From contig JACPWG010000081.1 of NCBI GenBank assembly GCA_016197205.1, forward strand, positions 62,001 through 126,000: DNA of 64,000 nucleotides, in the 5' to 3' direction. The position numbers and the translations under genes were made by a program. Every line of letters starts with the position of its first letter. Position 1 is the stretch's first letter. The DNA is from Planctomycetota bacterium (lineage in GTDB: Bacteria > Planctomycetota > MHYJ01 > WSZJ01 > JACPWG01). The notes beneath the pieces are model-generated. The model did not search any database and had not been told where the DNA came from. It saw only the letters and a program-made list of their open reading frames with translations. Positions 1 through 64,000 of the stretch are shown here, one piece after another.

Positions 1-132
1 GGACGAATCCTTGACCGCGAGGCCCTCCTTCACTACACTCCCGCTTCCCCGAGTCCCCTGCGTCTGCCCGCGCACGGCGCGGCCGCGGGCCTGGACCCCC
101 GGGGCCCGCATCTCTTGCAAGGAGCCGCAACC

Positions 133-597
133 ATGGCCGTCATTTCGATCGGACAGGAAGCGCCCGATTTCACGTTGAAGACCCAGGACGACAAGGAGTG
201 GTCGCTCCGGGCGCAGCGCGGCAAAAACGTCGTGCTGCTCTGGTACCCCCTCGACTGGAGCCCGACCTGCGAAAAAGAAAACTGCCAGGTCTCCGAGAGC
301 AAGAGCCTCTATGGCGCCGACCGCGTCGTCGTCGGCGTGAGCCGCGACAGCGTCTGGAGCCACCGCGCCTGGAAGGCGGCCAAGAACCTCGGCCACGACC
401 TCCTCGCGGACCCGACGCTCGAAGTGACCAGGAAATTCGGGCTTGAGCATCCCAAGGTTCCGTTCATCAGCCAGCGGGCGACGGTGATCGTCGACAAGCA
501 GGGCAAGGTGGCGTACGTGCAGGTACAGGAAAAGACCCCCGAAGCGCGCGACATGCACGCGGTCCAGGCCGCGCTCGCCGCGCTGCCGAACGCGTGA
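133..597 (+). CDS. bcp: Bcp-type peroxiredoxin
   Basis: This 154-aa thioredoxin-fold peroxidase should reduce H2O2 and organic peroxides in the cytoplasm, using thioredoxin or a similar donor. The peroxidatic cysteine lies in PLDWSPTC, which matches the family pattern P-x3-T/S-x2-C. A second cysteine five residues later (CEKENC) matches the resolving cysteine of E. coli Bcp, so an atypical 2-Cys mechanism is expected. Length and the APDF entry motif fit the AhpC/TSA superfamily. I chose the ATG at 133 because AAGGAG sits 8 bases upstream; an in-frame TTG 18 bases earlier has no such site. The gene stands alone. An AhpE-like 1-Cys role is less likely given the second cysteine. Confidence 0.88.
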   Translation: MAVISIGQEAPDFTLKTQDDKEWSLRAQRGKNVVLLWYPLDWSPTCEKENCQVSESKSLYGADRVVVGVSRDSVWSHRAWKAAKNLGHDLLADPTLEVTRKFGLEHPKVPFISQRATVIVDKQGKVAYVQVQEKTPEARDMHAVQAALAALPNA

Positions 598-826
598 GGT
601 CCGCGAAGGTCCGGGAGAGCGTGAGGGGGGGGTGGGGGGGAATGAACGCGAGCACGGAAGCGTGCGAGGGCTGCGAGGAGCAGGCGGCCTCGGCCTGCCG
701 GCCGGGGCCGTCACCCCCCTCGTCCCGCGGGCAGGCGGAGGCGGCTCGGGAGGGGACGAGGACCGGTCGCGCAGGCGGCGTCCGGGCTGGTGGCGGCGAA
801 GCGGTGAGGCGCGCGCCGCGGGCGCC

Positions 827-1165
827 CTACTCCTTCCCCGCCGGCCCGTATTCCTCGGTGAAGGTCCGCTTCTGGACGCGCTCGACGAGCTCGCAACCGG
901 AGCGCATGTAGGTCAGGATCTCGCCCCTCCCCCACTGCGGGTGCCCTTCGATGTGCTGGATGAGCTCCTGCAGGGTCTGCTTGCGATAGGCGAGTCGCTT
1001 CCCGATCTTGAGCTTCTTGAGGTCGTAGCCGAGCTTGCGGGCCGTGTTGAACACCTTGTCGGCGAGGCTCTTCGCGACCCGGACCTTGGTGTTCTCGTTC
1101 AGGATGTCGCGCACCAAGGCCACGTCCATCCCGACTTCGGACGCGATCTTTTTCAGGTTCGCCAA
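827..1165 (-). CDS. Small LacI-type HTH DNA-binding protein
   Basis: This 112-aa protein opens with a LacI-family helix-turn-helix. The first ~50 residues hold LKKIASEVGMDVALVRDIL, the VAKSLADKVFNTARKLGYD segment and the hinge-like end typical of LacI heads. There is no sugar-binding core, so it cannot be a classical LacI repressor; the remaining ~60 residues are charged and unassigned. It probably binds DNA as a dimer. I chose a TTG start because GAGGAGGT lies just upstream; the longer in-frame reading adds a non-conserved, proline-rich leader. It lies downstream of dcd on the same strand with a 110-base gap. Its target is unknown. Confidence 0.72.
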   Translation of the reverse strand: MANLKKIASEVGMDVALVRDILNENTKVRVAKSLADKVFNTARKLGYDLKKLKIGKRLAYRKQTLQELIQHIEGHPQWGRGEILTYMRSGCELVERVQKRTFTEEYGPAGKE

Positions 1166-1275
1166 GGGACCACCTCCTCTCGGTGGGGTCGTGTTCGAAC
1201 CGGCCGCGGGGAATCGTTGGAATTCCCACGATCCCCGGCTCGTTTGCGTCTCGTGGGGGAAGGTCCTCCCCCGGG

Positions 1276-1836
1276 TCACATCCTCGGCAGGGTGACCTCG
1301 ACCTGCCCCTGGTACTTCCCCTTCTTGTCGCCGTACGAGATCGCGCAGACGTCGTCCGGATCCGCTTCGAAGAAGATCACCTGGGCGATCCCCTCATTCG
1401 CGTAGATTTTCGCGGGCAGCGGCGTCGTGTTGGAGACCTCCAGGGTGGCGAACCCCTCCCATTCGGGCTCGAACGGGGTCACGTTCACGATGATGCCGCA
1501 GCGCGCGTACGTGGACTTCCCCACGCAGACCGTCAGGACGTTTCGGGGGATCTTGAAATACTCGACCGTCCGGGCCAGCGCGAAGGAGTTCGGCGGGATG
1601 ACGCACACGTCCGTCTTGAAATCGACGAACGAGCGGGCGTCGAAGTTCTTCGGGTCGACGACGGCGGTGTGGATGTTGGTGAAGACCTTGAACTCATCGG
1701 CGACGCGGATGTCGTAGCCGTAGGACGAGACGCCATAGGAGATGACGCCCTTGCGCACCTGCCGGTCCTCGAACGGCTTGATCATCCCCTGCTCGACGGC
1801 CAGCCGGCGGATCCAGCGGTCGGACTTGATGCTCAT
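1276..1836 (-). CDS. dcd: dCTP deaminase
   Basis: This 186-aa enzyme deaminates dCTP to dUTP in pyrimidine deoxynucleotide synthesis. Family signatures are visible: the [15 protein letters not shown] segment, the nucleotide-binding [10 protein letters not shown] (GRSSxARxG in other Dcd) and the C-terminal IAQVIFFE. Length fits the family. GGAGG stands 6 bases before the ATG, and a strong sigma-70-like promoter lies 70 bases further upstream. It is transcribed divergently from the secreted EF-hand gene. A bifunctional dCTP deaminase/dUTPase cannot be excluded by eye. Confidence 0.95.
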
Positions 1837-1906
1837 GGGTGGTCCTCCGGACCGGATGCGAGGGAGGTGCTTGGGGGGCGGTGGGCCCCGCCAAATGGAA
1901 GCGCCG

Positions 1907-1936
1907 AGTATAGCCGGTCCGGCGAACGGGTGTCAA
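1907..1936 (-). promoter_or_regulatory. Sigma-70-like promoter of dcd
   Basis: On the minus strand TTGACA is followed after 18 bases by TATACT. It points toward dcd and lies back to back with the EF-hand promoter. Confidence 0.8.
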
Positions 1937-1973
1937 GCAAAAGCGCCGGCGCCGGCGGCTTCGGCCATTTCCC

Positions 1974-2002
1974 TTGACCCTGCTGGACGCGCTCCCTAAG
2001 AT
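1974..2002 (+). promoter_or_regulatory. Sigma-70-like promoter of the EF-hand gene
   Basis: TTGACC, 17-base spacer, TAAGAT. It lies about 70 bases upstream of the start codon at 2074 and forms a divergent pair with the dcd promoter. Confidence 0.7.
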
Positions 2003-2073
2003 ACCCCCTCCTCTGGCGGGCCGCTGCGGCCCAAGCCAGGGGGTAATCCGCCTACAACCTAAGGAGGACATGC

Positions 2074-2769
2074 ATGCTCTCGTGGAAACGAGTCCTGGGT
2101 CTCGCGAGCGTCGCGGTGTTCGTCTCGGCCGTCGGGCTCCCCGTGTTCGCCGACGATGAGAAGCCCAAGGACGACGGCGGCAAGCCGGCGGCCGGCGACG
2201 CCAAGGGCGGGGACGCGAAAGGCGGCGATGCCAAGGGTGGCGATGCGAAGGGCGGAGACAGGCGCGGCGGCCGGCGCGGCCCGGACCTGGAGAAAGTTTG
2301 GGGCGAGCTGCTCGCGAAGTTCGACCAGGACAAGGACGGCAAACTGTCGGCCGACGAGTTCAAGGCCTGGCGGGAGGACGCGACCAAGGAGCATGCGGAC
2401 CCGGACAAGGCCCCGGCCTTCGCGAAGAAGCAGTTCGACAAGGACGGGGACGGCAAGCTCTCCGACGACGAGAAGGCCGCGCTGAAGAAGGACTTGGACG
2501 CGAGGAACGCCAAGTACAACGAGGCGTGGGAGGCGGCGTGGAAGAAGGCCGCGAAGGACGGCAAGCTCGAGAAGGAGAGCTGGGTCGCGGCCGCGAAGGA
2601 GATCGCGAACGAGATGCGCAAGGCCGGGCGCGAGGCCCACAAGGGCGGGCACGGCGACGGCAAGGCGGGGGAGGGCGACGCGAAGCCCGGTGACGGCGAC
2701 GACGACGCCGGCGGCGAAGACAAGGGCGCCCCGAAGGCCGGCGGCGAGGGCGGCGGGGACAAGAAGTAG
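2074..2769 (+). CDS. Secreted EF-hand protein
   Basis: This 231-aa exported protein starts with a clear Sec signal peptide (basic WKR, hydrophobic stretch, cleavage near VFADD). After it come four tandem DAKGG pentapeptides in a Gly/Asp/Lys linker. Two EF-hand calcium loops follow: DQDKDGKLSADE and DKDGDGKLSDDE, both with Asp at positions 1, 3 and 5, Gly at 6 and an acid at 12. The C-terminus is again Gly/Asp/Lys-rich and looks disordered. EF-hand proteins of this kind are common in planctomycetes; binding of Ca2+ is inferred from the loops. AAGGAGG precedes the ATG. Its partner is unknown. Confidence 0.8.
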   Translation: MLSWKRVLGLASVAVFVSAVGLPVFADDEKPKDDGGKPAAGDAKGGDAKGGDAKGGDAKGGDRRGGRRGPDLEKVWGELLAKFDQDKDGKLSADEFKAWREDATKEHADPDKAPAFAKKQFDKDGDGKLSDDEKAALKKDLDARNAKYNEAWEAAWKKAAKDGKLEKESWVAAAKEIANEMRKAGREAHKGGHGDGKAGEGDAKPGDGDDDAGGEDKGAPKAGGEGGGDKK

Positions 2770-2775
2770 CCCCAA

Positions 2776-2839
2776 GCGCCCGCGCAAAAATAACTGCGCA
2801 GACTCGGACCTCGAGGTAACGTAACTCTTGCGCGGGCGC
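2776..2839. repeat. Palindromic intergenic element, short copy (family R8)
   Basis: A 64-bp element bounded by inverted 12-mers GCGCCCGCGCAA and TTGCGCGGGCGC. A second copy at 44509-44620 has the same ends and the same internal ACTGCGCAGA-like segment but about 50 more central bases. Confidence 0.75.
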
Positions 2840-2882
2840 CAAGCGCCCGGCGGCGGCCCTCCCGGGGCCGCCTGGCGAACCA

Positions 2883-2924
2883 AGAAAAAAAGAAAGGGAC
2901 CCGCGGCACGAGGCCGCGGGTCCC
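2883..2924 (-). terminator. Rho-independent terminator of tRNA-Gly
   Basis: A 12-bp GC stem (2896-2907 with 2913-2924) with a 5-base loop. On the minus strand it is followed by a T-rich tract (2883-2895). It lies just past the tRNA-Gly 3' end. Confidence 0.8.
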
Positions 2925-2941
2925 TTCTCTATGGAGCGGAG

Positions 2942-3017
2942 TGGAGCGGGCGACCGGGCTTGAACCGGCGACAACGACGTTGGCAACGTCGTGCTCTACC
3001 AACTGAGCTACGCCCGC
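2942..3017 (-). tRNA. tRNA-Gly(GCC), stand-alone
   Basis: All arms pair: acceptor GCGGGCG/CGCCCGC, anticodon stem CGACG/CGTCG with loop TTGCCAA, and a normal TTC T-loop. The discriminator is T and CCA is encoded. It has its own promoter and terminator. The tRNA array holds a second Gly(GCC) with an abnormal T-loop. Confidence 0.96.
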
Positions 3018-3030
3018 TGGTCGAACCGCT

Positions 3031-3058
3031 ATTCTAGCGGCGGAGCTTCGACAGTCAA
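3031..3058 (-). promoter_or_regulatory. Promoter of tRNA-Gly(GCC)
   Basis: On the minus strand TTGACT, a 16-base spacer and TAGAAT end 13 bases before the tRNA 5' end. Confidence 0.75.
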
Positions 3059-3261
3059 CACTTTTTCGGTTGCGGGCGAAAGTTCGCCGCCGCCCCCCCC
3101 CGGACTCGCCGCGCCGGCCGGCCGCGGGCGGAGCGCCTGCCGCGCCGCGGCCGGCCTTCCGCGCGGCGGCTGAGTGCGGGGTTGGCGGCGCCGGGGGCAC
3201 GGCCGGCAAGTCCGAATATTGTGGGCGGCGGCCCGCGCCGGGCACCGGACCCTTTTTCGTC

Positions 3262-3291
3262 TTGACTCCCGCCTCCGATTCGCTATAGAAT
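3262..3291 (+). promoter_or_regulatory. Promoter of pilB
   Basis: TTGACT followed by overlapping -10 candidates TATAGA (16-base spacer) and TAGAAT (18-base spacer), about 90 bases before the pilB start. Confidence 0.65.
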
Positions 3292-3381
3292 CCGAGCATC
3301 GAAACGACTCGGTCGCTCCCCCATTTCTCCTCGGCGCCCCGAAGCACGCCCCGCGTTGCCCTCGACCTCCGGAGGGAATTC

Positions 3382-5124
3382 ATGTACACGCCGCAGAAGC
3401 CCCTGGGCCAGTTGCTGAAGGAGATGGAGCTCGTCACGGAGGGGCAGATCCAGGAAGCGCTCGCCATTCAACGCGAGAAGGGCGGCGCGCTCGGCCGGAT
3501 CCTGGTCGACCTGGGGTACGTCACCGAAGAGGAAATGCTCCTCGCCCTCGGCGCCCAGGTCGGGATGGAGGTCGTGAACCTGGACGAAGTGGACGTCCAG
3601 CGGGACGTGGTCAGCAAGGTGTCGCCGACCATGGCCAAGGTCTACAAGATCATCCCGATCAAGTTCGAAAACAACTGTCTCACCGTCGCCATGGCGGACC
3701 CGCTCAACGTGAGCGTCCTCGACGACCTCCGGTTCATGCTGAACTGCGACGTGCAGGGGGCCGTCTCGAACGAGGACGCCGTCAACAAGGCCCTCGAGCG
3801 CTACTACGCGGGCCAGACGGAGACGGTCGACGACATCCTCAAGGAAATGACCGACGCGGCCGCGGCCACGGCCGGGGCGCCGATGACGACCGGCGGAGGG
3901 GCGAGCGGCGACGGCAAGAAGATCTTCGACATCGCCAGCCTCGAGACGATGGCCAACCAGGCCCCGGTCATCAAGCTGCTCAACCTGATCCTCCTGCAGG
4001 CCATCAAGGACCAGGCCTCGGACATCCATTTCGAGCCGTTCGAGACCGAGTTCAAGGTCCGGTACCGGGTCGACGGCGTGCTCTATGAAATGATGCCGCC
4101 GCCGCTGCACCTGGCCATCGCCCTGATCTCCCGTATCAAGGTCATGTCGAACCTGGACATCTCCGAGGTGCGTCTCCCGCAGGACGGACGCATCATGCTG
4201 GCGATCGGCGGGAAGCCCGTCGACCTCCGCGTGTCCACGCTGCCCACGATGTTCGGCGAGAGCGTCGTCATGCGTATTCTCGACCGGAGCGTCGTCTCCC
4301 TCGACATCGACAACGTCGGGCTGCGGGAGGAGGACATGGGGCTGGTGAAGCGCCTCATCGACCTCCCCAACGGCATCATCCTCGTCACGGGCCCGACGGG
4401 GTCCGGCAAGACCACGACCCTCTACTCCTGTCTCAACTACGTCAACGACATCCAGTGGAAGATCATCACCACCGAAGACCCCGTCGAGTACGATCTCGAG
4501 GGGATCATCCAGTGCCAGATCAACGAAGAGGCCGGGCTGACCTACGCCGCCTGTCTCCGCGCGATCCTCCGGCAGGACCCGGACATCCTGCTCGTCGGGG
4601 AAATCCGCGACCTGGAGACCGCGGAAATCGCGATCGAGGCCTCGCTCACCGGGCACATGGTCTTCACGACCCTGCACACGAACGACGCCCCCTCCACGAT
4701 CACGCGTCTCATCGACCTCGGGGTCGAGACCTTCCTGATCGCGGCGACCCTGGAGGCGGTCATCGCCCAGCGCCTCGTCCGGAAAATCTGCCTGAAGTGC
4801 AAGGAGCAGTACGAGCCGCCCGAGGAAGTCCTCATGGAGGTCGAGCTCACGCAGGACGACATCCAGGGGAAGAACTTCTGCGAGGGGCGCGGCTGCCCGG
4901 CCTGCAACAACACGGGTTACAAGGGGCGCCTCGCGCTCTTCGAGATCATGCTCTGCACGACCAAGATCCGCGAGTTGGTCATGGAGAACGCGTCCACGGA
5001 CAAGCTGCGGATGGTGGCCCGGGAGCAGGGCATGCGGACCCTGCGCGAGAGCGGACTGCTCGCCATTTTCGACGGCATCACGACGATCGAGGAGGTCGTC
5101 CGCGAGACCCTCGCGATCACGTAG
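3382..5124 (+). CDS. pilB: Type IV pilus / type II secretion assembly ATPase
   Basis: This 580-aa hexameric ATPase powers extension of a type IV pilus or pseudopilus at the cytoplasmic face of the inner membrane. The N-terminus (about 1-150) is a GspE-N/MshEN-type helical domain. The ATPase core has Walker A GPTGSGKTT at 337-345, the Asp box around TTEDPVEYD and a His box at LTGHMVFTTLHTND. A zinc-binding tetracysteine module is complete (CLKC at 470-473 and C500, C505, C508), which distinguishes PilB/GspE from the retraction ATPase PilT. GGAGGG precedes the ATG. pilC follows after 172 bases. No pilin or secretin gene is in the window, so pilus versus type II secretion stays open. Confidence 0.93.
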   Translation: MYTPQKPLGQLLKEMELVTEGQIQEALAIQREKGGALGRILVDLGYVTEEEMLLALGAQVGMEVVNLDEVDVQRDVVSKVSPTMAKVYKIIPIKFENNCLTVAMADPLNVSVLDDLRFMLNCDVQGAVSNEDAVNKALERYYAGQTETVDDILKEMTDAAAATAGAPMTTGGGASGDGKKIFDIASLETMANQAPVIKLLNLILLQAIKDQASDIHFEPFETEFKVRYRVDGVLYEMMPPPLHLAIALISRIKVMSNLDISEVRLPQDGRIMLAIGGKPVDLRVSTLPTMFGESVVMRILDRSVVSLDIDNVGLREEDMGLVKRLIDLPNGIILVTGPTGSGKTTTLYSCLNYVNDIQWKIITTEDPVEYDLEGIIQCQINEEAGLTYAACLRAILRQDPDILLVGEIRDLETAEIAIEASLTGHMVFTTLHTNDAPSTITRLIDLGVETFLIAATLEAVIAQRLVRKICLKCKEQYEPPEEVLMEVELTQDDIQGKNFCEGRGCPACNNTGYKGRLALFEIMLCTTKIRELVMENASTDKLRMVAREQGMRTLRESGLLAIFDGITTIEEVVRETLAIT

Positions 5125-5296
5125 GCTTCCGCCGCCGGTTGGCCGCGGGAACGAGCGGGGTCGGCGGCAAACCGAGACCTGACGGGACACGCGTCCCGAT
5201 TCGCGCTACTCCTGCGATTTCGCCCCTGCCAGCCGATCCGGCCCGCCTCGGCCCGCATCGACCGGCGGAGGATCAGCGACCTTTTGGAGGTTCGAC

Positions 5297-6532
5297 ATGG
5301 GTGTATTCACCTACGAGGCGGTCGACAGCAAGGGGAAGAAGATCAAGGCCGAGATCGAGGCCGCCAACACCCAGGAGGCCATCAACAAGGTCCACACGAT
5401 GGGGTACTTCCCCACGAACGTGAAGGAGAAGGGGGCCGCCGGCGGGGCGGTGCGCGGTCCGGTCGCGAAGAAGAAGGGAGGCGCGATCATCCTCGGCGGC
5501 GTCTCCAACAAGCAGCTCACCACGTTCACGCAACAGCTCTCCATTCTGCAGGACGCGGGCCTGCCGATCGTGCGCTCCCTGAAGATCCTGGAGGGGCAGA
5601 TGAAGCCCTGCCTCCTGAAGAACATCGTGGGGCAGGTCGCGGAGGACGTCGAAAGCGGCTCGTCCCTGTCCGAGGCCCTCGGCAAACACCCCAGGGCCTT
5701 CGACAAGCTGTACGTCAACATGGTGAAGGCCGGCGAGGCGGGCGGCGTGCTCGACACGATCCTCCAGCGTCTCGCGTCCTTCATGGAAAAGGCGCAGAAG
5801 TTGAAGGCCAAGGTCGTCGGCGCGTCCATCTACCCGGCGGCCGTCGTGACCGTGGCCGTCATCATCGTGTCCGCCATCATGGTCTTCGTCATCCCGTCGT
5901 TCGAGAAGGTGTTCTCGGACCTGGGCAAGACCCTGCCGCCCCTGACCGACGCCCTGCTCAAGATCAGCCGCATCGTCGCGAAGTTCTGGTACCTCATCCC
6001 GCTCATCCCCTTCCTGATCTGGATCGCGACCGTCCTCATCGGCCGGAACAAGGCCGGCCGGCTGCTGCTCGACAAGTTCAAGCTCCACATGCCGTTCTTC
6101 GGCTTCATCATCAAGAAGTCGACCATCAGCCGCTTCTGCCGGACGCTCGGCACCCTCATCACGTCCGGCGTGCCGATCCTCGAGGCTCTCTCCATCGTCA
6201 AGAACGCCATCGGCAACGAGGTCATCGCGAACGCGGTCCAGAGCGTGCACGACTCGATCCGGGAAGGTGAATCCATCGCCGAGCCCCTCGCGCAAACCAA
6301 GGTGTTCGACGACATGGTCATCAACATGATCGACGTCGGCGAGGAAACCGGCGAACTGGACAAGATGCTCATCAAGATCGCCGACAACTTCGACGACGAA
6401 GTCGACAACGCGGTCGGCGCCCTCATGAGCATCCTCGAGCCGGCCCTGATCATCGGGATGGGAGGTACGATCGGGACCATCGTCATCGCCCTGTTCCTCC
6501 CGCTCATCGACCTGATCAAGTCGATGTCCTAG
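5297..6532 (+). CDS. pilC: PilC/GspF-type inner-membrane platform protein
   Basis: This 411-aa inner-membrane protein anchors the assembly machinery and interacts with the PilB ATPase. It has two T2SSF repeats, each with the family's FTQQL..L..AGLPI / FCRTLGTLITSGVPI opening and a GGVLD or TGELD segment. Three membrane helices are visible (around residues 175-195, 225-245 and near the C-terminus). The N-terminal ~60 residues carry the FTYEAVDSKGKK motif of the family. GGAGG stands before the ATG. It lies directly downstream of pilB and is probably co-transcribed. Confidence 0.93.
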   Translation: MGVFTYEAVDSKGKKIKAEIEAANTQEAINKVHTMGYFPTNVKEKGAAGGAVRGPVAKKKGGAIILGGVSNKQLTTFTQQLSILQDAGLPIVRSLKILEGQMKPCLLKNIVGQVAEDVESGSSLSEALGKHPRAFDKLYVNMVKAGEAGGVLDTILQRLASFMEKAQKLKAKVVGASIYPAAVVTVAVIIVSAIMVFVIPSFEKVFSDLGKTLPPLTDALLKISRIVAKFWYLIPLIPFLIWIATVLIGRNKAGRLLLDKFKLHMPFFGFIIKKSTISRFCRTLGTLITSGVPILEALSIVKNAIGNEVIANAVQSVHDSIREGESIAEPLAQTKVFDDMVINMIDVGEETGELDKMLIKIADNFDDEVDNAVGALMSILEPALIIGMGGTIGTIVIALFLPLIDLIKSMS

Positions 6533-6563
6533 GCTCCCGTCAGCTCCGGCCTCGAACTTCCCG

Positions 6564-6596
6564 GGAGCGGCTTCCCCTGAGCGGGGGAGCCGCTCC
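6564..6596 (+). terminator. Strong hairpin after pilC, possible terminator
   Basis: A 14-bp near-perfect stem (6564-6577 with 6583-6596) lies 30 bases past the pilC stop. There is no clear U-tract, so it may only stabilise the 3' end. Confidence 0.5.
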
Positions 6597-6748
6597 TGCC
6601 GTTTGCAGCCCGAGCCCAAGCCCTGCCCCTCCGCGTCGTGACCGCGCGAGGGTGGGGTGACGGGCGCCCGGAGCGTGACCTCCTCGCTCGACTTTGCCCG
6701 CGGCGATCCGCGCCCGGGTCGCCGCTCCTTGCGACTGAGGGAGGCTTC

Positions 6749-8440
6749 GTGTCCCTCCGCTACAAGATCTTCCTCGGCGCCGGCCTCACGATGATCGCGG
6801 TGGTCAGCCTCCTCACGCTCCACATCTCCGTCGAAACGCTCACCCGCGCCGCCGACGAAAGGCGTCGCATCGGCAACCTCATCTTCCACGTCGTCCAGGA
6901 GTGGATCGATGAGCGCAGGCCCGTGAGCGCCGCCGCCGCCGATGCCGAAACCTGGGTCGAGTTCAATCGGCGCCTCTCCAAAAACGACCTCTTCCGCTCC
7001 TGGCTCATCGTCGACTCCTCCTCCAAAGCGCTCGCCTGGGATCCCGACCTGCAGGACGTCGAGGTCGCGCGCGCCGACCCCAACCTCGCCCTGGCCGCCA
7101 AACGCCAGGAAATCACCGTGTCCGGCAACCATGTCTACGTCCCCCTCGTCCTGTCCGAGGGCTCCCAGGTCGTCGTGCTCCGCAACGACATCCGCCACCT
7201 CACCGTCCCCGAAACCTACATCACCCAGTTGATCAAGTCCGACATCGGCATCATGGCCCTCGGCACCGTGCTCCTCGTCCTCATCCTCTACATCCTCCTC
7301 AATGCGCTCGTGGTCCGTCCGCTCGAGACCCTCTCCGACGCGAGCCGGGCCATCGCCGCCGGCAACTACAAGATCGCCATCGGCCTCCAGGGCGCCGTGG
7401 TGCGCGTCCGGGAGGTGACGAAGGAGGAGGAGGAGCGGGAGGAGGCGCTCCCGCCCGCGCCCGCCCTCGAACAGCCGGACGAGCTCTATCGCCTCGTCGA
7501 CAGCTTCAACCAGATGCTCCGCGCGATCCGCTCCCGGGACCGGAATCTCCAGCGAAAGATCCGCGAGGCCACCGACCAGATCCAGGAAACCCAGCGCGGG
7601 CTCATGGTCGCGCAGAAGCTGTCCGCGACCGGCACCCTCGCCGCCGGCATCGCGCACGAGATCAACAATCCGCTCGGAGGCCTTATCAACGCCGCCCGCA
7701 CCCTCCAGAAGCCCGGCATCGCGGAAGAACGCCGCCAAACCTACCTCAAGCTCATCGTCGACGGCCTCGCGCGGATCGGCGACATCGTGAAGATGCTCCT
7801 CCAATTCTCCCCGCGCCAGCCCAACCCCTGCCCGGTCGAGCTCCGGCCCGTCGTGGAACGCGCGGTCGCTCTCGTGCAACACAAGCTGACCAAGTACCAG
7901 ATCCGGCTCGAAGACGCCCTGGACCCCGGCCTCCCCCTCGTCTTCGCCGAGCCCCAGGAGCTGCAGCAGGTCTTCGTGAACCTCCTCATGAACGCCGCCG
8001 ACGCCATCGGGAAGCGCGGCGGCCGCATCCGCGTCTTCCACGAGACCCGACCGGGGGAGGTCACCGTCGCCGTCCAAGACGACGGCTGCGGCATGGAACC
8101 GCAGGTCCTCGAGAAGGCCTTCGACCTTTTTTTTACCACCAAACCCGCGGGCGAGGGCACCGGCCTCGGTCTCGCCGTGGTCCACAACATCGTGCAGGGG
8201 CACGGCGGAAGGATCGAGCTCCAGAGCGGAAAGGGGGGCGGAACGACCGTGCGCGTCACGCTGCCGATCCGGAAGGCCCCCGCGGTGCCGCCGCCCGCAC
8301 CGCCGCCCGCGCAGGCGCAGGCCTCGCTGCAGGGCGCGCTGTCGCCCTCCGACGCCGCCCCCCCTCCGGCCCCGGCGCCGGCCCCCACCCTCGCCGTGCC
8401 CCCGCAGCCCCAGCCTCCGCCCGCACCCCCCAACGCCTGA
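6749..8440 (+). CDS. Membrane sensor histidine kinase (NtrB-like core)
   Basis: This 563-aa two-component sensor has TM1 near residues 5-27, a ~140-residue periplasmic region, TM2 near 165-190, a HAMP segment and a coiled coil. The kinase core follows: H-box GIAHEINNPLGG, N-box VFVNLLMNAADAI, G1 VQDDGCGM, F-box FFTTK and G2 GTGLGLAV. The H-box resembles NtrB/AtoS-type kinases. The last ~60 residues are almost all Pro and Ala, which is unusual for a kinase. I chose the GTG at 6749, preceded by GAGGGAGG, because it places the signal-anchor helix at the N-terminus; the longer reading adds 37 unlikely residues. No receiver gene is adjacent. Confidence 0.85.
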   Translation: MSLRYKIFLGAGLTMIAVVSLLTLHISVETLTRAADERRRIGNLIFHVVQEWIDERRPVSAAAADAETWVEFNRRLSKNDLFRSWLIVDSSSKALAWDPDLQDVEVARADPNLALAAKRQEITVSGNHVYVPLVLSEGSQVVVLRNDIRHLTVPETYITQLIKSDIGIMALGTVLLVLILYILLNALVVRPLETLSDASRAIAAGNYKIAIGLQGAVVRVREVTKEEEEREEALPPAPALEQPDELYRLVDSFNQMLRAIRSRDRNLQRKIREATDQIQETQRGLMVAQKLSATGTLAAGIAHEINNPLGGLINAARTLQKPGIAEERRQTYLKLIVDGLARIGDIVKMLLQFSPRQPNPCPVELRPVVERAVALVQHKLTKYQIRLEDALDPGLPLVFAEPQELQQVFVNLLMNAADAIGKRGGRIRVFHETRPGEVTVAVQDDGCGMEPQVLEKAFDLFFTTKPAGEGTGLGLAVVHNIVQGHGGRIELQSGKGGGTTVRVTLPIRKAPAVPPPAPPPAQAQASLQGALSPSDAAPPPAPAPAPTLAVPPQPQPPPAPPNA

Positions 8441-8512
8441 GTACCACCCGGTTCCGCCGGCAGCGTCCGCTCCCGCCCGGGCCACCAACTTTCACGCCGT
8501 CCCGCTTTGTGC

Positions 8513-8542
8513 TTGGCAGGACCCGCCTGCGCCCGGTAAAAT
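8513..8542 (+). promoter_or_regulatory. Promoter of the 138-aa gene
   Basis: TTGGCA, 18-base spacer, TAAAAT, ending 32 bases before the ATG at 8575. Confidence 0.65.
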
Positions 8543-8574
8543 CGCGGGGTATTTCGGCCTTCCGGAGCGAGACC

Positions 8575-8991
8575 ATGGACGAATTCAAAAACCTCGACCG
8601 AGACTACCGGAACGGCAGGTTCCGGGCGATCGAGGTCGACCTCGAGAACTTCATCCGGAAGAACCGAGAGAACATTCGACGCTTTCAGGAGGAGAATCTC
8701 CGGAAACTCAAGTCCGCCTCCCCCTCCGACGCGCTCGCGATCAAATGGTACATCATGCAGATCCAGACCATCAATCCGGTGGACGAGATCAAGAGCCAGC
8801 TCGACGAGATCGAAAAGGAAATCTGGTACCAGGCGCAGCAGCATGGGCCGGGGCTGGACCGGAGCCGGGTCGCGAAGGAGTGGTGCCGCCGTCACGCGCC
8901 CGGCTGGCGCGATCACCGGGTCCTCGCGATCATCTACGTGCTCGACCGGAACGTGGACCGGTACGTCCAGATCTTGCGGGAACCCCTCTAG
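8575..8991 (+). CDS. Unassigned 138-aa charged protein
   Basis: I do not recognise a family. The protein is soluble and highly charged, with a predicted long helix over residues 20-80 (RKNRENIRRFQEENLRKLK, then DEIKSQLDEIEKEIWYQ) that could form a coiled coil. The C-terminal half is aromatic and basic and includes a single WCRRH. The ATG has GGAGCGAG upstream and its own promoter, and the codon pattern matches neighbours, so it is a real gene. Its stop codon TAG lies directly at the edge of an intergenic transposon-like element. Confidence 0.7.
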   Translation: MDEFKNLDRDYRNGRFRAIEVDLENFIRKNRENIRRFQEENLRKLKSASPSDALAIKWYIMQIQTINPVDEIKSQLDEIEKEIWYQAQQHGPGLDRSRVAKEWCRRHAPGWRDHRVLAIIYVLDRNVDRYVQILREPL

Positions 8992-9212
8992 CGGGGCTTC
9001 GTCGTTTCCGTAGGTTCTTCATGTCTCTTGGCCCCGACCCGCCTCGAAAGCCGGGGAGGGAGAACGAAGGCTTAATTCTCAATGATCAAGGTTCAAGCAA
9101 AGCTCAAGACACAATGCTCAACGCCTTGCTCGCGTGCGTGACCGAATTTCCGGAAGTCCGCTGACGAAGCAGCTCGGTGAAGAGCAGCGTTGACGTTTCG
9201 GGCCTGCCTGAG

Positions 9213-9559
9213 TACCCCTCCACGGAAGTCGGTGACCAATAGCCGAAGGCAAGTTCGGCCGCGCGCGAGCGAGGCGTAGTGACGGAGAACTACGTCGAGC
9301 GAGTGCAACGAAGCAGGCGGCCGAAATCGCGGCATGGTTCAAACGTGGGTTACAGACTGCCGTCGGCCGCCTGCCGTAGGGGCGCCCCTTGTGGACGCCC
9401 ACGACTGGCCGCAAGCCGTTGGAATGCGCGGTGTCGCCAACAGGGCGGGCACTAGGCCCGCCCCTACGTCCGAACCAAAGGCGTGTTACCCACACACTAC
9501 CCGATTTGAACATGCCGAAATCGCCGAGGAAATGGGTCACCCAATTCTGTGGGGCGGTA
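9213..9559. repeat. R1 miniature inverted-repeat element, interrupted
   Basis: The left end TACCCCTCCACGGAA and right end GGGGCGGTA are inverted repeats. The flanks CTGAG (9208-9212) and CTGGG (9560-9564) look like a slightly decayed 5-bp target duplication. The element is interrupted at 9331-9516 by R2. Confidence 0.8.
9331..9516. repeat. R2 miniature element inside R1
   Basis: A 186-bp element from GGCATGGTTCAAA to TTTGAACATGCC. It is flanked by a perfect 8-bp direct repeat GAAATCGC (9323-9330 and 9517-9524) absent as a duplicate from the uninterrupted R1 copies. This is a direct record of insertion into R1. Confidence 0.88.
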
Positions 9560-9721
9560 CTGGGCATGAAGTCTTGAGTCTTGTTCGAGCCTTGAGCTTT
9601 AAGCCTTGAACATTTGACTTCGAGTCGCACCCCCAGGATCGATGTTGAAGCCCCGCGAGCTCCGCCCCTCCTCCTTTGCGCCCTCTCTCGCCGCCCCGCT
9701 CCCCCTCCCAGGCCCACCGCT

Positions 9722-10321
9722 TCACCTTCCCTGCGGCTCCCCGGCGAAGCCCCACTCCGACGACTCCTCGTCGCGAACCCACTCGAGCACGTGCTCCTCG
9801 GGCCCCTTGCCGGCCACGGTCAGCGTGACCTTCACCCTCGCCCGGTTCCCCTCCACCACCGGCTCCTCGAGCCGACACTCCCCCAGCCCCACCGCCTGCG
9901 CCAGCCCGGGCCGCCCTTCCCACTTCCTCATGTGCTTTTCGAATTCCTCGATCGAGCCCCCGCTCTCCCGCAGCGACTCGTCATACCAGCCCCAGAGCGA
10001 CCTGTAGTCCCGCCTGCGCAGCGCGTCCAGAAAGGCCTCGGCCCGTGCGCGTACCGCGGCCGCGGGCCCCATACCCGCGGGCGCAGGCGCGGCAACGCCC
10101 ACCGGCGCGCTGCCCGCGGCGGAAGCGGCGGCGGGCGCCGGAGTGGACACTCGTGTCGCCGATCCCGGCGCCTGCGCCGTCGCGACGGGCCCGGACGTCT
10201 GCACGAGCACTCGCGACCGCGGCGCCTCTTCGGGCGGCGGCGTCGCCGTGGAGCACCCGGCCGCCGACAGGAGTAGGAGCGCCGACAAAACCCGCAAGCC
10301 GAGGACTGCGCGACTGCACAT
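9722..10321 (-). CDS. Putative lipoprotein with NTF2-like C-terminal domain
   Basis: This 199-aa protein has a short basic/hydrophobic leader ending SAAGC, which reads as a lipobox-type signal with Cys23 as the lipidated residue (the -3 Ala is atypical). A Pro/Ala/Thr-rich linker spans about 25-85. The last ~110 residues (AEAFLDALRRRDYRSLWGWYDESLRES onward, given here as landmarks at about 92-118) resemble a SnoaL/DUF4440-like cone fold, commonly found in small envelope proteins. GGAG lies 8 bases before the ATG. It sits downstream of the 332-aa secreted protein on the same strand. Substrate or partner is unknown. Confidence 0.68.
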   Translation of the reverse strand: MCSRAVLGLRVLSALLLLSAAGCSTATPPPEEAPRSRVLVQTSGPVATAQAPGSATRVSTPAPAAASAAGSAPVGVAAPAPAGMGPAAAVRARAEAFLDALRRRDYRSLWGWYDESLRESGGSIEEFEKHMRKWEGRPGLAQAVGLGECRLEEPVVEGNRARVKVTLTVAGKGPEEHVLEWVRDEESSEWGFAGEPQGR

Positions 10322-10457
10322 CCAAGTACTCCAGAGATCCGTCTCGTCCTGCTTCTCCGTTGCACAACCGCGCACAAGCTTCCGCTTTCGGCAACACAGG
10401 TTCGCGGGCAGGCAGTCGATTGCGATGCCAAGCCGAGGGAACCCAAGGACGCGCGGG

Positions 10458-10481
10458 GACCGCTCCCTCACGGTCGCGGTT
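10458..10481 (-). repeat. REP-like element (family R6)
   Basis: Reverse copy of AACCGCGACCGTGAGG...GAGCGGTC, an imperfect palindrome (ACCGC...GCGGT). Other copies are at 40983, 45151 and 61102, all intergenic. Confidence 0.75.
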
Positions 10482-10572
10482 CGGTGCGGCTGCGCCGAGC
10501 GACTCTCGAACTCTGTTCTCGGCGTCTTCGGCGTCTTCGGTGGCTCGTCTCTGTGGCCCTCGCGCGCGCCGC

Positions 10573-11571
10573 CTACCACCCGAAGAGCGGATCGCCGTAC
10601 GCCGCCCCATCGAGGAATTTGCTGAACGCGAAACCCGCGAGCGCGCCCTCCGCGCGGTTGTGCTTGTCCAGGACCGCGCCGAGGCCGCTGAAGAAGAGCG
10701 TGCTCGGCGTAATGAACGCGTGGCTGCGACGCGTGACGTAGTACGTGTCGGGGTAGTAGGACGACGAGTAGGAGGGCGCCCCGTACGCGTAGTACGACGG
10801 CGTCGAGTAGTAGTCCCGGTACGTCAGGCACCCGGTCGGCTGCGGATAGTAGTTCACGACCACCGGCGGGGACGACGGCGCGGGCAGGGGTTGGGCCTCG
10901 GCCAGGGGCGCCGAAGCGACCGGCCGCCGGCTGCCCCGATCCACGTAGCGTTTGAGCGCGCCGCTCGCCACCTCCCGATCGCCGACCGTGATCGTCAGAT
11001 TGGTCGAACGATAATCCTGGAAGTCCACCCCCGTGACCAGCAGCTTCACGACCTGGCCGCCGTGCCCCCGGAAGCGATACGCCTCCCGTTCCCCCACCCA
11101 CCGGACGACCCATTCCCCGGGCGACAGCGGGATCGAGCGCGTCTCCCCGCGGCCCAGGGAGAGGCGATCCTGGAAGTTTCCATAATAGTAGAAGATCATG
11201 TGCCCTCCCTCGTCAATCTGAAGGGAGTAGGTCCGGTCGTCCGCATTCGCGAGCACCAGCGTGAGGCTCGCCGCCTCGGCGCCACAGGCCGCACCCGCCT
11301 CGGCCGGCGCGGCGGGAGCGCCGGCCGCCCCCCGTCGTGTCTGGATCATGAAGGCGATGACCTTCTCGCTCACCTTCGCCGTTTTCAAGTTGACGATTTC
11401 GGCGGCGGAGAGTTGAAAAACCGTGCCCTCCGCCTGGATCTGGCTGATGAGAATCTCGTCCGAGACACCGGCCTGCGAGAGCTTGACCACGTCCTCCTGG
11501 GTGATCGCGCCGGCCGAGGTCGCGAACGACCAGAGGACCAGGCAGGCGGCGAACGCCGAACGCCCGCGCAT
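10573..11571 (-). CDS. Secreted protein with a Tyr/Ser-rich C-terminus
   Basis: This 332-aa protein has a signal peptide (MRGRSAFAACLVLW..ATSAGA). A helical motif follows (ITQEDVVKLSQAGVSDEILI, then LKTAKVSEKVIAFMIQ) of the type found near the N-terminus of many planctomycete envelope proteins. A beta-rich middle domain runs from about 105 to 205. A low-complexity segment dominated by Tyr, Ser and Pro follows (about 235-280), then a glycine-containing C-terminal hydrophobic stretch. The GAGGAGG before the ATG and the consensus promoter upstream make expression very likely. I do not recognise a named family. Confidence 0.75.
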   Translation of the reverse strand: MRGRSAFAACLVLWSFATSAGAITQEDVVKLSQAGVSDEILISQIQAEGTVFQLSAAEIVNLKTAKVSEKVIAFMIQTRRGAAGAPAAPAEAGAACGAEAASLTLVLANADDRTYSLQIDEGGHMIFYYYGNFQDRLSLGRGETRSIPLSPGEWVVRWVGEREAYRFRGHGGQVVKLLVTGVDFQDYRSTNLTITVGDREVASGALKRYVDRGSRRPVASAPLAEAQPLPAPSSPPVVVNYYPQPTGCLTYRDYYSTPSYYAYGAPSYSSSYYPDTYYVTRRSHAFITPSTLFFSGLGAVLDKHNRAEGALAGFAFSKFLDGAAYGDPLFGW

Positions 11572-11619
11572 GGAGCACCTCCTCGATGACGGATGGACCC
11601 CCTGAAGCTTCTCCGAGCC

Positions 11620-11647
11620 AGTATACCCCTCCGCGCCGCGGTGTCAA
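11620..11647 (-). promoter_or_regulatory. Promoter of the 332-aa secreted protein
   Basis: On the minus strand TTGACA, 16-base spacer, TATACT, about 50 bases upstream of the ATG at 11571. Confidence 0.75.
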
Positions 11648-11827
11648 CCCCCGGCACGCCTTCGGACTCGCCCTCAACAAGCCGAAGTGAAGCTAAAATC
11701 GATCTCTCCGTCCGTTGCCAGAGATGATCGCCGGTAGAGGACGATGGACTCAGCGCCCGGCCTCTGCGTCTCCGCGTCTCTGTGTAAAAGTCTCGCGTTC
11801 GAGCCACACGGCCGGTGCTCGCCCTCG

Positions 11828-12025
11828 ATACCGCCCCACAGAATGGGGTGACCCATTTCCTCGGCGATTCCGGCCGCCTGCCTCCCCCCTTCGCGCTGCG
11901 GCGCGTCGGGGCGCCGGCCTTTGCGCTCGCGCGCGGTGGTTCTCCGTTCCTACCCCTCGCTCGCGCGCCTCGCGGGCGGCCGAGCCGGCCTTCGCCTGTT
12001 GGCCACCGAACTCCGTGGAGAGGCG
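11828..12025 (-). repeat. Degenerate R1 element, reverse orientation
   Basis: It starts with TACCGCCCCACAGAATGG and ends near CCGAACTCCGTGGAGAGG. It is longer and more diverged than the 162-bp R1 copies. It fills most of the 595-base gap 11572-12166; the rest is the promoter for rpmF. Confidence 0.6.
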
Positions 12026-12044
12026 CCCAGCGCTTGAAATCCGA

Positions 12045-12073
12045 TTGACAGTCCGTCGCACCGGTGCTAGAAT
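12045..12073 (+). promoter_or_regulatory. Consensus promoter of rpmF-plsX
   Basis: A perfect TTGACA, a 17-base spacer and TAGAAT, about 95 bases before the rpmF start. It lies just outside the degenerate R1 element. Confidence 0.85.
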
Positions 12074-12166
12074 TCCGCGCTCTTTTGGATCGCCCAGGGG
12101 GTCATCCCTTCGCCATCGATGTCCGTCCGCCTCCCCCCCGCGGTCCCAACCAGAAAGGACACGCCC

Positions 12167-12364
12167 ATGCCCAATCCAAAGCGCAGACTCTCCAAGTCGA
12201 AGCGACGCAAGCGTCGTACGCACGACAAGCTCGGCTCCCCGATCTTTTCCAAGTGCCCCCGCTGCAAGCAGTCCCGCATGCCGCATCGCGTCTGCGGCAA
12301 CTGCGGTTACTACGGCCACAAGAAAGGCCCCAAAACCGAGTTGAAGCAGATCGTCAAGTTGTGA
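12167..12364 (+). CDS. rpmF: 50S ribosomal protein L32
   Basis: This 65-aa protein is part of the large ribosomal subunit. It has the conserved MPNPKRRLSKSKRRKRR opening. Two CxxC pairs (CPRC and CGNC) mark the zinc-binding form. AAAGGAC precedes the ATG. It is the first gene of the rpmF-plsX-fab cluster, an order seen in many bacteria; yceD, often located upstream, is absent here. Confidence 0.96.
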   Translation: MPNPKRRLSKSKRRKRRTHDKLGSPIFSKCPRCKQSRMPHRVCGNCGYYGHKKGPKTELKQIVKL

Positions 12365-12379
12365 GGACGCCCCCACGCC

Positions 12380-13441
12380 ATGCGCATCGCCATCGATGGG
12401 ATGGGTGGTGACCACGCCCCCCGCGAGGTGGTGCTGGGGACGCTCCAAGCGGCCCGCCGCGACCCCACGCTTACCCTCTTCCTGGTAGGGGATCGGGCAC
12501 GACTCGAGGCGGAGCTGGCCGCGGAGAAGGACGTGCCCGCGGGTGTCCGGATCGAGCACGCCTCTCAGGAGATCGGGATGGACGAGCATCCCGTCGAGGC
12601 GATGCGCAAGAAGCCCGACTCCTCCCTCCAGCGGGCCGTCAACCTGGTCAAGGACCAGCGAGCCGACGCGGTCATCTCGGCGGGCAACACCGGCGCCGCG
12701 GTCGCACTATCCATGTTCACGCTGGGCCTCCTCCCGGGCGTGAAGCGCGCAGGGATAGCGATCCCCATGCCGAACCGCACCGGCGTCTGCACCCTCTGCG
12801 ACGCGGGCGCCAACATCTACGCGAAACCCATCCATCTTCTCCAATACGGCGCGATGGCCTCCGTCTATGCCCGCGTCCTCAACGGTATCCCCACCCCGCG
12901 GGTCGGCCTCCTCAACATCGGCGAAGAGGACGAGAAGGGAACGGAGCTTCATCGGCAGGCCCTCGCCCTCCTCCAGAAATCCGGCCTCAACTTCGTCGGC
13001 AACGTCGAAGGTCGCGACCTCTTCGCGGGCACGTGCGACGTCGTCGTCAGCGACGGCTTCGTCGGCAACGTGGTCCTGAAGGCCGCCGAGGGCTGCGCGG
13101 AATCCCTCATCCTGATGCTCGTCGGCGAGCTGGAACGGGCCGCGCAGGCCGCAGGCCCGGCCGCATCCCCGACCGCCATCGCCGCAGGAGACCCTGGCCG
13201 GTGCGCTTCCTCCGCGGGGCTGGTCCGCCAGTCGATCGATCGCGTGCGCGAGCGGCTCGACTACTCCGAATACGGCGGCGCCCCGCTCCTCGGCGTTGCC
13301 GGCGTGTCGATCATCGCCCACGGCCGCAGCCGGGCAAAGGCGATCGCCAACGGGATCCGCGTCGCGGCGGACCTCGCGCGAAAAGAGATGAACCGGGAAA
13401 TCCTCGAAGCGATCTCCCGGCTCCCGGCCGCCACCGCGTAG
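12380..13441 (+). CDS. plsX: Phosphate acyltransferase PlsX
   Basis: This 353-aa peripheral-membrane enzyme converts acyl-ACP and phosphate to acyl-phosphate for PlsY in phospholipid synthesis. The family opening IAIDGMGGDHAP is intact. Also visible are the SAGNTGAAVA motif, the GLLNIGEE segment and the DGFVGN motif. Length is typical. It starts 15 bases after rpmF, so the two are co-transcribed from the promoter at 12045. A 411-base gap with an R1 element separates it from fabH. Confidence 0.95.
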   Translation: MRIAIDGMGGDHAPREVVLGTLQAARRDPTLTLFLVGDRARLEAELAAEKDVPAGVRIEHASQEIGMDEHPVEAMRKKPDSSLQRAVNLVKDQRADAVISAGNTGAAVALSMFTLGLLPGVKRAGIAIPMPNRTGVCTLCDAGANIYAKPIHLLQYGAMASVYARVLNGIPTPRVGLLNIGEEDEKGTELHRQALALLQKSGLNFVGNVEGRDLFAGTCDVVVSDGFVGNVVLKAAEGCAESLILMLVGELERAAQAAGPAASPTAIAAGDPGRCASSAGLVRQSIDRVRERLDYSEYGGAPLLGVAGVSIIAHGRSRAKAIANGIRVAADLARKEMNREILEAISRLPAATA

Positions 13442-13505
13442 CGGCTCGCGCCCGTGCGGCAGACGGAACCGCGACCCATTCGACTCGGCCTTCGGCCTCG
13501 CTCAG

Positions 13506-13667
13506 TACCGCTCCACGGAAGTCGGTGACCAATAGCCGAAGGCAAGTTCGGCCGCCCGCGAGGCGCGCGCGCGAGGGGTAGTAGCGGAGAACTACGTCGA
13601 GCGTGCGCAACGAAGCAGGCGGACGAAATCGCCGAGGAAATTGGTCTCCCAATTCTGTGGGGCGGTA
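13506..13667. repeat. R1 miniature inverted-repeat element, intact
   Basis: A 162-bp core from TACCGCTCCACGGAA to GGGGCGGTA, with ~28-bp imperfect terminal inverted repeats. It is flanked by perfect 5-bp direct repeats CTCAG (13501-13505 and 13668-13672). It has no coding capacity and is the main content of the plsX-fabH gap. Confidence 0.88.
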
Positions 13668-13852
13668 CTCAGGGCGAGAGAGCGGCCTCGGCGCGGCTTC
13701 CAACCGCGTGATGCTCGACTTTCCCGACCCGTGACCGACCGGTCCGGGCGGGTTTTCGTTGTGTGCGGCGGGTCCGGTGACCCGCCCTCGTTGGCCGTGG
13801 CCCGCGTGCGCGACGCGGAGGCCCCGGTTTTCGTGCCGTTCGAGGAGGTCCG

Positions 13853-14842
13853 ATGGCAGCGCTCAAACGGGTCGGGATTTTCGGCACCGGGACCTGCCTC
13901 CCCTCGAAGGTCCTGACGAACCAGGAACTCGCCACGAAGGTCGAGACCAGCGACGAGTGGATCCAGAGCCGAACCGGGATCCGCGAGCGCCGGGTGCTCT
14001 CGCCCGGCCAGTATACTTCGGACCTGGCCGCGGAGGCCGGTCGGCGCGCGCTCGAGATGGCGGGCCTCGCCGCGGAGGAGCTCGACATGATCGTCGTGGG
14101 CACCTGCACCCCCGACAACCTCCTCCCGAACACCGCCTGCCACGTCCAGCACAAGCTCGGCGCCGCGAACTCCGCCGCCGTCGACGTCAACGCGGCTTGC
14201 ACCGGCTTCCTCTACAGCCTCGCGGCGGGCACGGGCATGGTCGCGAACGGGACCTGCCGAAACGCCCTCGTGATCGGCGCGGAGTCGCTCTCCACCATCG
14301 TCGACTACACCGACCGCAACTCGTGCGTCATCTTCGGGGACGGCGCAGGCGCGGCCGTCCTCCGCGAGACTGACGGCCCGCGCGAAGTCCTTGCCAGCTT
14401 CCTCGGCGCGAAGGGGGACGTGGACGGCTGCATGCTCGTCCCTGCCGGCGGCGCGCGCATGCCCGCCACCCATGCGACGGTCGATGGGCGAAAGCACTTC
14501 ATCCAGATGAAGGGCCGCGAGGTCTACGAGTTCGCCGTCCGCAAGATGGTCGCCATGACCGAGCGCGCGGCCGCGCACGCGGGCGTTCAGGTGAAGGACC
14601 TCGCCTGCATCGTGCCGCACCAGGTGAACCTGCGCATCCTCGAGTCCGCGGCCAAGCGCCTCGAGCTCCCGATGGACAAGCTCTACGTGAACATCGACCG
14701 GTACGGGAACACCTCCGCGGCCTCCGTCCCGATCGCGCTGGACGAGGCCCACCGACAGGGCCGGTTCAAGTCCGGCGACCTCATCTGCCTCGTCGCCTTC
14801 GGCGCCGGCCTCACCTGGGCGTCCAGCCTGCTCCGCTGGTAG
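13853..14842 (+). CDS. fabH: 3-oxoacyl-ACP synthase III (KAS III)
   Basis: This 329-aa thiolase-fold enzyme condenses acetyl-CoA with malonyl-ACP to start fatty acid synthesis. The catalytic triad is visible: Cys in VNAACTGF, His in VPHQVN and Asn in YGNTSAAS. The FGDGAGAAVL motif is also present. GAGGAGGT lies 5 bases before the ATG. It follows plsX after the R1 element and precedes fabD after an R3 element, so mobile-type repeats interrupt the cluster on both sides. Confidence 0.95.
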   Translation: MAALKRVGIFGTGTCLPSKVLTNQELATKVETSDEWIQSRTGIRERRVLSPGQYTSDLAAEAGRRALEMAGLAAEELDMIVVGTCTPDNLLPNTACHVQHKLGAANSAAVDVNAACTGFLYSLAAGTGMVANGTCRNALVIGAESLSTIVDYTDRNSCVIFGDGAGAAVLRETDGPREVLASFLGAKGDVDGCMLVPAGGARMPATHATVDGRKHFIQMKGREVYEFAVRKMVAMTERAAAHAGVQVKDLACIVPHQVNLRILESAAKRLELPMDKLYVNIDRYGNTSAASVPIALDEAHRQGRFKSGDLICLVAFGAGLTWASSLLRW

Positions 14843-14935
14843 CGCCGGGGCCCGGCGGCGCTCGTCCGAGCGACCCCGCGAGGGCTGTTGTTCCGCGACC
14901 GGTGCGCGGCAAACGCGCAGGTCGGAGAACCCTAG

Positions 14936-15253
14936 TGGGGCTTCAAAATCGATCTGGGGGGTGCGTCGCGGATGCAAAGGTTCAAGGCTCAAGGAACAAG
15001 GCTCATTCAAGACTCAATGTTCAAGGCTCAGGGAGGCCGGAGCCCCCAACGCCGAGCTTCCCAGACCTGGTTCGTCAGCGGATTTCCGGAGATTCGGTCA
15101 CGCACGCGAATAAGGCGTTGAGCATTGAGTCTTGAGCCTTGCTTTGAACCTTGCTCATTGAGAATTGAGCCTTCCTTCTCCCTCCCAGGCGTTCGGGCCA
15201 GGTCGGGGCCACGAGAGACACCAAGAACCTACAGAAACAAAACTGAAGCCCCA
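14936..15253 (-). repeat. Intact R3 element, reverse orientation
   Basis: A 318-bp element between CTAG-TGGGGCTTC and GAAGCCCCA-CGAG. The interior holds variants of CAAGGCTCAA and TTGAGCCTTG. It is homologous over most of its length to the two outer parts of 8992-9655. It occupies most of the 519-base fabH-fabD gap. Confidence 0.75.
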
Positions 15254-15361
15254 CGAGCCCCCCTTTTCCCGCGTAGCGAAGAGGGTCGGGGCGACGGGGG
15301 GGCGCGGGCGTAGCGCCCGTGTTCGTCTCCTGGCTGCGGCTACCCGCATGGGGAGGTTTCC

Positions 15362-16288
15362 ATGTCCAAGCGCGCGTGGCTCTTTCCCGGCCAGGGGGCC
15401 CAGAGCGTCGGCATGGCCGCGGACCTTGTGGCCTCCTCGCCCGCCGCACGGCGCGTCTTCGACGTCGCCGCCTCGGCCCTCTCCCTCGACCTCGCGAAAC
15501 TGTGCGCGGAAGGGCCCGAGGAAACGCTCGCCCGAACCGACGTGAGCCAGCCCGCGATCCTGGTCGCGAGCCTCGCGGTCGTCGAGGCCCTGCGCGAACG
15601 CGGCAAGCTCCCCGAGGCTGCCGCGGCGGCCGGCCTGTCGCTCGGCGAGTACACCGCCCTTGTTGCCGCGGGCGCACTGTCCCTCGAGGACGGCGTCCGA
15701 CTCGTGCGCCGCCGCGGCGAATACATGCAAAGGGCCTGCGACCTGAAGCCGAGCGGCATGGCCACGGTCCTCGGCCTCGACCGCGCGAAGGTCGAGCAAG
15801 CCTGCGCGGACAGCCGGACCGCGGGCGTCGTCGTCCCCGCCAACCTTCTCGGCCCCGGCCAGGTGGCGATCTCCGGCGAACTGCAGGCCCTCGAGGTCGC
15901 CTGCGGCCGCGCGAAGGCGCTCGGCGCGAAGCGCGCATTCCCGCTCAAGGTCGCGGGCGCCTTTCACTCGCCCCTCATGGAACCGGCCGCCGAGCGGCTG
16001 CGCGCGGAGCTCGACCGCACGTCGATCGCGCGACCGCGCGTCCCCGTCGTTTCGAACGTGACGGCGCGGTTCGTCACGGAGCCCGCGGAAATCCGGGAAG
16101 CGCTCGGGCGCCAGCTCACCAGCTCCGTCTTGTGGGAGGACTCCATGCGTTTTCTGGCGGGCGAAGGCTTCACGTCGTTCCTAGAGCTGGGTCCGGGCCG
16201 CGTGCTCTCCGGCCTGGCGTCCAAGATCGTCCCGGGTGCGACCGTCGCGAACGTCGACGGCCTCGCCACGCTGGAGGCGCTCCGATGA
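15362..16288 (+). CDS. fabD: Malonyl-CoA:ACP transacylase
   Basis: This 308-aa enzyme transfers malonyl from CoA to ACP. The opening LFPGQGAQSVGM, the nucleophile motif GLSLGEYTAL and the active-site AFHSPLM are present. The nucleophile elbow reads GLSLG rather than the usual GHSLG; the Ser is kept. GGGGAGG stands before the ATG. Its stop overlaps the fabG start as ATGA, indicating translational coupling. Confidence 0.94.
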   Translation: MSKRAWLFPGQGAQSVGMAADLVASSPAARRVFDVAASALSLDLAKLCAEGPEETLARTDVSQPAILVASLAVVEALRERGKLPEAAAAAGLSLGEYTALVAAGALSLEDGVRLVRRRGEYMQRACDLKPSGMATVLGLDRAKVEQACADSRTAGVVVPANLLGPGQVAISGELQALEVACGRAKALGAKRAFPLKVAGAFHSPLMEPAAERLRAELDRTSIARPRVPVVSNVTARFVTEPAEIREALGRQLTSSVLWEDSMRFLAGEGFTSFLELGPGRVLSGLASKIVPGATVANVDGLATLEALR

Positions 16289-17025
16289 ATTTGACCGGAA
16301 AGGCCGCGATCGTCACCGGGGCCTCGCGAGGCATCGGACGCGAGGTCGCCCTCGCCCTCGCCGAACGCGGCGCCGCCGTGGTTTGCGCCGCGACCAACGA
16401 GGCCCTGCTCGCCGAGACGGTGAAGGCCGTGACCGAGAACGGCGGCAAGGCCCTCGCCGTCCGGGCCGACGTCTCCCTCGCCGCCGACGCCGACCGCCTG
16501 GCCGAGGAAACGATGAAGGCCTTCGGCCGGATCGACATCCTCGTGAACAACGCGGGGATCACCCGCGACAACCTGCTCCTCCGCATGAAGGAGGAGGAGT
16601 GGGACCGGGTGATGGCCGTGAACTTGAAGGGCTGCTTCAACTGCACGAAGGCGGTCGTCCGCCCCATGATGAAGCAACGCGCCGGCAAGATCGTGAACGT
16701 CGCCTCCGTCATCGGGCTCATGGGCAACGCGGGTCAGGCGAACTACGCAGCCTCGAAGGCCGGCATCATCGCCTTCACGAAATCCGCGGCCAAGGAGTTC
16801 GGCTCCCGCAACCTCCAGATCAACGTCGTAGCTCCCGGCTTCGTCACGACGGACATGACCGCGGGCCTGGACGAGAAGGTGCGCGCGAAGCTCCTCGAGG
16901 GTGTCCCGCTCGCGCGCCTCGGGACCCCGCGCGACGTGGCGAACGCGGTCCTGTTTCTTTCGAGCGCGCTTTCCGACTACGTGACGGGGCAGGTGGTGGT
17001 GGTGGACGGAGGCCTGCACATGTAG
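16285..17025 (+). CDS. fabG: 3-oxoacyl-ACP reductase
   Basis: This 246-aa short-chain dehydrogenase reduces 3-oxoacyl-ACP with NADPH. The Rossmann motif TGASRGIG, NNAG, and the catalytic Ser (VASVIG), Tyr and Lys (YAASK) are all present. The C-terminal VTGQVVVVDGG is typical. It overlaps fabD by 4 bases. acpP, the usual next gene, is absent; an unrelated four-helix protein follows. Confidence 0.95.
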   Translation: MNLTGKAAIVTGASRGIGREVALALAERGAAVVCAATNEALLAETVKAVTENGGKALAVRADVSLAADADRLAEETMKAFGRIDILVNNAGITRDNLLLRMKEEEWDRVMAVNLKGCFNCTKAVVRPMMKQRAGKIVNVASVIGLMGNAGQANYAASKAGIIAFTKSAAKEFGSRNLQINVVAPGFVTTDMTAGLDEKVRAKLLEGVPLARLGTPRDVANAVLFLSSALSDYVTGQVVVVDGGLHM

Positions 17026-17029
17026 GAGG

Positions 17030-17061
17030 ATTGCTGATTGACGATTGCTGATTGCTGATTG
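17030..17061. repeat. ATTGCTG heptamer spacer (family R9)
   Basis: Tandem ATTGCTGATTGCTGATT-type sequence directly after the fabG stop. Related arrays lie at 17560, 17634, 19219, 19349, 26729 and 53246. Confidence 0.7.
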
Positions 17062-17139
17062 AAGGACGGCGTCGCCCGTGGGCTGCCGGGTAACTACTGC
17101 ACGCTCTGGCACAATCGGACCGACATGGAGGGATATCGC

Positions 17140-17508
17140 ATGATCCCGGAGGAATTGAAGGCTCGCACGAAAGCGTTCGCCTTGCGCATCGTCCGGCTGG
17201 TCACCGCTCTGCCCAAACACCTTGTGTCCGCGGTGATCGGGAAGCAGATTCTGCGTTCCGGCACTTCCGTTGGCGCCAACTACCGGGCAGCCTGCCGTGC
17301 CCGCTCTCGCGCGGAGTTCGCCTCCCGGATTGCGGTCGTGGAGGAGGAAGCCGACGAGACTCTCTACTGGCTCGAACTGCTTGTCGAGTCGGGGCAGATG
17401 AAGCCCGCGCGCCTGACCTCGCTCATGAAAGAGACAGGCGAGCTCGTGGCCATCGCAGCGGCATCCCACATCACGGCAAAGTCCGCCGATAGTAGGCGCG
17501 CCCGTTGA
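17140..17508 (+). CDS. Four-helix-bundle protein (23S rRNA intervening-sequence family)
   Basis: This 122-aa protein matches the four-helix-bundle family first described from 23S rRNA intervening sequences. Landmarks are the IVRLVTALPKHL helix, the LRSGTSVGANYRAACRARSR signature and the ADETLYWLELL helix. Function in the family is unknown. I chose the ATG at 17140, which has GGAGG 7 bases upstream; an ATG at 17125 is possible. It lies where acpP is usually found, between heptamer spacers, and may be a small mobile cassette. This copy is not inside an rRNA gene. Confidence 0.85.
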   Translation: MIPEELKARTKAFALRIVRLVTALPKHLVSAVIGKQILRSGTSVGANYRAACRARSRAEFASRIAVVEEEADETLYWLELLVESGQMKPARLTSLMKETGELVAIAAASHITAKSADSRRAR

Positions 17509-17559
17509 CATGAACCGGAGCTGCTACCACAACCCTCCTCTCAGAGCATCCTGAGCCCG

Positions 17560-17586
17560 TCAATCAGCAATCGCCAATCAGCAATC
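17560..17586. repeat. ATTGCTG heptamer spacer (R9)
   Basis: Reverse-sense AATCAGCAAT repeats just before the carboxyltransferase gene. Confidence 0.65.
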
Positions 17587-17601
17587 CTCCGGAGCCTCCC
17601 G

Positions 17602-19215
17602 ATGCCCTCCCTCCCCCGACGTCTTGAGCCGGTCAATCAGCAATCAGCAATCAACAATCAGCAATCCTCGAACACGCGCCGTCTCCGCCGCCTCGACCTC
17701 CTCAAAAAAAAGGCCCTCGAGGGGGGCGGCGCCGAACGCGTCGAAAAGCAGCACCAGGCCGGCAAGCTCACCGCCCGCGAGCGCCTGCACCTCCTCGTGG
17801 ACGAAGGCTCGTTCGACGAAATCGACCTCTTCGTCCAGCACGACTGCGGTCACTTCGGCCTCGCGAAGAAGAAGGTCCGCGGCGACGGCGTGGTGACCGG
17901 CTACGGCCGCATCGACGGCCGGCCGGTCGCGGTCTTCGCGCAGGATTTCACCGTCTTCGGCGGCTCGCTCGGCAAGATGCACGCCGCGAAGATCTGCAAG
18001 ATCATGGACGGGGCCATGAAGCTCGGCATCCCCATCGTCGGTCTGAACGACTCCGGCGGCGCGCGGATCCAGGAGGGAGTCGAGTCGCTCGGCGGCTACG
18101 CGGACATCTTCCTCCGGAACACCCTCGCCTCGGGCGTCGTCCCGCAGATCTCCTGCATCCTCGGTCCGTGCGCCGGCGGCGCCGTCTACTCCCCCGCCAT
18201 CACCGACTTCATCTTCATGGTCGAGCAGACCTCCTACATGTTCGTCACCGGCCCGAACGTCATCAAGGCCGTCACCCACGAGGAGGTCACCTCCGAGCGG
18301 CTCGGCGGCGCGGCCGTCCACAACGAGACGAGCGGCGTCGCCCACTTCCGCGCCCGGAACGAGGCCGAGTGCCTCCAGACCGTGCGACGCCTCGTCGGCT
18401 TCCTCCCGCAGAACAACGCCGAGGAGCCGCCCGTCGTCGCCACCGCGGACGATCCCGCGCGGCGCGACACCCGCCTCAATGTCCACGTCCCGGACAACCC
18501 GCAAAGGCCCTACGACATGAAGGAGATCCTCCTCACCGTCCTGGACGATCGGCAGTTCCTCGAGGTGCACGCGGACTTCGCGCGCAATCTCATCGTCGGG
18601 TTCGGACGGTTCAACGGCCGCCCGGTCGGCCTCGTCGCGCAGCAGCCCGCCGTCCTCGCCGGCTGCCTCGATATCCATTCGTCGGTGAAGGGCGCCCGCT
18701 TCGTCCGCTTCTGCGACGCCTTCAATATCCCGCTCGTCACCTTCGTCGACGTCCCCGGCTTCCTCCCCGGCGTCGCGCAGGAGCACGGCGGCATCATCGT
18801 GAACGGGGCGAAGCTCCTCTACGCCTACTGCGAGGCCACCGTCCCGAAGCTCACCGTCATCACCCGGAAGGCCTACGGCGGCGCCTATGACGTCATGAAC
18901 TCGAAGCACATCCGCGCCGACGTGAACTTCGCCTGGCCCACCGCGGAGATCGCCGTCATGGGCCCGGAAGGGGCGGTCAACATCATCTTCAAAAAAGAGC
19001 TCGAGCAGGCCAAGGACCCGGCGAAGACCCGCGCCCGGCTCATCGAAGAGTATCGCAAGAAGTTCGCGAGCCCCTACATCGCTGCGGAAAAGGGCTACCT
19101 CGACGCGGTCATCGAGCCCGCCGACACGCGGTTCCGCCTCATCCGCGCCCTCGAGCTGCTCCGGACCAAGCGCGACAAGAATCCGCCGAAGAAGCATGGG
19201 AACATGCCCCTGTAG
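17602..19215 (+). CDS. Acyl-CoA carboxylase carboxyltransferase (propionyl-CoA carboxylase beta type)
   Basis: This 537-aa protein moves CO2 from carboxybiotin to an acyl-CoA (acetyl- or propionyl-CoA). Its length and fused N and C crotonase-like halves match PccB/AccD5. Landmarks: [19 protein letters not shown], the oxyanion glycines in [20 protein letters not shown] and [13 protein letters not shown]. It heads a set with biotin carboxylase and a separate biotinyl carrier. Residues ~12-22 ([11 protein letters not shown]) are translated from an R9 repeat at 17634-17667, so the true N-terminus may have been captured from intergenic DNA. Substrate cannot be decided by eye. Confidence 0.9.
17634..17667. 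repeat. R9 spacer inside a reading frame
   Basis: AATCAGCAAT repeats lie within codons ~11-22 of the carboxyltransferase and encode Gln/Ser/Asn-rich residues. Confidence 0.65.
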
Positions 19216-19218
19216 GGG

Positions 19219-19249
19219 ATTGCTGATTGACGATTGCTGATTGCTGAGT
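19219..19249. repeat. R9 heptamer spacer
   Basis: ATTGCTGATT repeats directly after the carboxyltransferase stop. The opposite orientation recurs at 19349-19378 before the biotin carboxylase. Confidence 0.65.
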
Positions 19250-19348
19250 GACGACCGCCGGTCCACACGTCCTCTTGGCAATCGGCTCCCCCCGCACAAT
19301 CCGCAGCGCCGGCGTTTCGAATCATGAACCGCTCCCTCTGGCCGTACT

Positions 19349-19378
19349 CAGCAATCAGAAATCATCAATCAGCAATCA
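19349..19378. repeat. R9 heptamer spacer, reverse sense
   Basis: AATCAGAAATCATCAATCAG-type sequence ending 20 bases before the biotin carboxylase start. Confidence 0.6.
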
Positions 19379-19398
19379 AACGCCCCGGGGTGCCCGCC

Positions 19399-20904
19399 AT
19401 GTCGAAGCCCATGCGAAAACTGCTGGTTGCAAATCGCGGCGAGATCGCCATCCGCGTGATCCGCGCCTGCGAGGAGCTCGGGATCCGCACCGTGGCCGTC
19501 TACAGCCAGGCCGACGAGTGGGCCCCGCACGTCACCCTCGCCGACGAGGCCTATGCGCTCGGCCCGGCCCCGGCGCGCGAGAGCTATCTCCGCATCGACC
19601 GCCTGCTCGCCGTCGCGCGCGAGTCCGGCTGCGACGCCCTCCACCCCGGGTACGGCTTCCTCTCCGAAAACCCGGCCCTCGCCCGCGCCTGCGCGCGCGC
19701 CGGCGTCAAGTTCGTCGGCCCCTCGGCCGAGGCCATCCGGCGGATCGGGAACAAAATCGAAGCGCGCAAGCTCGCGCGGCGCGCCCATGTCCCCACCGTG
19801 CCCGGCCTGTACGAGGACATCGGCGATCCACCCGATGCGCGCGCCATCGAACGCGACGTCGGCTTTCCGCTCCTGATCAAGGCCGCGTCCGGCGGCGGCG
19901 GGAAGGGGATGCGCGTCGTCCACTCCCCGGCCGAGCTCCCGAAGGCCGTGCGCGAGGCACGCTCCGAGGCCAAGGCGGCCTTCGGCGACCCCGGCGTGTT
20001 CGTGGAGCGGTATCTGACCGCCGCGCGCCACATCGAGATCCAGGTCCTCGGAGACGAGTTCGGCAACGTCCTCCACCTGGGCGAACGCGAGTGCTCGGTC
20101 CAGCGCCGCCACCAGAAGCTCGTCGAGGAGTCCCCGTCTCCGTTCGTCGACGACGCCCTCCGCGCCGAGATGGGACAGCGCGCCGTCGTCCTTGCGCGAA
20201 CCGTCGGCTACGCGAATGCGGGCACGTGCGAATTCTTGGTGGACAAGCACCGGAACTTCTATTTCCTCGAAATGAACACCCGCCTGCAGGTCGAGCACCC
20301 GGTCACCGAGATGGTCACCGGCATCGACCTCGTGAAGGCGCAGCTCGCCGTCGCCGCGGGCGAGACGCTCCCCTTCCGCCAGGAGGACGTCCACCTCCGC
20401 GGGTGGGCCATGGAGTGCCGGATCATGAGCGAGGACCCCGCGTCCGAGTTCATGCCTTCCGCCGGTCGAATCGACGGGCTGGAGTTCCCCTCCGGTCCGG
20501 GCATCCGCGTGGACGCGGGGATCAGCCCGGGAAGCGTCGTCACCCTCCACTACGACCCGCTGCTCGCCAAGCTCATCGCCTGGGGGAAGGACCGCGCCGA
20601 GGCGATCGCGCGACTCGTGCGTGCCCTCCGCGAGTTCCGGCTCGTGGGCGTGAAGACGACGATCCCCTTTCACCTCGCCCTTCTCGGCAACCCGCGCTTC
20701 CTGGCCGGCGACCTGCACACGGGCTTTCTCTCTGAAGAGAAGGGCCTGGCCTCCACCGCGGGCGATCACCCGGAGGTCGCGGCCCTGATTGCCGCCGCGC
20801 TCGAGTACGAACGCTCGCGCCGTGGTCTCCCGCAGCGCACGGGCGCACCGGAGGGGCGGTCCGGGTGGCGCTGGGGCGGCGCTCTGGGCTGGAGGAACGC
20901 ATGA
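19399..20904 (+). CDS. accC: Biotin carboxylase subunit
   Basis: This 501-aa ATP-grasp enzyme carboxylates biotin on the carrier protein. Signatures: LLVANRGEIAIRVIRA at the N-terminus, HPGYGFLSEN, the Gly-rich loop ASGGGGKGM, the catalytic HIEIQVL, ERECSVQRRHQK and FLEMNTRLQVEHPVTE. I chose the ATG at 19399 because the protein then begins at the conserved domain; the 25 residues upstream come partly from an R9 repeat. The last ~45 residues extend past the usual end. The stop overlaps the biotinyl carrier start as ATGA. Confidence 0.93.
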   Translation: MSKPMRKLLVANRGEIAIRVIRACEELGIRTVAVYSQADEWAPHVTLADEAYALGPAPARESYLRIDRLLAVARESGCDALHPGYGFLSENPALARACARAGVKFVGPSAEAIRRIGNKIEARKLARRAHVPTVPGLYEDIGDPPDARAIERDVGFPLLIKAASGGGGKGMRVVHSPAELPKAVREARSEAKAAFGDPGVFVERYLTAARHIEIQVLGDEFGNVLHLGERECSVQRRHQKLVEESPSPFVDDALRAEMGQRAVVLARTVGYANAGTCEFLVDKHRNFYFLEMNTRLQVEHPVTEMVTGIDLVKAQLAVAAGETLPFRQEDVHLRGWAMECRIMSEDPASEFMPSAGRIDGLEFPSGPGIRVDAGISPGSVVTLHYDPLLAKLIAWGKDRAEAIARLVRALREFRLVGVKTTIPFHLALLGNPRFLAGDLHTGFLSEEKGLASTAGDHPEVAALIAAALEYERSRRGLPQRTGAPEGRSGWRWGGALGWRNA

Positions 20905-21422
20905 TCCCGCAGCGCTACGCCGTCACCTGCGGCGACCAACGGCTCGTCGTCGAGGTGTCGGAGCAGGACGGGGCCCTGACCCTCACCGCCGGCGGGCGGA
21001 CCCACGTCCTTCGCCTGGACGCCAGCCGCCGCAGCCTCCGGGGCGCGACCCTGGACGACGGCCGGCTGCGCTTCGGCTGGAAGTACGCGAACGGTACCTA
21101 CGAGATCGTCCTGGACGGGCAGACCTACGAGATCTCCGTGGCGGATCCGCGCTTCGAATCGTTGCTCGCCGTGCGTCCGAGCGAGACCGCGGGCGAGGGT
21201 CGCACCCAGGTCCGCGCCCCGATCCCGGGGCTCGTCGTCGCGGTCCGCGTGAGGGCGGGGGACAAGGTGGAGAAGAACCAGAGCGTGGTCGTCCTCGCGG
21301 CGATGAAGCTCGAGAACGAGATCCCCGCCCCGCGCGCGGGCGTCGTGGCGGAGGTCCTGGCGAAGGAGGGCGCGGCGGTGGAGAAGGGGGACGTGCTGCT
21401 GGTGATCGAGACGCCGGCCTAG
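20901..21422 (+). CDS. Biotinyl carrier protein of the acyl-CoA carboxylase
   Basis: This 173-aa protein ends in an ~75-residue biotinyl domain with the attachment motif AAMKLEN (lysine to be biotinylated), preceded by RAPIPGLV and followed by VLAKEGAAVEKGDVL. The N-terminal ~95 residues form a beta-rich region like the linker domain of propionyl-CoA carboxylase alpha chains. So carrier and carboxylase, often fused in the alpha chain, are split here. GGAGG stands before the ATG, which overlaps accC. A decayed copy of its biotinyl domain lies downstream. Confidence 0.88.
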   Translation: MIPQRYAVTCGDQRLVVEVSEQDGALTLTAGGRTHVLRLDASRRSLRGATLDDGRLRFGWKYANGTYEIVLDGQTYEISVADPRFESLLAVRPSETAGEGRTQVRAPIPGLVVAVRVRAGDKVEKNQSVVVLAAMKLENEIPAPRAGVVAEVLAKEGAAVEKGDVLLVIETPA

Positions 21423-21482
21423 CGGCTGGGGGCGGTCCCGCCGTGACTCCGCGGCGTGATTTTCGACAGGACTCGCGGCCAG

Positions 21483-21628
21483 GTGGTGCAGGGCTTCCGC
21501 CCTGCACCCGCTCCCGCACGGCTTATCAGAATCACCTCCCCGCCTTCTCCCGGCGCCACCCCCGCACTCAACGGGCTCGGAACTGTTCAACCGGGTCGCC
21601 CCGTCGGTGCAGGGCGGACCCGTCCACC
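21483..21628. repeat. R5 palindromic element
   Basis: It begins with GTGGTGCAGGGCTTCCGC and its complement CTGCACC and closes with a decayed inverted copy near 21605-21628. A clearer copy is at 44258-44399, and one end alone is at 46688-46711. Confidence 0.65.
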
Positions 21629-21783
21629 GAAGCGCCGCACCGGCCCGGGTGCGATCGCGGGGTCGGGACCGTCTCATTGGATCTTAGGCACGATCCTTCC
21701 CACGGCGCCATGCGCAAGGCGCCAAAAACAAAAGACACGGTCCGGAGCACGGTTCCTGGCCGGCCATCTGCGCACGGGTTTTC

Positions 21784-21982
21784 TCGCTCGCCGTGCGCCC
21801 CAGCGAGGACGCGGGCGACGGGCGCACCCAACTTCGCGCCCCGATCCCCGGGCTCGTCGTCGCGGTCCGCGTGAAGGTGGGGCACCAGGTGGAGAAGAAC
21901 CAAAGCGTAGCCGCCCTCGCCGCGAAGAAGCTCTAGAACGGGATCGCGGCCCCACGCGCGGGCGCGGTGGCGGAAGTCCGGG
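21784..21982 (+). pseudogene. Decayed duplicate of the biotinyl domain
   Basis: About 200 bases align with 21163-21360 of the intact biotinyl carrier gene. Shared landmarks are CGCGCCCCGATCCC, GGTCCGCGTGA and GGTGGAGAAGAACCA. In the copy the attachment site AMKLEN has become AAKKL followed by TAG, so the biotin lysine context is lost and the frame stops. It has no start codon or ribosome-binding site. It fills the middle of the 816-base gap 21423-22238. Confidence 0.82.
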
Positions 21983-22073
21983 CAACGGCGGGGCCGGCTG
22001 CCGCCCGGCTAGGTCGGGACGGGAAGCGCCACGCGGACGAGCCACGCCAGGGCGGACGATCCGCCGGCCTGGT

Positions 22074-22236
22074 GGCCCGTTGACAAACCTCGGACACAGT
22101 CGTCAATTCTGTCACGGCGAGTCGCAGCCCATGTGGCCGTTCGCGCGGGCCGGCCTGCGCTCCGTAGCTCGCGTCGAGCGAGCGAAGGAGGGAGGCCCGC
22201 GCCCCCAGGCATCCTGCCTGGAGTTCGTCAACAGGC
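22074..22236. repeat. R4 palindromic element
   Basis: It runs from GGCCCGTTGACAAACCTCGG to GTTCGTCAACAGGCC. The interior carries GTGGCCGTTCGCGCGGGCC and CCCCCAGGCATCCTG. The right end touches the stop codon of the adjoining minus-strand gene. Confidence 0.75.
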
Positions 22237-22238
22237 CG

Positions 22239-22853
22239 CTAGCGCAGCACCAGCCGAACATAAGTCGCCAGCCAGATGGCGACGGCGATACTCTGCCCGA
22301 GTCCCTGCACCATCGCCAGCAAGGCCAATCCAACTCCGCGTGGCTTGGCGCCAGGCTCCGGCTCGCGCGTGAGCATGCCCCACGCGAGGTAGAGGAGCCA
22401 AGGCGCGATGACCCACACGACGAGCGTCGCCATCATGGCGAAACCAAGCCGCTTGACTTCGTGCTCCCAAGTCTCGGGCGCACCGGGCGCCGCTCCCGCG
22501 TCCCCCGCTTCGTCCGCGGCCGGCTCGCGTGCAAACCGCTCGGGCACTTGCGTGGTAACCCCGTCGCGCCAGGTTCCGTCCGGTGCCACAGCACCGATCG
22601 CGCCGTCCAGGCCGCCCTCCTCCGGGGCACCTACGAGTTCCTCGTCCTCCTCTTCCCCCTCGCGTGGCGGTTCCTGTTCGATCCGCATTTCGGGAAAGAA
22701 AACTCCGCCCAAGACCTGGGACTGCGGACCCAGAATTGGCGACTCCGAGGAGCCCTCCCGCGAAAGATCCTCGGATCGCTCGGCCGGATTCTTGGCCGGG
22801 CCGTTGGTCGATTCCGGTGAGGTTCCCTCGCCGACCGGAACTTCCTCGCTCAT
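22239..22853 (-). CDS. Membrane protein with acidic N-terminal domain
   Basis: This 204-aa protein of unknown family has a ~120-residue acidic, Pro/Gly/Glu-rich N-terminus without secondary-structure cues. Two membrane helices follow near residues 133-155 and 170-200. The C-terminus is very short. The ATG at 22853 begins MSEEVPVGEG and is preceded by a GC-rich leader with no strong ribosome site. The TAG stop lies 3 bases from the end of an R4 element. No partner is adjacent. Confidence 0.55.
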   Translation of the reverse strand: MSEEVPVGEGTSPESTNGPAKNPAERSEDLSREGSSESPILGPQSQVLGGVFFPEMRIEQEPPREGEEEDEELVGAPEEGGLDGAIGAVAPDGTWRDGVTTQVPERFAREPAADEAGDAGAAPGAPETWEHEVKRLGFAMMATLVVWVIAPWLLYLAWGMLTREPEPGAKPRGVGLALLAMVQGLGQSIAVAIWLATYVRLVLR

Positions 22854-23139
22854 GATGGTCCCGCCAATCCTGCTGTTGCTCTTCCGGACATCGCGCCAAA
22901 CGGGGCGGGGACCCGGTCCCAGCCTCATGCCGGCTTTCGCCTCCGTCCGATGATGAAGATTCTACCAGCCCAGGCCACTGAGACTACCCAGAATCCTGCC
23001 AAACAATGCGGCGCCACGCGCTGGGAACTCTTGAGCGCCACGCGGCGTCGGAGCCGGCATCGCATCGCAATCACCCGCCGCACCGTGCCGCGGCGTCCTG
23101 AATCGCCGCGTCCCCCACATCTCGAAAGGAACCCCCTCC

Positions 23140-24354
23140 ATGATCGCCCGCCTCGCCGACTCCTCCCCGATCGCCTTCACTCCGGTCCTTCCCAGCGCCG
23201 CACTACTCGCGCTGCTCCTGCTCTCCGCCGCCGCCACCCCGCGCACCGCCTCCCCCCAAACGCCCGGCTGCGCCATCCCGCCCGCGCCGGTCGTGGTCGA
23301 AAACCGCTGGGTATCGCCGGACGAGGGCGTGGTCCTCGGCAAGATCCCCGGCGCCAACCCGTACAGGTGGGCCGTGCCGGATCCCGACCACCGCGGTCGC
23401 TACCGTATCGGCGAGGTCGTGTTCGATGTCGCGACGTGCAGCGTGGTCGCACGCGAGCCCGAGGAGGTGCGGTTCGAGGACGATGCAGTCGTGCGCCAGG
23501 ATCCGGCCGGCAAGACCGCGTGGTCGGTCCGGCTCGGCGACCGGCTCGGCGGCGTGCGCCCGCCCGACCGACTCGCGGACGGTGAGCGCGTCTTCGTGGT
23601 CGTGGGCGAAGGGATCGTCGCGCTGGACCGCCCAACCGGACGCGAGCTGTGGCGCGCGGAGGGGCCGGCGGACCGGTTGTGCGCCAGCCGCGACCTGCTG
23701 CTGGCGACGAGTTGCGCGTCGAGCGTGCGCCCGGAGGACGGTCGCTGGCTCGTGGCGCGCTCGACCGAAACCGGCAAGCCGGCGTGGCGCGCCCGTCTCC
23801 CCGACGTCTCCGATCCGATGTCGATCCGCGAGGTCGGCGGCCTCTTCCTGGTCCGCGACGGCGGCTTCGGCGGCAAGGGGGCCTACGCGCGCTTCTTCGA
23901 CCGCATGGGCGCGCTCCGCATCGACCTCACGGAGCATGTGGCCGCGGCCTGGCCGCAGGAGGACGGGTTCATCGTGGTCACCGAGCGCCGCATCGCACGG
24001 CTCGACCCCCACGGATCCGCGCTCTGGGAATCGGACGCGGCGAAGGCCGACGACTCGGACGGCGCGGAGGTCGTGCCGCTACCCGGGGGCGACCTGCTGG
24101 TCTACACATGGTGCCGGCTCGCCGACAGCGGGGTCGCCGTCGCCCGCGTGCGCGCCACGGACGGGAAGGCTGCGTGGCGGTCCATTTGCGCGGCGCTCGG
24201 CGTCCCCCACTCGAAGTACTGGCACCGACCGTACGTCCAGGTTCGGGGCGACCAAGCCATCGTGGTCAGTCAGGGGGCGGGCGGGGATTTCATCGAGATC
24301 CTCGCACTGGACTCGGGCAAGCAGCTCTCGCGCAGAGTCGTCCCCAGGCCGTAG
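23140..24354 (+). CDS. Exported PQQ-like beta-propeller protein
   Basis: This 404-aa protein has a signal peptide (hydrophobic LPSAALLALLLLSAAA). Repeated beta-blade motifs of the PQQ-like type follow: GKTAWSVRL, GRELWRAEG, GKPAWRARL, GSALWESD and GKAAWRSI, each of the form G-(x)-A/L-W. At least five blades are visible, so it probably folds as a propeller in the periplasm. No quinone-ligand set or dehydrogenase active site is evident, so a binding or scaffold role is more likely than enzymatic. AAAGGAA precedes the ATG. The gene stands alone between repeat-rich gaps. Confidence 0.72.
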   Translation: MIARLADSSPIAFTPVLPSAALLALLLLSAAATPRTASPQTPGCAIPPAPVVVENRWVSPDEGVVLGKIPGANPYRWAVPDPDHRGRYRIGEVVFDVATCSVVAREPEEVRFEDDAVVRQDPAGKTAWSVRLGDRLGGVRPPDRLADGERVFVVVGEGIVALDRPTGRELWRAEGPADRLCASRDLLLATSCASSVRPEDGRWLVARSTETGKPAWRARLPDVSDPMSIREVGGLFLVRDGGFGGKGAYARFFDRMGALRIDLTEHVAAAWPQEDGFIVVTERRIARLDPHGSALWESDAAKADDSDGAEVVPLPGGDLLVYTWCRLADSGVAVARVRATDGKAAWRSICAALGVPHSKYWHRPYVQVRGDQAIVVSQGAGGDFIEILALDSGKQLSRRVVPRP

Positions 24355-24515
24355 ACGGAGCCATGCTGAAAGTCACGCGCCCCTCCTGATGCCCGGCCTG
24401 AGGCGCGGACTCCGCGGGACAGCCGCGACGCGATCGGCCCATGCCGGCCTTGCGTGACAACATCGCACACGGTAGGACGGTCGGCGTCAACCCGACGCGC
24501 CATGCAGGAGCAAGT

Positions 24516-24655
24516 GGCCCGTTGACGAGCTTCGGACACAGTCATCAACTGTGTCACGGCAAGTCGCAGCCGATGTGGCCGTTCGCGCGGGCCGGAGGCC
24601 CGCGCCCCCAGGCATCGTGCCTCGACTTGGTCGCCAGGTCACAAGGGGCCCGTTG
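24516..24655. repeat. R4 palindromic element, diverged right end
   Basis: The left end GGCCCGTTGACGAGCTTCGG and interior match the copies at 22074 and 53741; the right end is altered. It lies just upstream of the CHAT remnant in the 409-base gap 24355-24763. Confidence 0.65.
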
Positions 24656-24765
24656 ACCAAGTGCGGTCGCGGTCCTCGAAGGCCGAGGTATACGTTCGTA
24701 GTTCCGCCTTCAGGCGGCTCGTCGGACGGCAAGGCTGTGGACCGCGGAGCCGTCGGTCGGAGTAG

Positions 24766-25110
24766 CTGCAGGGCCTCGACCTCTCCGGCATCGAGCTGGT
24801 CGTGCTCTCGGCGTGCGAGACGGGCCGCGGCGAGACGACAGCCGGCGAAGGGGTGCTCGGACTGTCACGGGCCCTTTCGATCGCGGGCGCACGCGGCTTT
24901 CTGCTCTCGCTCTGGGCCGTGCCCGACGACGCGACGCACGAGCTGATGGATGCGTGTTACGAGGGCCTGTGGAGTGCGGCGACCGCGGGGCCCGCCACGC
25001 GTACAGCCGAACAGGCGCCCCGCGAGGCCCAGCTCCGGCTCCTCGCCGCCGACCGGGCCGCGGGCGTCTTTCGCCCGCGTCGATGGGGCGCGTGGATCCT
25101 GCTCCGCTAG
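24766..25110 (+). pseudogene. C-terminal remnant of a CHAT-domain protease
   Basis: The frame opens after a TAG at 24763 and reads a typical CHAT C-terminus: LDLSGIELVVLSACETG with the catalytic Cys, then GEGVLGLSRALSIAGARGFLLSLW and VPDDATHELM (about 60 residues later AWILL). CHAT domains are caspase-like peptidases with a His upstream in an HIATHG-type motif; that half is missing here. The first internal start is a GTG at 24802. No tetratricopeptide or other N-terminal domain is left. It is probably a dead fragment. Confidence 0.75.
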
Positions 25111-25127
25111 GCCGCCGCCGCACGGCC

Positions 25128-26774
25128 TCAGCGCGCAAGCTCCGCGCACAGCCGCGTCAGGTCGTACACCCACAGCTTCGCCGCGCGCGGGTCCCCCACC
25201 GCTTGCCAGTCCGCACTCTCTTCCAGCACCATCGGGTTCGCACCCGCCGGATTTTCGACGAGGAGGTCGGGCGGGTGGCGATCGAGGAAGGACCGCAAAC
25301 CCCGCAGCACGTCCGGCGTCGCTTCCGTCCAGAAGATGTAATCCACGATCAGATGCGTGCACTTCCGCGCGCCCTCCGGCCCGGTCTCCGCGGCCCCCTC
25401 CGCGGCCCCCTCCGCGACGAACCGCTCGAGCCGCGCGCCGACCTCCCGATCACCCCCGCCGGACGCCCAAATGGCCTGCAGCTCCTCGCGCGCAGTGACC
25501 GCCGACCACGCGCCGGTGGCCGTGAAAATGAAATTCGCCTGCGACGTCAGCAGTCGCCCCGCTCCCGCGTGCCGGAGCCAGTCCGAAGTCTCGGTGTAAC
25601 CGCCGCGCAGGTTGCGCGCGGTGGAGGCCGCGCCCCAGACCGTCGCCGCATGGGCCGCGCCAAAAGCGACGACGAGGAGCGCCGCGCAGGCCGGGCCGCG
25701 GACCCCGGCGAGGCCGCGCGCCCATTTCACTCCCGCCTCCGCTCCCACGCCGGCGAACCACAGCACGCCGAGGCTCGCGGGGAAAACCATCCTCGAGTAC
25801 AGGATGCCCGCGCGTAGGGTAAACAGGAGGAGGCCGACCAGCACGAGGGCGAAGAGGAGATCGGCGTCGCGCCGGCGTCGCGCCGCCACGACCAGGCCGA
25901 CGCACGCGAGCAGGCACGGCGCCGGTCCGAGGCCCCGCCACAGAAAACCGAAGGCGCCGAAGGTCCACGAAACCTTGGACGCGAGCGCGACCGAGGCGCG
26001 CAGGAAGCGCAGCTCCAGCTCCCAGGAAATCCCCGGATAGCCGAGCACGGCCGTCACGAGGAGCGAGAGCGCACCGCCCGCGATCACGAGCCCCACGTCC
26101 CGCGCGACCCCGTGCCACGCTCGGCCCGAGCGCAGGCCGATCGCGGCCGTCGCGGCGCACGCGAGCGGGGCGGGGAGCGCGTCGGACGGAGCGAACCAGA
26201 AGCCCATGCCGAGAAAAAGCCCCGCACCGAGGAGCAGGCCTCGCGAGGGCGCATCCGCGCCGCCCGGCCCGACCTCCGCCCTCCCACGGCCAAACCTCAG
26301 CGCCGTCCCCAGCAGGCCGAGCCCGATCCAGGTCATGAGGTTCGCATTGCCGTCCGAGAGGCAGGCCCGTTGATAGAAGAGGTAGTACGGCGCCGTGGCC
26401 CAGACGAGGGCTCCTAACGCAGCCGCGCCCGCCCCTTCCCAGCGGCGAAACAGCCAGGCGATGAGCGCCGCCCCGAACACGCCGAGGGCGGCCTGGACCC
26501 TGAGAAACCCCGTGACGTCCGCGCCCAAGATCGACGACGCCAGTCCGAGCAGCGGCGCGTGCGCGGGGTGCGCCCAGATCATGCCCGGCGCTCGGGCCAG
26601 CCACAAGAGGCCGTGCGAAGCGATGGCTCCCTCGTCCGGAATGCAGAGCCCGCGCTCCTCCAGGCCGGGAAACCGCAGCCACGCCGCGAGGGCGACGAGG
26701 GCCGCGCCGAGGACGAGCTCCCACCGAGGGATTGCCGACTGCTGGTTGCTGATGGCTGATTCCGAGGCTGTCAT
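25128..26774 (-). CDS. Multi-spanning glycosyltransferase of the GT39/ArnT type
   Basis: This 548-aa inner-membrane protein has about ten hydrophobic helices and a ~150-residue soluble C-terminus. The first loop has the acidic motif LCIPDEGAIASHG (a DE pair after TM1), as in PMT/ArnT lipid-sugar transferases, followed by an aromatic loop (IWAHPAHAPLL). It probably transfers a sugar from a polyprenyl carrier on the periplasmic face. Residues ~6-15 ([10 protein letters not shown]) are encoded by an R9 spacer repeat overlapping the start. It is followed 17 bases after its stop by the CHAT remnant on the other strand. Confidence 0.75.
   Translation of the reverse strand: MTASESAISNQQSAIPRWELVLGAALVALAAWLRFPGLEERGLCIPDEGAIASHGLLWLARAPGMIWAHPAHAPLLGLASSILGADVTGFLRVQAALGVFGAALIAWLFRRWEGAGAAALGALVWATAPYYLFYQRACLSDGNANLMTWIGLGLLGTALRFGRGRAEVGPGGADAPSRGLLLGAGLFLGMGFWFAPSDALPAPLACAATAAIGLRSGRAWHGVARDVGLVIAGGALSLLVTAVLGYPGISWELELRFLRASVALASKVSWTFGAFGFLWRGLGPAPCLLACVGLVVAARRRRDADLLFALVLVGLLLFTLRAGILYSRMVFPASLGVLWFAGVGAEAGVKWARGLAGVRGPACAALLVVAFGAAHAATVWGAASTARNLRGGYTETSDWLRHAGAGRLLTSQANFIFTATGAWSAVTAREELQAIWASGGGDREVGARLERFVAEGAAEGAAETGPEGARKCTHLIVDYIFWTEATPDVLRGLRSFLDRHPPDLLVENPAGANPMVLEESADWQAVGDPRAAKLWVYDLTRLCAELAR
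26729..26761. repeat. R9 heptamer spacer inside the start of a gene
   Basis: ATTGCCGACTGCTGGTTGCTGATGGCTGATT-like sequence (given in two parts here: 26729-26744 and 26745-26761). It encodes residues ~5-15 of the GT39-like protein. Confidence 0.55.
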
Positions 26775-26841
26775 CGATTACGATTCTCCGAGCCGCTTCC
26801 GCAGTGAGAGGCTGTCCCGGCCGCGGCTGTCCGTCGCCCTC

Positions 26842-27075
26842 GATTTCGAATGGCAAATTGCAAAATTTCAAATTTCAAATTTGAAGGACGGCGCCGTCGT
26901 CACGCCCCAAGTGGGCTCATTTTCGTTACTTTCCTCGCGTCGCCGTAGGGGCACGGCGCAGCCGTGCCCACGAGGCGTGCCCGGGGTTCGCTCTCGCCTG
27001 CCCGTCCTCGGCGGTTGGAGGCGTCCCCAAATTGCAATTTGAAATTTGATATTTTGAAATTTGGATTTTGAAATC
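26842..27075. repeat. AT-rich palindromic element (R10)
   Basis: The ends are inverted AT-rich runs (AAATTGCAAAATTTCAAATT at left and its inverse at right), very unlike the GC-rich surroundings. Between them lies a REP-like hairpin GGGGCACGGCG...CGTGCCC. It fills the 457-base gap 26775-27231. Confidence 0.7.
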
Positions 27076-27231
27076 GCTTTTGCCCACCGCCATCGCTCGC
27101 GCGCGACGGCGTTCGTCCGCCCAACGGCTCTACACTTCGGCCCGCCCACTCCTCCCTCCACCCGTCCCGACGAGCCACATCATGATTCAGCCGTTCCGGC
27201 CCGGGTCGTAGACCAGCGGCAACCCCCATCC

Positions 27232-28197
27232 TCACTCCCCCGGCGGCTGGTTCGAGATCGGCTCCCCCGGCCGGTTGTGGATGTCCAGCACGACGGCCTG
27301 GAGAAAAAGCTGGAACCCGAGGATGAACGGCAGCGCGGCGAGGAAGATCGTCCCGGTGCTCTGCAGCTTGTCCGTCGTGATGCTCACGTACCAGCGCCAG
27401 AGCCCGAAGGCCGTCCCGAGCCCCATGAGCAGCAGCCCCGAGGCCAGGAAGACGCTGGTCTCGGTCAGGTCGTAAAAAAAATACCGCCAGTAGACGCGCC
27501 GCACCAGGCCCGCGAACAGCCGGAACGGGAACGTGAGCGAGATCTCCGCCAGGCTCATCGAACTCTTCTCGTCCCCGTAAATGGCCGGCATGTGCAGATC
27601 GACGACGACCGCGCGGACCACGTTCAGGTTGATGAGCATGCTGATCTCGAAAAAGTACCGCGGATGCACGGCGTCGAGATTCAACGCCGAGAGCGCCTCC
27701 CGGCGGATCGCCGTGTACCCGTTCGTGGGGTCCGAGATGTTCCAGTAGCCGCTCGCGACCTTCGCCAGAAACGTCAGTCCCATGTTCCCCCAGCGGCGCG
27801 CCGCGGGCATCCGACGCAGGGCGTGGAAATCGTAGAACCGGTTTCCCTTCGCATAGTCCGCGCGCCGGGCAACGAGCGGGGCAAGGAGCTGCGGCAGCCG
27901 TGCCGGGTCCATCTGCCCGTCCCCGTCCATCTTCACGACCAGCGCGGCCCCCAGCTCCAGCGCGGCGCGGTAGCCCGTCGTCATCGCCCCCCCCACCCCG
28001 AGATTGACCTCGTGCCGCAGCAAGCGTACGCGCGGGTCCGACAGCCCGCGCACGAGCTCGGACGTGCGGTCCGGCGAGGCGTCGTCCACGACGACCACGT
28101 GGTCCACCCAGGGCGGGACCCCCGCGACGACCCGGACGATGGTCCCCTCGACCTTGTACGCCGGAATGACGACCGCGACGCGCTCTCCCTCGTGCAT
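27232..28197 (-). CDS. Family 2 glycosyltransferase with C-terminal membrane helices
   Basis: This 321-aa protein resembles dolichol/polyprenol-phosphate sugar transferases (DPM1/GtrB type). The GT-A domain has VVIPAYKVEGTI, VVDDASPDRT, the metal-binding KMDGDGQMDP and SDPTNGYTAIRRE. Two hydrophobic helices near residues 245-270 and 285-310 anchor it. It likely loads a polyprenyl phosphate with a sugar, which would supply the GT39-like enzyme next door. It overlaps the methyltransferase stop as ATGA. Confidence 0.85.
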   Translation of the reverse strand: MHEGERVAVVIPAYKVEGTIVRVVAGVPPWVDHVVVVDDASPDRTSELVRGLSDPRVRLLRHEVNLGVGGAMTTGYRAALELGAALVVKMDGDGQMDPARLPQLLAPLVARRADYAKGNRFYDFHALRRMPAARRWGNMGLTFLAKVASGYWNISDPTNGYTAIRREALSALNLDAVHPRYFFEISMLINLNVVRAVVVDLHMPAIYGDEKSSMSLAEISLTFPFRLFAGLVRRVYWRYFFYDLTETSVFLASGLLLMGLGTAFGLWRWYVSITTDKLQSTGTIFLAALPFILGFQLFLQAVVLDIHNRPGEPISNQPPGE

Positions 28198-28874
28198 CAC
28201 GCGCCCTCCGCCCGGCGCACGAGACGGTAGATTTCGAAGGCGCGGGGCAACGGGAAAAAGGGCTCGCGCGCACGGACCTCCAGCGACCAGCCCCCGGCCA
28301 GCGCCGCGGCGAGAATGTCGCGGACGTTGCGGTGGTGGTACTCGTTCTTGAACCCCGCGATGGCGCGCCCGACTCGATAAGAAAAAGTCTCCGTGGGACC
28401 GGAAACGATCAGCCGCCCGCCGGGGGCGAGGCACGCCGCCAACGAGCGAAGCGTATGCGGCAGGTCTTCCACATGCTCCAGCACGTCGAGCGCGAAGACG
28501 CATTCGACCGGCGGGGTGATCCCCTCGTGGACCCGCGCGGGGTCCTCCACGAACCGCACGGTCGAGAGGCCGCGGGCCTGGGCGAGGGCGCGGGCGGGCC
28601 CAAGAAAAAGGTCGGTCGCAAACACGCGCGTGCAGCGCTCCGCGAGGGTGGGAAGGAGGATGCCCGAGCCCACGCCGAACTCCAGCGCGGACTCGCCGGG
28701 CCGGAGCGCCGCGAGCCGTAGCGCCGTCTCGAGACGCCGCCAGAAGAGCCAGCGGATCGGCGGCAGGCGATGGCAATAGGACGGAACCGCCATCTCCCGC
28801 AGCTCGTGCTCCCCGGGCAGGTGACGGGCCGCGGCGAGAAGCTCTTCCCGCGGCACGCGGACGACGAGGGCCAT
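28197..28874 (-). CDS. SAM-dependent methyltransferase
   Basis: This 225-aa class I methyltransferase has motif I LEFGVGSGILLPTL, an acidic ATDLFLG after strand 2, and FALDVLEHVEDL at motif IV, as in methyltransferases that act near glycan or lipid biosynthesis. The C-terminus is basic. I chose the ATG at 28874 with AAGGAAA upstream; the longer reading adds 17 residues. It is coupled to the family 2 glycosyltransferase by an ATGA overlap. The substrate is unknown, perhaps a glycan or lipid. Confidence 0.8.
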   Translation of the reverse strand: MALVVRVPREELLAAARHLPGEHELREMAVPSYCHRLPPIRWLFWRRLETALRLAALRPGESALEFGVGSGILLPTLAERCTRVFATDLFLGPARALAQARGLSTVRFVEDPARVHEGITPPVECVFALDVLEHVEDLPHTLRSLAACLAPGGRLIVSGPTETFSYRVGRAIAGFKNEYHHRNVRDILAAALAGGWSLEVRAREPFFPLPRAFEIYRLVRRAEGA

Positions 28875-28930
28875 GGAGATTTCCTTGGGTGGGTCCGGCA
28901 GGGTCCAGGCCCTGTGGATTCGCAAGCACT

Positions 28931-29019
28931 CACCACGGGGACACGGAGCTTTCGCGGAGAACCGTCGCCAGGCTCATCCCCTTCTCCGTGGGTCCTCCGT
29001 GTCTCCGTGTCTCCGTGGT
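28931..29019. repeat. Palindromic element with CACGGAGACACGG ends (R11)
   Basis: Left CACCACGGGGACACGGAG and right CTCCGTGTCTCCGTGG are inverted copies. Related but partial sequences are at ~11758 and ~58320. Confidence 0.6.
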
Positions 29020-29092
29020 AACGTGAAGCGCTCACGGCACGGAACCGTTGCGCGGATTCTATCCGTCGCGCGGCGCGGGAAGCAACGCAAAG

Positions 29093-29122
29093 TTGACCGC
29101 CATCGACCCTTTCCCCTATAAT
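29093..29122 (+). promoter_or_regulatory. Promoter of the first kinase
   Basis: TTGACC, 18-base spacer, consensus TATAAT, 50 bases before the ATG at 29172. Confidence 0.8.
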
Positions 29123-29171
29123 CGGGGCTCCCGGATCGCGTCCCTTCCCTCACCCTCGGGAGCCCCTACCC

Positions 29172-30509
29172 ATGGCCACGGAGTCGAAGGGCGAAGACGA
29201 TTTCCTGAAGTGCGCCGTCGAGCGGAGGTTTCTCCGCCCCGACGACGTCGCCGAGATCCAGGCGGAGCGGGCGGAGTTCGAGGAGTTTCTCGGCCGCCCG
29301 GTCGCCGTGGCCCATGTCCTTTATCGACGCCAGTGGCTGACGCACGCCCAGCTCGCCGAAGTCCGGTCCCTGACGCACCGCCAGGTCGCCCTCTGCCCCG
29401 AGTGCTGGGCACGCATCAACGTCTTCACGCTCAAGGCGGGACAGTCCTTCCCGTGCCCCAACTGCAAGCTGCGGCTCCTCGTGCCGGCCGACCCGCACGC
29501 CGAGCTGCTCCCGCGTGAAGAGGCGCAGCCGATCCCGCTCGTCGGCGACGAAACCGTCGCCGGCGCACCGGACGCGACCCCCCGCAGCGTGCGGCGCTTC
29601 GAGGACCACCGCAGCTCGTTCGCCCAGCAGGGCATCGAGGTCGTGGAGGAGGTCGGCAGCGGCGGCATGGGCGTGGTCTACCGCGCGATCCAGCAGCCGC
29701 TGAATCGCGTGGTCGCGGTGAAGGTGCTCCATAGCGATCTGCGCAACGACCCGGTGATCGTGCGGCGGTTTTTCCGCGAGGCCCGCGAGACCGCGCGCCT
29801 CCAGCACCCGAACCTCGTCGCGCTCCATCATGCGGGCTTCTCCGACGGGTTTTATTTTCTCGTGCTCCAGTGGGTCCAGGGAAGGAACCTCCGTGAGCTG
29901 TCGACCGAGCGCGGACCGATGCCGGTCGCCGAAGTCCTGCGCCTGGCCGTCGACGTCACCCGCGGGCTCGGCGCGGTCCACGCCACCCGGCTCGTGCATC
30001 GGGACGTCAAGCCGTCGAACGTCATGGTCCGGGAGGACGGCTCCGCGTGCCTCACCGACTTCGGCCTCGTCCGCTCCGAAAGCCCCGATGCGTCCTCCAA
30101 GCTGACGAAGACCGGCGACGTGGTCGGGACGATCAACTACATGTCGCCGGAGCAGCTCACGGATCCGAGAATGGCGACGCCGGCGAGCGACCTCTACTCG
30201 CTCGGCGCGACGCTCTTCCACCTCCTTTCCGGCGACGCCCCGTTCGGCGGCGATAGCTGGTCGGACGCGGCCATCAAGCTCTCCTGCGGCCGCATCGAGC
30301 GCCTCGACCCGGAGCGCCTCTCGCTCCCACCCGCGGTGGCGGAGCTGGTCTCCCGCATGATGGCCCCGGACCCGAAGAAACGGTTTCCCGGCACGAAGGC
30401 CCTGGAGCAGGCCCTCCTCGCCGCCCTTCGGCAGTCGCACGGCGGCGCCCGGCGGCGCGGCTCCTCCGACACGCAGCAAATCCCCCTCATCGATTCCGAG
30501 CCGGGGTAG
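29172..30509 (+). CDS. Ser/Thr protein kinase with N-terminal zinc ribbon (paralogue 1)
   Basis: This 445-aa Hanks-type kinase has three parts. Residues ~10-75 form a helical domain (FLRPDDVAEI, RQWLTHAQLAEV). Residues ~75-110 hold a zinc ribbon CPEC-WARINVF...CPNC. The kinase domain follows with Gly loop GSGGMGVVYRA, VAIK-type AVKVL, catalytic HRDVKPSN, DFG and the SPEQL of the APE region. No membrane helix or extracellular sensor is present, so it is probably cytoplasmic. It shares domain order with the kinase at 32160. The transglutaminase-like gene follows on the same strand. Confidence 0.9.
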   Translation: MATESKGEDDFLKCAVERRFLRPDDVAEIQAERAEFEEFLGRPVAVAHVLYRRQWLTHAQLAEVRSLTHRQVALCPECWARINVFTLKAGQSFPCPNCKLRLLVPADPHAELLPREEAQPIPLVGDETVAGAPDATPRSVRRFEDHRSSFAQQGIEVVEEVGSGGMGVVYRAIQQPLNRVVAVKVLHSDLRNDPVIVRRFFREARETARLQHPNLVALHHAGFSDGFYFLVLQWVQGRNLRELSTERGPMPVAEVLRLAVDVTRGLGAVHATRLVHRDVKPSNVMVREDGSACLTDFGLVRSESPDASSKLTKTGDVVGTINYMSPEQLTDPRMATPASDLYSLGATLFHLLSGDAPFGGDSWSDAAIKLSCGRIERLDPERLSLPPAVAELVSRMMAPDPKKRFPGTKALEQALLAALRQSHGGARRRGSSDTQQIPLIDSEPG

Positions 30510-30692
30510 CCTCGCATGCCCGTCTTCCCGCGCCGAACGCAGCTAACCGCAACCAGAGTTGAACGCGGGTGCCACGCCCGTGGCACCCCTCACCCCGACC
30601 CTCTCCCCCACCAGGGGAGAGGGTGGCTGTTGACCTGGATCCCTCGGGCCCGCGCCCAAAGCATCCGGGTCAACAGCCTCGCAGCCCGTCCC

Positions 30693-31862
30693 ATGCGCGC
30701 CGCCGCGGCGGCCCTGGTCGCATGGCTCTTGCTGACGACCCAGGGCCCGCTCCTCCCCGCGCTGGCCGACGGCGCGGCCCCCGCCCCCTCCCCGGCGCCG
30801 GACCGCGCGGCCTTCCTCGACGGCGTGCCCGCGGACCTCCGCTCCGACGTCTCCCGCGCCCTCGACCTCGCCGGAGACAACGCCCCCGCGCTGATGGCCG
30901 GCGTGTGCGGCGTCGAGGGGGAGCGCGAACGGCGCTGGGCCTGCTGGCTCGTCGCGCACATGCCGGACAAGGTCCACGTCCGCTGCAGCCCGGAGGGCAG
31001 GGTCGAGCACGTCCAGGACCTCCGCGTCGTGACCGCCGACATGCTCGCCCACCACGTCCGTCTGGCGGCCGCCGCGCGCGAACGCTTCCCCTGGGCTCGC
31101 GACCTCCCGGAGGAACTCTACCTCGAAAACGTCCTGCCCCACCGGTTCACCGAGGAACCGCTCGAGGACTGGCGCGCGGGCCTGTGGGGCGAACTCGAAC
31201 CCCTGGCCGCGAAGTGTCCGACCGCGGAGGAGGCGGTGCTTGCAATCAACCGCTGGGCAGCGGAACGCTTCAAGTACGTGCCCCGGGGCGCGGAGGACCT
31301 CGGCATTCTCTCCGCCCTGAAGGAAGGCAAGGGCCGCTGCGAGGACATGAGCAACCTCGTGCGCGCTGCGCTGGCGACCTGCGGCCTCCCCGCCGCTTCC
31401 GTCTACACCCCCTGGTGGCCGCGGGGAGACGGGAACCACGCCTGGAACGAGGTGTATCTTGCCGGGGCGTGGCGGCAGTTCATGGGCTGCGAGCCGACCG
31501 CGGAGCCGCCCCATTTCGATCGCATGAAAAAGGACCGCGTCTTCGCGAAGGTCTACCGCTGCGGCTTCGTACGGGGTCGCAATGCCCCGGAGGACGTGAC
31601 CGCGGAGTACACGCCTGTACGGGACCTCGACCTCCGCCTCGATGCGCCGGACGCGCCCGTCGAGCTGTGCGTCATGAACATGGGGGAATGGCGCGGCGTC
31701 GCCTCGGCGCGGACGAATGCCGCGGGCCGGGTCCGCTTCGCGAACGTCGGCTGTCGCGACGCGCTTCTCTTCCGGGCACGGACCCCGGACGGCAAGGTGG
31801 GCACGGCCCCGTTCATCGCCCGAGGTCCGGGGTCGCCCGGCGCGCCCCCGCCCGAGCTGTAG
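30693..31862 (+). CDS. Secreted transglutaminase-like protein, ended by an amber codon
   Basis: This 389-aa reading frame has a signal peptide (MRAAAAALVAWLLL...ALADG). A transglutaminase-like core follows: catalytic Cys216 in GKGRCEDMSNL, His249 in GDGNHAWNEVYL, and an acidic MGCEP ~20 residues later in the usual Asp position. Such domains act as peptidases, amidases or cross-linkers; the substrate is not predictable. A C-terminal repeat begins APVELCVMNMGEWRGVASA. TAG at 31860 ends the frame, but clean coding sequence continues (next entry). I chose ATG 30693 because it opens the signal peptide. It sits between the two paralogous kinases. Confidence 0.82.
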   Translation: MRAAAAALVAWLLLTTQGPLLPALADGAAPAPSPAPDRAAFLDGVPADLRSDVSRALDLAGDNAPALMAGVCGVEGERERRWACWLVAHMPDKVHVRCSPEGRVEHVQDLRVVTADMLAHHVRLAAAARERFPWARDLPEELYLENVLPHRFTEEPLEDWRAGLWGELEPLAAKCPTAEEAVLAINRWAAERFKYVPRGAEDLGILSALKEGKGRCEDMSNLVRAALATCGLPAASVYTPWWPRGDGNHAWNEVYLAGAWRQFMGCEPTAEPPHFDRMKKDRVFAKVYRCGFVRGRNAPEDVTAEYTPVRDLDLRLDAPDAPVELCVMNMGEWRGVASARTNAAGRVRFANVGCRDALLFRARTPDGKVGTAPFIARGPGSPGAPPPEL

Positions 31863-32150
31863 TTCCTCGATGCGTCGCCGCTGCGCGGCCCGGGCGATGG
31901 GCGGGCGAACGTAGCGCTTGGCCCGCTCAAGCCGAAGACGACCTACGAGCTACTCTGCTGGTGCGGCGGGTGGGCGGGCGTGGCGCGCGCGACGAGCGAT
32001 GACGCGGGCCGCGGCGAGTTCGGGCGGGTAGGCCGGCTTTCGACGATCTACGCGCTCGCGGAGCGGCAGGGGGACCGCGTCACGGAGCTCTCCCGCCCCT
32101 TCCTCCTGGAGGCCGACGGGCCGGGCGAGACCCGGCGCGTCCATTACTGA
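31863..32150 (+). pseudogene. In-frame continuation of the transglutaminase-like gene beyond the amber codon
   Basis: Ninety-five sense codons follow the TAG in the same frame and end at TGA, 9 bases before the next gene's ATG. The translated segment FLDASPLRGPGDGRANVALG, then KTTYELLCWCGGWAGVARAT, then GRGEFGRV, parallels the end of the upstream part (ELCVMNMGEWRGVASARTNA). So a second copy of the same beta-type repeat is encoded. Either one base change truncated the protein or the TAG is read through. No start codon with a ribosome site is near the break. Confidence 0.8.
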
Positions 32151-32159
32151 CGAGAGCCG

Positions 32160-33473
32160 ATGGAATCACGGGGCGATCAGGAATTCCTGGCCGGCGCGGT
32201 GAAGCAGGGCTTTCTCCAGGAGGAGGACCTGCCGGAGATCCTGGCCGAGCGAGAGGAGGTCGAGGCATTCCAGGGGCGCGCGGTCCCGGTCGCCCATCTC
32301 CTGCTCCAGCGTCAGTGGCTGACGCCGGAGCAGATGGACCGCGTGGTCGAGGCGACCGGGCGTCGAATCCTGCTCTGCCCGGCCTGTTGGGCGAGGATCA
32401 ACGTCTTCAGCCTGAAGCCGGAGCAGCTCTTCCTCTGCAGTTGCTGCAAGGCGCGCGTCCTGGTGCCGGCCGACGCCCACGCGGAAGTCCTGCTGCGCGA
32501 GTCGGCCGCGCGCGCCGCAAAGTCGTCGCGTGAGCCGGCGGGCGGCTCCGGGGGGGACGCCGTCACCATCCGCCGCATCGCGCACCGAAACACCTTCGAG
32601 GTGCAGGGCTTCCAGGTCCTGGAGGAGGTCGGCGCGGGCGGGATGGGCGTGGTCTACCGGGCCATCCAGCAACCCATCAACCGCACCGTGGCGATCAAGG
32701 TCCTCCACGGCGGCCTGCGGCACGACCCGCAGGTGGTGCGACGCTTCTTCCGCGAGGCGCGCTACACCGCGCGCGTGGAGCACCCGAACGTCGTCGCCGT
32801 CCACCACGCCGGCTTTTCCGGCGGGTTCCACTTCCTGGTCCTCCAGTGGATCGCCGGTCGAAATCTGCGCGAGGTGTCGGCGGCCGAGGGCCCCATGCGC
32901 CCGCTGCGCGCGCTCAACCTGTGCATCGACGCGGCAAAGGGGCTCGAGGCGATCCATCGGGCGAACCTCGTGCACCGGGACGTGAAGCCTTCGAACCTGC
33001 TCTTGCGTGCGGACGGGACGGCTTGCGTCACCGATTTCGGGCTGGTCCGGTCGAGCGTGAGCGGGGGCTCGATGCTCACGAAGACGGGCGACCTCGTGGG
33101 GACGATCAACTACATGCCCCCGGAGCAGCTCAACGACGCGAGGCAGGCCGGTCCCGCGAGCGACGTCTACTCGCTGGGCGCTACGCTGTTCCACCTGCTG
33201 TGCGGCTTCTCGCCCTTCTCGGGGGAGAGCCTGTCCAGCGCGGCCCTGAAGCTCGTGCGCGGGCAGATCCCGCAATTGGACGCGCGGGCGCTGAAGCTCC
33301 CGCCCCCGGTCGCAGCGCTGGTCAAGCGCATGATGTCCCCGGAACCGGGCCCGCGCCCCCAGTCGATGACGGAGGCGGAGGCCGAGCTGTCCGCGGCCCT
33401 CCGGGCCTCGCTCGGCGACTCCCCGGGCGGGGCGCGGCCGGACCGGGACACGCACCTGCCGGAGGAGGAATAG
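32160..33473 (+). CDS. Ser/Thr protein kinase with N-terminal zinc ribbon (paralogue 2)
   Basis: This 437-aa kinase is a close paralogue of the one at 29172. It keeps the N-terminal helical domain (FLQEEDLPEILAERE, RQWLTPEQMD), the ribbon CPACWARINVF...CSCC and a complete kinase core: GAGGMGVVYRA, AIKVL, HRDVKPSN, DFG, PPEQL. The C-terminus is a short charged tail. It starts 9 bases after the TGA of the transglutaminase-like extension, so the three genes are probably one operon. Its substrate is unknown. Confidence 0.9.
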   Translation: MESRGDQEFLAGAVKQGFLQEEDLPEILAEREEVEAFQGRAVPVAHLLLQRQWLTPEQMDRVVEATGRRILLCPACWARINVFSLKPEQLFLCSCCKARVLVPADAHAEVLLRESAARAAKSSREPAGGSGGDAVTIRRIAHRNTFEVQGFQVLEEVGAGGMGVVYRAIQQPINRTVAIKVLHGGLRHDPQVVRRFFREARYTARVEHPNVVAVHHAGFSGGFHFLVLQWIAGRNLREVSAAEGPMRPLRALNLCIDAAKGLEAIHRANLVHRDVKPSNLLLRADGTACVTDFGLVRSSVSGGSMLTKTGDLVGTINYMPPEQLNDARQAGPASDVYSLGATLFHLLCGFSPFSGESLSSAALKLVRGQIPQLDARALKLPPPVAALVKRMMSPEPGPRPQSMTEAEAELSAALRASLGDSPGGARPDRDTHLPEEE

Positions 33474-33537
33474 GCGAGGCTGCGGCTGCGGCCACGGCCG
33501 AAGGGAGTCCTACCAACAGTTTGTACCGCCCTTGGAA

Positions 33538-33735
33538 CCCTACCGGTGAACTTTTTGAAAGCGTCTCCAGATTCGCAGGCAACGAAACCACAAAGACTCG
33601 AAGTCACTAAGACCACAAAGGCGCTTTTCGGCCGAGCCAAACTCGCCCCCCTCAGTGACGGTCCTTCGTGGTCTTCGTGCTGGTGGCTTGGTGGTTTCGT
33701 CGTCCGTTTGGGTTTCGGGCCTTCGCCCGAGTTGG
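33538..33735. repeat. 200-bp dispersed element (R7), copy 1
   Basis: Nearly identical to 47512-47711. It opens CCCTACCGGTGAAC and ends CGCCCGAGTTGG. An internal inverted repeat pairs CGAAACCAC with GTGGTTTCG. It explains most of the 397-base gap 33474-33870. Confidence 0.85.
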
Positions 33736-33870
33736 CCATTGGTCATTTGGGCATTGATTGGTCCTTGGAAAGTGGTCATTGGTCCTTGTCCCCCAAGATC
33801 TGCGCTCGACGCGCAAATCCCACACGGCAATAGCATACTCGGCCGGTTTCCGTAGAGGCACCCCCATGCC

Positions 33871-36189
33871 GTGCCCACGCGGCCAGAATCCGCACTCGGC
33901 CTTGCGCTTCGGCGCCTGCCCTTTGATTCGTGCATGTCCCGATTCGGACGAATGTTTCGCGTGACTCTGACCTTCGCCTCTCCCCTGCCCGTCCTTCTGG
34001 TCGCTCTCGCCGGCGTCGCTGCCATCTGGGCCGCGGTGCGCTTCTACCGCCGCATCTGGCGCATGAAGGGAGCCGGCCGCTTCCCAGGGCTGGCCGTGGG
34101 CCTCCGCGCCTTCGCCGTCCTTTCTCTCGTCCTCTTCCTGCTTCGTCCGGTCCTCAGCTATGACGCCCGAAACCGGGAGGATGCGCGCATCCTCGTCCTG
34201 ATCGACGCCTCGCGCAGCATGTCGGTCGCCGATGGAGTCGGTGGCGTGCGCAGGCTCGACTCCGCCCTCCAGGTCCTCACCGACCCGCGCTCCGGCATCC
34301 TCCCCGCGCTTCAGGACCTCGCACAAGTGCGCTTGTATGCCTTCGGCAGGGACGCCATCCCCGTCCCTTCGGCGGACCTCGCGAAGGCCGGCATCACTCC
34401 CGCAGCCGAGGTCACGGACATCCGGGAGGCCCTCCAGGCAGCGGTCAAGGCCGAAGGCGCCGAGCGCGTCGAGGCGGTCCTGCTCCTCTCCGACGGCCTG
34501 GAAAACGGTTCAGCTTCCGCCCAGGAGGCCGCTCGCTCGCTCGGGGTCCGCATCCACTGCGTCGGCGTGGGTGGCGTCGCCGAAAAGGCACGCGACTTCC
34601 GCGATCTCGCGGTCACCCGTGTCGATGCGGATCGACAGGTCTTCCTCAAGAATCGTGTCCTGGTCAAGGCGGAAGTGAACTGCGCGGGCTGGGAGGAGCT
34701 CTCCCGCAGAGTCCAGCTCCGCCGCGGAACGGAAGTCCTTGGAGAGTCGACCGTGTCCCTTCATCCGGGGCCCAACGAGGTGCGGCTCTCCTTCTGCCCC
34801 ACCGACTCGGGCTCGTTCGAGTACGAGGTCCGCGTCGAGCCCATGGAAGGCGAGTGTCTGCCCGAAAACAACTCGCGTTACTTCGTCGTCACGGTCAGCG
34901 AGGACAAGGTCAAGCTCCTCTGCTTCGAGTCGACCTTGCGCTGGGAGTACAAGTTCTTTCGTCAGGTGCTCGTCAAGGATCCCACGATCGCCTTCGCGGG
35001 TCTCGTCAAGACCAACCCGGACCACCTCTACGTCCAGGGCCTGAGCCCGGGCGCAGCCCCCGCGGGCGGCGACGCCGGGGCGGGTCTGCCCGCGTCCCGC
35101 GCGGCTTGGAAAAAGTTCGACTGCGTCGTGCTCGGGGATGTCGGCAAAGAGGACTTTCTTCCCGGACAACTCGAAAGCCTCCGGCGGTATGTCGCGGAGG
35201 ACGGAGGCGGACTCCTGGTGCTCGGGGGACGCCGCTCCTTGAGCGGCGAAGGCCTGCGGAACGGCCCGCTCGCCGAAGCCCTCCCCGTCCTGCTTCCCGC
35301 GGACGCGCGCGAATTGCGAGGCGCGTTCCTGCCGCAGCTCACGCCCGACGGCGCGGCCCACCCGGCGGTCCAGAGCCTCGCCCAGGCCTTCGGCGGGGGA
35401 GGGTTCCGCCTCGAACAGGTGTTCGCCGTCGGCGCCCCGCGGCCGGGCGCACAGGCATTGCTCACGGTGCCGGGACCCGGCGGGGAGGCCTCCCCTCTCC
35501 TCATCACCCAGCGCTTCGGCACCGGTCGGGTCGCGCTCTATGCAACCGACTCCGATTGGAAATGGGTCCTCCAGGCCCGCGAGAAGGGGGGAGAAGAGTG
35601 CTGCGCCCTCCTCTGGGGACAGGTGGTCCGCTGGCTCGCCAACCGCCAGGGTGTCGATCCGAAAGAGGGGGCCGGCCTGCTGCTCGCCACCGACAAAGAC
35701 CGCTACACCCTTGGCGACACGGTTCGAGTCACCGCGCGCGGGCCTTCGGTACAAGAGGCCCTGCGCCAGAAATCGACCGTCACCGCGTCCATCCAGGCTG
35801 CTTCCGGGGCCCTGAATGCCCTCGCCTTCGAGCCCGCTCCCGGCGGCTACCAGGCCGTCTTCCGCCCTGAAGCAGGCGGCGAATTTCTCCTCGAGGCGAC
35901 CCTCCTTGGCGCCTCCGCCACACGGCGCGTAGTCGTCGAGAGGAACTCCCGGGAAATGGACCGGCTCGCGCTCGATGAGGAACTCCTCCGCCGCCTGGCC
36001 GGGTATTCCGGCGGACAGTACTTTTCGGCCCCGCGCGCACGCGAAATCCCCGCGCTGCTCTCGAGCGCACCGCGCCTCGGCCTGGCCCGCGTCGAGTACG
36101 GCATCGACAACTCGCCGGCGCTCTTCCTCGCGTTCTGCCTCATTCTGACCTGCGAGTGGATCGTCCGGCGCCGCCTCCAACTCGTGTGA
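33871..36189 (+). CDS. VWA-domain membrane protein (BatA/glutamine-amidotransferase-like)
   Basis: This 772-aa inner-membrane protein has two N-terminal helices (near 37-56 and 70-95). A von Willebrand A domain then shows the metal site LIDASRSMS (DxSxS). A beta-rich region and a central glutamine-amidotransferase-like fold follow (FDCVVLGDVGKEDF, DGGGLLVLGG). A C-terminal helix ends the protein. This layout is common in planctomycete clusters with MoxR and DUF58 genes, neither of which lies in the window. Start: ATG 33871 has GAGG 7 bases upstream; 33934 and 33952 are alternatives. Its stop overlaps the next start as TGATG. Confidence 0.78.
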   Translation: MPTRPESALGLALRRLPFDSCMSRFGRMFRVTLTFASPLPVLLVALAGVAAIWAAVRFYRRIWRMKGAGRFPGLAVGLRAFAVLSLVLFLLRPVLSYDARNREDARILVLIDASRSMSVADGVGGVRRLDSALQVLTDPRSGILPALQDLAQVRLYAFGRDAIPVPSADLAKAGITPAAEVTDIREALQAAVKAEGAERVEAVLLLSDGLENGSASAQEAARSLGVRIHCVGVGGVAEKARDFRDLAVTRVDADRQVFLKNRVLVKAEVNCAGWEELSRRVQLRRGTEVLGESTVSLHPGPNEVRLSFCPTDSGSFEYEVRVEPMEGECLPENNSRYFVVTVSEDKVKLLCFESTLRWEYKFFRQVLVKDPTIAFAGLVKTNPDHLYVQGLSPGAAPAGGDAGAGLPASRAAWKKFDCVVLGDVGKEDFLPGQLESLRRYVAEDGGGLLVLGGRRSLSGEGLRNGPLAEALPVLLPADARELRGAFLPQLTPDGAAHPAVQSLAQAFGGGGFRLEQVFAVGAPRPGAQALLTVPGPGGEASPLLITQRFGTGRVALYATDSDWKWVLQAREKGGEECCALLWGQVVRWLANRQGVDPKEGAGLLLATDKDRYTLGDTVRVTARGPSVQEALRQKSTVTASIQAASGALNALAFEPAPGGYQAVFRPEAGGEFLLEATLLGASATRRVVVERNSREMDRLALDEELLRRLAGYSGGQYFSAPRAREIPALLSSAPRLGLARVEYGIDNSPALFLAFCLILTCEWIVRRRLQLV

Positions 36190-37499
36190 TGGACTCGGAC
36201 ATGCTCGACTCTCGCCACCTCGGTCGCTACGCACCCGCCCCGCAGCTCGAGCGGCAAGGCACGGGGCTCCAGTGCACGCCCGCAATGCGGCCCCAGGCCC
36301 AGCCCCAGCCCGCTGGGCGCCCGGGCCCCGGCCGTCTCACGTCGGGTTCCCGCAGCCTTTGGGTCGCTGCACTCCTCGCCCTCGCCGCTACGCTCCCGCT
36401 CCCCGGCGCGCGCGCGGACGCGCCACCTGCTCGACCGGGCAAGCTCACCCTCTCCACCGGAGAGGCCTTCTCCGGCGCTCTCTTCCTCGCCGAGGGGAAG
36501 TCCCTCGACATCTACGATGTCGAGCATAAGCGGCGCCATCCCCTCACACTGGCGGAGATCTCAAGCATCGCCGTCGAGATCGAAGAAGAGCGCATGCAGG
36601 ACGGTTGGATGTTCCTCGAGGAAGGGTCGGACAAGAAGGTGAAGCTCCCGTTCCAGTACCCGGTCCGCAAGTACCTCACCCTCATCACCCTCACCGGCGG
36701 ACAGGTGATTCGGGGGCACGCCGTCTCCCCCATTTATCTGCGCGCGGGGGAGGAGGAGCGCCGCTTCCTCCTGCTCTCCGACCAAAAGGGGGAAAAGGGC
36801 CAGCCCCTGAAGGACCTCGCCTACGTCCGGGAAGTCTGCTTCGATGCCGACGCCCCCTCGCCCTCCGCAGCACCTGGCGGCGCGTCCCCGGCCCCGATCA
36901 CCCCTCGGCTCGCATCCCTCCTCGCCACGCTCAACGGCGCTCGCGAGGCCTGCATTGTCGACGCGGAGCGCGACAAGGGGTTCCCCATGAAGGCGCCCCG
37001 CCATGGATACCTCTTCCGCGCCGAGGGCCTCCTCCCGGGCGCATACGACCTGTGGGTCCGCGGCGAAAACGGCCTCTTCGGCGCACTCTCCGTCCCGCCG
37101 CCCGCCGACGGTCGCGCCTTGTCCGAGCCGGACCGGGAGGCCATCCGCGAGCGCATTCGCTCCATCGAGGAATTCTTCGATGAGAAGCTCATCCTCCAAA
37201 TCGTCGGCGGGCTGGATCGAGCAAAGCTCCTCCTCGAGATGCGTCGAACCAAACCGACCAGCATGAAGGACGAAGCCTCCGGCGCCTCCTTCAAGTTCAT
37301 ACGCTGGGAACTCTGGACGCTCCACCGTCTCGAGACCACCTGGGAAATCGACGCCCGCATTTTCCTCTTTCGCGAGAAGATCCGGCCTGATGGCGACTTC
37401 CCACATCTGGACTTTCGGGAGTCTCCCTCGCTCGCCTCGCTTCGGGTGACCGGCGCGCGCGTAAACGAGCAGCTCTCCTTCGATGCCTCCGGAAAGTGA
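36189..37499 (+). CDS. Secreted protein of the surface module
   Basis: This 436-aa protein has a long polar leader, then a signal-peptide-like stretch (SLWVAALLALAATLP, cleavage near ARADA). The first mature part resembles a small SH3/LSM-like beta fold (KLTLSTGEAFSGALFLAEGK). A middle region (about 230-330) is carboxypeptidase-regulatory-like (HGYLFRAEGLLPGAYDLWV). I do not recognise a named family. The start overlaps the VWA gene stop (TGATG), indicating translational coupling; a later ATG at 36285 is possible. The next gene begins 29 bases after its stop. Confidence 0.65.
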   Translation: MDSDMLDSRHLGRYAPAPQLERQGTGLQCTPAMRPQAQPQPAGRPGPGRLTSGSRSLWVAALLALAATLPLPGARADAPPARPGKLTLSTGEAFSGALFLAEGKSLDIYDVEHKRRHPLTLAEISSIAVEIEEERMQDGWMFLEEGSDKKVKLPFQYPVRKYLTLITLTGGQVIRGHAVSPIYLRAGEEERRFLLLSDQKGEKGQPLKDLAYVREVCFDADAPSPSAAPGGASPAPITPRLASLLATLNGAREACIVDAERDKGFPMKAPRHGYLFRAEGLLPGAYDLWVRGENGLFGALSVPPPADGRALSEPDREAIRERIRSIEEFFDEKLILQIVGGLDRAKLLLEMRRTKPTSMKDEASGASFKFIRWELWTLHRLETTWEIDARIFLFREKIRPDGDFPHLDFRESPSLASLRVTGARVNEQLSFDASGK

Positions 37500-37528
37500 C
37501 CCCCGGATACGGACGGAAGGAACCGCAC

Positions 37529-40500
37529 ATGTCGACAGCACCGACGGCGACGCCGCTTCCGGGGGGCGGTACGTCCGCCCACTCGACCCCGCCGGCGCAG
37601 GCGGCCGGGCGTGGCATTCGCCGTGCCCTCGCGCGCACACGACGTCGCTGGCTCGCCGTGAAGCGGGGAGAGGGCCTCCTCCTCCTCTCCGTCTTCGTCT
37701 CCGCCGCCGTCCTGGTCTGTTTCCTCCTCGACAACTTCCTCCACCTCGGCGCCTTGCCGCGGCTCGCCCTCACCGTTCTCTTCGCCGCCGGCGTGCTCTA
37801 CGTGACAGGCCGCCACCTCTTCCCTTTCCTCGTCTCCGCGCCCACCGACGAAGAGGTCGCCCTCCTGATCGAACGCGGCACGCCCGGCTTCGACAATCGC
37901 CTCATCAATGCCATCCAGCTTGAGGGTGCCGCGCTCGAACCCGCGGCGGCATCCTTCGCCGGGCTCCTCCTCGAGGATGCCGGCCGGTTCCTCCAGAGCG
38001 TCGATCTCGGCGCCGCGGTCAGCCACGACGGTCTTCGCAAATTCGCCAGGCTCCTGCCCGTCCCGCTCGCCGCGCTCCTCGTCTATGGCCTCGCCTTTCC
38101 CGCAAGCTTCCGCAATGCCCTCCAGCGCTACACCCACCCGTCCTCCTTTGTCGCCCCCCTCACTCGAACGACCCTACTCGTCCAACCCGGGCATGCCCGC
38201 GTCCTCCGCGGGGATCGCCTCGTCGTCCAGGCCCTCACGGGAGGCGAACAGCCGCCCGGCGCCACCCTGCGCACCTGGGCCCGGGACCAGAACACCGCGC
38301 AGGAAATGACCTTCACCGGGGCGGGGTTCTCCTTCGCTTTCGACAAGGTCTCCGACTCCTTCGAATACCGCGTCGATGCCGGCGACGCCGAAAGCGAGCG
38401 GTTCCGCGTCACCGCGCTCGATCGCCCGCGCGTGGTCTCGATCGCCCTGGAGTTCCGCTACCCCGAGTACACCCGCCTCCCCCCGAAGACCGAAGACCCC
38501 GCGACCGGCGAAATCGTCGCTCTCATCGGCACCCGCGTCCGCCTGACCGCCCGCGCCAATCGTCCGCTGGCAAAGGCGGCCATCGTCCTCTCCGACGGCG
38601 CCGTCCTGCCCGCTCGCGACCTCGCGGGAGAGCGCTTCTCCGTCGAGCTGGTGGTCGAACGCAAGGACCGCTTTCGTTTCCAGGTCGAGGACGTGGACGG
38701 GTTCACCGACAAGGATCGCCCCTCCTATTCGATCCTCGCGCTCGAAGACCGGCCGCCCACCGTCGAGCTCCGGGAGCCCGGGCGCAACGTGACGCTCCCG
38801 CCCGCCGGGGAGCTTTCGGTCTCCGTCCGCGCGAAGGACGATTTCGGCCTGGTCTCCGTGACTCTCCACGGCTCACGCGAAGGCTCGCAGGAGGACATCC
38901 CGCTCGCGGTCTGGACCGCCTTCGAACGGGACCGGGAAGTCAACACGGGCTTCCTCCTGAGACTCGCCCCGCTCGCGCTGAAGCCCGGGGACATCCTCCG
39001 CTACGTCGCCCGCGCGCGCGACACGAAAGGCCAGGAGACCGCTTCCCGCACGTTCGCGATCGCGGTCGCCGGCCCCCAAGAAGAAAAGGCGAAGCTCCTC
39101 GAAGGCCTCTCCGCCGTCCTGGACCGGCTCCGAAAACTTCTCGAAGACCAGAAGCGGGCGCGAGCGGGCGTTGAGCAGTTGCGCAAGCTGGCCGGGGCGC
39201 GTCCGGAACGCATCGCCCGCGACGGCAAGCCCGTGCAGGACCTTCAGGTCTCCATCCGCGAAGCCGCCCTCAAGCTCCTCGCGGACTGGAACGACCCTGT
39301 GCTCGCGCGGATGGCGGTCCGGGAACGCCTCGCCGCGCTCGCCGAAGACGAGATGGCCAAGGTACTCACACCGCTCGCCGCCCTCCGGACCGCACGCGAC
39401 GCGCCGACCCGAACGGCGCAAGCCGACGCGACGCTCGCCCTCCAGGCCCGGATCCTCGCGATTCTGCAGGAACTCCTCGCGGACGCGAAGTCCGTCCTCG
39501 AGGACCTCAAGCAGGGAGATGCGGAGCAGGTGATTGCGGCCCAGGAGAGTACCGGCACCCGGGACAAGCTGAAGGAAATGCTCGACAAGCTCAAGGAGTT
39601 CGCCAAGGCCCAGCAGAAAGTCATCGAGGCGAGCCAGGAGCTCTCAAAGAAAAAGCCCGACGACTTCACCTCCGAGGACAAGAAGGAACTCGCCGACCTC
39701 AAGGCCACCGAGGAAAAGTGGGGGAAGTTCCTGGAAGAGGCGGGGACCGACCTTTCGAAGGTCTCGCCACAGGACTTCTCCAACGGCTCGGTCGCCAAGG
39801 AACTGCTGGAAGCCCATAGCGAAGTCGACCAGGCGGCGAAGGCCCTCGAAAAGAAAAACGCCGAGATCGCGGTTCCGCTGGAACAATCGGGCCTGGAGCT
39901 GGCCAAGGAGATCACGACGAACATCGAACGCTGGCTGGCCGGCGCCCCGGACAGCACCAAGTGGAACATGGAACAACCGACGCAGGACTACGACGTCCCC
40001 ATGGCCGACCTGCCCGAGGAGCTCGAGGACCTGATCGGCGACCTCCTGGACAAGGAGGAGGAGATGGGCAAGGACGTCCAGGACGTCACCTCCTCGTGGC
40101 TGGATTCCATGGACAAGGGCGTGGGCTGGAGCGCAGCGGACGGCCCGATCTCGAACATGAGCGCCAAAGGCATCACCGGCAACCAGCAGCCGAACGACCA
40201 GGAGGTCGGGGGCAGGAGCGGCGAGGGGCGCAGCGGAAAATCCTCCGGCCAGATGGTCGAGGAGAGCGCGACCGGCAAGGGCGGCAAGCAGACCCCGAGC
40301 CGGTCGACCCCGGACGCCTTTGAGGCCGGCCACGTGAAGGACTCCAGCAAGGATCCGACCGGCGGCTCCACCGGCGGTGGAAAGACGAGCGGCGTCAACG
40401 CCGAGGGCCTTCGCGGCACTCCCCCGCCGCCGACCATGGAAAAGATGGACCGGATCAAGAATCAACAGGCGGACCTCCGGAACAAGGCGGAGCAGCTCGA

Positions 40501-40810
40501 AGTCTCCCTGGAGAAGCGCCACTATTACCCGGAGGACCTCAAGCGAGCGATCGAGCTGATGCGACAGCTTGAGGCGGATCTCGCCCGCTACAAGGGGGAC
40601 AACTACGTGGAGAGGCGCAAGCAGATCGTCGAGAAGCTCGCCTCCCTGAAGAAAGTCATCGACACCCAGCTCCGCTCCAGCCGGGACGCGGCCGTCCGCC
40701 TCCCCAAGGAACTGCGTGAGGAGATCCTGAACTCCCTCGACGAAGAGGCCCCGGAGGAGTACAAGGAGCTCCTCAAGGAGTACTACAAGAGCCTCTCCGA
40801 GGGCAAATAG
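37529..40810 (+). CDS. Giant DUF4175-like coiled-coil membrane protein
   Basis: This 1,093-aa protein begins with two membrane helices (around 50-75 and 80-105) and a helix near 170-190. A large beta-rich periplasmic region with Ig-like repeats runs to ~510. A ~350-residue charged coiled coil follows (LDRLRKLLEDQKRAR, LKEMLDKLKEFAKAQQK). A Gly/Ser-rich segment (~870-960) and a final coiled coil close it. Length and layout match the DUF4175 family, found next to VWA proteins. GGAAGG precedes ATG 37529. A scaffold role at the envelope is inferred. Its neighbours suggest one operon from 33871 to 44110. Confidence 0.75.
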   Translation: MSTAPTATPLPGGGTSAHSTPPAQAAGRGIRRALARTRRRWLAVKRGEGLLLLSVFVSAAVLVCFLLDNFLHLGALPRLALTVLFAAGVLYVTGRHLFPFLVSAPTDEEVALLIERGTPGFDNRLINAIQLEGAALEPAAASFAGLLLEDAGRFLQSVDLGAAVSHDGLRKFARLLPVPLAALLVYGLAFPASFRNALQRYTHPSSFVAPLTRTTLLVQPGHARVLRGDRLVVQALTGGEQPPGATLRTWARDQNTAQEMTFTGAGFSFAFDKVSDSFEYRVDAGDAESERFRVTALDRPRVVSIALEFRYPEYTRLPPKTEDPATGEIVALIGTRVRLTARANRPLAKAAIVLSDGAVLPARDLAGERFSVELVVERKDRFRFQVEDVDGFTDKDRPSYSILALEDRPPTVELREPGRNVTLPPAGELSVSVRAKDDFGLVSVTLHGSREGSQEDIPLAVWTAFERDREVNTGFLLRLAPLALKPGDILRYVARARDTKGQETASRTFAIAVAGPQEEKAKLLEGLSAVLDRLRKLLEDQKRARAGVEQLRKLAGARPERIARDGKPVQDLQVSIREAALKLLADWNDPVLARMAVRERLAALAEDEMAKVLTPLAALRTARDAPTRTAQADATLALQARILAILQELLADAKSVLEDLKQGDAEQVIAAQESTGTRDKLKEMLDKLKEFAKAQQKVIEASQELSKKKPDDFTSEDKKELADLKATEEKWGKFLEEAGTDLSKVSPQDFSNGSVAKELLEAHSEVDQAAKALEKKNAEIAVPLEQSGLELAKEITTNIERWLAGAPDSTKWNMEQPTQDYDVPMADLPEELEDLIGDLLDKEEEMGKDVQDVTSSWLDSMDKGVGWSAADGPISNMSAKGITGNQQPNDQEVGGRSGEGRSGKSSGQMVEESATGKGGKQTPSRSTPDAFEAGHVKDSSKDPTGGSTGGGKTSGVNAEGLRGTPPPPTMEKMDRIKNQQADLRNKAEQLEVSLEKRHYYPEDLKRAIELMRQLEADLARYKGDNYVERRKQIVEKLASLKKVIDTQLRSSRDAAVRLPKELREEILNSLDEEAPEEYKELLKEYYKSLSEGK

Positions 40811-40846
40811 CGGGCACGCTTGGCCTCCGCTCCTCGGTGGAACCGG

Positions 40847-40974
40847 GGCATGGTTCAGATCGGGGTCACAGCTCGCTGTCGGCCGATCTGCGTAGGGGCA
40901 CGGCGCTGCCGTGCCCACGAAGCAAGGCAGGGATCTCGGCTGGGCACTGCGTCGGCGGCAATTTGAACCATGCC
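40847..40974. repeat. R2 miniature element, second copy
   Basis: A 128-bp element from GGCATGGTTCAGAT to AATTTGAACCATGCC. The flanks GGAACCGG and GGAAACGG form an 8-bp duplication with one mismatch, as for the copy at 9331. Confidence 0.78.
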
Positions 40975-40982
40975 GGAAACGG

Positions 40983-41006
40983 AACCGCGACCGTGAGGGA
41001 GCGGTC
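40983..41006 (+). repeat. REP-like element (R6)
   Basis: AACCGCGACCGTGAGG...GAGCGGTC, directly after the R2 copy. Confidence 0.75.
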
Positions 41007-41097
41007 CCAGCGCCTCCTACCGCTACCTCCTGTTTGGCTGCGCGCCCACGTGAGCTACCGCCCCGAGGCCCCAGCCGCAAGCGTCGAGCCAGCAAAC

Positions 41098-41961
41098 ATG
41101 CCCCAGCTCCCCACCAACCGCCGTCCCAGCCCCGGGCTCTTCGTCGTCGCCCCGGGCTTCGCGGCGCTCTTCGCACTCTCGATCGCGACCGCCGCGCCCC
41201 CCGCTGCGCCCGCTCCCCCATCGGCCCCCGCCCCCGCGGCCCAGCCCCCGACGAACCTCCTCCGCAACGGTGACTTCGAGCTCGGCGACCAGGGCCATCC
41301 CGTCGCCTGGCAGCAGGCCGAGTCCGAGGAGGACATCACGACCCGCAAAAAAGAGTTCCTGAGCGGCCCGCCGAAGCGCATCTGGCTCGACGGCCTCACC
41401 TGCTTCTGGGTGGACGACCCGCTCGGGCGCAACGGGAAGTGCCTGATGGAGGACTCGGACGTCCTCCTGTCCGAGTTTCACGAACGGCGTACCCAAATGG
41501 AAGGTCCGAACCCGCCGCCCGCGCGGCCCAAGACGCCGACGAAGCCCCCGAAGTACGACACGATCGGCGGCACCGAGGGCGTCCACTTCTTCTCCGACTT
41601 CATGGACGTCAGGCCCGACAGGGCCTACCGGATTTCCGTCGATTACCTCGCCGGTCCCGGCGCCGGCGTCCCCAAGCTCTGGCTCAAGGCCTACAAGGAA
41701 ATGGACGGGATCAAGCGGGTCGCCTTCAAGAAATGCCTCGACCTCAAGACCAAGTCGCGGACGGAGTGGAAGACCCACTCCATGACCGTCAACCCGACGA
41801 AATACGACGCGGCGCACGAGATTCGTTGGATGCGCGTCGACCTATATGCCTACTGGACGCCCGGCACCTACTATTTCGACAACGTCCTCGTCTCCGATGT
41901 CGGGGAGGAGGCGCCACCAAAACCGAAGGAAACCACCGCGGAGGAGGACGATGACGAATAG
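41098..41961 (+). CDS. Secreted carbohydrate-binding-like protein
   Basis: This 287-aa protein has a signal peptide (FVVAPGFAALFALSIATAA) and a Pro/Ala-rich linker. One jelly-roll-like domain follows, opening LLRNGDFELGDQGHPVAW and ending GTYYFDNVLVSDV, as in CBM4/9-type modules. The last residues are acidic (EEDDDE). Ligand is unknown. It overlaps the next gene by 11 bases, so the two are translationally coupled. Confidence 0.75.
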   Translation: MPQLPTNRRPSPGLFVVAPGFAALFALSIATAAPPAAPAPPSAPAPAAQPPTNLLRNGDFELGDQGHPVAWQQAESEEDITTRKKEFLSGPPKRIWLDGLTCFWVDDPLGRNGKCLMEDSDVLLSEFHERRTQMEGPNPPPARPKTPTKPPKYDTIGGTEGVHFFSDFMDVRPDRAYRISVDYLAGPGAGVPKLWLKAYKEMDGIKRVAFKKCLDLKTKSRTEWKTHSMTVNPTKYDAAHEIRWMRVDLYAYWTPGTYYFDNVLVSDVGEEAPPKPKETTAEEDDDE

Positions 41962-44110
41962 CGCCCCGAGGCCGAACACCCGAACTCCCGCCGTCCACGC
42001 CGGCACGCGCCCACGCCCAGGCGCCGGCCGGCCTGTCGCTCTCGCACTTTGGCTCTGCGCGATCCTGGGCCCCGGAGCCTTCGCCCAGGCGCCGCCCGGC
42101 AACCAAGGACCCGCCTGGTGGAACGACGACTGGTCCTGCCGAAAAATGGTCACGTTGACCCCGGTCCGCGACCGACCCGGGGACAACGAAGCGACGCTCT
42201 CCTTCTCCACCCTGGGCAACCTGCGCGAGGACGGCGCCGACATCCGCGTCGTGGACGAGTCCGGGCAGGAGATCCCGCACACCCTCCTCTCCATGGGCTT
42301 CGAGGACCATGCGGAGATCGCCTTCCGGGCCACCGCCCCGACCGGCAAGTATTGGGTCTATTTCGGCAACCCACGCGCATCGGCGAAGGACGCGCCGCCC
42401 ATGCACGGCGGCCTTGTCCTCGAAGTGCGCGAGCTGGGTGCCGGCCGCTGCAACACCTACGAGGAATGCCGGCGCCTCGTCTCGGACTCCCCCGTCGTCC
42501 TGGGGCGCGGGCTGGTCCGCTCCCCCCAGCAAGGCTTCAATCCGTTCGGCCGCGGCACCCATTACCTCGCGCTGTTCCAGGGCTGGCTCGACTGTCCGGA
42601 GGACGGCGAGTACGAGTTCGCCACGAATTCCTGGGACGGCTCCTTCCTCTGCGTCGATGGCGCGCCCGTCGCGCAATTCCCGGGCTGGCATGGCCCGGAC
42701 GGCGGCAACGCCGCGCATGCGGGCAAGATCACGCTCACGCGGGGTCCGCACCGGTTCGAGTACCTGAACGCAATCTCGAACCGAGGGCAGGGCTGCGCCG
42801 CGGGCTGGCGCCGGCCGTCGGCACAGCGCGTGGAGCCGATCCCCTCCTGGGCGTTTCTCGGAGGCCTGGTCGGGCAGGTGGCGCGGTTGGAACGGCGCGG
42901 GGAGCGCAGGGCCGCCGACTTTGAATGGCGCATCCAGAGCGACCTCGGCACCGATGACCGCGAAGTCACCGCGGTCCAGTTCCGCGACGCCGGCACGGGC
43001 GCGGATGCGCGCTCCGCGAAGTACGAATGGGACTTCGGGGACGGCGTCACGGGGACCGGCCGGAATCCGCTCCACGTGTATCTCGAAAACACCGTCTACC
43101 CGGTGCGACTCACGGTGAAGGAGGCCGACGGCGCCGCGTCCTCCGTGACCATGAAGGTGCGGGTCCGGATGCAAACCGCGCAGGGCGTCGACGGGTACGA
43201 ACGACGGCTGCGAGAGTACGTGGAGGCCGTGAAGGCCTACCCGAAGGCCCAGCTTTCCCCTCGCGCGAACCTCTTCCTCGGCTATCTCCACTACGAAGCC
43301 GGCGATGCACCCGAAGCGATCGCGGCTTGGCGCTATCTCTTCGACCGCCGGCCTGCGCTCGACGATCGGCAGGTCCAGGACGGGCTCTTCCTGCTCGCGG
43401 AGCTGTACCGCGACGACGCGGAGGACCCGGACCGGGCGTTGGAAGTGTGGCACTATCTCGCGGAAAACTGCAAGGACGACGCCTTCCGCGTCAAGGCCAA
43501 GGTTCGTTCCGCCGAGCTGCTCCTCTCCGTGAAGGGGGAGGTGGATGCGGCCGAACGCGCGATCGGGGCGGTGCTCGCGAAGTACAAGGGCGTGAAATCG
43601 GACTACCTCCGGCTCGCGCACATCGTCCTCGGGGACGTCCACCTGGCCCGGGGGAACCGGGAGAAGGCGGGGGCCGAGTTCGAGCTGGCCCAAAACCGGG
43701 CGCCGTTCAAGGTTGCCTACGGCGACATCCGGATCCAGGAGGGGGACCATGCCGTGGCCTTCGCGGAGTACATGGAGCGGAAGGACTTCACGGCCGCGCG
43801 CGACGAGATCAGGGCGCTCGAGTGGTCGCTCCCGCTCGAAAAGCTCACCGGAGAACCGACGCTCATGCGGGCCGAGCTGGCGCTCGCCCAGCGCCGGTTC
43901 GAGCGCGCGGCCCGCGAGCTGGAACGCCTGCCCTCGCTCAACCCGAGCTCGAACCGTCTCCCGGAGGGGCTGCTCATGCTCGGTCAGTGTCAGAGCGAGT
44001 TGGGACGGACGGACCAGGCCCGCGCGACCTTCCAGCGCGTGATCGAGGCGTTTCCCTACAGCATCGAGCGCAAGGAGGCGGAGCAGCGCCTGGCCGCGCT
44101 CGGTCGCTGA
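41951..44110 (+). CDS. Secreted DUF2341-PA14-PKD-TPR protein
   Basis: This 719-aa exported protein has a signal peptide (ALALWLCAILGPGAFAQ). Modules in order: DUF2341-like (WWNDDWSCRKMVTL, ~55-150); a PA14-like domain (FQGWLDCPEDGEYEFATNSW, ~210-290); a PKD domain (YEWDFGDGVTGTG, ~360-410); at least six tetratricopeptide-like helices (~430-719). PA14 and PKD domains bind glycans or act as spacers, and TPRs bind proteins. It is the last gene of the surface module. The start is set by GGAGGA before the ATG. Confidence 0.8.
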   Translation: MTNSAPRPNTRTPAVHAGTRPRPGAGRPVALALWLCAILGPGAFAQAPPGNQGPAWWNDDWSCRKMVTLTPVRDRPGDNEATLSFSTLGNLREDGADIRVVDESGQEIPHTLLSMGFEDHAEIAFRATAPTGKYWVYFGNPRASAKDAPPMHGGLVLEVRELGAGRCNTYEECRRLVSDSPVVLGRGLVRSPQQGFNPFGRGTHYLALFQGWLDCPEDGEYEFATNSWDGSFLCVDGAPVAQFPGWHGPDGGNAAHAGKITLTRGPHRFEYLNAISNRGQGCAAGWRRPSAQRVEPIPSWAFLGGLVGQVARLERRGERRAADFEWRIQSDLGTDDREVTAVQFRDAGTGADARSAKYEWDFGDGVTGTGRNPLHVYLENTVYPVRLTVKEADGAASSVTMKVRVRMQTAQGVDGYERRLREYVEAVKAYPKAQLSPRANLFLGYLHYEAGDAPEAIAAWRYLFDRRPALDDRQVQDGLFLLAELYRDDAEDPDRALEVWHYLAENCKDDAFRVKAKVRSAELLLSVKGEVDAAERAIGAVLAKYKGVKSDYLRLAHIVLGDVHLARGNREKAGAEFELAQNRAPFKVAYGDIRIQEGDHAVAFAEYMERKDFTAARDEIRALEWSLPLEKLTGEPTLMRAELALAQRRFERAARELERLPSLNPSSNRLPEGLLMLGQCQSELGRTDQARATFQRVIEAFPYSIERKEAEQRLAALGR

Positions 44111-44257
44111 ACCCGGCTTCACGCCCGCCCTTGGACCTCGCAGGGCAGCCCTCTCAAGGTGGGTGAACGAGTTGATCTTCGCAAATCGGAGCCTCGACTG
44201 CCCGAGCGCGGAAGTGGGCGGGCTTCCAGTACTCTCCTCCGTCGGCCACGAGCCCTT

Positions 44258-44399
44258 GTGGTGCAGGGCTTCCGCCCTGCACCGACGGGACAACCCGGGT
44301 GGAAATTACGCCGGCGGTTGTGTGCGGGGGCGGCTCGACGGGAACGGGGGAAGTGCTTCGGAGGTTCCGTGCGGGTGCAGGGCGGAAGCGCTGCACCAC
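44258..44399. repeat. R5 palindromic element, clear copy
   Basis: From GTGGTGCAGGGCTTCCGC to its inverse ending CTGCACCAC. Each end is itself a hairpin. Confidence 0.75.
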
Positions 44400-44508
44400 A
44401 AAGCGGACTCAAGCCGCAGGATCAAGTGAACAATCTGCCGGCGGCGGGCGGAAGCGTGACGACACCACCTGGAAAGGGCTGGCCTCGCAGGGGCACGGAG
44501 CTGCCTTA

Positions 44509-44620
44509 GCGCCCGCGCAAAAGTAACTGCGCAGATTCGGACCTCGAGGCTCCTGGGGGCGCGGCCCCCGGGGCCCCCCGGTCGATCCACGAAAATGTAA
44601 TGTAATTCTTGCGCGGGCGC
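44509..44620. repeat. Palindromic element, long copy (R8)
   Basis: A 112-bp element with the same GCGCCCGCGCAA/TTGCGCGGGCGC ends as 2776-2839 but an extra GC-rich hairpin in the middle. Confidence 0.75.
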
Positions 44621-45004
44621 TTGCCCCACGGACGAGACGAGGGGTCGGACCTGCGATACGCCGCAACGGCATTTCGCGTCGGGCACACATTTCCCTTCCC
44701 AAGCAGTGAACCTTTCCGTGCCGCGCCCGTTTATCTCTCCGTCTTCAAGCTCACGTTCGGGAGCCACGCGCATGTCCATCCTGAGAGGTTTCGCAAAGGC
44801 GAATGGTCGAGGGCGCAGTCTGCGCCCCGAGCAGCGGCAGCCAAAAGCAGCCTGGCCGCTCGCGACCCTCCGCTCGCGCGAAGCCTCGAACGAAGGTCGG
44901 TATCGCCAAGAGACGCGAAACCATCGTTCCGGGTTGGACGTAGCGACGGCCGCTTCAGGGATCTTGACGGAGGCTTGAACCCCGTTTCGAACCGCGCCCA
45001 TCGA
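44621..45004. other. No gene seen upstream of the tRNA array
   Basis: No convincing coding frame, promoter with a good -10 box, or RNA gene could be found here. A TTGACG at 44964 has only a poor -10 partner. The stretch ends in a strong terminator. The rest of the 948-base gap from 44111 is R5 and R8. Confidence 0.5.
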
Positions 45005-45040
45005 GGGCCCTGAAGCGCGAGCTTCAGGGCCCTTTTTTTT
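45005..45040 (+). terminator. Intrinsic terminator in front of the tRNA array
   Basis: A 12-bp stem (45005-45016 with 45021-45032), GCGA loop and eight T residues. It ends only 18 bases before the first tRNA. Confidence 0.9.
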
Positions 45041-45058
45041 GTCCTGGAAGCTCCTCGT

Positions 45059-45130
45059 AGGCCGGTAGGTCAGCAGCCAGACCGGCGGTCTCCAAAACCG
45101 CAGACGGAGGTGCGAGTCCTCCCCGGCCTG
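45059..45130 (+). tRNA. tRNA-Trp(CCA)
   Basis: Acceptor AGGCCGG/CCGGCCT, anticodon loop CTCCAAA, T-loop TGCGAGT (G55). Discriminator G; CCA not encoded. First gene of the array. Confidence 0.9.
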
Positions 45131-45150
45131 TGGTCTCGCGAAGCTCACGG

Positions 45151-45174
45151 AACCGCGACCGTCAGGGAGCGGTC
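45151..45174 (+). repeat. REP-like element (R6)
   Basis: AACCGCGACCGTCAGG...GAGCGGTC between the first two tRNA genes. Confidence 0.7.
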
Positions 45175-45318
45175 TCCGCGCGTGCGCTCTCGCCCGCTGC
45201 TTCAACCTCGCGCTCCGGCGTGCGAGCGCCCTGCGCAACGAGCACGAAAAGAAAACAGCCGGTTCAGCTCCCCGCTCCCCGTCCGTCCCGAGGCCGGCCG
45301 GTGGCGCGGGGCGCGCGC

Positions 45319-45393
45319 GGTGCCTTGGTGTAGCAGTCTGCACGCCTGCCTGTCGAGCAGGAAGCACGGGGGCAGCACCCGTAGGCACCGCCA
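45319..45393 (+). tRNA. tRNA-Asp(GTC)
   Basis: Acceptor GGTGCCT/AGGCACC, anticodon stem CCTGC/GCAGG with loop CTGTCGA. The T-arm is ACGGG/CCCGT with an aberrant loop GGCAGCA. CCA encoded. Confidence 0.85.
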
Positions 45394-45397
45394 GAAC

Positions 45398-45472
45398 TCG
45401 GGGGTCGGCCAACCGGTAGGCCGCCGGGCCCTGACCCCGGAAATGTTGGTTCAAACCCAGCCCCCCGAGCCA
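45398..45472 (+). tRNA. tRNA-Gln(CTG)
   Basis: Acceptor TCGGGGG/CCCCCGA, anticodon stem CCGGG/CCCGG, loop CCCTGAC with C33 instead of U33. Normal T-loop TTCAAAC; CCA encoded. Confidence 0.8.
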
Positions 45473-45473
45473 C

Positions 45474-45545
45474 GGAGGCCTGGCGTAGTAGTCTGCGCGG
45501 CTGGCTGAAGACCAGCAGGTCACGGTGCGATCCCGTGGGCCTCCA
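45474..45545 (+). tRNA. tRNA-Phe(GAA)
   Basis: Acceptor GGAGGCC/GGCCTCC, anticodon stem GCTGG/CCAGC with loop CTGAAGA, T-loop TGCGATC (G55). Discriminator A. Confidence 0.88.
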
Positions 45546-45558
45546 TCCTCGCCGCTCC

Positions 45559-45629
45559 GGGCCCATCGTTCAACAGGAGGACGCGAGACCGGCAGTCTCG
45601 AAATCGGGGTGCGATTCCCCGTGGGTCCA
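45559..45629 (+). tRNA. tRNA-Ala(GGC)
   Basis: Acceptor GGGCCCA/TGGGTCC contains the G3:U70 alanine identity pair. Anticodon stem CGAGA/TCTCG, loop CCGGCAG with C33. T-loop TGCGATT (G55), discriminator A. Confidence 0.82.
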
Positions 45630-45638
45630 TTCGCGAAC

Positions 45639-45721
45639 GGGCGTGCTGCTGAGTGGGATCAGGGCCGGGCCGTAACCCCGGCGCCATCACGAGCTAGGGG
45701 GTTCGATTCCCTACGCGCCCA
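45639..45721 (+). tRNA. tRNA-Tyr(GTA)
   Basis: Acceptor GGGCGTG/CGCGCCC, anticodon stem CCGGG/CCCGG with loop CCGTAAC, and the long variable arm expected of bacterial tRNA-Tyr. T-loop contains TTCGAT. Position 33 reads C in the simplest alignment; the D arm is irregular. Confidence 0.8.
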
Positions 45722-45752
45722 TTCCCGTCGCGCCGAGCGCGGGCTGCGACAC

Positions 45753-45824
45753 TCGGGGGTCGTCCAGCAGGTAGGACGCCTGGCTTTGGACCAGGAGACC
45801 CCGGTCCGAATCCGGGCCCCCGAA
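45753..45824 (+). tRNA. tRNA-Gln(TTG)
   Basis: Acceptor TCGGGGG/CCCCCGA, loop CTTTGGA, T-arm CCCGG/CCGGG with loop TCCGAAT (C55). Discriminator A. Confidence 0.86.
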
Positions 45825-45829
45825 TCCTC

Positions 45830-45900
45830 GGGCCCCTCGTCCAATAGGAAGACGCCGCCTTCGCAAGACGGAAATGCGGGTGCGACTCCCGCGGGGTCCA
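45830..45900 (+). tRNA. tRNA-Ala(CGC)
   Basis: Acceptor GGGCCCC/GGGGTCC with G3:U70. Loop TTCGCAA; one C-A mismatch in the anticodon stem. T-loop TGCGACT (G55). Confidence 0.82.
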
Positions 45901-45930
45901 TGCCTCTTTCGGCACCGCGTGGCTCTTCGT

Positions 45931-46003
45931 GCGGCCGTGGTGGAGCCAGCAACACGTCTCCTTCCCAAGGAGAAGATCGCGGGTGCGAACCCCGCCGGCC
46001 GCT
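45931..46003 (+). tRNA. tRNA-Gly(CCC)
   Basis: Acceptor GCGGCCG/CGGCCGC, anticodon stem TCTCC/GGAGA with loop TTCCCAA, T-loop TGCGAAC (G55), discriminator T. Confidence 0.9.
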
Positions 46004-46007
46004 TCCC

Positions 46008-46079
46008 GCGGACGTGGTGTAGGAGCAACACGCCACCGTGCCAAGGTGGAGATCACGGGTGCGAATCCCGTCGTCCGCT
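46008..46079 (+). tRNA. tRNA-Gly(GCC), array copy
   Basis: Acceptor GCGGACG/CGTCCGC, anticodon stem CCACC/GGTGG with loop GTGCCAA, T-loop TGCGAAT (G55). Same anticodon as the stand-alone tRNA at 2942, which has a normal T-loop. Confidence 0.9.
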
Positions 46080-46105
46080 TGCGCGTCCCCTGCCCACGAC
46101 GCGAA

Positions 46106-46176
46106 CCGCTCGTAGTTCAAGAGCAGAATCGCCGGTCGATAACCGGCAGATCGAGGTGCAAGTCCTCGCGAGCGGA
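46106..46176 (+). tRNA. tRNA-Ile(GAT)
   Basis: Acceptor CCGCTCG/CGAGCGG, anticodon stem GCCGG/CCGGC with loop TCGATAA, T-loop TGCAAGT (G55), discriminator A. Confidence 0.87.
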
Positions 46177-46191
46177 TTGCAGCTCCCACAC

Positions 46192-46266
46192 GCCGGACGA
46201 AGGCGAAGAGACGAGCCCCCTGACTGTGAACCAGGGCCATAGCCGGTGCAAGTCCGGTCGTCCGGC
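46192..46266 (+). tRNA. tRNA-His(GTG)
   Basis: An extra G-1 (46192) pairs with C73 (46266), the histidine hallmark. Loop CTGTGAA; an A-C mismatch closes the anticodon stem. T-loop TGCAAGT (G55). Confidence 0.86.
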
Positions 46267-46271
46267 CTCTC

Positions 46272-46345
46272 CGGGGCGTAGCTCAGTCGTGCAGAGCGCC
46301 TGGTTCGGGACCAGGAGGCCGGAGGTTCAAATCCTCTCGCCCCGA
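46272..46345 (+). tRNA. tRNA-Pro(CGG)
   Basis: Acceptor CGGGGCG/CGCCCCG, anticodon stem CCTGG/CCAGG with loop TTCGGGA, normal T-loop TTCAAAT, discriminator A. Confidence 0.94.
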
Positions 46346-46347
46346 TC

Positions 46348-46418
46348 GGGACCGTCGTCTAGCAGCAGGACGCCTCCGTGACAGGGAGGAAACGGTGGTG
46401 CGATTCCACCCGGGCCCA
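46348..46418 (+). tRNA. tRNA-Val(GAC)
   Basis: Acceptor GGGACCG/CGGGCCC with one A-G mismatch, anticodon stem CCTCC/GGAGG with loop GTGACAG, T-loop TGCGATT (G55). Confidence 0.82.
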
Positions 46419-46435
46419 TGACTTGTTTTGTTTTC

Positions 46436-46507
46436 GCCGCCCTCGTCCAGCAGCCAGGACGCCGCCATGGTAGGGCGGAAACGCGGGTGCGACTCCCGCG
46501 GGCGGCT
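46436..46507 (+). tRNA. tRNA-Thr(GGT)
   Basis: Acceptor GCCGCCC/GGGCGGC, anticodon stem CCGCC/GGCGG with loop ATGGTAG, T-loop TGCGACT (G55), discriminator T. Confidence 0.9.
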
Positions 46508-46511
46508 TCGT

Positions 46512-46603
46512 GGAGGCGTTGGGCATGCGGCAAGCCCACCCCGCTCGAAACGGGAAGGACGCCGATAGGCGCCCTGCAGGTTCGACTCCTGCCGCCTCCG
46601 CCA
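46512..46603 (+). tRNA. tRNA-Ser(CGA)
   Basis: Acceptor GGAGGCG/CGCCTCC, loop CTCGAAA, long variable arm, normal T-loop TTCGACT, CCA encoded. Its last 14 bases recur at 61019-61032. Confidence 0.92.
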
Positions 46604-46610
46604 GCCTCCT

Positions 46611-46823
46611 GGAGACGATGCGGATAGGCAGGGCCCGTAAAGGAATGACTCATGGATCGGCACTCTCGTCGGAGGGAAAAGGCCCTTGTGGTGCAGGCCT
46701 TCCGGCCTGCACAGACTGGCGTGAGTGCCTGACTTGTTCCTTTACGGGCCCTCAGGTGTCCGCACGCGCCTGGAAAGCGCGCCTCCCGCGAGGGAGCTGT
46801 CGGGGCAGCACCGACCGTCTCCG
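46611..46823 (+). tRNA. tRNA-Ser(GGA) split by an insert in the D loop
   Basis: Acceptor GGAGACG (46611-46617) pairs with CGTCTCC (46816-46822), and D-stem GCGGA (46620-46624) with TCCGC (46759-46763). The anticodon stem CGCGC/GCGCG holds loop CTGGAAA; a long variable hairpin follows. The T-arm GTCGG/CCGAC has the aberrant loop GGCAGCA, as in the tRNA-Asp of this array. Removing 46630-46752 restores an 11-base D loop containing GG. Confidence 0.75.
46630..46752. mobile_element. Palindromic 123-bp insert in tRNA-Ser(GGA)
   Basis: The ends are a perfect 16-bp inverted repeat, AGGGCCCGTAAAGGAA and its complement. A second inner pair GGCACTC/GAGTGCC is nested within, and the centre is an R5 hairpin (46688-46711). 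No clear target-site duplication was found. It could be a transposed miniature element or an excised spacer. Confidence 0.72.
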
Positions 46824-46829
46824 TTCCGT

Positions 46830-46921
46830 GGAAGGTCGGCGAAGTTCGGAGCGTCGCACGAGGTTGCTACCCTCGGGTCTCGTGTCGAGACCAGCCGGTT
46901 CGAATCCGGCACCTTCCGCCA
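46830..46921 (+). tRNA. tRNA-Ser(GCT)
   Basis: Acceptor GGAAGGT/ACCTTCC, anticodon stem CGAGG/CCTCG with loop TTGCTAC, long variable arm, normal T-loop TTCGAAT, CCA encoded. Confidence 0.93.
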
Positions 46922-46992
46922 AATTCCAGGGCCCAGGTGACGACCGTCCGCAAACACCCTCTTGGGAGGAAGCCTTCGCCCCCTGCTCCCTC

Positions 46993-47064
46993 GCGCGGCT
47001 GGCCGAGCAGCGAGGCATCCGCCTGCAGAGCGGACCGAGGTCGGTGCGACTCCGACGCCGCGCT
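46993..47064 (+). tRNA. tRNA-Cys(GCA)
   Basis: Acceptor GCGCGGC/GCCGCGC, anticodon stem TCCGC/GCGGA with loop CTGCAGA, T-loop TGCGACT (G55), discriminator T as expected for Cys. Confidence 0.9.
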
Positions 47065-47075
47065 TCGATCGCCGG

Positions 47076-47151
47076 GCTGCCCAAGCTCAAGCAGACGAGC
47101 GGCGCTTTCGTAAAGCGCAGGTTGCGGGTGCAAATCCCGCGGGCAGCTCCA
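47076..47151 (+). tRNA. tRNA-Thr(CGT)
   Basis: Acceptor GCTGCCC/GGGCAGC, anticodon stem GCGCT/AGCGC with loop TTCGTAA, T-loop TGCAAAT (G55), CCA encoded. Confidence 0.9.
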
Positions 47152-47234
47152 CACTTCGCGCTACGCGCTGCGCGCTACGCGCTACGTGTGGCAGGCCACT
47201 ATGGGCCCTGCTCGCTCCGTGTGCTTGGCTTCAC

Positions 47235-47311
47235 TGTGGGGTCGGGTAACGGGTAGCCCGCCTGCCTGTTAAGCAGGAATGGTGTGGGTTCGACTCCCAC
47301 CCCCACAGCCA
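47235..47311 (+). tRNA. tRNA-Asn(GTT)
   Basis: Acceptor TGTGGGG/CCCCACA, anticodon stem CCTGC/GCAGG with loop CTGTTAA, normal T-loop TTCGACT, CCA encoded. Last gene of the array. Confidence 0.94.
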
Positions 47312-47511
47312 CATTGGATTGCGGCTTGGATCCCTACCGTTCGGCTTCGCGACAACTGTTCAAGCTTTCGGGGCCCCTGCGCGCCAACCAGGAAGGACGA
47401 GCCACCGAACTCGCCGAAAACACCGAACGACGCGCGGTGAATTTCGGCGTCTTCGGCGTCTTCGGTGGCTAATTCTTCGTTTTGGGTTTCGGGTCCGAGC
47501 CTGACTTGGAC

Positions 47512-47711
47512 CCCTACCGGTGAACTTCTTGAAAGCGTCTCCCGATTCGCAGGCGACGAAACCACAAAGACTCGAAGTCACGAAGACCACAAAGGCGCTT
47601 TTCGGCCGAGCCAAACTCGCCCCCCTCAGTGACGGTCCTTCGTGGTCTTCGTGCCTTGGTGGCTTGGTGGTTTCGTCGTCCGTTTGGGTTTCGGGCCTTC
47701 GCCCGAGTTGG
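47512..47711. repeat. 200-bp dispersed element (R7), copy 2
   Basis: Near-identical to 33538-33735, same orientation. It occupies half of the 437-base gap after the tRNA array; a smaller palindrome AGCCACCGAA...TTCGGTGGCT lies at 47400-47472. Confidence 0.85.
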
Positions 47712-47748
47712 GATTTGGGGTTTTCGTCGTTCCCTCCCGGAGGCGCCC

Positions 47749-49203
47749 ATGCCTTCCCTCCTCTGGCGCATCGTGCTCGCCATCGTCCTCATGCTCGGCT
47801 TCTACGTGCTCGCCCTCTCCATCGTCGGCGGGTTGCTGTTCTTGCCCTACGCGGAGTGGCAATACGCCCACCGCATCCACCCCAAGCTGGCGATCGCCTG
47901 CCTCGTGGGCGCGGGCGTGGTGCTCTGGGCGATCCTCCCGCGCTTCGATCACTTCGAACCCCCGGGTCCGCGGCTCCTGGCGCGCGACCACCCGCGTCTC
48001 TTCGAGGAGCTCGTGCGCACGGCGCGCCAAGTCGCCCAGGAGATGCCGGCCGAGGTGTACCTGCTCCCGGCCGTGAACGCCTTTGTCACGGAGCGCGGCG
48101 GCGTCATGGGGCTCGGCAGCCGCCGGGTCATGGGCATCGGCCTCCCCCTCCTGCAGACGCTGAGCGTCCGCGAATTGCGCGGCGTCCTCGCGCACGAGTT
48201 CGGGCACTTTCACGGGGGCGACACCAAGCTCGGGCCCTGGATCTACAAGACGCGCGGGGCGATCGGCCGGGCGGTCGGCGCGCTCTCGGAACAGAAGTCG
48301 GCGCTCGGGTATCCGTTCGTCTGGTACGGGATGCTTTTCGTGCGGATCACGAACGCCGTCTCTCGGCGGCAGGAGCTGGCCGCGGACCGGCTCGCGGTGT
48401 CCGTGGCCGGCTCGAAGGCGTTCGCGAGCGGGCTGCGCACGGTCCACGGCGTGGCCGAGGCCTTCGACGCGTACCTCGAGCAGGAATACCTGCCCGTGCT
48501 GAACGCGGGGCTGCGGCCGCCGGTCGGGGACGGGTTCGGTCAGTTCCTGCGAGCGGGCTACGTGGCGGGAATCATTGCGAAGGTGACGGCGAAGGAACTG
48601 GAGCGCGCGGTGGATCCGTATGACAGCCATCCGCCGCTTGCGGAGCGGCTGGCGGCGGTCGAGGGGCTCGCCGGCGGCGAGGGCTCGGACGGGACGGCCC
48701 CCGCGATCTCGTTGCTCGACCACGTGCCGGAGGTGGAGGCGCAGCTCCTGGTGACCGCGACCGGTGACCGCAAGATCGCGAAATTTCCGCAGGTGGCGTG
48801 GCAGGAAGTGGGGGAGCGCTTCTACGTGCCGCTCTGGCAGCGCGGCTGCGCGGAACGCCGGGCCGCGCTGAGCGGGCTCACGCCGGTTTGCCTGCCCGGG
48901 CTTGTCCCGAAGCTCGGGGAAATCGGGCGGTCGTTCGTCGAGCCGTCGGCGTCGGACCGCGACGCGGAGCGGGCGGCGATCACGACCTTCGGCGCGGCCT
49001 TCGCCCTCGCGTTGCGGAGAGGCGGGTGGCGGCTCTCGTGCCTGCCGGGGGAGCCGGTGCGGCTGGAGCGCGACGGGGAGGCGCTCGAGCCCTTCGACAT
49101 CCTGCCGAAGCTCGCGGCCAAGACCCTGGCACCGGAGGCGTGGCTTCGCCGCTGCGCGTCGCTCCAGATCGAGACGCTCGACCTCGCGCCGGGCTCGGTG
49201 TGA
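47749..49203 (+). CDS. M48-type membrane metallopeptidase
   Basis: This 484-aa protein has two N-terminal membrane helices (8-32 and 46-64). A zinc peptidase core carries HEFGH at 149-153 and the downstream ligand in RRQELAADRLA, the HtpX/Ste24 arrangement. A long C-terminal domain without clear motif follows. It probably degrades membrane or envelope proteins. CGGAGG precedes ATG 47749, which excludes the R7-derived reading upstream. It lies between the tRNA array and the molybdoenzyme cluster. Confidence 0.85.
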   Translation: MPSLLWRIVLAIVLMLGFYVLALSIVGGLLFLPYAEWQYAHRIHPKLAIACLVGAGVVLWAILPRFDHFEPPGPRLLARDHPRLFEELVRTARQVAQEMPAEVYLLPAVNAFVTERGGVMGLGSRRVMGIGLPLLQTLSVRELRGVLAHEFGHFHGGDTKLGPWIYKTRGAIGRAVGALSEQKSALGYPFVWYGMLFVRITNAVSRRQELAADRLAVSVAGSKAFASGLRTVHGVAEAFDAYLEQEYLPVLNAGLRPPVGDGFGQFLRAGYVAGIIAKVTAKELERAVDPYDSHPPLAERLAAVEGLAGGEGSDGTAPAISLLDHVPEVEAQLLVTATGDRKIAKFPQVAWQEVGERFYVPLWQRGCAERRAALSGLTPVCLPGLVPKLGEIGRSFVEPSASDRDAERAAITTFGAAFALALRRGGWRLSCLPGEPVRLERDGEALEPFDILPKLAAKTLAPEAWLRRCASLQIETLDLAPGSV

Positions 49204-49243
49204 GAGGAAGCGGCGGGAGGCGCAGGCCTGCTCGCCGGATCGC

Positions 49244-49657
49244 CTACGTCCGCGCGGGCGGGGGCTGACTCTTGCCCAGGACCCGGCGCACCTCGCGGAC
49301 GAGCGTCTCCTGCACAATGGGCTTGCCGAACTTGGCCTCGCACGGGGGGAGCGGCATGCCCGCGGCAGCGATGAGCTCTTGCCACCCAGTGATGAGGATG
49401 ACGGGCGTGGTCGGTTGGTGGGCCTGGATCCAGTCGATGAGCGAGTTGCCCGACATGCCGGGCATTTGCCAGTCGGTGATGACGAGTTGGAAGGGGGCCA
49501 TCTGACAATGGCGGACCGCGGTCGCGCCGTCCCGGGCGCACACGACCTCGAGCCCTTCCATTTCGAGGAAGTCGCGGAGCACGCGAAGGCAGTCCTCCTC
49601 GTCGTCCACGACGAGGACGCGGGCCTTCCCGTGATTGGGTACGGGCGAATCGGGCAT
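49244..49657 (-). CDS. Single-domain response regulator
   Basis: This 137-aa CheY-like receiver has the acidic pair D18-D19 (LVVDDEED), phospho-acceptor D62 (ITDWQMPGMSG), T90 (ILITGW) and K112 in KFGKPI. No output domain follows, so it acts through protein contacts. GGAGA precedes the ATG at 49657. It is downstream of the molybdoenzyme cluster on the same strand, but with a 135-base gap. Confidence 0.88.
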   Translation of the reverse strand: MPDSPVPNHGKARVLVVDDEEDCLRVLRDFLEMEGLEVVCARDGATAVRHCQMAPFQLVITDWQMPGMSGNSLIDWIQAHQPTTPVILITGWQELIAAAGMPLPPCEAKFGKPIVQETLVREVRRVLGKSQPPPART

Positions 49658-49792
49658 ACGGCATCTCCGGGAAGGCTCAGCGGCAGACGGGACATGACCT
49701 TGCTCGGGACGACCCCGCCCTCTCCGGGGCGCGGCTGTGTGCGAGAGTCTACCGCGCTTCAGACGCTGCGTCAACGAGCCTGCGTTTCCCGG

Positions 49793-50080
49793 TCAGGTCG
49801 AGCACGAGACCAGCATCCAAAGTCCGAGCCCGATGAAGAGCACCGCCGCTCCCCGCCGCAGCCAGACCTCGGGCATCGCCTGCGCGGCGCCGGCGCCGAA
49901 GAGGACGCCGAGCGCGGTCACGGCCACCAGCGCCAGCGAGGCGCCCACGAACACGGAGAGCGGCTTCCCGGAGGAGGCCGTGAGCGTGATCGCCGCGAGC
50001 TGGGTCTTGTCCCCCAGCTCCGCGAGAAAGACCGCGGAGAACGCGGCGGCAACGAGCTTCCCGTCCATGGCGATGTCCAT
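49793..50080 (-). CDS. Single-repeat GDT1/UPF0016 cation transporter
   Basis: This 95-aa membrane protein has one GDT1/TMEM165 repeat with the hallmark AELGDKTQLAA (ExGDKT) in the first helix and two further helices. Members transport Mn2+ or Ca2+; most have two repeats, so this one would work as a dimer or with a partner. No second half is adjacent. GGAGGTGCG precedes the ATG at 50080. It follows the radical SAM gene after 62 bases and may belong to the same operon. Confidence 0.8.
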   Translation of the reverse strand: MDIAMDGKLVAAAFSAVFLAELGDKTQLAAITLTASSGKPLSVFVGASLALVAVTALGVLFGAGAAQAMPEVWLRRGAAVLFIGLGLWMLVSCST

Positions 50081-50142
50081 GACGCACCTCCGACCTCGGG
50101 CGCCCCACGAGCCTGGCGGCGCGCGCATCCCCGCCCGCCGCT

Positions 50143-51165
50143 TCACCCCTTCTCCGACCGCGCCACCTCGCCGTCGGGCGTGAAGTGCTCCGCCTGATCC
50201 TGCGGGGCGACGGTGTCCCCCGCCATGAGGACCCGGCCGCGACGAACGTACGCTTCGTACTCGCTGCGACTCTCCTTGCTCGGAAAGAAGGCCTGCGCCT
50301 TCTTCACCGCCCAGTCCGTGCACCGGCGGCAGATCTCCGGCAGGTCCCGGAACCGCTCGCGCATGTGCAGCTCCCGGATCCAGCGCAGCGGGCCGTTCCA
50401 GATCTCCTGTACGCTCTGCGTCTCGACGTTGCCCGCGACGTACTTCCCTTCGCAGTCGATCGCGCACATCACGACGTTGCCGTTCGCGTGGATCGCGCAC
50501 GTGTCCATGGCCCACAGGCACGGCGTGCGGGAGGCGTCGAGCCGCACGCGGTGCTCGCCGCCCGAGACGGTCCCGGACCAGTACACCTTCGGGCGCACCT
50601 TCACGACGACGCCGCGCGCGAGCCAGTGCCGCTTGAAATCCTCCACCTCGTGCTGGTTTTCGTCGAACACTGAGAATTGCATCTCGACGATCGGCCGCCG
50701 GAGTCCGCGCCGGCGCATGGTTTCCAAGAGCAGCTCCGCCCCGCCGTACAGCTTCTCGAACTTGCCGCCGACACGGATCTTCTCGTACGTGGCCTTCGTG
50801 TGGCCGTCGCACGAAAGGATGAAGCGGTCGATCCCAGAGTCCACGAGCAGGTCGATCGTGTGCTGCGTGAGGCGGTTGCCGTTCGAGTTGAGCGTGAGCT
50901 TCGAGCAGCCGCGCTCGCGCGCGTACCGGATCCATTCGAAGAGCCGGTCCCCCAGCAGCAGGGCCTCCCCCATGAACGTCGGCCAGACCTCGGTCTGCGG
51001 GCTCTCGCGGCCGATTTCTTCGACGATGCGTCGGAAAAGGTCCGGCCGCATCGTCTTCTTGGGCCGGTCCATGTAGGTCCGGCCGCAGAAGACGCACTGC
51101 TGGTCGCAGGCGGCCGTGACCTCGACGACCACTTGTTGCGGGAACGGCGTATGGACGAAAGTCAC
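50143..51165 (-). CDS. Radical SAM/SPASM protein of the molybdoenzyme cluster
   Basis: This 340-aa enzyme has the radical SAM cluster motif CDQQCVFC (CxxxCxxC) at residues 20-27. A C-terminal SPASM-like cysteine set follows (CLWAMDTCAIHANG, CAIDCEGKYVAGN, ICRRC) for auxiliary Fe-S clusters. Such proteins modify peptides or cofactors. It starts 2 bases after the TorD-type chaperone, so a maturation role for the molybdoenzyme is plausible but not shown. The substrate cannot be read from sequence. Confidence 0.85.
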   Translation of the reverse strand: MTFVHTPFPQQVVVEVTAACDQQCVFCGRTYMDRPKKTMRPDLFRRIVEEIGRESPQTEVWPTFMGEALLLGDRLFEWIRYARERGCSKLTLNSNGNRLTQHTIDLLVDSGIDRFILSCDGHTKATYEKIRVGGKFEKLYGGAELLLETMRRRGLRRPIVEMQFSVFDENQHEVEDFKRHWLARGVVVKVRPKVYWSGTVSGGEHRVRLDASRTPCLWAMDTCAIHANGNVVMCAIDCEGKYVAGNVETQSVQEIWNGPLRWIRELHMRERFRDLPEICRRCTDWAVKKAQAFFPSKESRSEYEAYVRRGRVLMAGDTVAPQDQAEHFTPDGEVARSEKG

Positions 51166-51167
51166 GT

Positions 51168-51947
51168 CTACAGCTCCGAGAGGTCACCGAACTCCGCGTC
51201 CGCGCCGCAGGCCTGTTCCCCGGGGGGCGGGCACGGCGCGGCGACCGGCGCGCCGGCGGGCAAGGGCTCGGGGATGCCGAGCAGGGCGAAATCCGCGTGG
51301 AGCCACGCCGCGAGCAATCGGCCGAGCGCGGCGTAGAAGGGGGAGGCGGATCGTTCGGCCATGCGCGTGCCGAACGACGGCCCCCAGCGCCCCAGATGGT
51401 CGCTCAAGAAGCGCGCCTGCGCGGCGCGACAGGTCTCGGCTTGCTCGGCGAGCCCTTCGCCGCGCGCCATCGCCTCCTTCACGCAGAGGAAGTACAGGAA
51501 CTCCAGCTCGAGGTGGACCGCGTCCACGCGGTCCGCCGCCGCCGAGGAGACCTTCACGCCGAACGCCGAGTAGAAGCCGGAGATGTCCCCCAGCTCCTGC
51601 GTCTGCCGGAAGACTTCGTCGGCCGTGAACTCCGTCTCGTAGGGCGGGTACTCCTTCGGGATCGTGTGGCCGAAGACGGCGAGGTAGTCGCGATCCAGCC
51701 CGCCCGGCTCGAGCGCTTGCGCGGCCTCCTGCGCTTGGCGGAGCGCGTCGGACAGCTCCGCGCGTCGGGCCGGCTCGAGCCCCGCGTGGGCCTCGACTTC
51801 CTCGACGGTCGGAGGCCACTTCGCCAGCTCCTCGCTGTCGGGGCCCGGGTAGCGCAGCGCGTCCGCGAGGTAGCGGTAGACCTGCGCGCGGCAGGCGAGC
51901 GTCTCGCCGTCGAGCACGGGCGCGGGGTGAGTTTGCGATTCGGCCAT
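51168..51947 (-). CDS. TorD/NarJ-type molybdoenzyme chaperone
   Basis: This 259-aa all-helical protein is a dedicated chaperone that binds the molybdoenzyme alpha subunit before Tat export and helps cofactor insertion. Family marks are the ALRYPGPDSEEL opening, YPPYETEF near residue 100 and ELGDISGFYSAFG. The C-terminal ~40 residues are Pro/Ala-rich. It lies 11 bases after nxrB and 2 bases before the radical SAM gene. Confidence 0.88.
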   Translation of the reverse strand: MAESQTHPAPVLDGETLACRAQVYRYLADALRYPGPDSEELAKWPPTVEEVEAHAGLEPARRAELSDALRQAQEAAQALEPGGLDRDYLAVFGHTIPKEYPPYETEFTADEVFRQTQELGDISGFYSAFGVKVSSAAADRVDAVHLELEFLYFLCVKEAMARGEGLAEQAETCRAAQARFLSDHLGRWGPSFGTRMAERSASPFYAALGRLLAAWLHADFALLGIPEPLPAGAPVAAPCPPPGEQACGADAEFGDLSEL

Positions 51948-51958
51948 GGCGGGCTTCC

Positions 51959-53230
<1,272 letters not shown>

Positions 53231-53245
53231 GGCCGCCTCCTGGGG

Positions 53246-53270
53246 GATTGCTGATTGCTGATTGCTGATT
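53246..53270. repeat. R9 heptamer spacer upstream of nxrB
   Basis: Three consecutive ATTGCTG units, 16 bases before the nxrB start. A partial R4 end (53331-53400) lies further upstream. Confidence 0.7.
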
Positions 53271-53440
53271 ACGGCGCCGCTTACCTTCGAAACCGAGTCT
53301 GCCATTCGGCACCCGAGGCCGGGGCACTGCGTTGACGAAGTCCAGGCACGCTCCCTGGGGGCGCGGGCCTCCGGCCCGCGCGAGCCCGCGCAGGGCCCGC
53401 ACTCTGCGCTAACCGCGGGTTCGGGGGCCCGCTCCCGTGG

Positions 53441-53722
53441 TCACTCGCGCTGCGCCGCCTCCACGCAACCGGCCTGCCAGTCAGCGATCACGCGGTCGAT
53501 CGTCGCCTCCACGTAGGCCTCGCCGCGCGCCCGGTAGACGTCGTGCGTGGCGCGGAACTGCGGCGCGCGGAAGAGCTGAAGGATCATCTCCCGCCGATAG
53601 CCGAGCAGCGCGTACTCCTCGATGACCGCCCGCGTGAAGGCTTCGACCTCCGCGTTGCTCGCGGGGATTTCCACGCCCACCAAGGCCATCGGGTCGTCGT
53701 GATCGAATTCGTCCTTCGGCAT
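53441..53722 (-). CDS. Unassigned 93-aa protein of the molybdoenzyme cluster
   Basis: I do not recognise this family. It is a soluble, mostly helical 93-aa protein with landmarks LVGVEIPASNAEVEAF, YRREMILQLFRAPQF and ATIDRVIADW. GAGGAG precedes the ATG at 53722. It lies between nxrA and nxrB on the same strand, separated from each by repeat-filled gaps, which suggests a small subunit or assembly factor for the complex. It has a single Cys and no signal peptide. Confidence 0.7.
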   Translation of the reverse strand: MPKDEFDHDDPMALVGVEIPASNAEVEAFTRAVIEEYALLGYRREMILQLFRAPQFRATHDVYRARGEAYVEATIDRVIADWQAGCVEAAQRE

Positions 53723-53740
53723 GGTCGTCTCCTCGCTGCT

Positions 53741-53868
53741 GGCCTGTTGACGAAGTCCAGAAGACACGATGCCTGGGGGCGCGGGCCTCCGGCCCGCGCG
53801 AACGGCCACAGGGGCTGCGACCCGCCGTCACCGAATTGACGACCGTGTCCGAAGCTCGTCAACAGGCC
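53741..53868. repeat. R4 palindromic element next to the nxrA stop
   Basis: 128 bp from GGCCTGTTGACGAAGTCC to GCTCGTCAACAGGCC. The right end lies 1 base from the nxrA stop codon, as the copy at 22074-22236 adjoins another gene's stop. Confidence 0.78.
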
Positions 53869-53869
53869 G

Positions 53870-56800
53870 CTACTTCCCCTTGACGCGGATCAGCCCGCCG
53901 GCCAGGTACGTCTTCATGAAGTCCGACTCGGCCGCCGGCGTCAGGCCCGTCGTGGCGGGCGACCACACGCCGCGCCCCTCGAGCCCGCCGTTCTCGGCCT
54001 TCGTCACCTTCACCAGCGTCTCCTTCGGCACCGTGTTCACGCCGTGGTTGTCCGCTTCGAAGCCGAACATGAACCCCATCCGCGCTTTCGCCTTGTGAAA
54101 GAGCGAGTCGAGCTGGTGCATCGGCATCAGCCACCCGCGCGTGACGGACTGCTGCGAGCCGTACCGGAAGCTCGACTGGTAGCCGGTCCCTTCGCTCAGC
54201 GCCCGGCCGTCCTTCCTCGTCTCATGCGCCAGCACGCTCCGCTCCGTCGCGATGAAGGGCGCATGCTTCATCATCACGATGTTGAACGGATAGCTCGGGT
54301 TGTACTTCACCCGTAGCATGAGGCGCGACACCCGATAGAACGGGTCGTTCGGCTTCCACCCGATGTACGGCCGGTCCGCGGGGTTCGCGTCCACGTACAC
54401 GTAGTCGCCGTCCGCGATCGACAGCTCCCGCGCCGCCTCGGGATTCATGTGCAGCGTGTGTTCCCCCACGCCCGGCGACCGCTTGTCCGTGCGGTACGGG
54501 TCGCCGAACTGGTTGTTCCAGATGAACTGCCAGTCCGTGACCTGCCATTGCGAGTGCGTGGAGTGCCGCGTCTTCGGCGTCATGCAGTAGAACTGATACC
54601 CCTTCTGCCAGAGCGGGTTCTTCGTCTCCTTCACCGCGCTCCAGGGCTTCTTGATGTTCCGCACTTGACGCTCGTCCCACCCCATGTGGTCCTCCGGGAT
54701 GCCGTAGTCTTCCGGACGGACGTACGGGTTCGCGCTCACGATCACGTTCGGCAGGTACGGCGTCGCCTCGGGCCCCTCGCGATGGACGATGAAGTTCTCG
54801 CCGTACTCGATCACCTCAGGCTCGTCGTTGTACGCCTGCAGCCGGCCGGTCGGGGTGAAGAACGGGAGCGACTCGTGGATCTGTTCCCAAAAGGGGAGCC
54901 GCGGGTAGGTCCGGAAGAGGAACATCGCCGCGCCCGGCTCGCCGAACTTCCCCGCCATGATCTCGTCGAACTTGTAGCCGCGGAGCGTGGTCGAGGAGTC
55001 GAGCAGCCGCTGGATGTGGACCTCGGCCTTGCCGTCGAGCACGAACCGCCAGTAGGCGGCGAACCGCTTGTCTTCGAGCAGCTCGCCGATTTTTGCGGCC
55101 TGCTCGGCCATGATCGTCGCGTCGTCACGCGTGTCGTAGATCGGGTCGATCCCCCCCTTCCAGATCTGCAGGAAGGGGTTCGAGCAGGAGCCCGTGACCT
55201 CGTACTGCTTCGACTCCATCCAGGAGTTCGCCGCGAACGCGATGTCCGAGTACTCGACGGTCGCCGTCATCTCGATGTCGGTCGAGATGATCATCTCGAT
55301 GTTCGGGTCCACGTTCTTGATCATCTCGTAGACCCATTTCGCGTTGTTGATGAGGTTCACGTTCGTGAACCACAGCGCTTTGGTCGGCGAGGGGAGGTGC
55401 GTCTTGCCGGTGAAGCACTTCCGGCCCTGTTTGGGCGTGTTCACGATGAGCGGCTTCTCGCCGTAGTTCCAGTAGCCGGGCTCCTCGTCGTAGCAGTAGG
55501 AGTGCGCCTTCACGTCCTTGCCGTCCGCCGCCGGGTCGAGGTTCGGCTCGAATGGGTCCTCGGCGACCCAGCCTTTGAACCCGGGTCCCGTCTCTTTCGA
55601 GCCCTGGAAGAGGGCGGACTTGTAGTTCCCCGCCCAGGTGAACGACCCGCCGCCGGGGATGCCGATATTGCCCGTGAGCATGAGCGGCAGGTAGGTCGCG
55701 CGGTTCATTTCAGTCGCGTGGAACCAGTGGTTGAGCCCCTCGCCGATGTGAATGGCCACCGGCTTGATCGTCGCGATGTCGGTGGCCAGCCGGCGGATCG
55801 TCTCGGCCGGGACGCCGGTCATTTCCGCGACGGTCGGGAGGTCGTAGTCGTTCAAGTGGATCCGGTACATCGCGAAGAGCGGCATGACCTCGACCTCGCC
55901 GCCCGAGACGAGCGGGACCTTGTACGTCCCCTCCAGCGCGGAGTCCACGCCCTGGGCGTCGAAGCGCTCGCCGACGTCGTCCCGGGTAAGCGCCTTCGGG
56001 CCGCCGGTCTTCTTGTCCCACACCACGTAGTCGCCGAGCTTCGCGCGCTGTTCCGGCGTGAGGCCGAAGAGCTTGACGCTGGGCCCGTCCGACAGGTCGC
56101 GCGGCTTGTAGTCCGGGAATACGTCGGCGGCTGAGAGACGCTTGAGCGTGTCGGTCCGCACGAGGAGCGGCAGGTCGGTGTAGCGTTGCACGAAGGTCTC
56201 GTCGTACCGCTTTTCTTCGATGAGGAGCCTGGAGATCCCGAGGAGGAGCGCCGCGTCGGTCGCGGGTCGAATGGGGAGCCAGTAGTCGGCCTTCGTCGCG
56301 GGCGGCGAGTACTCGGGCGTCACCACGGCGATCTTCGCGCCGCGCTCCATGGACTCGATGAACCAATGGCTGTCGGGCCGCTTGTTCTCGACGAGGTTTT
56401 TGCCCATGTGGAGGTGGAACTTCGTGAACCGGAGGTCGCTGAAGTCGCAGTCGGAGGCCTGGAGGCCGTGGACGAACGGGTGACCCGGCGCCTGGTCGCC
56501 GTGCCAGGTGTAGTTGGACCAGAGGCGGCCGCCCTTTGCTTCCTCGTGGGAGACGCCGCGGACCTTGGTATCCACGAGGGCCATCGTGTTGGCGAACCGG
56601 TACATGCCGTACTTGCCGATGACGCCCAGGAGGCCCATGCCGCCGCGGAATTTCAGGCACCGGGTGCCCGCGCCTTCCCAGTGTTCGAGCATTTCGGGCG
56701 CGTAGCCTTGCGCCAACAGGCGCTTCTTCCCTTCTTCGCCGGAGTAGGTCTTCGCGATGTGGACGAAGGCGCGGGCGACGTAGGAGTAGGCGTCGTCCCA

Positions 56801-57316
56801 GGAGACGCGGAGGAACTCGTCCTGGCCGCGGGCGTCGAACTTGTACTTTGTTTTTCGCGCGGGGGTGAGCTCGGGGAAGCCCGCGTCGGCCCATGCGCGC
56901 CAGCCCTTGCGCATGAGCGGATAGCGGAGGCGGTAGGGGCCGTAGAGCCGGCGCTGGAAGGTGAACCCGTTGGAGCAGCCGCGCGGGTTCCAATTGGCGG
57001 TGCAGCGATTCCCGTAGAGGTCGGACACGCGGTCGCTGTCGTAGTTCTGCTCGGAGCGGAGGACGATGCCGTTCTTGACGAAGGCGCGCATGCGGCACTC
57101 GTGGGTGCAGTTCGGGGAGCAGACCCAGGTGAAGGAGGAGTCGTAGCGGTAGGCGTCGCGGTACGTTTTTTCCCAGTCCCGGCTGGGGTACGCGCCGAGG
57201 GGGTTTTCGACCGAGACGGGCTCCAGCCCCCAGAGACGCAGGGGGAGGCCGAGGGCGCCCACGGCCCCGGCGGCCGCGCCGGCGACCCGGATGAACTCGC
57301 GTCGGGAGAAGTCCAT
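53870..57316 (-). CDS. nxrA: NxrA-type molybdopterin catalytic subunit (nitrite oxidoreductase/nitrate reductase)
   Basis: This 1,148-aa type II DMSO-reductase-family enzyme binds a Mo-bis-MGD cofactor. The Tat signal SRREFIRVAGAA exports it, so the complex is probably periplasmic. Cluster FS0 ligands are C66, C70, C74 (CSPNCTHEC) and C114 in NPRGCSNG. The candidate Mo-ligand Asp lies in ASDCDFSDL (289-291). Near the C-terminus HGVNTVPKETLVKVTKA is typical. I consider it closest to periplasmic NxrA of Nitrospira and anammox bacteria from memory of motifs and gene order. Direction of catalysis is undetermined; a nitrate reductase or other type II enzyme remains possible. Confidence 0.88.
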   Translation of the reverse strand: MDFSRREFIRVAGAAAGAVGALGLPLRLWGLEPVSVENPLGAYPSRDWEKTYRDAYRYDSSFTWVCSPNCTHECRMRAFVKNGIVLRSEQNYDSDRVSDLYGNRCTANWNPRGCSNGFTFQRRLYGPYRLRYPLMRKGWRAWADAGFPELTPARKTKYKFDARGQDEFLRVSWDDAYSYVARAFVHIAKTYSGEEGKKRLLAQGYAPEMLEHWEGAGTRCLKFRGGMGLLGVIGKYGMYRFANTMALVDTKVRGVSHEEAKGGRLWSNYTWHGDQAPGHPFVHGLQASDCDFSDLRFTKFHLHMGKNLVENKRPDSHWFIESMERGAKIAVVTPEYSPPATKADYWLPIRPATDAALLLGISRLLIEEKRYDETFVQRYTDLPLLVRTDTLKRLSAADVFPDYKPRDLSDGPSVKLFGLTPEQRAKLGDYVVWDKKTGGPKALTRDDVGERFDAQGVDSALEGTYKVPLVSGGEVEVMPLFAMYRIHLNDYDLPTVAEMTGVPAETIRRLATDIATIKPVAIHIGEGLNHWFHATEMNRATYLPLMLTGNIGIPGGGSFTWAGNYKSALFQGSKETGPGFKGWVAEDPFEPNLDPAADGKDVKAHSYCYDEEPGYWNYGEKPLIVNTPKQGRKCFTGKTHLPSPTKALWFTNVNLINNAKWVYEMIKNVDPNIEMIISTDIEMTATVEYSDIAFAANSWMESKQYEVTGSCSNPFLQIWKGGIDPIYDTRDDATIMAEQAAKIGELLEDKRFAAYWRFVLDGKAEVHIQRLLDSSTTLRGYKFDEIMAGKFGEPGAAMFLFRTYPRLPFWEQIHESLPFFTPTGRLQAYNDEPEVIEYGENFIVHREGPEATPYLPNVIVSANPYVRPEDYGIPEDHMGWDERQVRNIKKPWSAVKETKNPLWQKGYQFYCMTPKTRHSTHSQWQVTDWQFIWNNQFGDPYRTDKRSPGVGEHTLHMNPEAARELSIADGDYVYVDANPADRPYIGWKPNDPFYRVSRLMLRVKYNPSYPFNIVMMKHAPFIATERSVLAHETRKDGRALSEGTGYQSSFRYGSQQSVTRGWLMPMHQLDSLFHKAKARMGFMFGFEADNHGVNTVPKETLVKVTKAENGGLEGRGVWSPATTGLTPAAESDFMKTYLAGGLIRVKGK

Positions 57317-57326
57317 GGCATGCCTT

Positions 57327-58262
57327 TCAATGAGCGGCCACGCCCGTGGCCTGCGCCTCGTACATTTCCGCGCACCGGCCGCACGCGCCCTGCTCGGCGC
57401 GCCAGCCGGGGAAATCCACATGGATCGCCGCGACCACCGCGGCGGGGAGCGGCGCGTGTGCCCAGTCGTGCGCCGGAAAGCGGCAGAGCGGGCACGGCGA
57501 GCCGAGGATGGGGCGTGCGCCTTCGCTGGGATCGACGCCGGCGACCGCGCAGACCGCCGCGACGTCGCGCGCGAGTCGCACCAGCTCCGTGTGCGTCGGT
57601 CGAGCGCCGTTCCAGAAGCGGCGAAAGAGCGTCTCGCGCCCGGCTTCGGGCAGGGATGCGTAGAGACGGTCGAGCTCCAGTCGCAGTCGACGCGCCGCCG
57701 CCGGCTCGCCGCGTCCCGCGTGCGCCACCCGACCCTCGACGCTCAGCGTCCAGAAGAGCCGATACCGGTCCCGCAGCAGGTTCTCCTCGGCGGGGCGGTC
57801 CGCGAGCCGCAGCGAAGGAACGAACTCGAACGCCGGATCGAGGAGGTCTTCCACCCGGACCAGCTCCGCGCGGAGGAACGAGAGGAGCGCGTTGGGGCGG
57901 AGGAAACGTTCGGGCAGGGCGCGCACGCGGATCGCCATGCCGCCGGGGCCGGGGAGGCAGTCACCTTCCTCGTCGCGGCCGGACGCAGCGGCGGCGAGGA
58001 TGAAGCGTTCGGCCCGGCGATCCAGCGTCGCGCACTCGTGGAGCGCCGCGAGCACCGGTCGTTCGTACCCCAGCCTTTGGAACTGCCGCAGGTACTCCAG
58101 CCGGAACCGGCGCTCCCGCTCGTCGGACGCGGGCCGGCGGTAGATCGGCTCCAGCGCCGCGTGCAGGTCCTCCGCGAACCTCCGGTCCCCCTTCTCTTCC
58201 GCGTCCCGCAGGCTGGCGAGCACCACCTGTTCCAGCAGCTTGGGCTCGTACTCAATGCGCAT
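57327..58262 (-). CDS. Unassigned 311-aa protein with two CxxC pairs, nxr cluster
   Basis: This soluble, largely helical protein sits 10 bases upstream of nxrA on the same strand, so it is co-translated with it. The C-terminal ~45 residues carry CPLC and CGRC, a likely zinc or Fe-S site. The N-terminal ~250 residues are Arg/Leu/Glu-rich with no recognised fold, and no signal peptide is present, so it is cytoplasmic. An assembly or chaperone role for NxrA is suggested by position. I chose ATG 58262; 58271 is possible. Confidence 0.75.
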   Translation of the reverse strand: MRIEYEPKLLEQVVLASLRDAEEKGDRRFAEDLHAALEPIYRRPASDERERRFRLEYLRQFQRLGYERPVLAALHECATLDRRAERFILAAAASGRDEEGDCLPGPGGMAIRVRALPERFLRPNALLSFLRAELVRVEDLLDPAFEFVPSLRLADRPAEENLLRDRYRLFWTLSVEGRVAHAGRGEPAAARRLRLELDRLYASLPEAGRETLFRRFWNGARPTHTELVRLARDVAAVCAVAGVDPSEGARPILGSPCPLCRFPAHDWAHAPLPAAVVAAIHVDFPGWRAEQGACGRCAEMYEAQATGVAAH

Positions 58263-58436
58263 CACAAGCATCCCACCTTGTTCACACCGGCGCGTTGGCA
58301 TTCAATCTCCTCACCGTCCTCTGCGCCTCCGCGTCTCTGTGTTTTCGTCGCCTTGTTCTTGCTGCCGACTCGTTTTTACTTCCGCTGCCGCGAGGTCGTC
58401 TCTCCTCCCCTCTTCCGCTGCGCCTGGCTCCCTCCC

Positions 58437-60011
58437 TCACTTCGTCTCCCCCCTCACCCTCAGCCTGTACCACGTCGAGAACGCCTTCTGTCCATTCCGA
58501 TCCCTCTGCGCCCCGCCCCACACCGCGAACGCGACCGGCACGTCGTCGTCTCTCCCGAAATCGACGTCGCCCGCGTCCTGCGTCGCCAGCGGCCGCACAA
58601 AGACGACCGTCCACCATCCGTCGTCCCACGTCGCGCGCCCGTCGACGTTCTGCGCGCCCGGCGGCTGCGGCGTGAGCGTGCCGAAGCCCGCGGCATTCAG
58701 ATCCTCGACCGCGGACCGGCGGAAGCGCTGCGAAACCGGGTTGCCGGCCGCGCGCCCTGGCTGGAACTGTTGATCGAGGACCGCGTCGGGGAAGTGGTAG
58801 GTGTCCACGACGGCGTCCGGGTAGGCCTCGGAGACGCCTTGCGCGAAGGAGAGATCGGATTGCCAGTCGGCCTTCCATTGCCAGAGGTTGACGGGCGCGT
58901 CCTTCGAGCCCATGCCCAGGTAGGGTGGGTTTTTCGTGAGCCCGAACTCGACCGCCGCGGAGTCGCGGAAGGAGTCGGACGTGAGCGCGGTCAACTCGTA
59001 CGAAGGGTCTTTCCAGGACATTCTCAGTGCGACCTCGCGTTCGCCGGCGAGCGCCTGCACGCGGGCGACGATTTCCGGGTCGCGTCCCTGGAAGAGGCGG
59101 AAGAGGGGGACTTCATAGGTCGTGGCTGCGCCCCAGAGCGCGGAGCTCGGGTCGCCGGCTGGGATCGCGCCGTTCGCGCGTCCGGCGACGAGCAGGCCGT
59201 CCTTCGGCAGTCGGGCCGTCTCCGCGTCCGGGCGGCGGAGCGACTGCACGAAGTGGACGAGCGCCCAGCGTTCGTCGTTCGACATGTCGTCCACGTAGGA
59301 GGGCATCGGCGTGCCGTTGAGCCCGGTCGTGAAGCGCAGGTACAGGTCACGGTCCGTGTTTCCTCCGATGTAGACGCCGGAGGTGAAGTCGCGCACGCGG
59401 ATCGGGTAGCCCCAGACGTCCTTCTGCCCGGCGGAGGAGGGGCCGTCGCCGCGCCCGGTCGCGCCGTGGCACTTCGCGCACTCCATCTGTGCGTAGAGGG
59501 TTCGTCCGAGGGTGACGGTGGCGGGCGTTTTCGCGGGCTCCGGACCGACTTCGACCACGTGTCCGGGTCCGCGCTTCACAAAGAGATTCACCGCTTGCCC
59601 CGTCGCCGCGTCGGTGCGTGTGGCAAGGGCCTTGACCTCGGCGACGAGCGCGCGTCGCTCGTCGTCCTGGAGAAAGGCGAAGGCGGGCATGGCGGTGCCG
59701 GGCATGCCGCGGCCGAGGGTGTCGAAGAGGTCCTGGTCGGTGGGCATCTGGCCGGTCTGCGTGGAGCGGACCTTGAATTGTCCGCCAGTGAAGTCGCGCG
59801 GCTTCGGGTAGAGGTAGACGGCGGCCGGCCCGCGGCCGTCTCCTTTCTCGCCGTGGCAGTTTGCGCAATGGCGAGCGTAGAGCGCCTTGCCGTCCGGCGC
59901 GGCCTCCGTGCCTGCGGGCTCGGCGTAGCCGGCGCGCCGCGTTGCGGCCCAGACGAGGGCCGCCACCGAAAGGACAAGGCCGAACAGGAGACGTGGATTG
60001 CGGAGGCTCAT
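58437..60011 (-). CDS. Diheme cytochrome c fused to an EB_dh-type haem subunit
   Basis: This 524-aa protein has an N-terminal membrane anchor or signal (residues ~8-24). Two cytochrome c modules follow, with CANCH at 49-53 and CAKCH at 178-182. The last ~220 residues resemble the ethylbenzene-dehydrogenase gamma-subunit haem domain, as in NxrC-like proteins. So it can carry electrons from the molybdoenzyme through a b-type haem to two c-type haems in one chain. AGGAG precedes ATG 60011. It is the second gene of the cluster. Confidence 0.85.
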   Translation of the reverse strand: MSLRNPRLLFGLVLSVAALVWAATRRAGYAEPAGTEAAPDGKALYARHCANCHGEKGDGRGPAAVYLYPKPRDFTGGQFKVRSTQTGQMPTDQDLFDTLGRGMPGTAMPAFAFLQDDERRALVAEVKALATRTDAATGQAVNLFVKRGPGHVVEVGPEPAKTPATVTLGRTLYAQMECAKCHGATGRGDGPSSAGQKDVWGYPIRVRDFTSGVYIGGNTDRDLYLRFTTGLNGTPMPSYVDDMSNDERWALVHFVQSLRRPDAETARLPKDGLLVAGRANGAIPAGDPSSALWGAATTYEVPLFRLFQGRDPEIVARVQALAGEREVALRMSWKDPSYELTALTSDSFRDSAAVEFGLTKNPPYLGMGSKDAPVNLWQWKADWQSDLSFAQGVSEAYPDAVVDTYHFPDAVLDQQFQPGRAAGNPVSQRFRRSAVEDLNAAGFGTLTPQPPGAQNVDGRATWDDGWWTVVFVRPLATQDAGDVDFGRDDDVPVAFAVWGGAQRDRNGQKAFSTWYRLRVRGETK

Positions 60012-60067
60012 GCTGTGCTCCTGGCTGCTGCGGGGCCGACCGGGTGGGGGCGTGTTGCCTGGCCCGT

Positions 60068-60520
60068 TCAACCCCGCACGACTTGGCCGCTGCATTCCGG
60101 CTGCGGGCAGGTTCGGATCGAGACCTTCCAGTCGAGGAGTTCCTGGAGGAACGTGCGGTCGAGCGTGGCGACGAGGTCGCGCTGGAGCTTGGTCCAGAGG
60201 GGGACCATGGGGCAGGTGGGTCGCCACACGCAGTACTGGGGGTTGTCGACGCAATCGCGGATGACCACGGGTCCGTCGACGGCCTTGATGACCTCGTGCA
60301 CGGAGAGTTCGCGCAGGTTGCGGACGAGATAGAAGCCCTTTCCGCGCACCGAGCGCAGGATGCCGGCGCGCCGCAGGGACTGGCAGACCTTCGAGAGGTA
60401 GAAGGGCGGGATTTTCTGGTCGGTGGCGATGTCCCGGAGCTGCACGGCCACGTCGGCCGGCCGTTCCGCGATGAAAAGGATGGCTCGGAGCGCGTAGTCG
60501 GCCGTCTGGCTGATGCTCAT
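60068..60520 (-). CDS. Rrf2-family regulator with Fe-S cysteines
   Basis: This 150-aa protein has the Rrf2 winged helix (ADYALRAILFIAERP, IPPFYLSKVCQSLRRAGIL, GKGFYLVR). Cysteines 90, 97 and 103 form a C-x6-C-x5-C set like the [Fe-S] ligands of IscR and NsrR, so it likely senses NO, redox or iron. Two more Cys lie near the C-terminus. It heads the nxr cluster 56 bases before the cytochrome gene and is the obvious candidate for its regulator. Confidence 0.88.
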   Translation of the reverse strand: MSISQTADYALRAILFIAERPADVAVQLRDIATDQKIPPFYLSKVCQSLRRAGILRSVRGKGFYLVRNLRELSVHEVIKAVDGPVVIRDCVDNPQYCVWRPTCPMVPLWTKLQRDLVATLDRTFLQELLDWKVSIRTCPQPECSGQVVRG

Positions 60521-60739
60521 TGTGTGGGTGTCCCCTTTGGTGCGTTAGATCCGGCGGGTCCAGTGGCCATCGCAAGCCGGGTGCCCGTGCGCCGATCGAA
60601 CGGGATTGCTCCGAGCAGGCCGGTTTCACGGGACAGTGCGGGTGCGGGAGCGGCGTGGCGGGGGCGGCGCTTGCGGGAAAATCCGCGCCGGGGCGGGGGG
60701 AATTCCGGCGGCAGGACGTCTGCCCGACTTCAGCCTGAG

Positions 60740-60901
60740 TACCGCTCCACGGAAGTCGGTGACCAATAGGCGAAGGCAAGTCTGGCCGCCCGCGAGGCGC
60801 GCGAGCGAGGCGTAGTAGCGGAGAACTACGGCGAGCGAGCCCAACAAAGCGGGCGGCCAAAATCGCCGAGCCAATTGGTCACCCAATTCCGTGGGGTGGT
60901 A
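60740..60901. repeat. R1 miniature element, intact
   Basis: Same 162-bp length as the copy at 13506, flanked by perfect CTGAG direct repeats (60735-60739 and 60902-60906). The gap 60521-61343 otherwise holds an R6 copy and a tRNA-like remnant. Confidence 0.88.
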
Positions 60902-60985
60902 CTGAGGGCTTCTCGGCGGCCTTCGGGTCGGAATGCCCATGGCGGATGGCCGTCGGGCTGGTATCATGATCCGGAGTTGCAGGCT

Positions 60986-61032
60986 GGAGGTCGTGTCGAG
61001 CGGCCGACGCATCCCTGGTGCCGCCTCCGCCA
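60986..61032 (+). pseudogene. Possible tRNA-Ser remnant
   Basis: GGAGGTCG, a tRNA-Ser-like D arm (GTCGAGCGGCCGA) and then TGCCGCCTCCGCCA, the last 14 bases of tRNA-Ser(CGA) at 46590-46603. The anticodon arm and variable loop are missing. It may be chance, a decayed tRNA or an old attachment site. Confidence 0.4.
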
Positions 61033-61101
61033 CGTGATGGACGAGCCACCGACGACGCCGAGGGACGAAAGAACCGCGAACCGAGGAGCTACGCCCAACC
61101 G

Positions 61102-61125
61102 AACCGCGACCGTGAGGGAGCGGTC
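61102..61125 (+). repeat. REP-like element (R6)
   Basis: AACCGCGACCGTGAGG...GAGCGGTC. Confidence 0.75.
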
Positions 61126-61343
61126 TCAGCGTATCCGACGGCTCCCTCGTGTTCGGTCCCGCGGACGATTGGTGATGAACCAGCCGCGACTGGCGCCGAT
61201 GCTGTGAGCTTTCTCGCGAGAATTCGAGGGCTTTCGGTGTCCCCGGCGCGTCCGCCGGCCGAGTCTTGATCCGTGGGCCGCTGCGGCGTCGCCGAAAAGC
61301 TCAAGGTCGACCGGGTCCCTTCGCGAAGGTGTGGGTGGGAAAG

Positions 61344-62111
61344 ATGTCGGGATCAACTGGTTTCGAGCACAAGGGCTCGGAGAGCGACCTGAACCTGCCC
61401 ACGCTTCGGCCTCGACGTTGGCTGCTCCGCCCGCGGTTCGGCGTGCGCCACCTGCTCCTGGTGCCCCTTGCGCTCTGCGCCCTTCAGGTCGCAACCACGA
61501 GATGGGTACGGGAACCCTTCGGTCTGGACGTGTGCCTGGATTGCGGCGCGGCGCGCCGGTTTCACGAGCACATGTTGTTTCGCCGGTGGCCGCTGTTCCA
61601 CACTTCCACGGTGGTTCAGACGGAGTGTTCCCGCTTCGTGTCGGCGGCCCTGGGCGAGCAGTGTTCGACGCATCGCTGGACGCTCGCCTTCCGGGTCGAC
61701 CCGATCGGGTACGATCTGGGCGGGGACATCGCCTCGGTGAGAAAGCTGGGCCGCGGAGCGGAGGCGAGCGAGCTGATCGAAAAGTGGAATGGGGCCTGTT
61801 CGGCGAAGCTGTGGCCGGTCGCGCGTTCAAACCCGGACGACCTGCGCCGCCTGATCTCCATCGTGCTCGACGATTCGCACCCGTCCCTGGTTCCCCAGGG
61901 GAACGGGATGGTCATCCTCGAAGCTCAGATGGTATTCTCGGAGTGTCTTCGGCGGTTTCGGCACCGGGGAGCGGACGAGAGCGGACCGCGGACGTTTCAG
62001 GAGCTGCTCGACCTCGGGAGCGAGCCGGGGATGCAATGCGAGATTCCAGCTCGCTCGATCACCGCGGCGAAGTGGGCCATCATGCGGGCAGCTTTGGATC
62101 TGGGGCGATAG
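61344..62111 (+). CDS. Unassigned 255-aa protein with one membrane segment
   Basis: I do not recognise this protein. A hydrophobic segment near residues 35-52 (LLLVPLALCALQVA) could be a signal anchor; a CLDCG motif follows. The rest has several single Cys and helices (GRGAEASELIEKWNGA). GGTGGGAAAG precedes the ATG at 61344. It is convergent with the next gene and stands alone. Codon use matches neighbours. Confidence 0.55.
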   Translation: MSGSTGFEHKGSESDLNLPTLRPRRWLLRPRFGVRHLLLVPLALCALQVATTRWVREPFGLDVCLDCGAARRFHEHMLFRRWPLFHTSTVVQTECSRFVSAALGEQCSTHRWTLAFRVDPIGYDLGGDIASVRKLGRGAEASELIEKWNGACSAKLWPVARSNPDDLRRLISIVLDDSHPSLVPQGNGMVILEAQMVFSECLRRFRHRGADESGPRTFQELLDLGSEPGMQCEIPARSITAAKWAIMRAALDLGR

Positions 62112-62165
62112 AGGCCAGGGTGCCGTTCCCGTGCCCGTGTCCGACTTTGGTGGCGGCTACCCGCG

Positions 62166-62816
62166 TTAGGGAGCCGCGCCGGTCGATCGATTCCCCTCCG
62201 GCGGCGACTTCGCTTTCGCATGCAACCACGCGAAGTGTCCCACAACCGACAGAACCAGGCACGCGCTCGCACCCCAAAAGGCCGGCCGGGGATCCTCGCC
62301 CGGCCACGCCAGTAGACTCACCGCCCCCACGCACGCGCCGAGCAGACTGCTGTTCATGACCGCGGCGATGTACACCAGGCCGCCGGACGTCCAGGTTCTC
62401 CCTGTACCGACCAGCGCTCTCTTTTCGCCAAAGGGGGCGTAACCGCCCGTCCACCCGCAGCCCCCCAAGATCCGCTCCCGCACGTCGTCCAACGCCAGCT
62501 TGCACTGGTCGGTGTTCCGATTCCTCTTCAGAAGACGAAGCAGAACCACCTCCCCCAGGATAACCAGCGTCAGCAGGGCGTATGCAGCCAAGGCGACTTT
62601 GGCTGCTGACAGCTCCCCCTGCGTCAGCCAGGTGGCCAAGCCTCCGCCGACGACCGTCGCCAGCGCGACGAAGAAGTCCACCCGCTTTTCGCCGGTCTCC
62701 TCGCACTTGGCCATCTGCTCGGAGAGCTGTTTGTGATCGGCGAAAAACAGGCTCATCGCCTCCCCCGGGAGGCGCGTCTTGCCAGTCTCCGATGGCGCTG
62801 GGGTCGCGTCTGCCAC
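62166..62816 (-). CDS. Unassigned four-helix membrane protein
   Basis: This 216-aa protein has a short N-terminal cytoplasmic helix (LFFADHKQLSEQMAKCEE). Membrane helices follow at about 48-66, 72-97, 150-168 and 178-198. The loop between helices 2 and 3 is polar and ends with a Gly-rich GTGRTWTSGG. The GTG start at 62816 has GGGAGGTGACC upstream. It follows the MBL-fold gene after 19 bases and is probably co-transcribed. The size and layout recall SLATT-type effector proteins, but this is weak. Confidence 0.6.
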   Translation of the reverse strand: MADATPAPSETGKTRLPGEAMSLFFADHKQLSEQMAKCEETGEKRVDFFVALATVVGGGLATWLTQGELSAAKVALAAYALLTLVILGEVVLLRLLKRNRNTDQCKLALDDVRERILGGCGWTGGYAPFGEKRALVGTGRTWTSGGLVYIAAVMNSSLLGACVGAVSLLAWPGEDPRPAFWGASACLVLSVVGHFAWLHAKAKSPPEGNRSTGAAP

Positions 62817-62835
62817 AGGTCACCTCCCGTGCCGC

Positions 62836-64000
62836 TCAGAGCTTGAGCTCAATCCGGTGGCACAGCTCATTCGCGCCTTTGAGGTCCTCCGTCGACCAGA
62901 GGTTGCTCTTGGCCTCGAGTGCACTCACGAGCGGCCGGCGGGGCACCTCGGTCCCGTTCTCCACCTTGCCGTGTTTCCCCTTCCGCGTGGACAGGAGCGT
63001 CTGCAACGGCTCGCCGCCCGCGGCACGTCCGGCGCCGGTCATCAGGCCCCAGAGGGTCTTCGGCGTCCCGTTCAGGCTCCCGTGATGGCCGACCTTGTAG
63101 ATCGTCACTCCACGCAGCAGCTCCCGGAGCTCGTTCCGGTCCGGGGCCTGGAACAGCGCATGGGACCAGTTCTCGAGCTGGGCGTCGCCCGGGAAGAGCA
63201 GCCGGTGCTTTCCCACCTCGAGCAGCAGAATGACGCTCGTGTTGTTCAACACCTCGTCGAGAAGCCGCACGAGTTGCAGCAGCTCTCTCCGCCGGACCGA
63301 CTCGAGTCGTCGCAGGAACCAGCGCGTGTGCGGCGGGGAGTCGCGATAGGTGGCGAAGCGCGCGAACGGTGCCGGCGCGCTGCCCAACTCGAACCGCATC
63401 GCCCCGACCTGCAGATGCCAATACTCGTTGGGATCCTCGTCTCGCTCTTCGGAGACGCCGGGCGCCTGCGCGAGGGTCGGGGGTCCAAGGACCCAGGTCT
63501 TCACCCCTGGCAGCAGGGTCTGCAGGCCGGACGCGCTGCCGTACCGTACGTACCGGTTCTTGGCCATGCCCATCAGATTTCGGACGGCGCCGTCATTTTT
63601 GAGGTTCGTCTCGCCCAGAAAGCCGAGCTGGCCGGCGAAGCGCTCGCCGTACCGCAGCGGGTCGCGTCGGAGCTCCTCGCCGACGGTAGCCGCGAGGCTG
63701 TGGATGTCGCGGAGCACGCTCAAGTAGGTCCGCCTCCGCGCGACCAGACCCGGAGGGCCCTTCGAAGCGGTGGGCGCGGCCGGGTCCTCCGTCCACGGCT
63801 GGATCACGAGGCTCGGCTTGCACGAGGCGATGACGGCGCCCGTGCCCTTGCCCGAGTCGCCCGGATCGAAGCCGCTGACGTGGTCGGTGTGGCGGTGGCT
63901 CGCGACCACCGCCAGCAGCTTGCTTTTGGGTGTGCTGCCGGCGCTGCCCGGCTCCTCGCCCCGGTCCCCCTGCTCGCACACCGCACGGATGTCTGCCGCG
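62836..64000 (-). CDS. MBL-fold hydrolase, ComEC/Rec2-like (partial)
   Basis: The frame is open to the window edge, so the N-terminus is missing. The metal-binding motif SHRHTDH (HxHxDH) lies near the visible N-terminus, followed by a long insertion (~150 residues). Later are LLFPGDAQLENW and YKVGHHGSLNGTP, as in ComEC-type competence nucleases and MBL proteins of defence systems. It is cytoplasmic in the visible part. It is coupled to the membrane protein downstream. Substrate may be nucleic acid or nucleotide, which is inference. Confidence 0.75.
   Translation of the reverse strand, partial: AADIRAVCEQGDRGEEPGSAGSTPKSKLLAVVASHRHTDHVSGFDPGDSGKGTGAVIASCKPSLVIQPWTEDPAAPTASKGPPGLVARRRTYLSVLRDIHSLAATVGEELRRDPLRYGERFAGQLGFLGETNLKNDGAVRNLMGMAKNRYVRYGSASGLQTLLPGVKTWVLGPPTLAQAPGVSEERDEDPNEYWHLQVGAMRFELGSAPAPFARFATYRDSPPHTRWFLRRLESVRRRELLQLVRLLDEVLNNTSVILLLEVGKHRLLFPGDAQLENWSHALFQAPDRNELRELLRGVTIYKVGHHGSLNGTPKTLWGLMTGAGRAAGGEPLQTLLSTRKGKHGKVENGTEVPRRPLVSALEAKSNLWSTEDLKGANELCHRIELKL

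Follow-up and report, generated by a model that had tools for sequence, protein, structure and literature searches.

Transglutaminase-like gene interrupted by an in-frame amber codon

Does the amber codon at 31860 close the transglutaminase-like gene of this Planctomycetota bacterium, or does it lie inside the gene, and if so, how did it come to be there and is it read in any special way? The window, i.e. the whole 64-kb stretch of DNA that was analysed, belongs to a 273 kb contig of a 9.1 Mb draft genome (197 contigs, 90.84% complete). The original prediction placed the TAG inside the gene and offered a recent nonsense mutation, a sequencing error or programmed read-through as its origin. Here we show that relatives run uninterrupted through the site, and that the case is an ordinary one, most simply accounted for by a chance mutation or by an error in the assembly.

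Reading frame on both sides of the TAG

From the ATG at 30693 the frame comprises 389 codons up to the TAG and a further 95 sense codons up to the TGA, 9 bases short of the next gene (Table 1), as had been predicted. The parallel repeat reported before and after the TAG was also found, as the stretches MGEWRGVASART and WCGGWAGVARAT of the transglutaminase-like gene.

Table 1. Features of the transglutaminase-like locus, with positions in the window
Feature	Positions	Strand	Basis or detail
Ser/Thr protein kinase gene, upstream neighbour	29172..30509	+	own stop is TAG
Transglutaminase-like protein, part before the TAG	30693..31859	+	PF01841, alignment, predicted structure
In-frame TAG (codon 390), in a variable linker between two C-terminal beta domains	31860..31862	+	sequence, alignment, model
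Coding segment of the second C-terminal beta domain, which the family conserves	31863..32147	+	alignment, profile, codon usage, model
TGA, where the natural stop of the family falls	32148..32150	+	alignment
Ser/Thr protein kinase gene, downstream neighbour, with a layout like that of the upstream kinase	32160..33473	+	start ATG 32160

The open length after the TAG is by itself uninformative, since a stop-free stretch of 95 codons has a chance probability of 0.14 at the GC content of 0.689; where GC is high, the meaning of a frame left open beyond a stop has to be judged by homology and not by length. Codon-usage log-odds per codon were 0.228 after the TAG, at the 31st percentile of 95-codon gene windows (median 0.290), as compared to 0.266 before it, and GC3 was 0.905 as against 0.900 upstream. 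The other five frames over the same segment gave log-odds of -0.55 to 0.02 and all contained stops. Past the TAG, this frame alone uses codons in the manner of a gene, in agreement with the composition noted earlier, and it carries no further lesion.

The segment might be taken for a separate small gene, ending as it does 9 bases before the next one. However, the first in-frame ATG, GTG or TTG after the TAG is a GTG at 31980, 39 codons in, which is too late for a restart of the second beta domain, and in relatives the segment is fused with the core in one frame. We give this reading practically no credence.

Other in-frame extensions in the examined DNA were considered and set aside. One joined a LarC-like gene to a UvrC-like gene that has a start of its own, another joined the upstream kinase gene to the transglutaminase-like gene, and two on the minus strand have the look of non-coding shadow frames. 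The two similar Ser/Thr kinases on both sides of the transglutaminase-like gene each carry an N-terminal cysteine-rich motif, in a genome with at least 150 kinase domains. The intergenic stretch at 30573-30630, between the upstream kinase and the transglutaminase-like gene, is repeat-like (CCTCACCCCGACCCTCTCCCCCACCAGGGGAGAGGGTGG) and includes an inverted repeat.

Domain organisation of the predicted protein

Transglut_core (PF01841) matched residues 172-262 with 57 bits (cut-off 23), and Cys216 and His249 were invariant in 27 sequences; the protein can be assigned to the transglutaminase-like superfamily, with activity predicted from sequence. Both residues precede the TAG, as do the other invariant residues of the core. 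The part before the TAG comprises a putative signal peptide, judged from the sequence by reading, a helical N-terminal region, the Transglut_core and a first C-terminal beta domain, so that everything from the signal peptide through the catalytic core to the first beta domain is spared by the TAG. A structure model of the read-through protein, in which the TAG was taken as Gln for modelling (mean pLDDT 86.3), showed a transglutaminase core preceded by the helical N-terminal part and followed by two C-terminal beta domains, with residue 390 in a lower-confidence linker separating these two. Foldseek searches with this model returned transglutaminases and a related Cytophaga protein. The likeness to the solved structures of animal transglutaminases and of the Cytophaga putative cysteine protease 3isr is in fold and catalytic core, whereas sequence identity is 8-16% and TM-scores are low. 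No NCBIfam model was found for the family as a whole, and none in Pfam or NCBIfam for its C-terminal domain.

The segment past the TAG is the C-terminal domain of the family

A family profile of 456 positions, built from six members, was matched to position 441 or beyond by 35 other genomes of the phylum, with no internal stops; the TAG was unique to the source genome in this search. Orthologues ending at the same place would speak against an interrupted gene, but all 35 genomes continue. Alignment with 29 relatives identified the segment after the TAG as the C-terminal domain of the family; in most relatives it closes with an R-P-F-like motif, and the stop follows shortly after. W427, Y453 and R468, invariant or nearly so in the family, are kept beyond the TAG. 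The same domain ends relatives in loci named Zixibacteria, Neomarinimicrobiota, Calditrichia and Bacteroidetes, all of which run through the site. No genome of the same genus was found among those searched.

With the segment itself left out of the profile, which was built on the other orthologues, it scored 21.9 bits, the best of 2000 shuffles reaching 6.2, and the nearest relative (G058), likewise left out, gave 24.7 bits. The 95-residue tail used alone as query found no convincing relative (best E 0.008), since the domain has diverged too far to be found from one sequence; a profile recovers it. A scan of genome contigs with a single protein found nothing, and a scan with the alignment found relatives. 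It is this homology past the TAG, the open length not being decisive, that places the TAG inside the gene. Being conserved in the family and unmatched in Pfam and NCBIfam, the C-terminal domain could be described.

In another genome of the same order (G002, locus L091, match 1501-2565, minus strand), most of the C-terminal domain is replaced by repeat-like sequence of the SQLATRNSQ type. This genome too is a draft; its loss of the domain indicates that the domain may be dispensable.

Decoding of TAG in the source genome

Release factor 1 (RF1) is present (431.8 bits, cut-off 423.25), and TAG ends 39 of the 79 training ORFs from the window and neighbouring stretches, in which it is the commonest stop. 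The absence of a tRNA with a CTA anticodon from the tRNA array of the window, noted in the original prediction, is correct and holds for the typed tRNAs of the rest of the assembly as well: at the loci of 65 tRNA matches in this approximately 91% complete assembly, ARAGORN typed none. The genome-wide search proposed earlier for such a tRNA and for pyl genes was likewise negative for PylS, which was not found over the cut-off in the same assembly; a weak TIGR02367 match lay far below it, as in most control genomes. No stop was found inside 150 kinase domains of the genome. Reassignment of TAG, or its use for pyrrolysine, has the in-frame TAG itself in its favour and nothing else; with RF1 present, TAG in normal use as a stop, and neither CTA tRNA nor PylS found in the incomplete assembly, we reject it as having a negligible chance of being correct.

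Programmed UAG read-through, by which a small share of the protein would be made long, with both beta domains, beside a major short form, is consistent with the preserved downstream sequence and codon usage and with the position of the TAG, in the model, exactly between two domains. Belinky et al. 2021 (PMC7918605) argue that bacterial in-frame stops are often read through, and required suspected prokaryotic cases to occur in orthologues of at least two species. The present TAG resembles theirs in standing in an otherwise conserved frame whose downstream part is preserved, but it occurs in a single genome; none of the 35 relatives shares it, although the extension is conserved, and it does not pass their shared-stop filter (PMC7918605). 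Besides RF1 being present and no CTA tRNA being found, RNA around and after the TAG showed no unusual structure as compared to shuffles (z-scores -0.50, 1.09 and -0.09), a stimulatory structure near read-through stops being common but not obligatory. Near-cognate reading through shortened anticodon stems was ruled out for the two tRNA-Gln genes of the array, whose stems have the ordinary five pairs. Of the three origins first offered, programmed read-through received no positive support and we hold it to be very unlikely, whereas the nonsense mutation and a sequencing or assembly error remain. It is highly doubtful that a lineage-specific amber read-through by a near-cognate tRNA sets the proportion in which the exported transglutaminase-like protein occurs as short and as long form. 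Special decoding of TAG in the source genome is not supported.

Origin of the interruption

A check of kinase, ABC ATPase and transglutaminase domains gave one internal stop in roughly 50,000 codons, as estimated from match lengths. This stop, the second isolated one in frame besides the TAG at 31860, is in an otherwise intact ABC ATPase (L218 position 1477; G000:C12, about 121276), where it falls just before Walker B. Since an isolated stop occurs elsewhere in the assembly, one lesion in a 64-kb window is unremarkable, and since that stop is TAA, the lesions are not specific to TAG.

The TAG may possibly be an artefact of the draft assembly, through a base error or a mixed-strain consensus, with a sense codon in the organism. 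The fragmented and incomplete state of the assembly, the intact and gene-like remainder of the gene, and the isolated stop in the conserved ABC ATPase would all fit such an artefact, which we consider a real though lesser possibility. However, one stop per roughly 50,000 conserved-domain codons speaks for a low error rate, and real nonsense mutations are presumably at least as common. We favour a nonsense mutation over an assembly error because the lesion rate here is low, which is a judgement and not a measurement.

A recent single nonsense substitution in a conserved gene is the probable origin of the TAG at 31860, and we infer that the base is real. The substitution would have occurred in the gene for a transglutaminase-like protein predicted to be exported; ribosomes would terminate at the TAG with RF1, and the product would be a protein of 389 residues with catalytic core and first beta domain in place and the last domain missing. 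That the tail scores near the nearest relative (21.9 and 24.7 bits), with codon usage intact and no further lesion, suggests that the event was recent. Despite its truncation, the protein may have retained activity. Orthologues in frame through the site, as seen in the 35 genomes and the alignment, would mark this as a nonsense-truncated gene. It would resemble bacterial pseudogenes and alleles truncated by a single nonsense substitution, sharing with them one stop, an otherwise intact gene-like frame and intact relatives; no tested feature sets it apart from them. In annotation, it should be flagged as interrupted; little follows beyond that.

The tRNA array of the window

The array at 45058-47311 of the window contains 16 tRNA genes. 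In nine of them (Trp, Phe, Gly-ccc, Gly-gcc, Ile, Val, Thr-ggt, Cys and Thr-cgt) the T-loop has TGCRA instead of TTCRA, and the D-loops of these nine are mostly without the usual GG. Elsewhere in the genome such loop changes were seen in three of about 50 tRNAs, two of which lie in a second small array (L048). Similar changes are known in the non-translational glycine tRNAs of staphylococci.

Follow-up and report, generated by a model that had tools for sequence, protein, structure and literature searches.

The window analysed here, a 64,000-nucleotide stretch of DNA, carries about twenty tRNA genes arrayed within 2.3 kb, and one member of this array, a tRNA-Ser(GGA) gene, is split in its D loop by a 123-bp insert. 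The array, the split gene and its neighbours lie as follows:

45058-47311, plus strand: divergent, redundant tRNA array (Trp, Asp, Gln, Phe, Tyr, Gln, Gly, Gly, Ile, His, Pro, Val, Thr, Ser, the split Ser, Ser, Cys, Thr, Asn, and a few tRNAs without isotype)
46512-46603, plus strand: tRNA-Ser(CGA), the upstream neighbour, with an orthologue in the same-family genome G001 that there stands directly before tRNA-Ser(GCT)
46611-46629, plus strand: 5' part of tRNA-Ser(GGA), which pairs with the 3' part and comprises the acceptor strand GGAGACG (46611-46617), AT, the D-stem strand GCGG(A) (46620-46624) and the start of the D loop
46630-46752, plus strand: palindromic interspersed repeat, MITE-like, 123 bp, with perfect 16-bp terminal inverted repeats (AGGGCCCGTAAAGGAA)
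46753-46823, plus strand: 3' part of tRNA-Ser(GGA), with the D-stem strand CCGC, anticodon arm (anticodon 46772-46774), variable arm, T arm and acceptor strand CGTCTCC
46804-46810, plus strand: non-standard T loop GGCAGCA, shared with tRNA-Asp of the array and with many phage tRNAs
46830-46921, plus strand: tRNA-Ser(GCT), the downstream neighbour, with an orthologue in G001

Read across the insert, positions 46611-46823 form a type II cloverleaf with anticodon GGA that breaks after 46629 and resumes at 46753. Not one mismatch was seen in its stems: the acceptor stem is GGAGACG/CGTCTCC (7 bp), the D stem GCGG/CCGC (4 bp, or 5 counting A/T), the anticodon stem CGCGC/GCGCG around the loop CTGGAAA, the variable arm CTCCC/GGGAG and the T stem GTCGG/CCGAC. 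The discriminator is G and CCA is not encoded. When both strands of the 64-kb window were scanned for split cloverleaves with D-loop inserts of 60-320 bp, this was the sole match, and six Markov-shuffled windows gave none. The original prediction of a tRNA-Ser(GGA) interrupted in the D loop by 123 bp was thus borne out, as was its pairing of the two halves as one gene: the flanking tRNAs end and begin only 7 and 6 bp away, and therefore the halves are not parts of other genes. Neither ARAGORN nor Rfam called the split gene, because of the insert and the T loop GGCAGCA; ARAGORN made no call on the sequence joined without the insert either, which we ascribe to a T loop that is GGCAGCA and not TTCRANY.

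The setting of the gene bears on what its loss would cost. The array tRNAs mostly score below the scattered canonical tRNAs of their own genome, and the phage-style array is redundant, since canonical tRNA-Ser(GGA), Ser(CGA), Ser(GCT) and Ser(TGA) genes exist elsewhere in that genome. A genome search for another tRNA-Ser(GGA), which the original prediction had proposed, found the canonical copy intact at G000:C56:38635. The interrupted gene belongs to the redundant set by its long variable arm, its GGA anticodon, its position in the array and this canonical copy elsewhere. Orthologues of the array were sought across the order and found only in G001, the one other genome of the family that was examined, where tRNA-Ser(CGA) and tRNA-Ser(GCT) are adjacent with no tRNA-Ser(GGA) between them; because the G001 array runs in this way, we regard the array tRNA-Ser(GGA) as dispensable. 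The proteins checked in the window are of ordinary chromosomal kinds, including an M48 peptidase, a response regulator, a radical SAM protein and nitrate-reductase-like subunits; none of them belongs to a phage or a plasmid. A nearby Fe-S protein has relatives in many different phyla.

Some further features of the tRNA genes were recorded. Just 5' of the array, at 45003-45034, there is a strong terminator-like hairpin with a T run, and two array tRNAs with odd anticodon arms (45830-45900 and 45559-45629) are called by Rfam and not by ARAGORN. A second run of tRNA genes was seen at a contig start (G000:C131:1-1200, locus L090), with Leu, two Pro and four Arg tRNAs, two of the Arg genes being identical; at least one of these tRNAs, Pro(GGG), has a TGCRANY T loop. 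This run is probably a further array, or belongs with the window array to one set.

The unusual T loop of the split gene raised the suspicion that the tRNA had decayed after the insertion. We rejected this, as GGCAGCA is also the T loop of the array tRNA-Asp(GTC) (window 45319-45390), is conserved in the G001 orthologue of that gene (L122) and turns up again in phage tRNAs. When viral contigs were scanned with CGGGGGCAGCACCCG, there were 81 matches in the loci examined, 22 of them at the T-arm position with a 7-bp acceptor stem, and the contigs with such matches carry up to 30 tRNAs each. Under a stricter cloverleaf filter (viral loci L134-L213) there were 27 GGCAGCA tRNAs against 0 for 209 scrambles of equal composition, a control that shows the cloverleaves to be real and, the loci having been selected by the motif, says nothing of how common the loop is. 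tRNAs carrying the loop had anticodons for Asp, Glu, His, Gly, Pro, Lys, Thr and Met; none of 32 pattern matches for a viral tRNA-Ser(GGA) with GGCAGCA forms a tRNA.

These tRNAs share a second peculiarity. In the motif-chosen viral loci the D loop holds GG in 100 of 101 tRNAs with U55 and in only 4 of 65 with G55 (Fisher p 2e-39, a value that ignores relatedness). In the G55 tRNAs, whose T loops are TGCRANY or GGCAGCA, AG usually replaces GG in register where the D loop has 7-8 nt; the same pattern is seen in a Microcystis phage array (L254) and in the window array, and the interrupted tRNA-Ser(GGA), with CAGG beside its right junction, is compatible with the G55/AG class. Canonical tRNAs pair residue 18 with 55 and 19 with 56, according to two papers (PMC7609411, PMC7912444). 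Since residue 18 normally pairs with 55 and the change from GG to AG accompanies G55, the sequence pattern looks like a replacement of G18-pseudouridine 55 by A18-G55, an apparent alternative tRNA elbow. We found no mention of a G55/AG elbow in the portions covered of the tRNA reviews and array literature (PMC7609411, PMC7912444, PMC10272220, PMC5966550, PMC12803027), a search that lay mostly outside subscription journals. The near-universal pseudouridine at position 55 could not be formed in such tRNAs, and ARAGORN, a standard tRNA finder, misses part of the G55 tRNAs of arrays and phages. We judged this apparent alternative elbow to be more interesting than the insertion itself.

The insert has the anatomy that had been predicted for it: its ends are a perfect 16-bp inverted repeat (23 bp at 87% when extended), and within them lie both a nested inverted pair and a central hairpin, the latter with a stem of 9 bp:

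46691-46712 (limits approximate), plus strand: central hairpin GTGCAGGCC-TTCC-GGCCTGCAC, common to other repeats in the same genome and in G001

A search for the insert elsewhere in the genome, likewise proposed beforehand, was positive, with about 40 places in the 9.1-Mb genome carrying the 123-bp unit, nearly full length in 20-25 of them and with 73-97% identity. Its 16-bp end motif has 121 matches at no more than 2 mismatches, the reversed control having 15. No other match to the unit contains tRNA sequence, and around the copies examined ARAGORN called no tRNA. An exact 24-mer of the element had no match in named genomes, a set from which records of this genome may have been left out. In some copies (L042-L045, L047) another palindromic repeat, which has ends TTCAAGGTG/CACCTTGAA and further TGCAGGGC hairpins, splits the unit inside its central hairpin, nesting of the kind expected for mobile DNA. 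Related repeats were also noted. A second family of about 256 bp in the same genome (L102-L121) has unlike ends, AGGGCCCGTAAAGAAACAACTC and AGGGCCCGTAAGAAAATAACTTGCTC, which are related to those of the 123-bp unit, the first usually following TT or TA; in G001 (L123-L126) the central hairpin GTGCAGGCCTTCCGGCCTGCAC occurs in inverted pairs about 70 bp apart, without AGGGCCC ends.

The original prediction had allowed that the insert might be a structured element removed from the RNA, and had set it beside bacterial tRNA introns. A genuine intron, whether a group I/II remnant or protein-spliced, would restore the tRNA by precise removal, and its sole support is the position of the insert within an otherwise intact tRNA. 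The core of a group I or group II intron needs more than 123 nt, and Rfam gave no intron match at E-values up to 10, so that both classes are ruled out by size and by the lack of a match. An archaeal-type intron is ruled out by the predicted fold at the junctions, which has no bulge-helix-bulge: where such an intron would show a pair of 3-nt bulges flanking 4 bp, the fold has an internal loop of 3/4 nt. In addition, the other copies of the unit that were examined lie in unrelated places outside tRNA genes. We therefore found nothing in favour of removal from the RNA and consider an intron extremely improbable; the comparison with bacterial tRNA introns was not apt, since the insert is a dispersed repeat.

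A different way in which the gene might survive is that the insert is tolerated. Bacterial 23S rRNA intervening sequences are cut out by RNase III and leave a fragmented rRNA, and an extended D-arm hairpin trimmed by the same enzyme would leave a nicked or two-piece tRNA. Consistent with this, the 213-nt RNA (46611-46823) has a fold z of -8.7, and its minimum-energy fold retains the acceptor, variable and T arms beside the insert, which forms a separate, independent long hairpin; moreover, every stem of the tRNA is intact and AG, the candidate elbow residues, stands 3' of the insert. The repeat itself, however, gives no sign of selection on an RNA hairpin, because its two arms decay independently: in an alignment of 21 copies the arms mutate separately, the covariation term is slightly unfavourable (+1.01) and two-sided change occurs in only two pairs, on which grounds RNA-level selection on the element was rejected. 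Against tolerance also stand the distribution of the unit, a genome-wide repeat not tied to RNAs, the redundancy of the array tRNA-Ser(GGA) and its absence in G001, and the youth of the insertion, owing to which intact stems require no selection. That the insertion is recent follows from the window copy differing from the family consensus at just 2 positions, tied lowest of 21. Overall we think it improbable that the insert is tolerated in this way, and very improbable that a hairpin trimmed by a double-strand RNase would give a two-piece tRNA-Ser(GGA) that works in translation; the geometry of the fold, in which the hairpin stands free, is all that speaks for trimming. If it were so, a mobile DNA repeat would be acting as a bacterial tRNA intervening sequence.

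The flanks of the repeat give some indication of how it moves. Among 20 copies of the unit, T stands at -2 in 12 (p about 1e-6, in a GC-rich genome) and A at +2 in 10 (p about 5e-5), and in 10 the base at -1 equals that at +1 (shuffle p 0.013); a TNA reading of these flanks is post hoc, having been formed on the same 20 flank pairs that give its statistics. Under that reading the insert would be bounded as follows:

46628-46630, plus strand: GCA, left member of a putative 3-bp TNA target duplication, from the flank statistics of 20 copies
46752-46754, plus strand: TCA, right member of the putative duplication, on the same basis

The element proper would then be 46631-46751 (GGGCCC...GGGCCC). 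Only some copies show the putative duplication exactly (TGA/TGA, TCA/TCA); in the window copy it is imperfect (GCA/TCA). As a hypothesis from a weak, post hoc signal, a GGGCCC...GGGCCC element may thus have entered a TNA target that was duplicated over 3 bp. Longer target duplications were rejected, with no excess over shuffled pairs. Elements of the IS5 group (ISL2 and IS1031, with the eukaryotic relatives PIF/Harbinger) make 3-bp TNA duplications, and the putative duplication and the ends starting GGG give the unit a presumed resemblance to them, which we take as a lead only.

We searched for an enzyme with the same ends. The genome has four matches to DDE_Tnp_1, none of them flanked by the ends of the 123-bp unit, and no match to DDE_Tnp_1_2, so no DDE transposase of the IS5/ISL2 type with these ends was found among them. 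There are also five Y1-type matches, and we accordingly weighed a variant in which the repeat belongs to the REP/BIME-type palindromes and owes its movement to a Y1 (RAYT) transposase, and is not a MITE of a DDE element. Palindromic hairpins in high copy and a central hairpin common to different repeat families speak for this variant, as do the Y1-type matches themselves. None of the five Y1 loci, however, bears the ends of the unit or the same central hairpin (L288 has merely a related one), so that the neighbouring Y1 gene with the same hairpin that marks a REP/RAYT pair was not seen, and the long terminal inverted repeats and flanks suggesting a TNA duplication are unlike REPs. We consider the REP/BIME variant unlikely, and the consequence for tRNA-Ser(GGA) is the same under either origin. 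No autonomous partner with AGGGCCCGTAAAGGAA ends was found among the DDE_Tnp_1, DDE_Tnp_1_2 and Y1 loci of this draft assembly (197 contigs), and because no transposase with the same ends was found we call the repeat MITE-like rather than a MITE.

Taken together, the evidence makes it very probable that a recent MITE-like insertion in the D loop inactivated a dispensable array tRNA-Ser(GGA). A non-autonomous palindromic repeat would have entered the D loop recently, mobilised as DNA in trans by a transposase that probably belongs to a group making 3-bp duplications at TNA targets. In the transcript a long hairpin would replace the D loop, so that a working tRNA would no longer be made, a loss that the cell would bear because it can do without the array tRNA. 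The point against inactivation is that all stems are still perfect, as the sequence would also be expected to look were the RNA in use; we attribute the perfect stems to the probable youth of the insertion and not to selection. Of the original proposal that a transposed element had killed the gene, the insertion holds, given the roughly 40 places, the MITE-like anatomy, the lack of covariation and the intact second tRNA-Ser(GGA), while the death of the gene is something we infer. What appeared to be a bacterial D-loop tRNA intron is in this way resolved into a recent mobile-repeat insertion, which suggests that at least one tRNA gene of a redundant array can be lost without obvious cost.

Redundant tRNA arrays are described for the Anabaena trn operon (PMC10272220) and for mycobacterial array units (PMC5966550, PMC12803027). 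The window array is like them in that densely packed, divergent tRNAs supplement a canonical set that is complete, and it differs in that one member is interrupted, many members have G55 in the T loop, and the array sits on a chromosomal contig with phage and plasmid genes absent among the proteins checked.

The insert can be compared with three kinds of element. Like the 23S rRNA intervening sequences, it forms what we take to be a stem in a loop of a structured RNA, but it lies in a tRNA and is a genome-wide repeat. It is unlike the IS5 group in that no DDE_Tnp_1 match carries its ends and DDE_Tnp_1_2 is absent. From bacterial MITEs it differs in having no partner transposase among the DDE_Tnp_1, DDE_Tnp_1_2 and Y1 loci, in the weakness of its putative duplication and in a centre that is an extra strong hairpin; it is like them in being a short, non-coding unit (123 bp) with palindromic, perfect 16-bp ends, dispersed in one genome at about 40 places (121 against 15 end matches) at graded divergence, with nested insertions and T/A-biased flanks that suggest a 3-bp TNA duplication.
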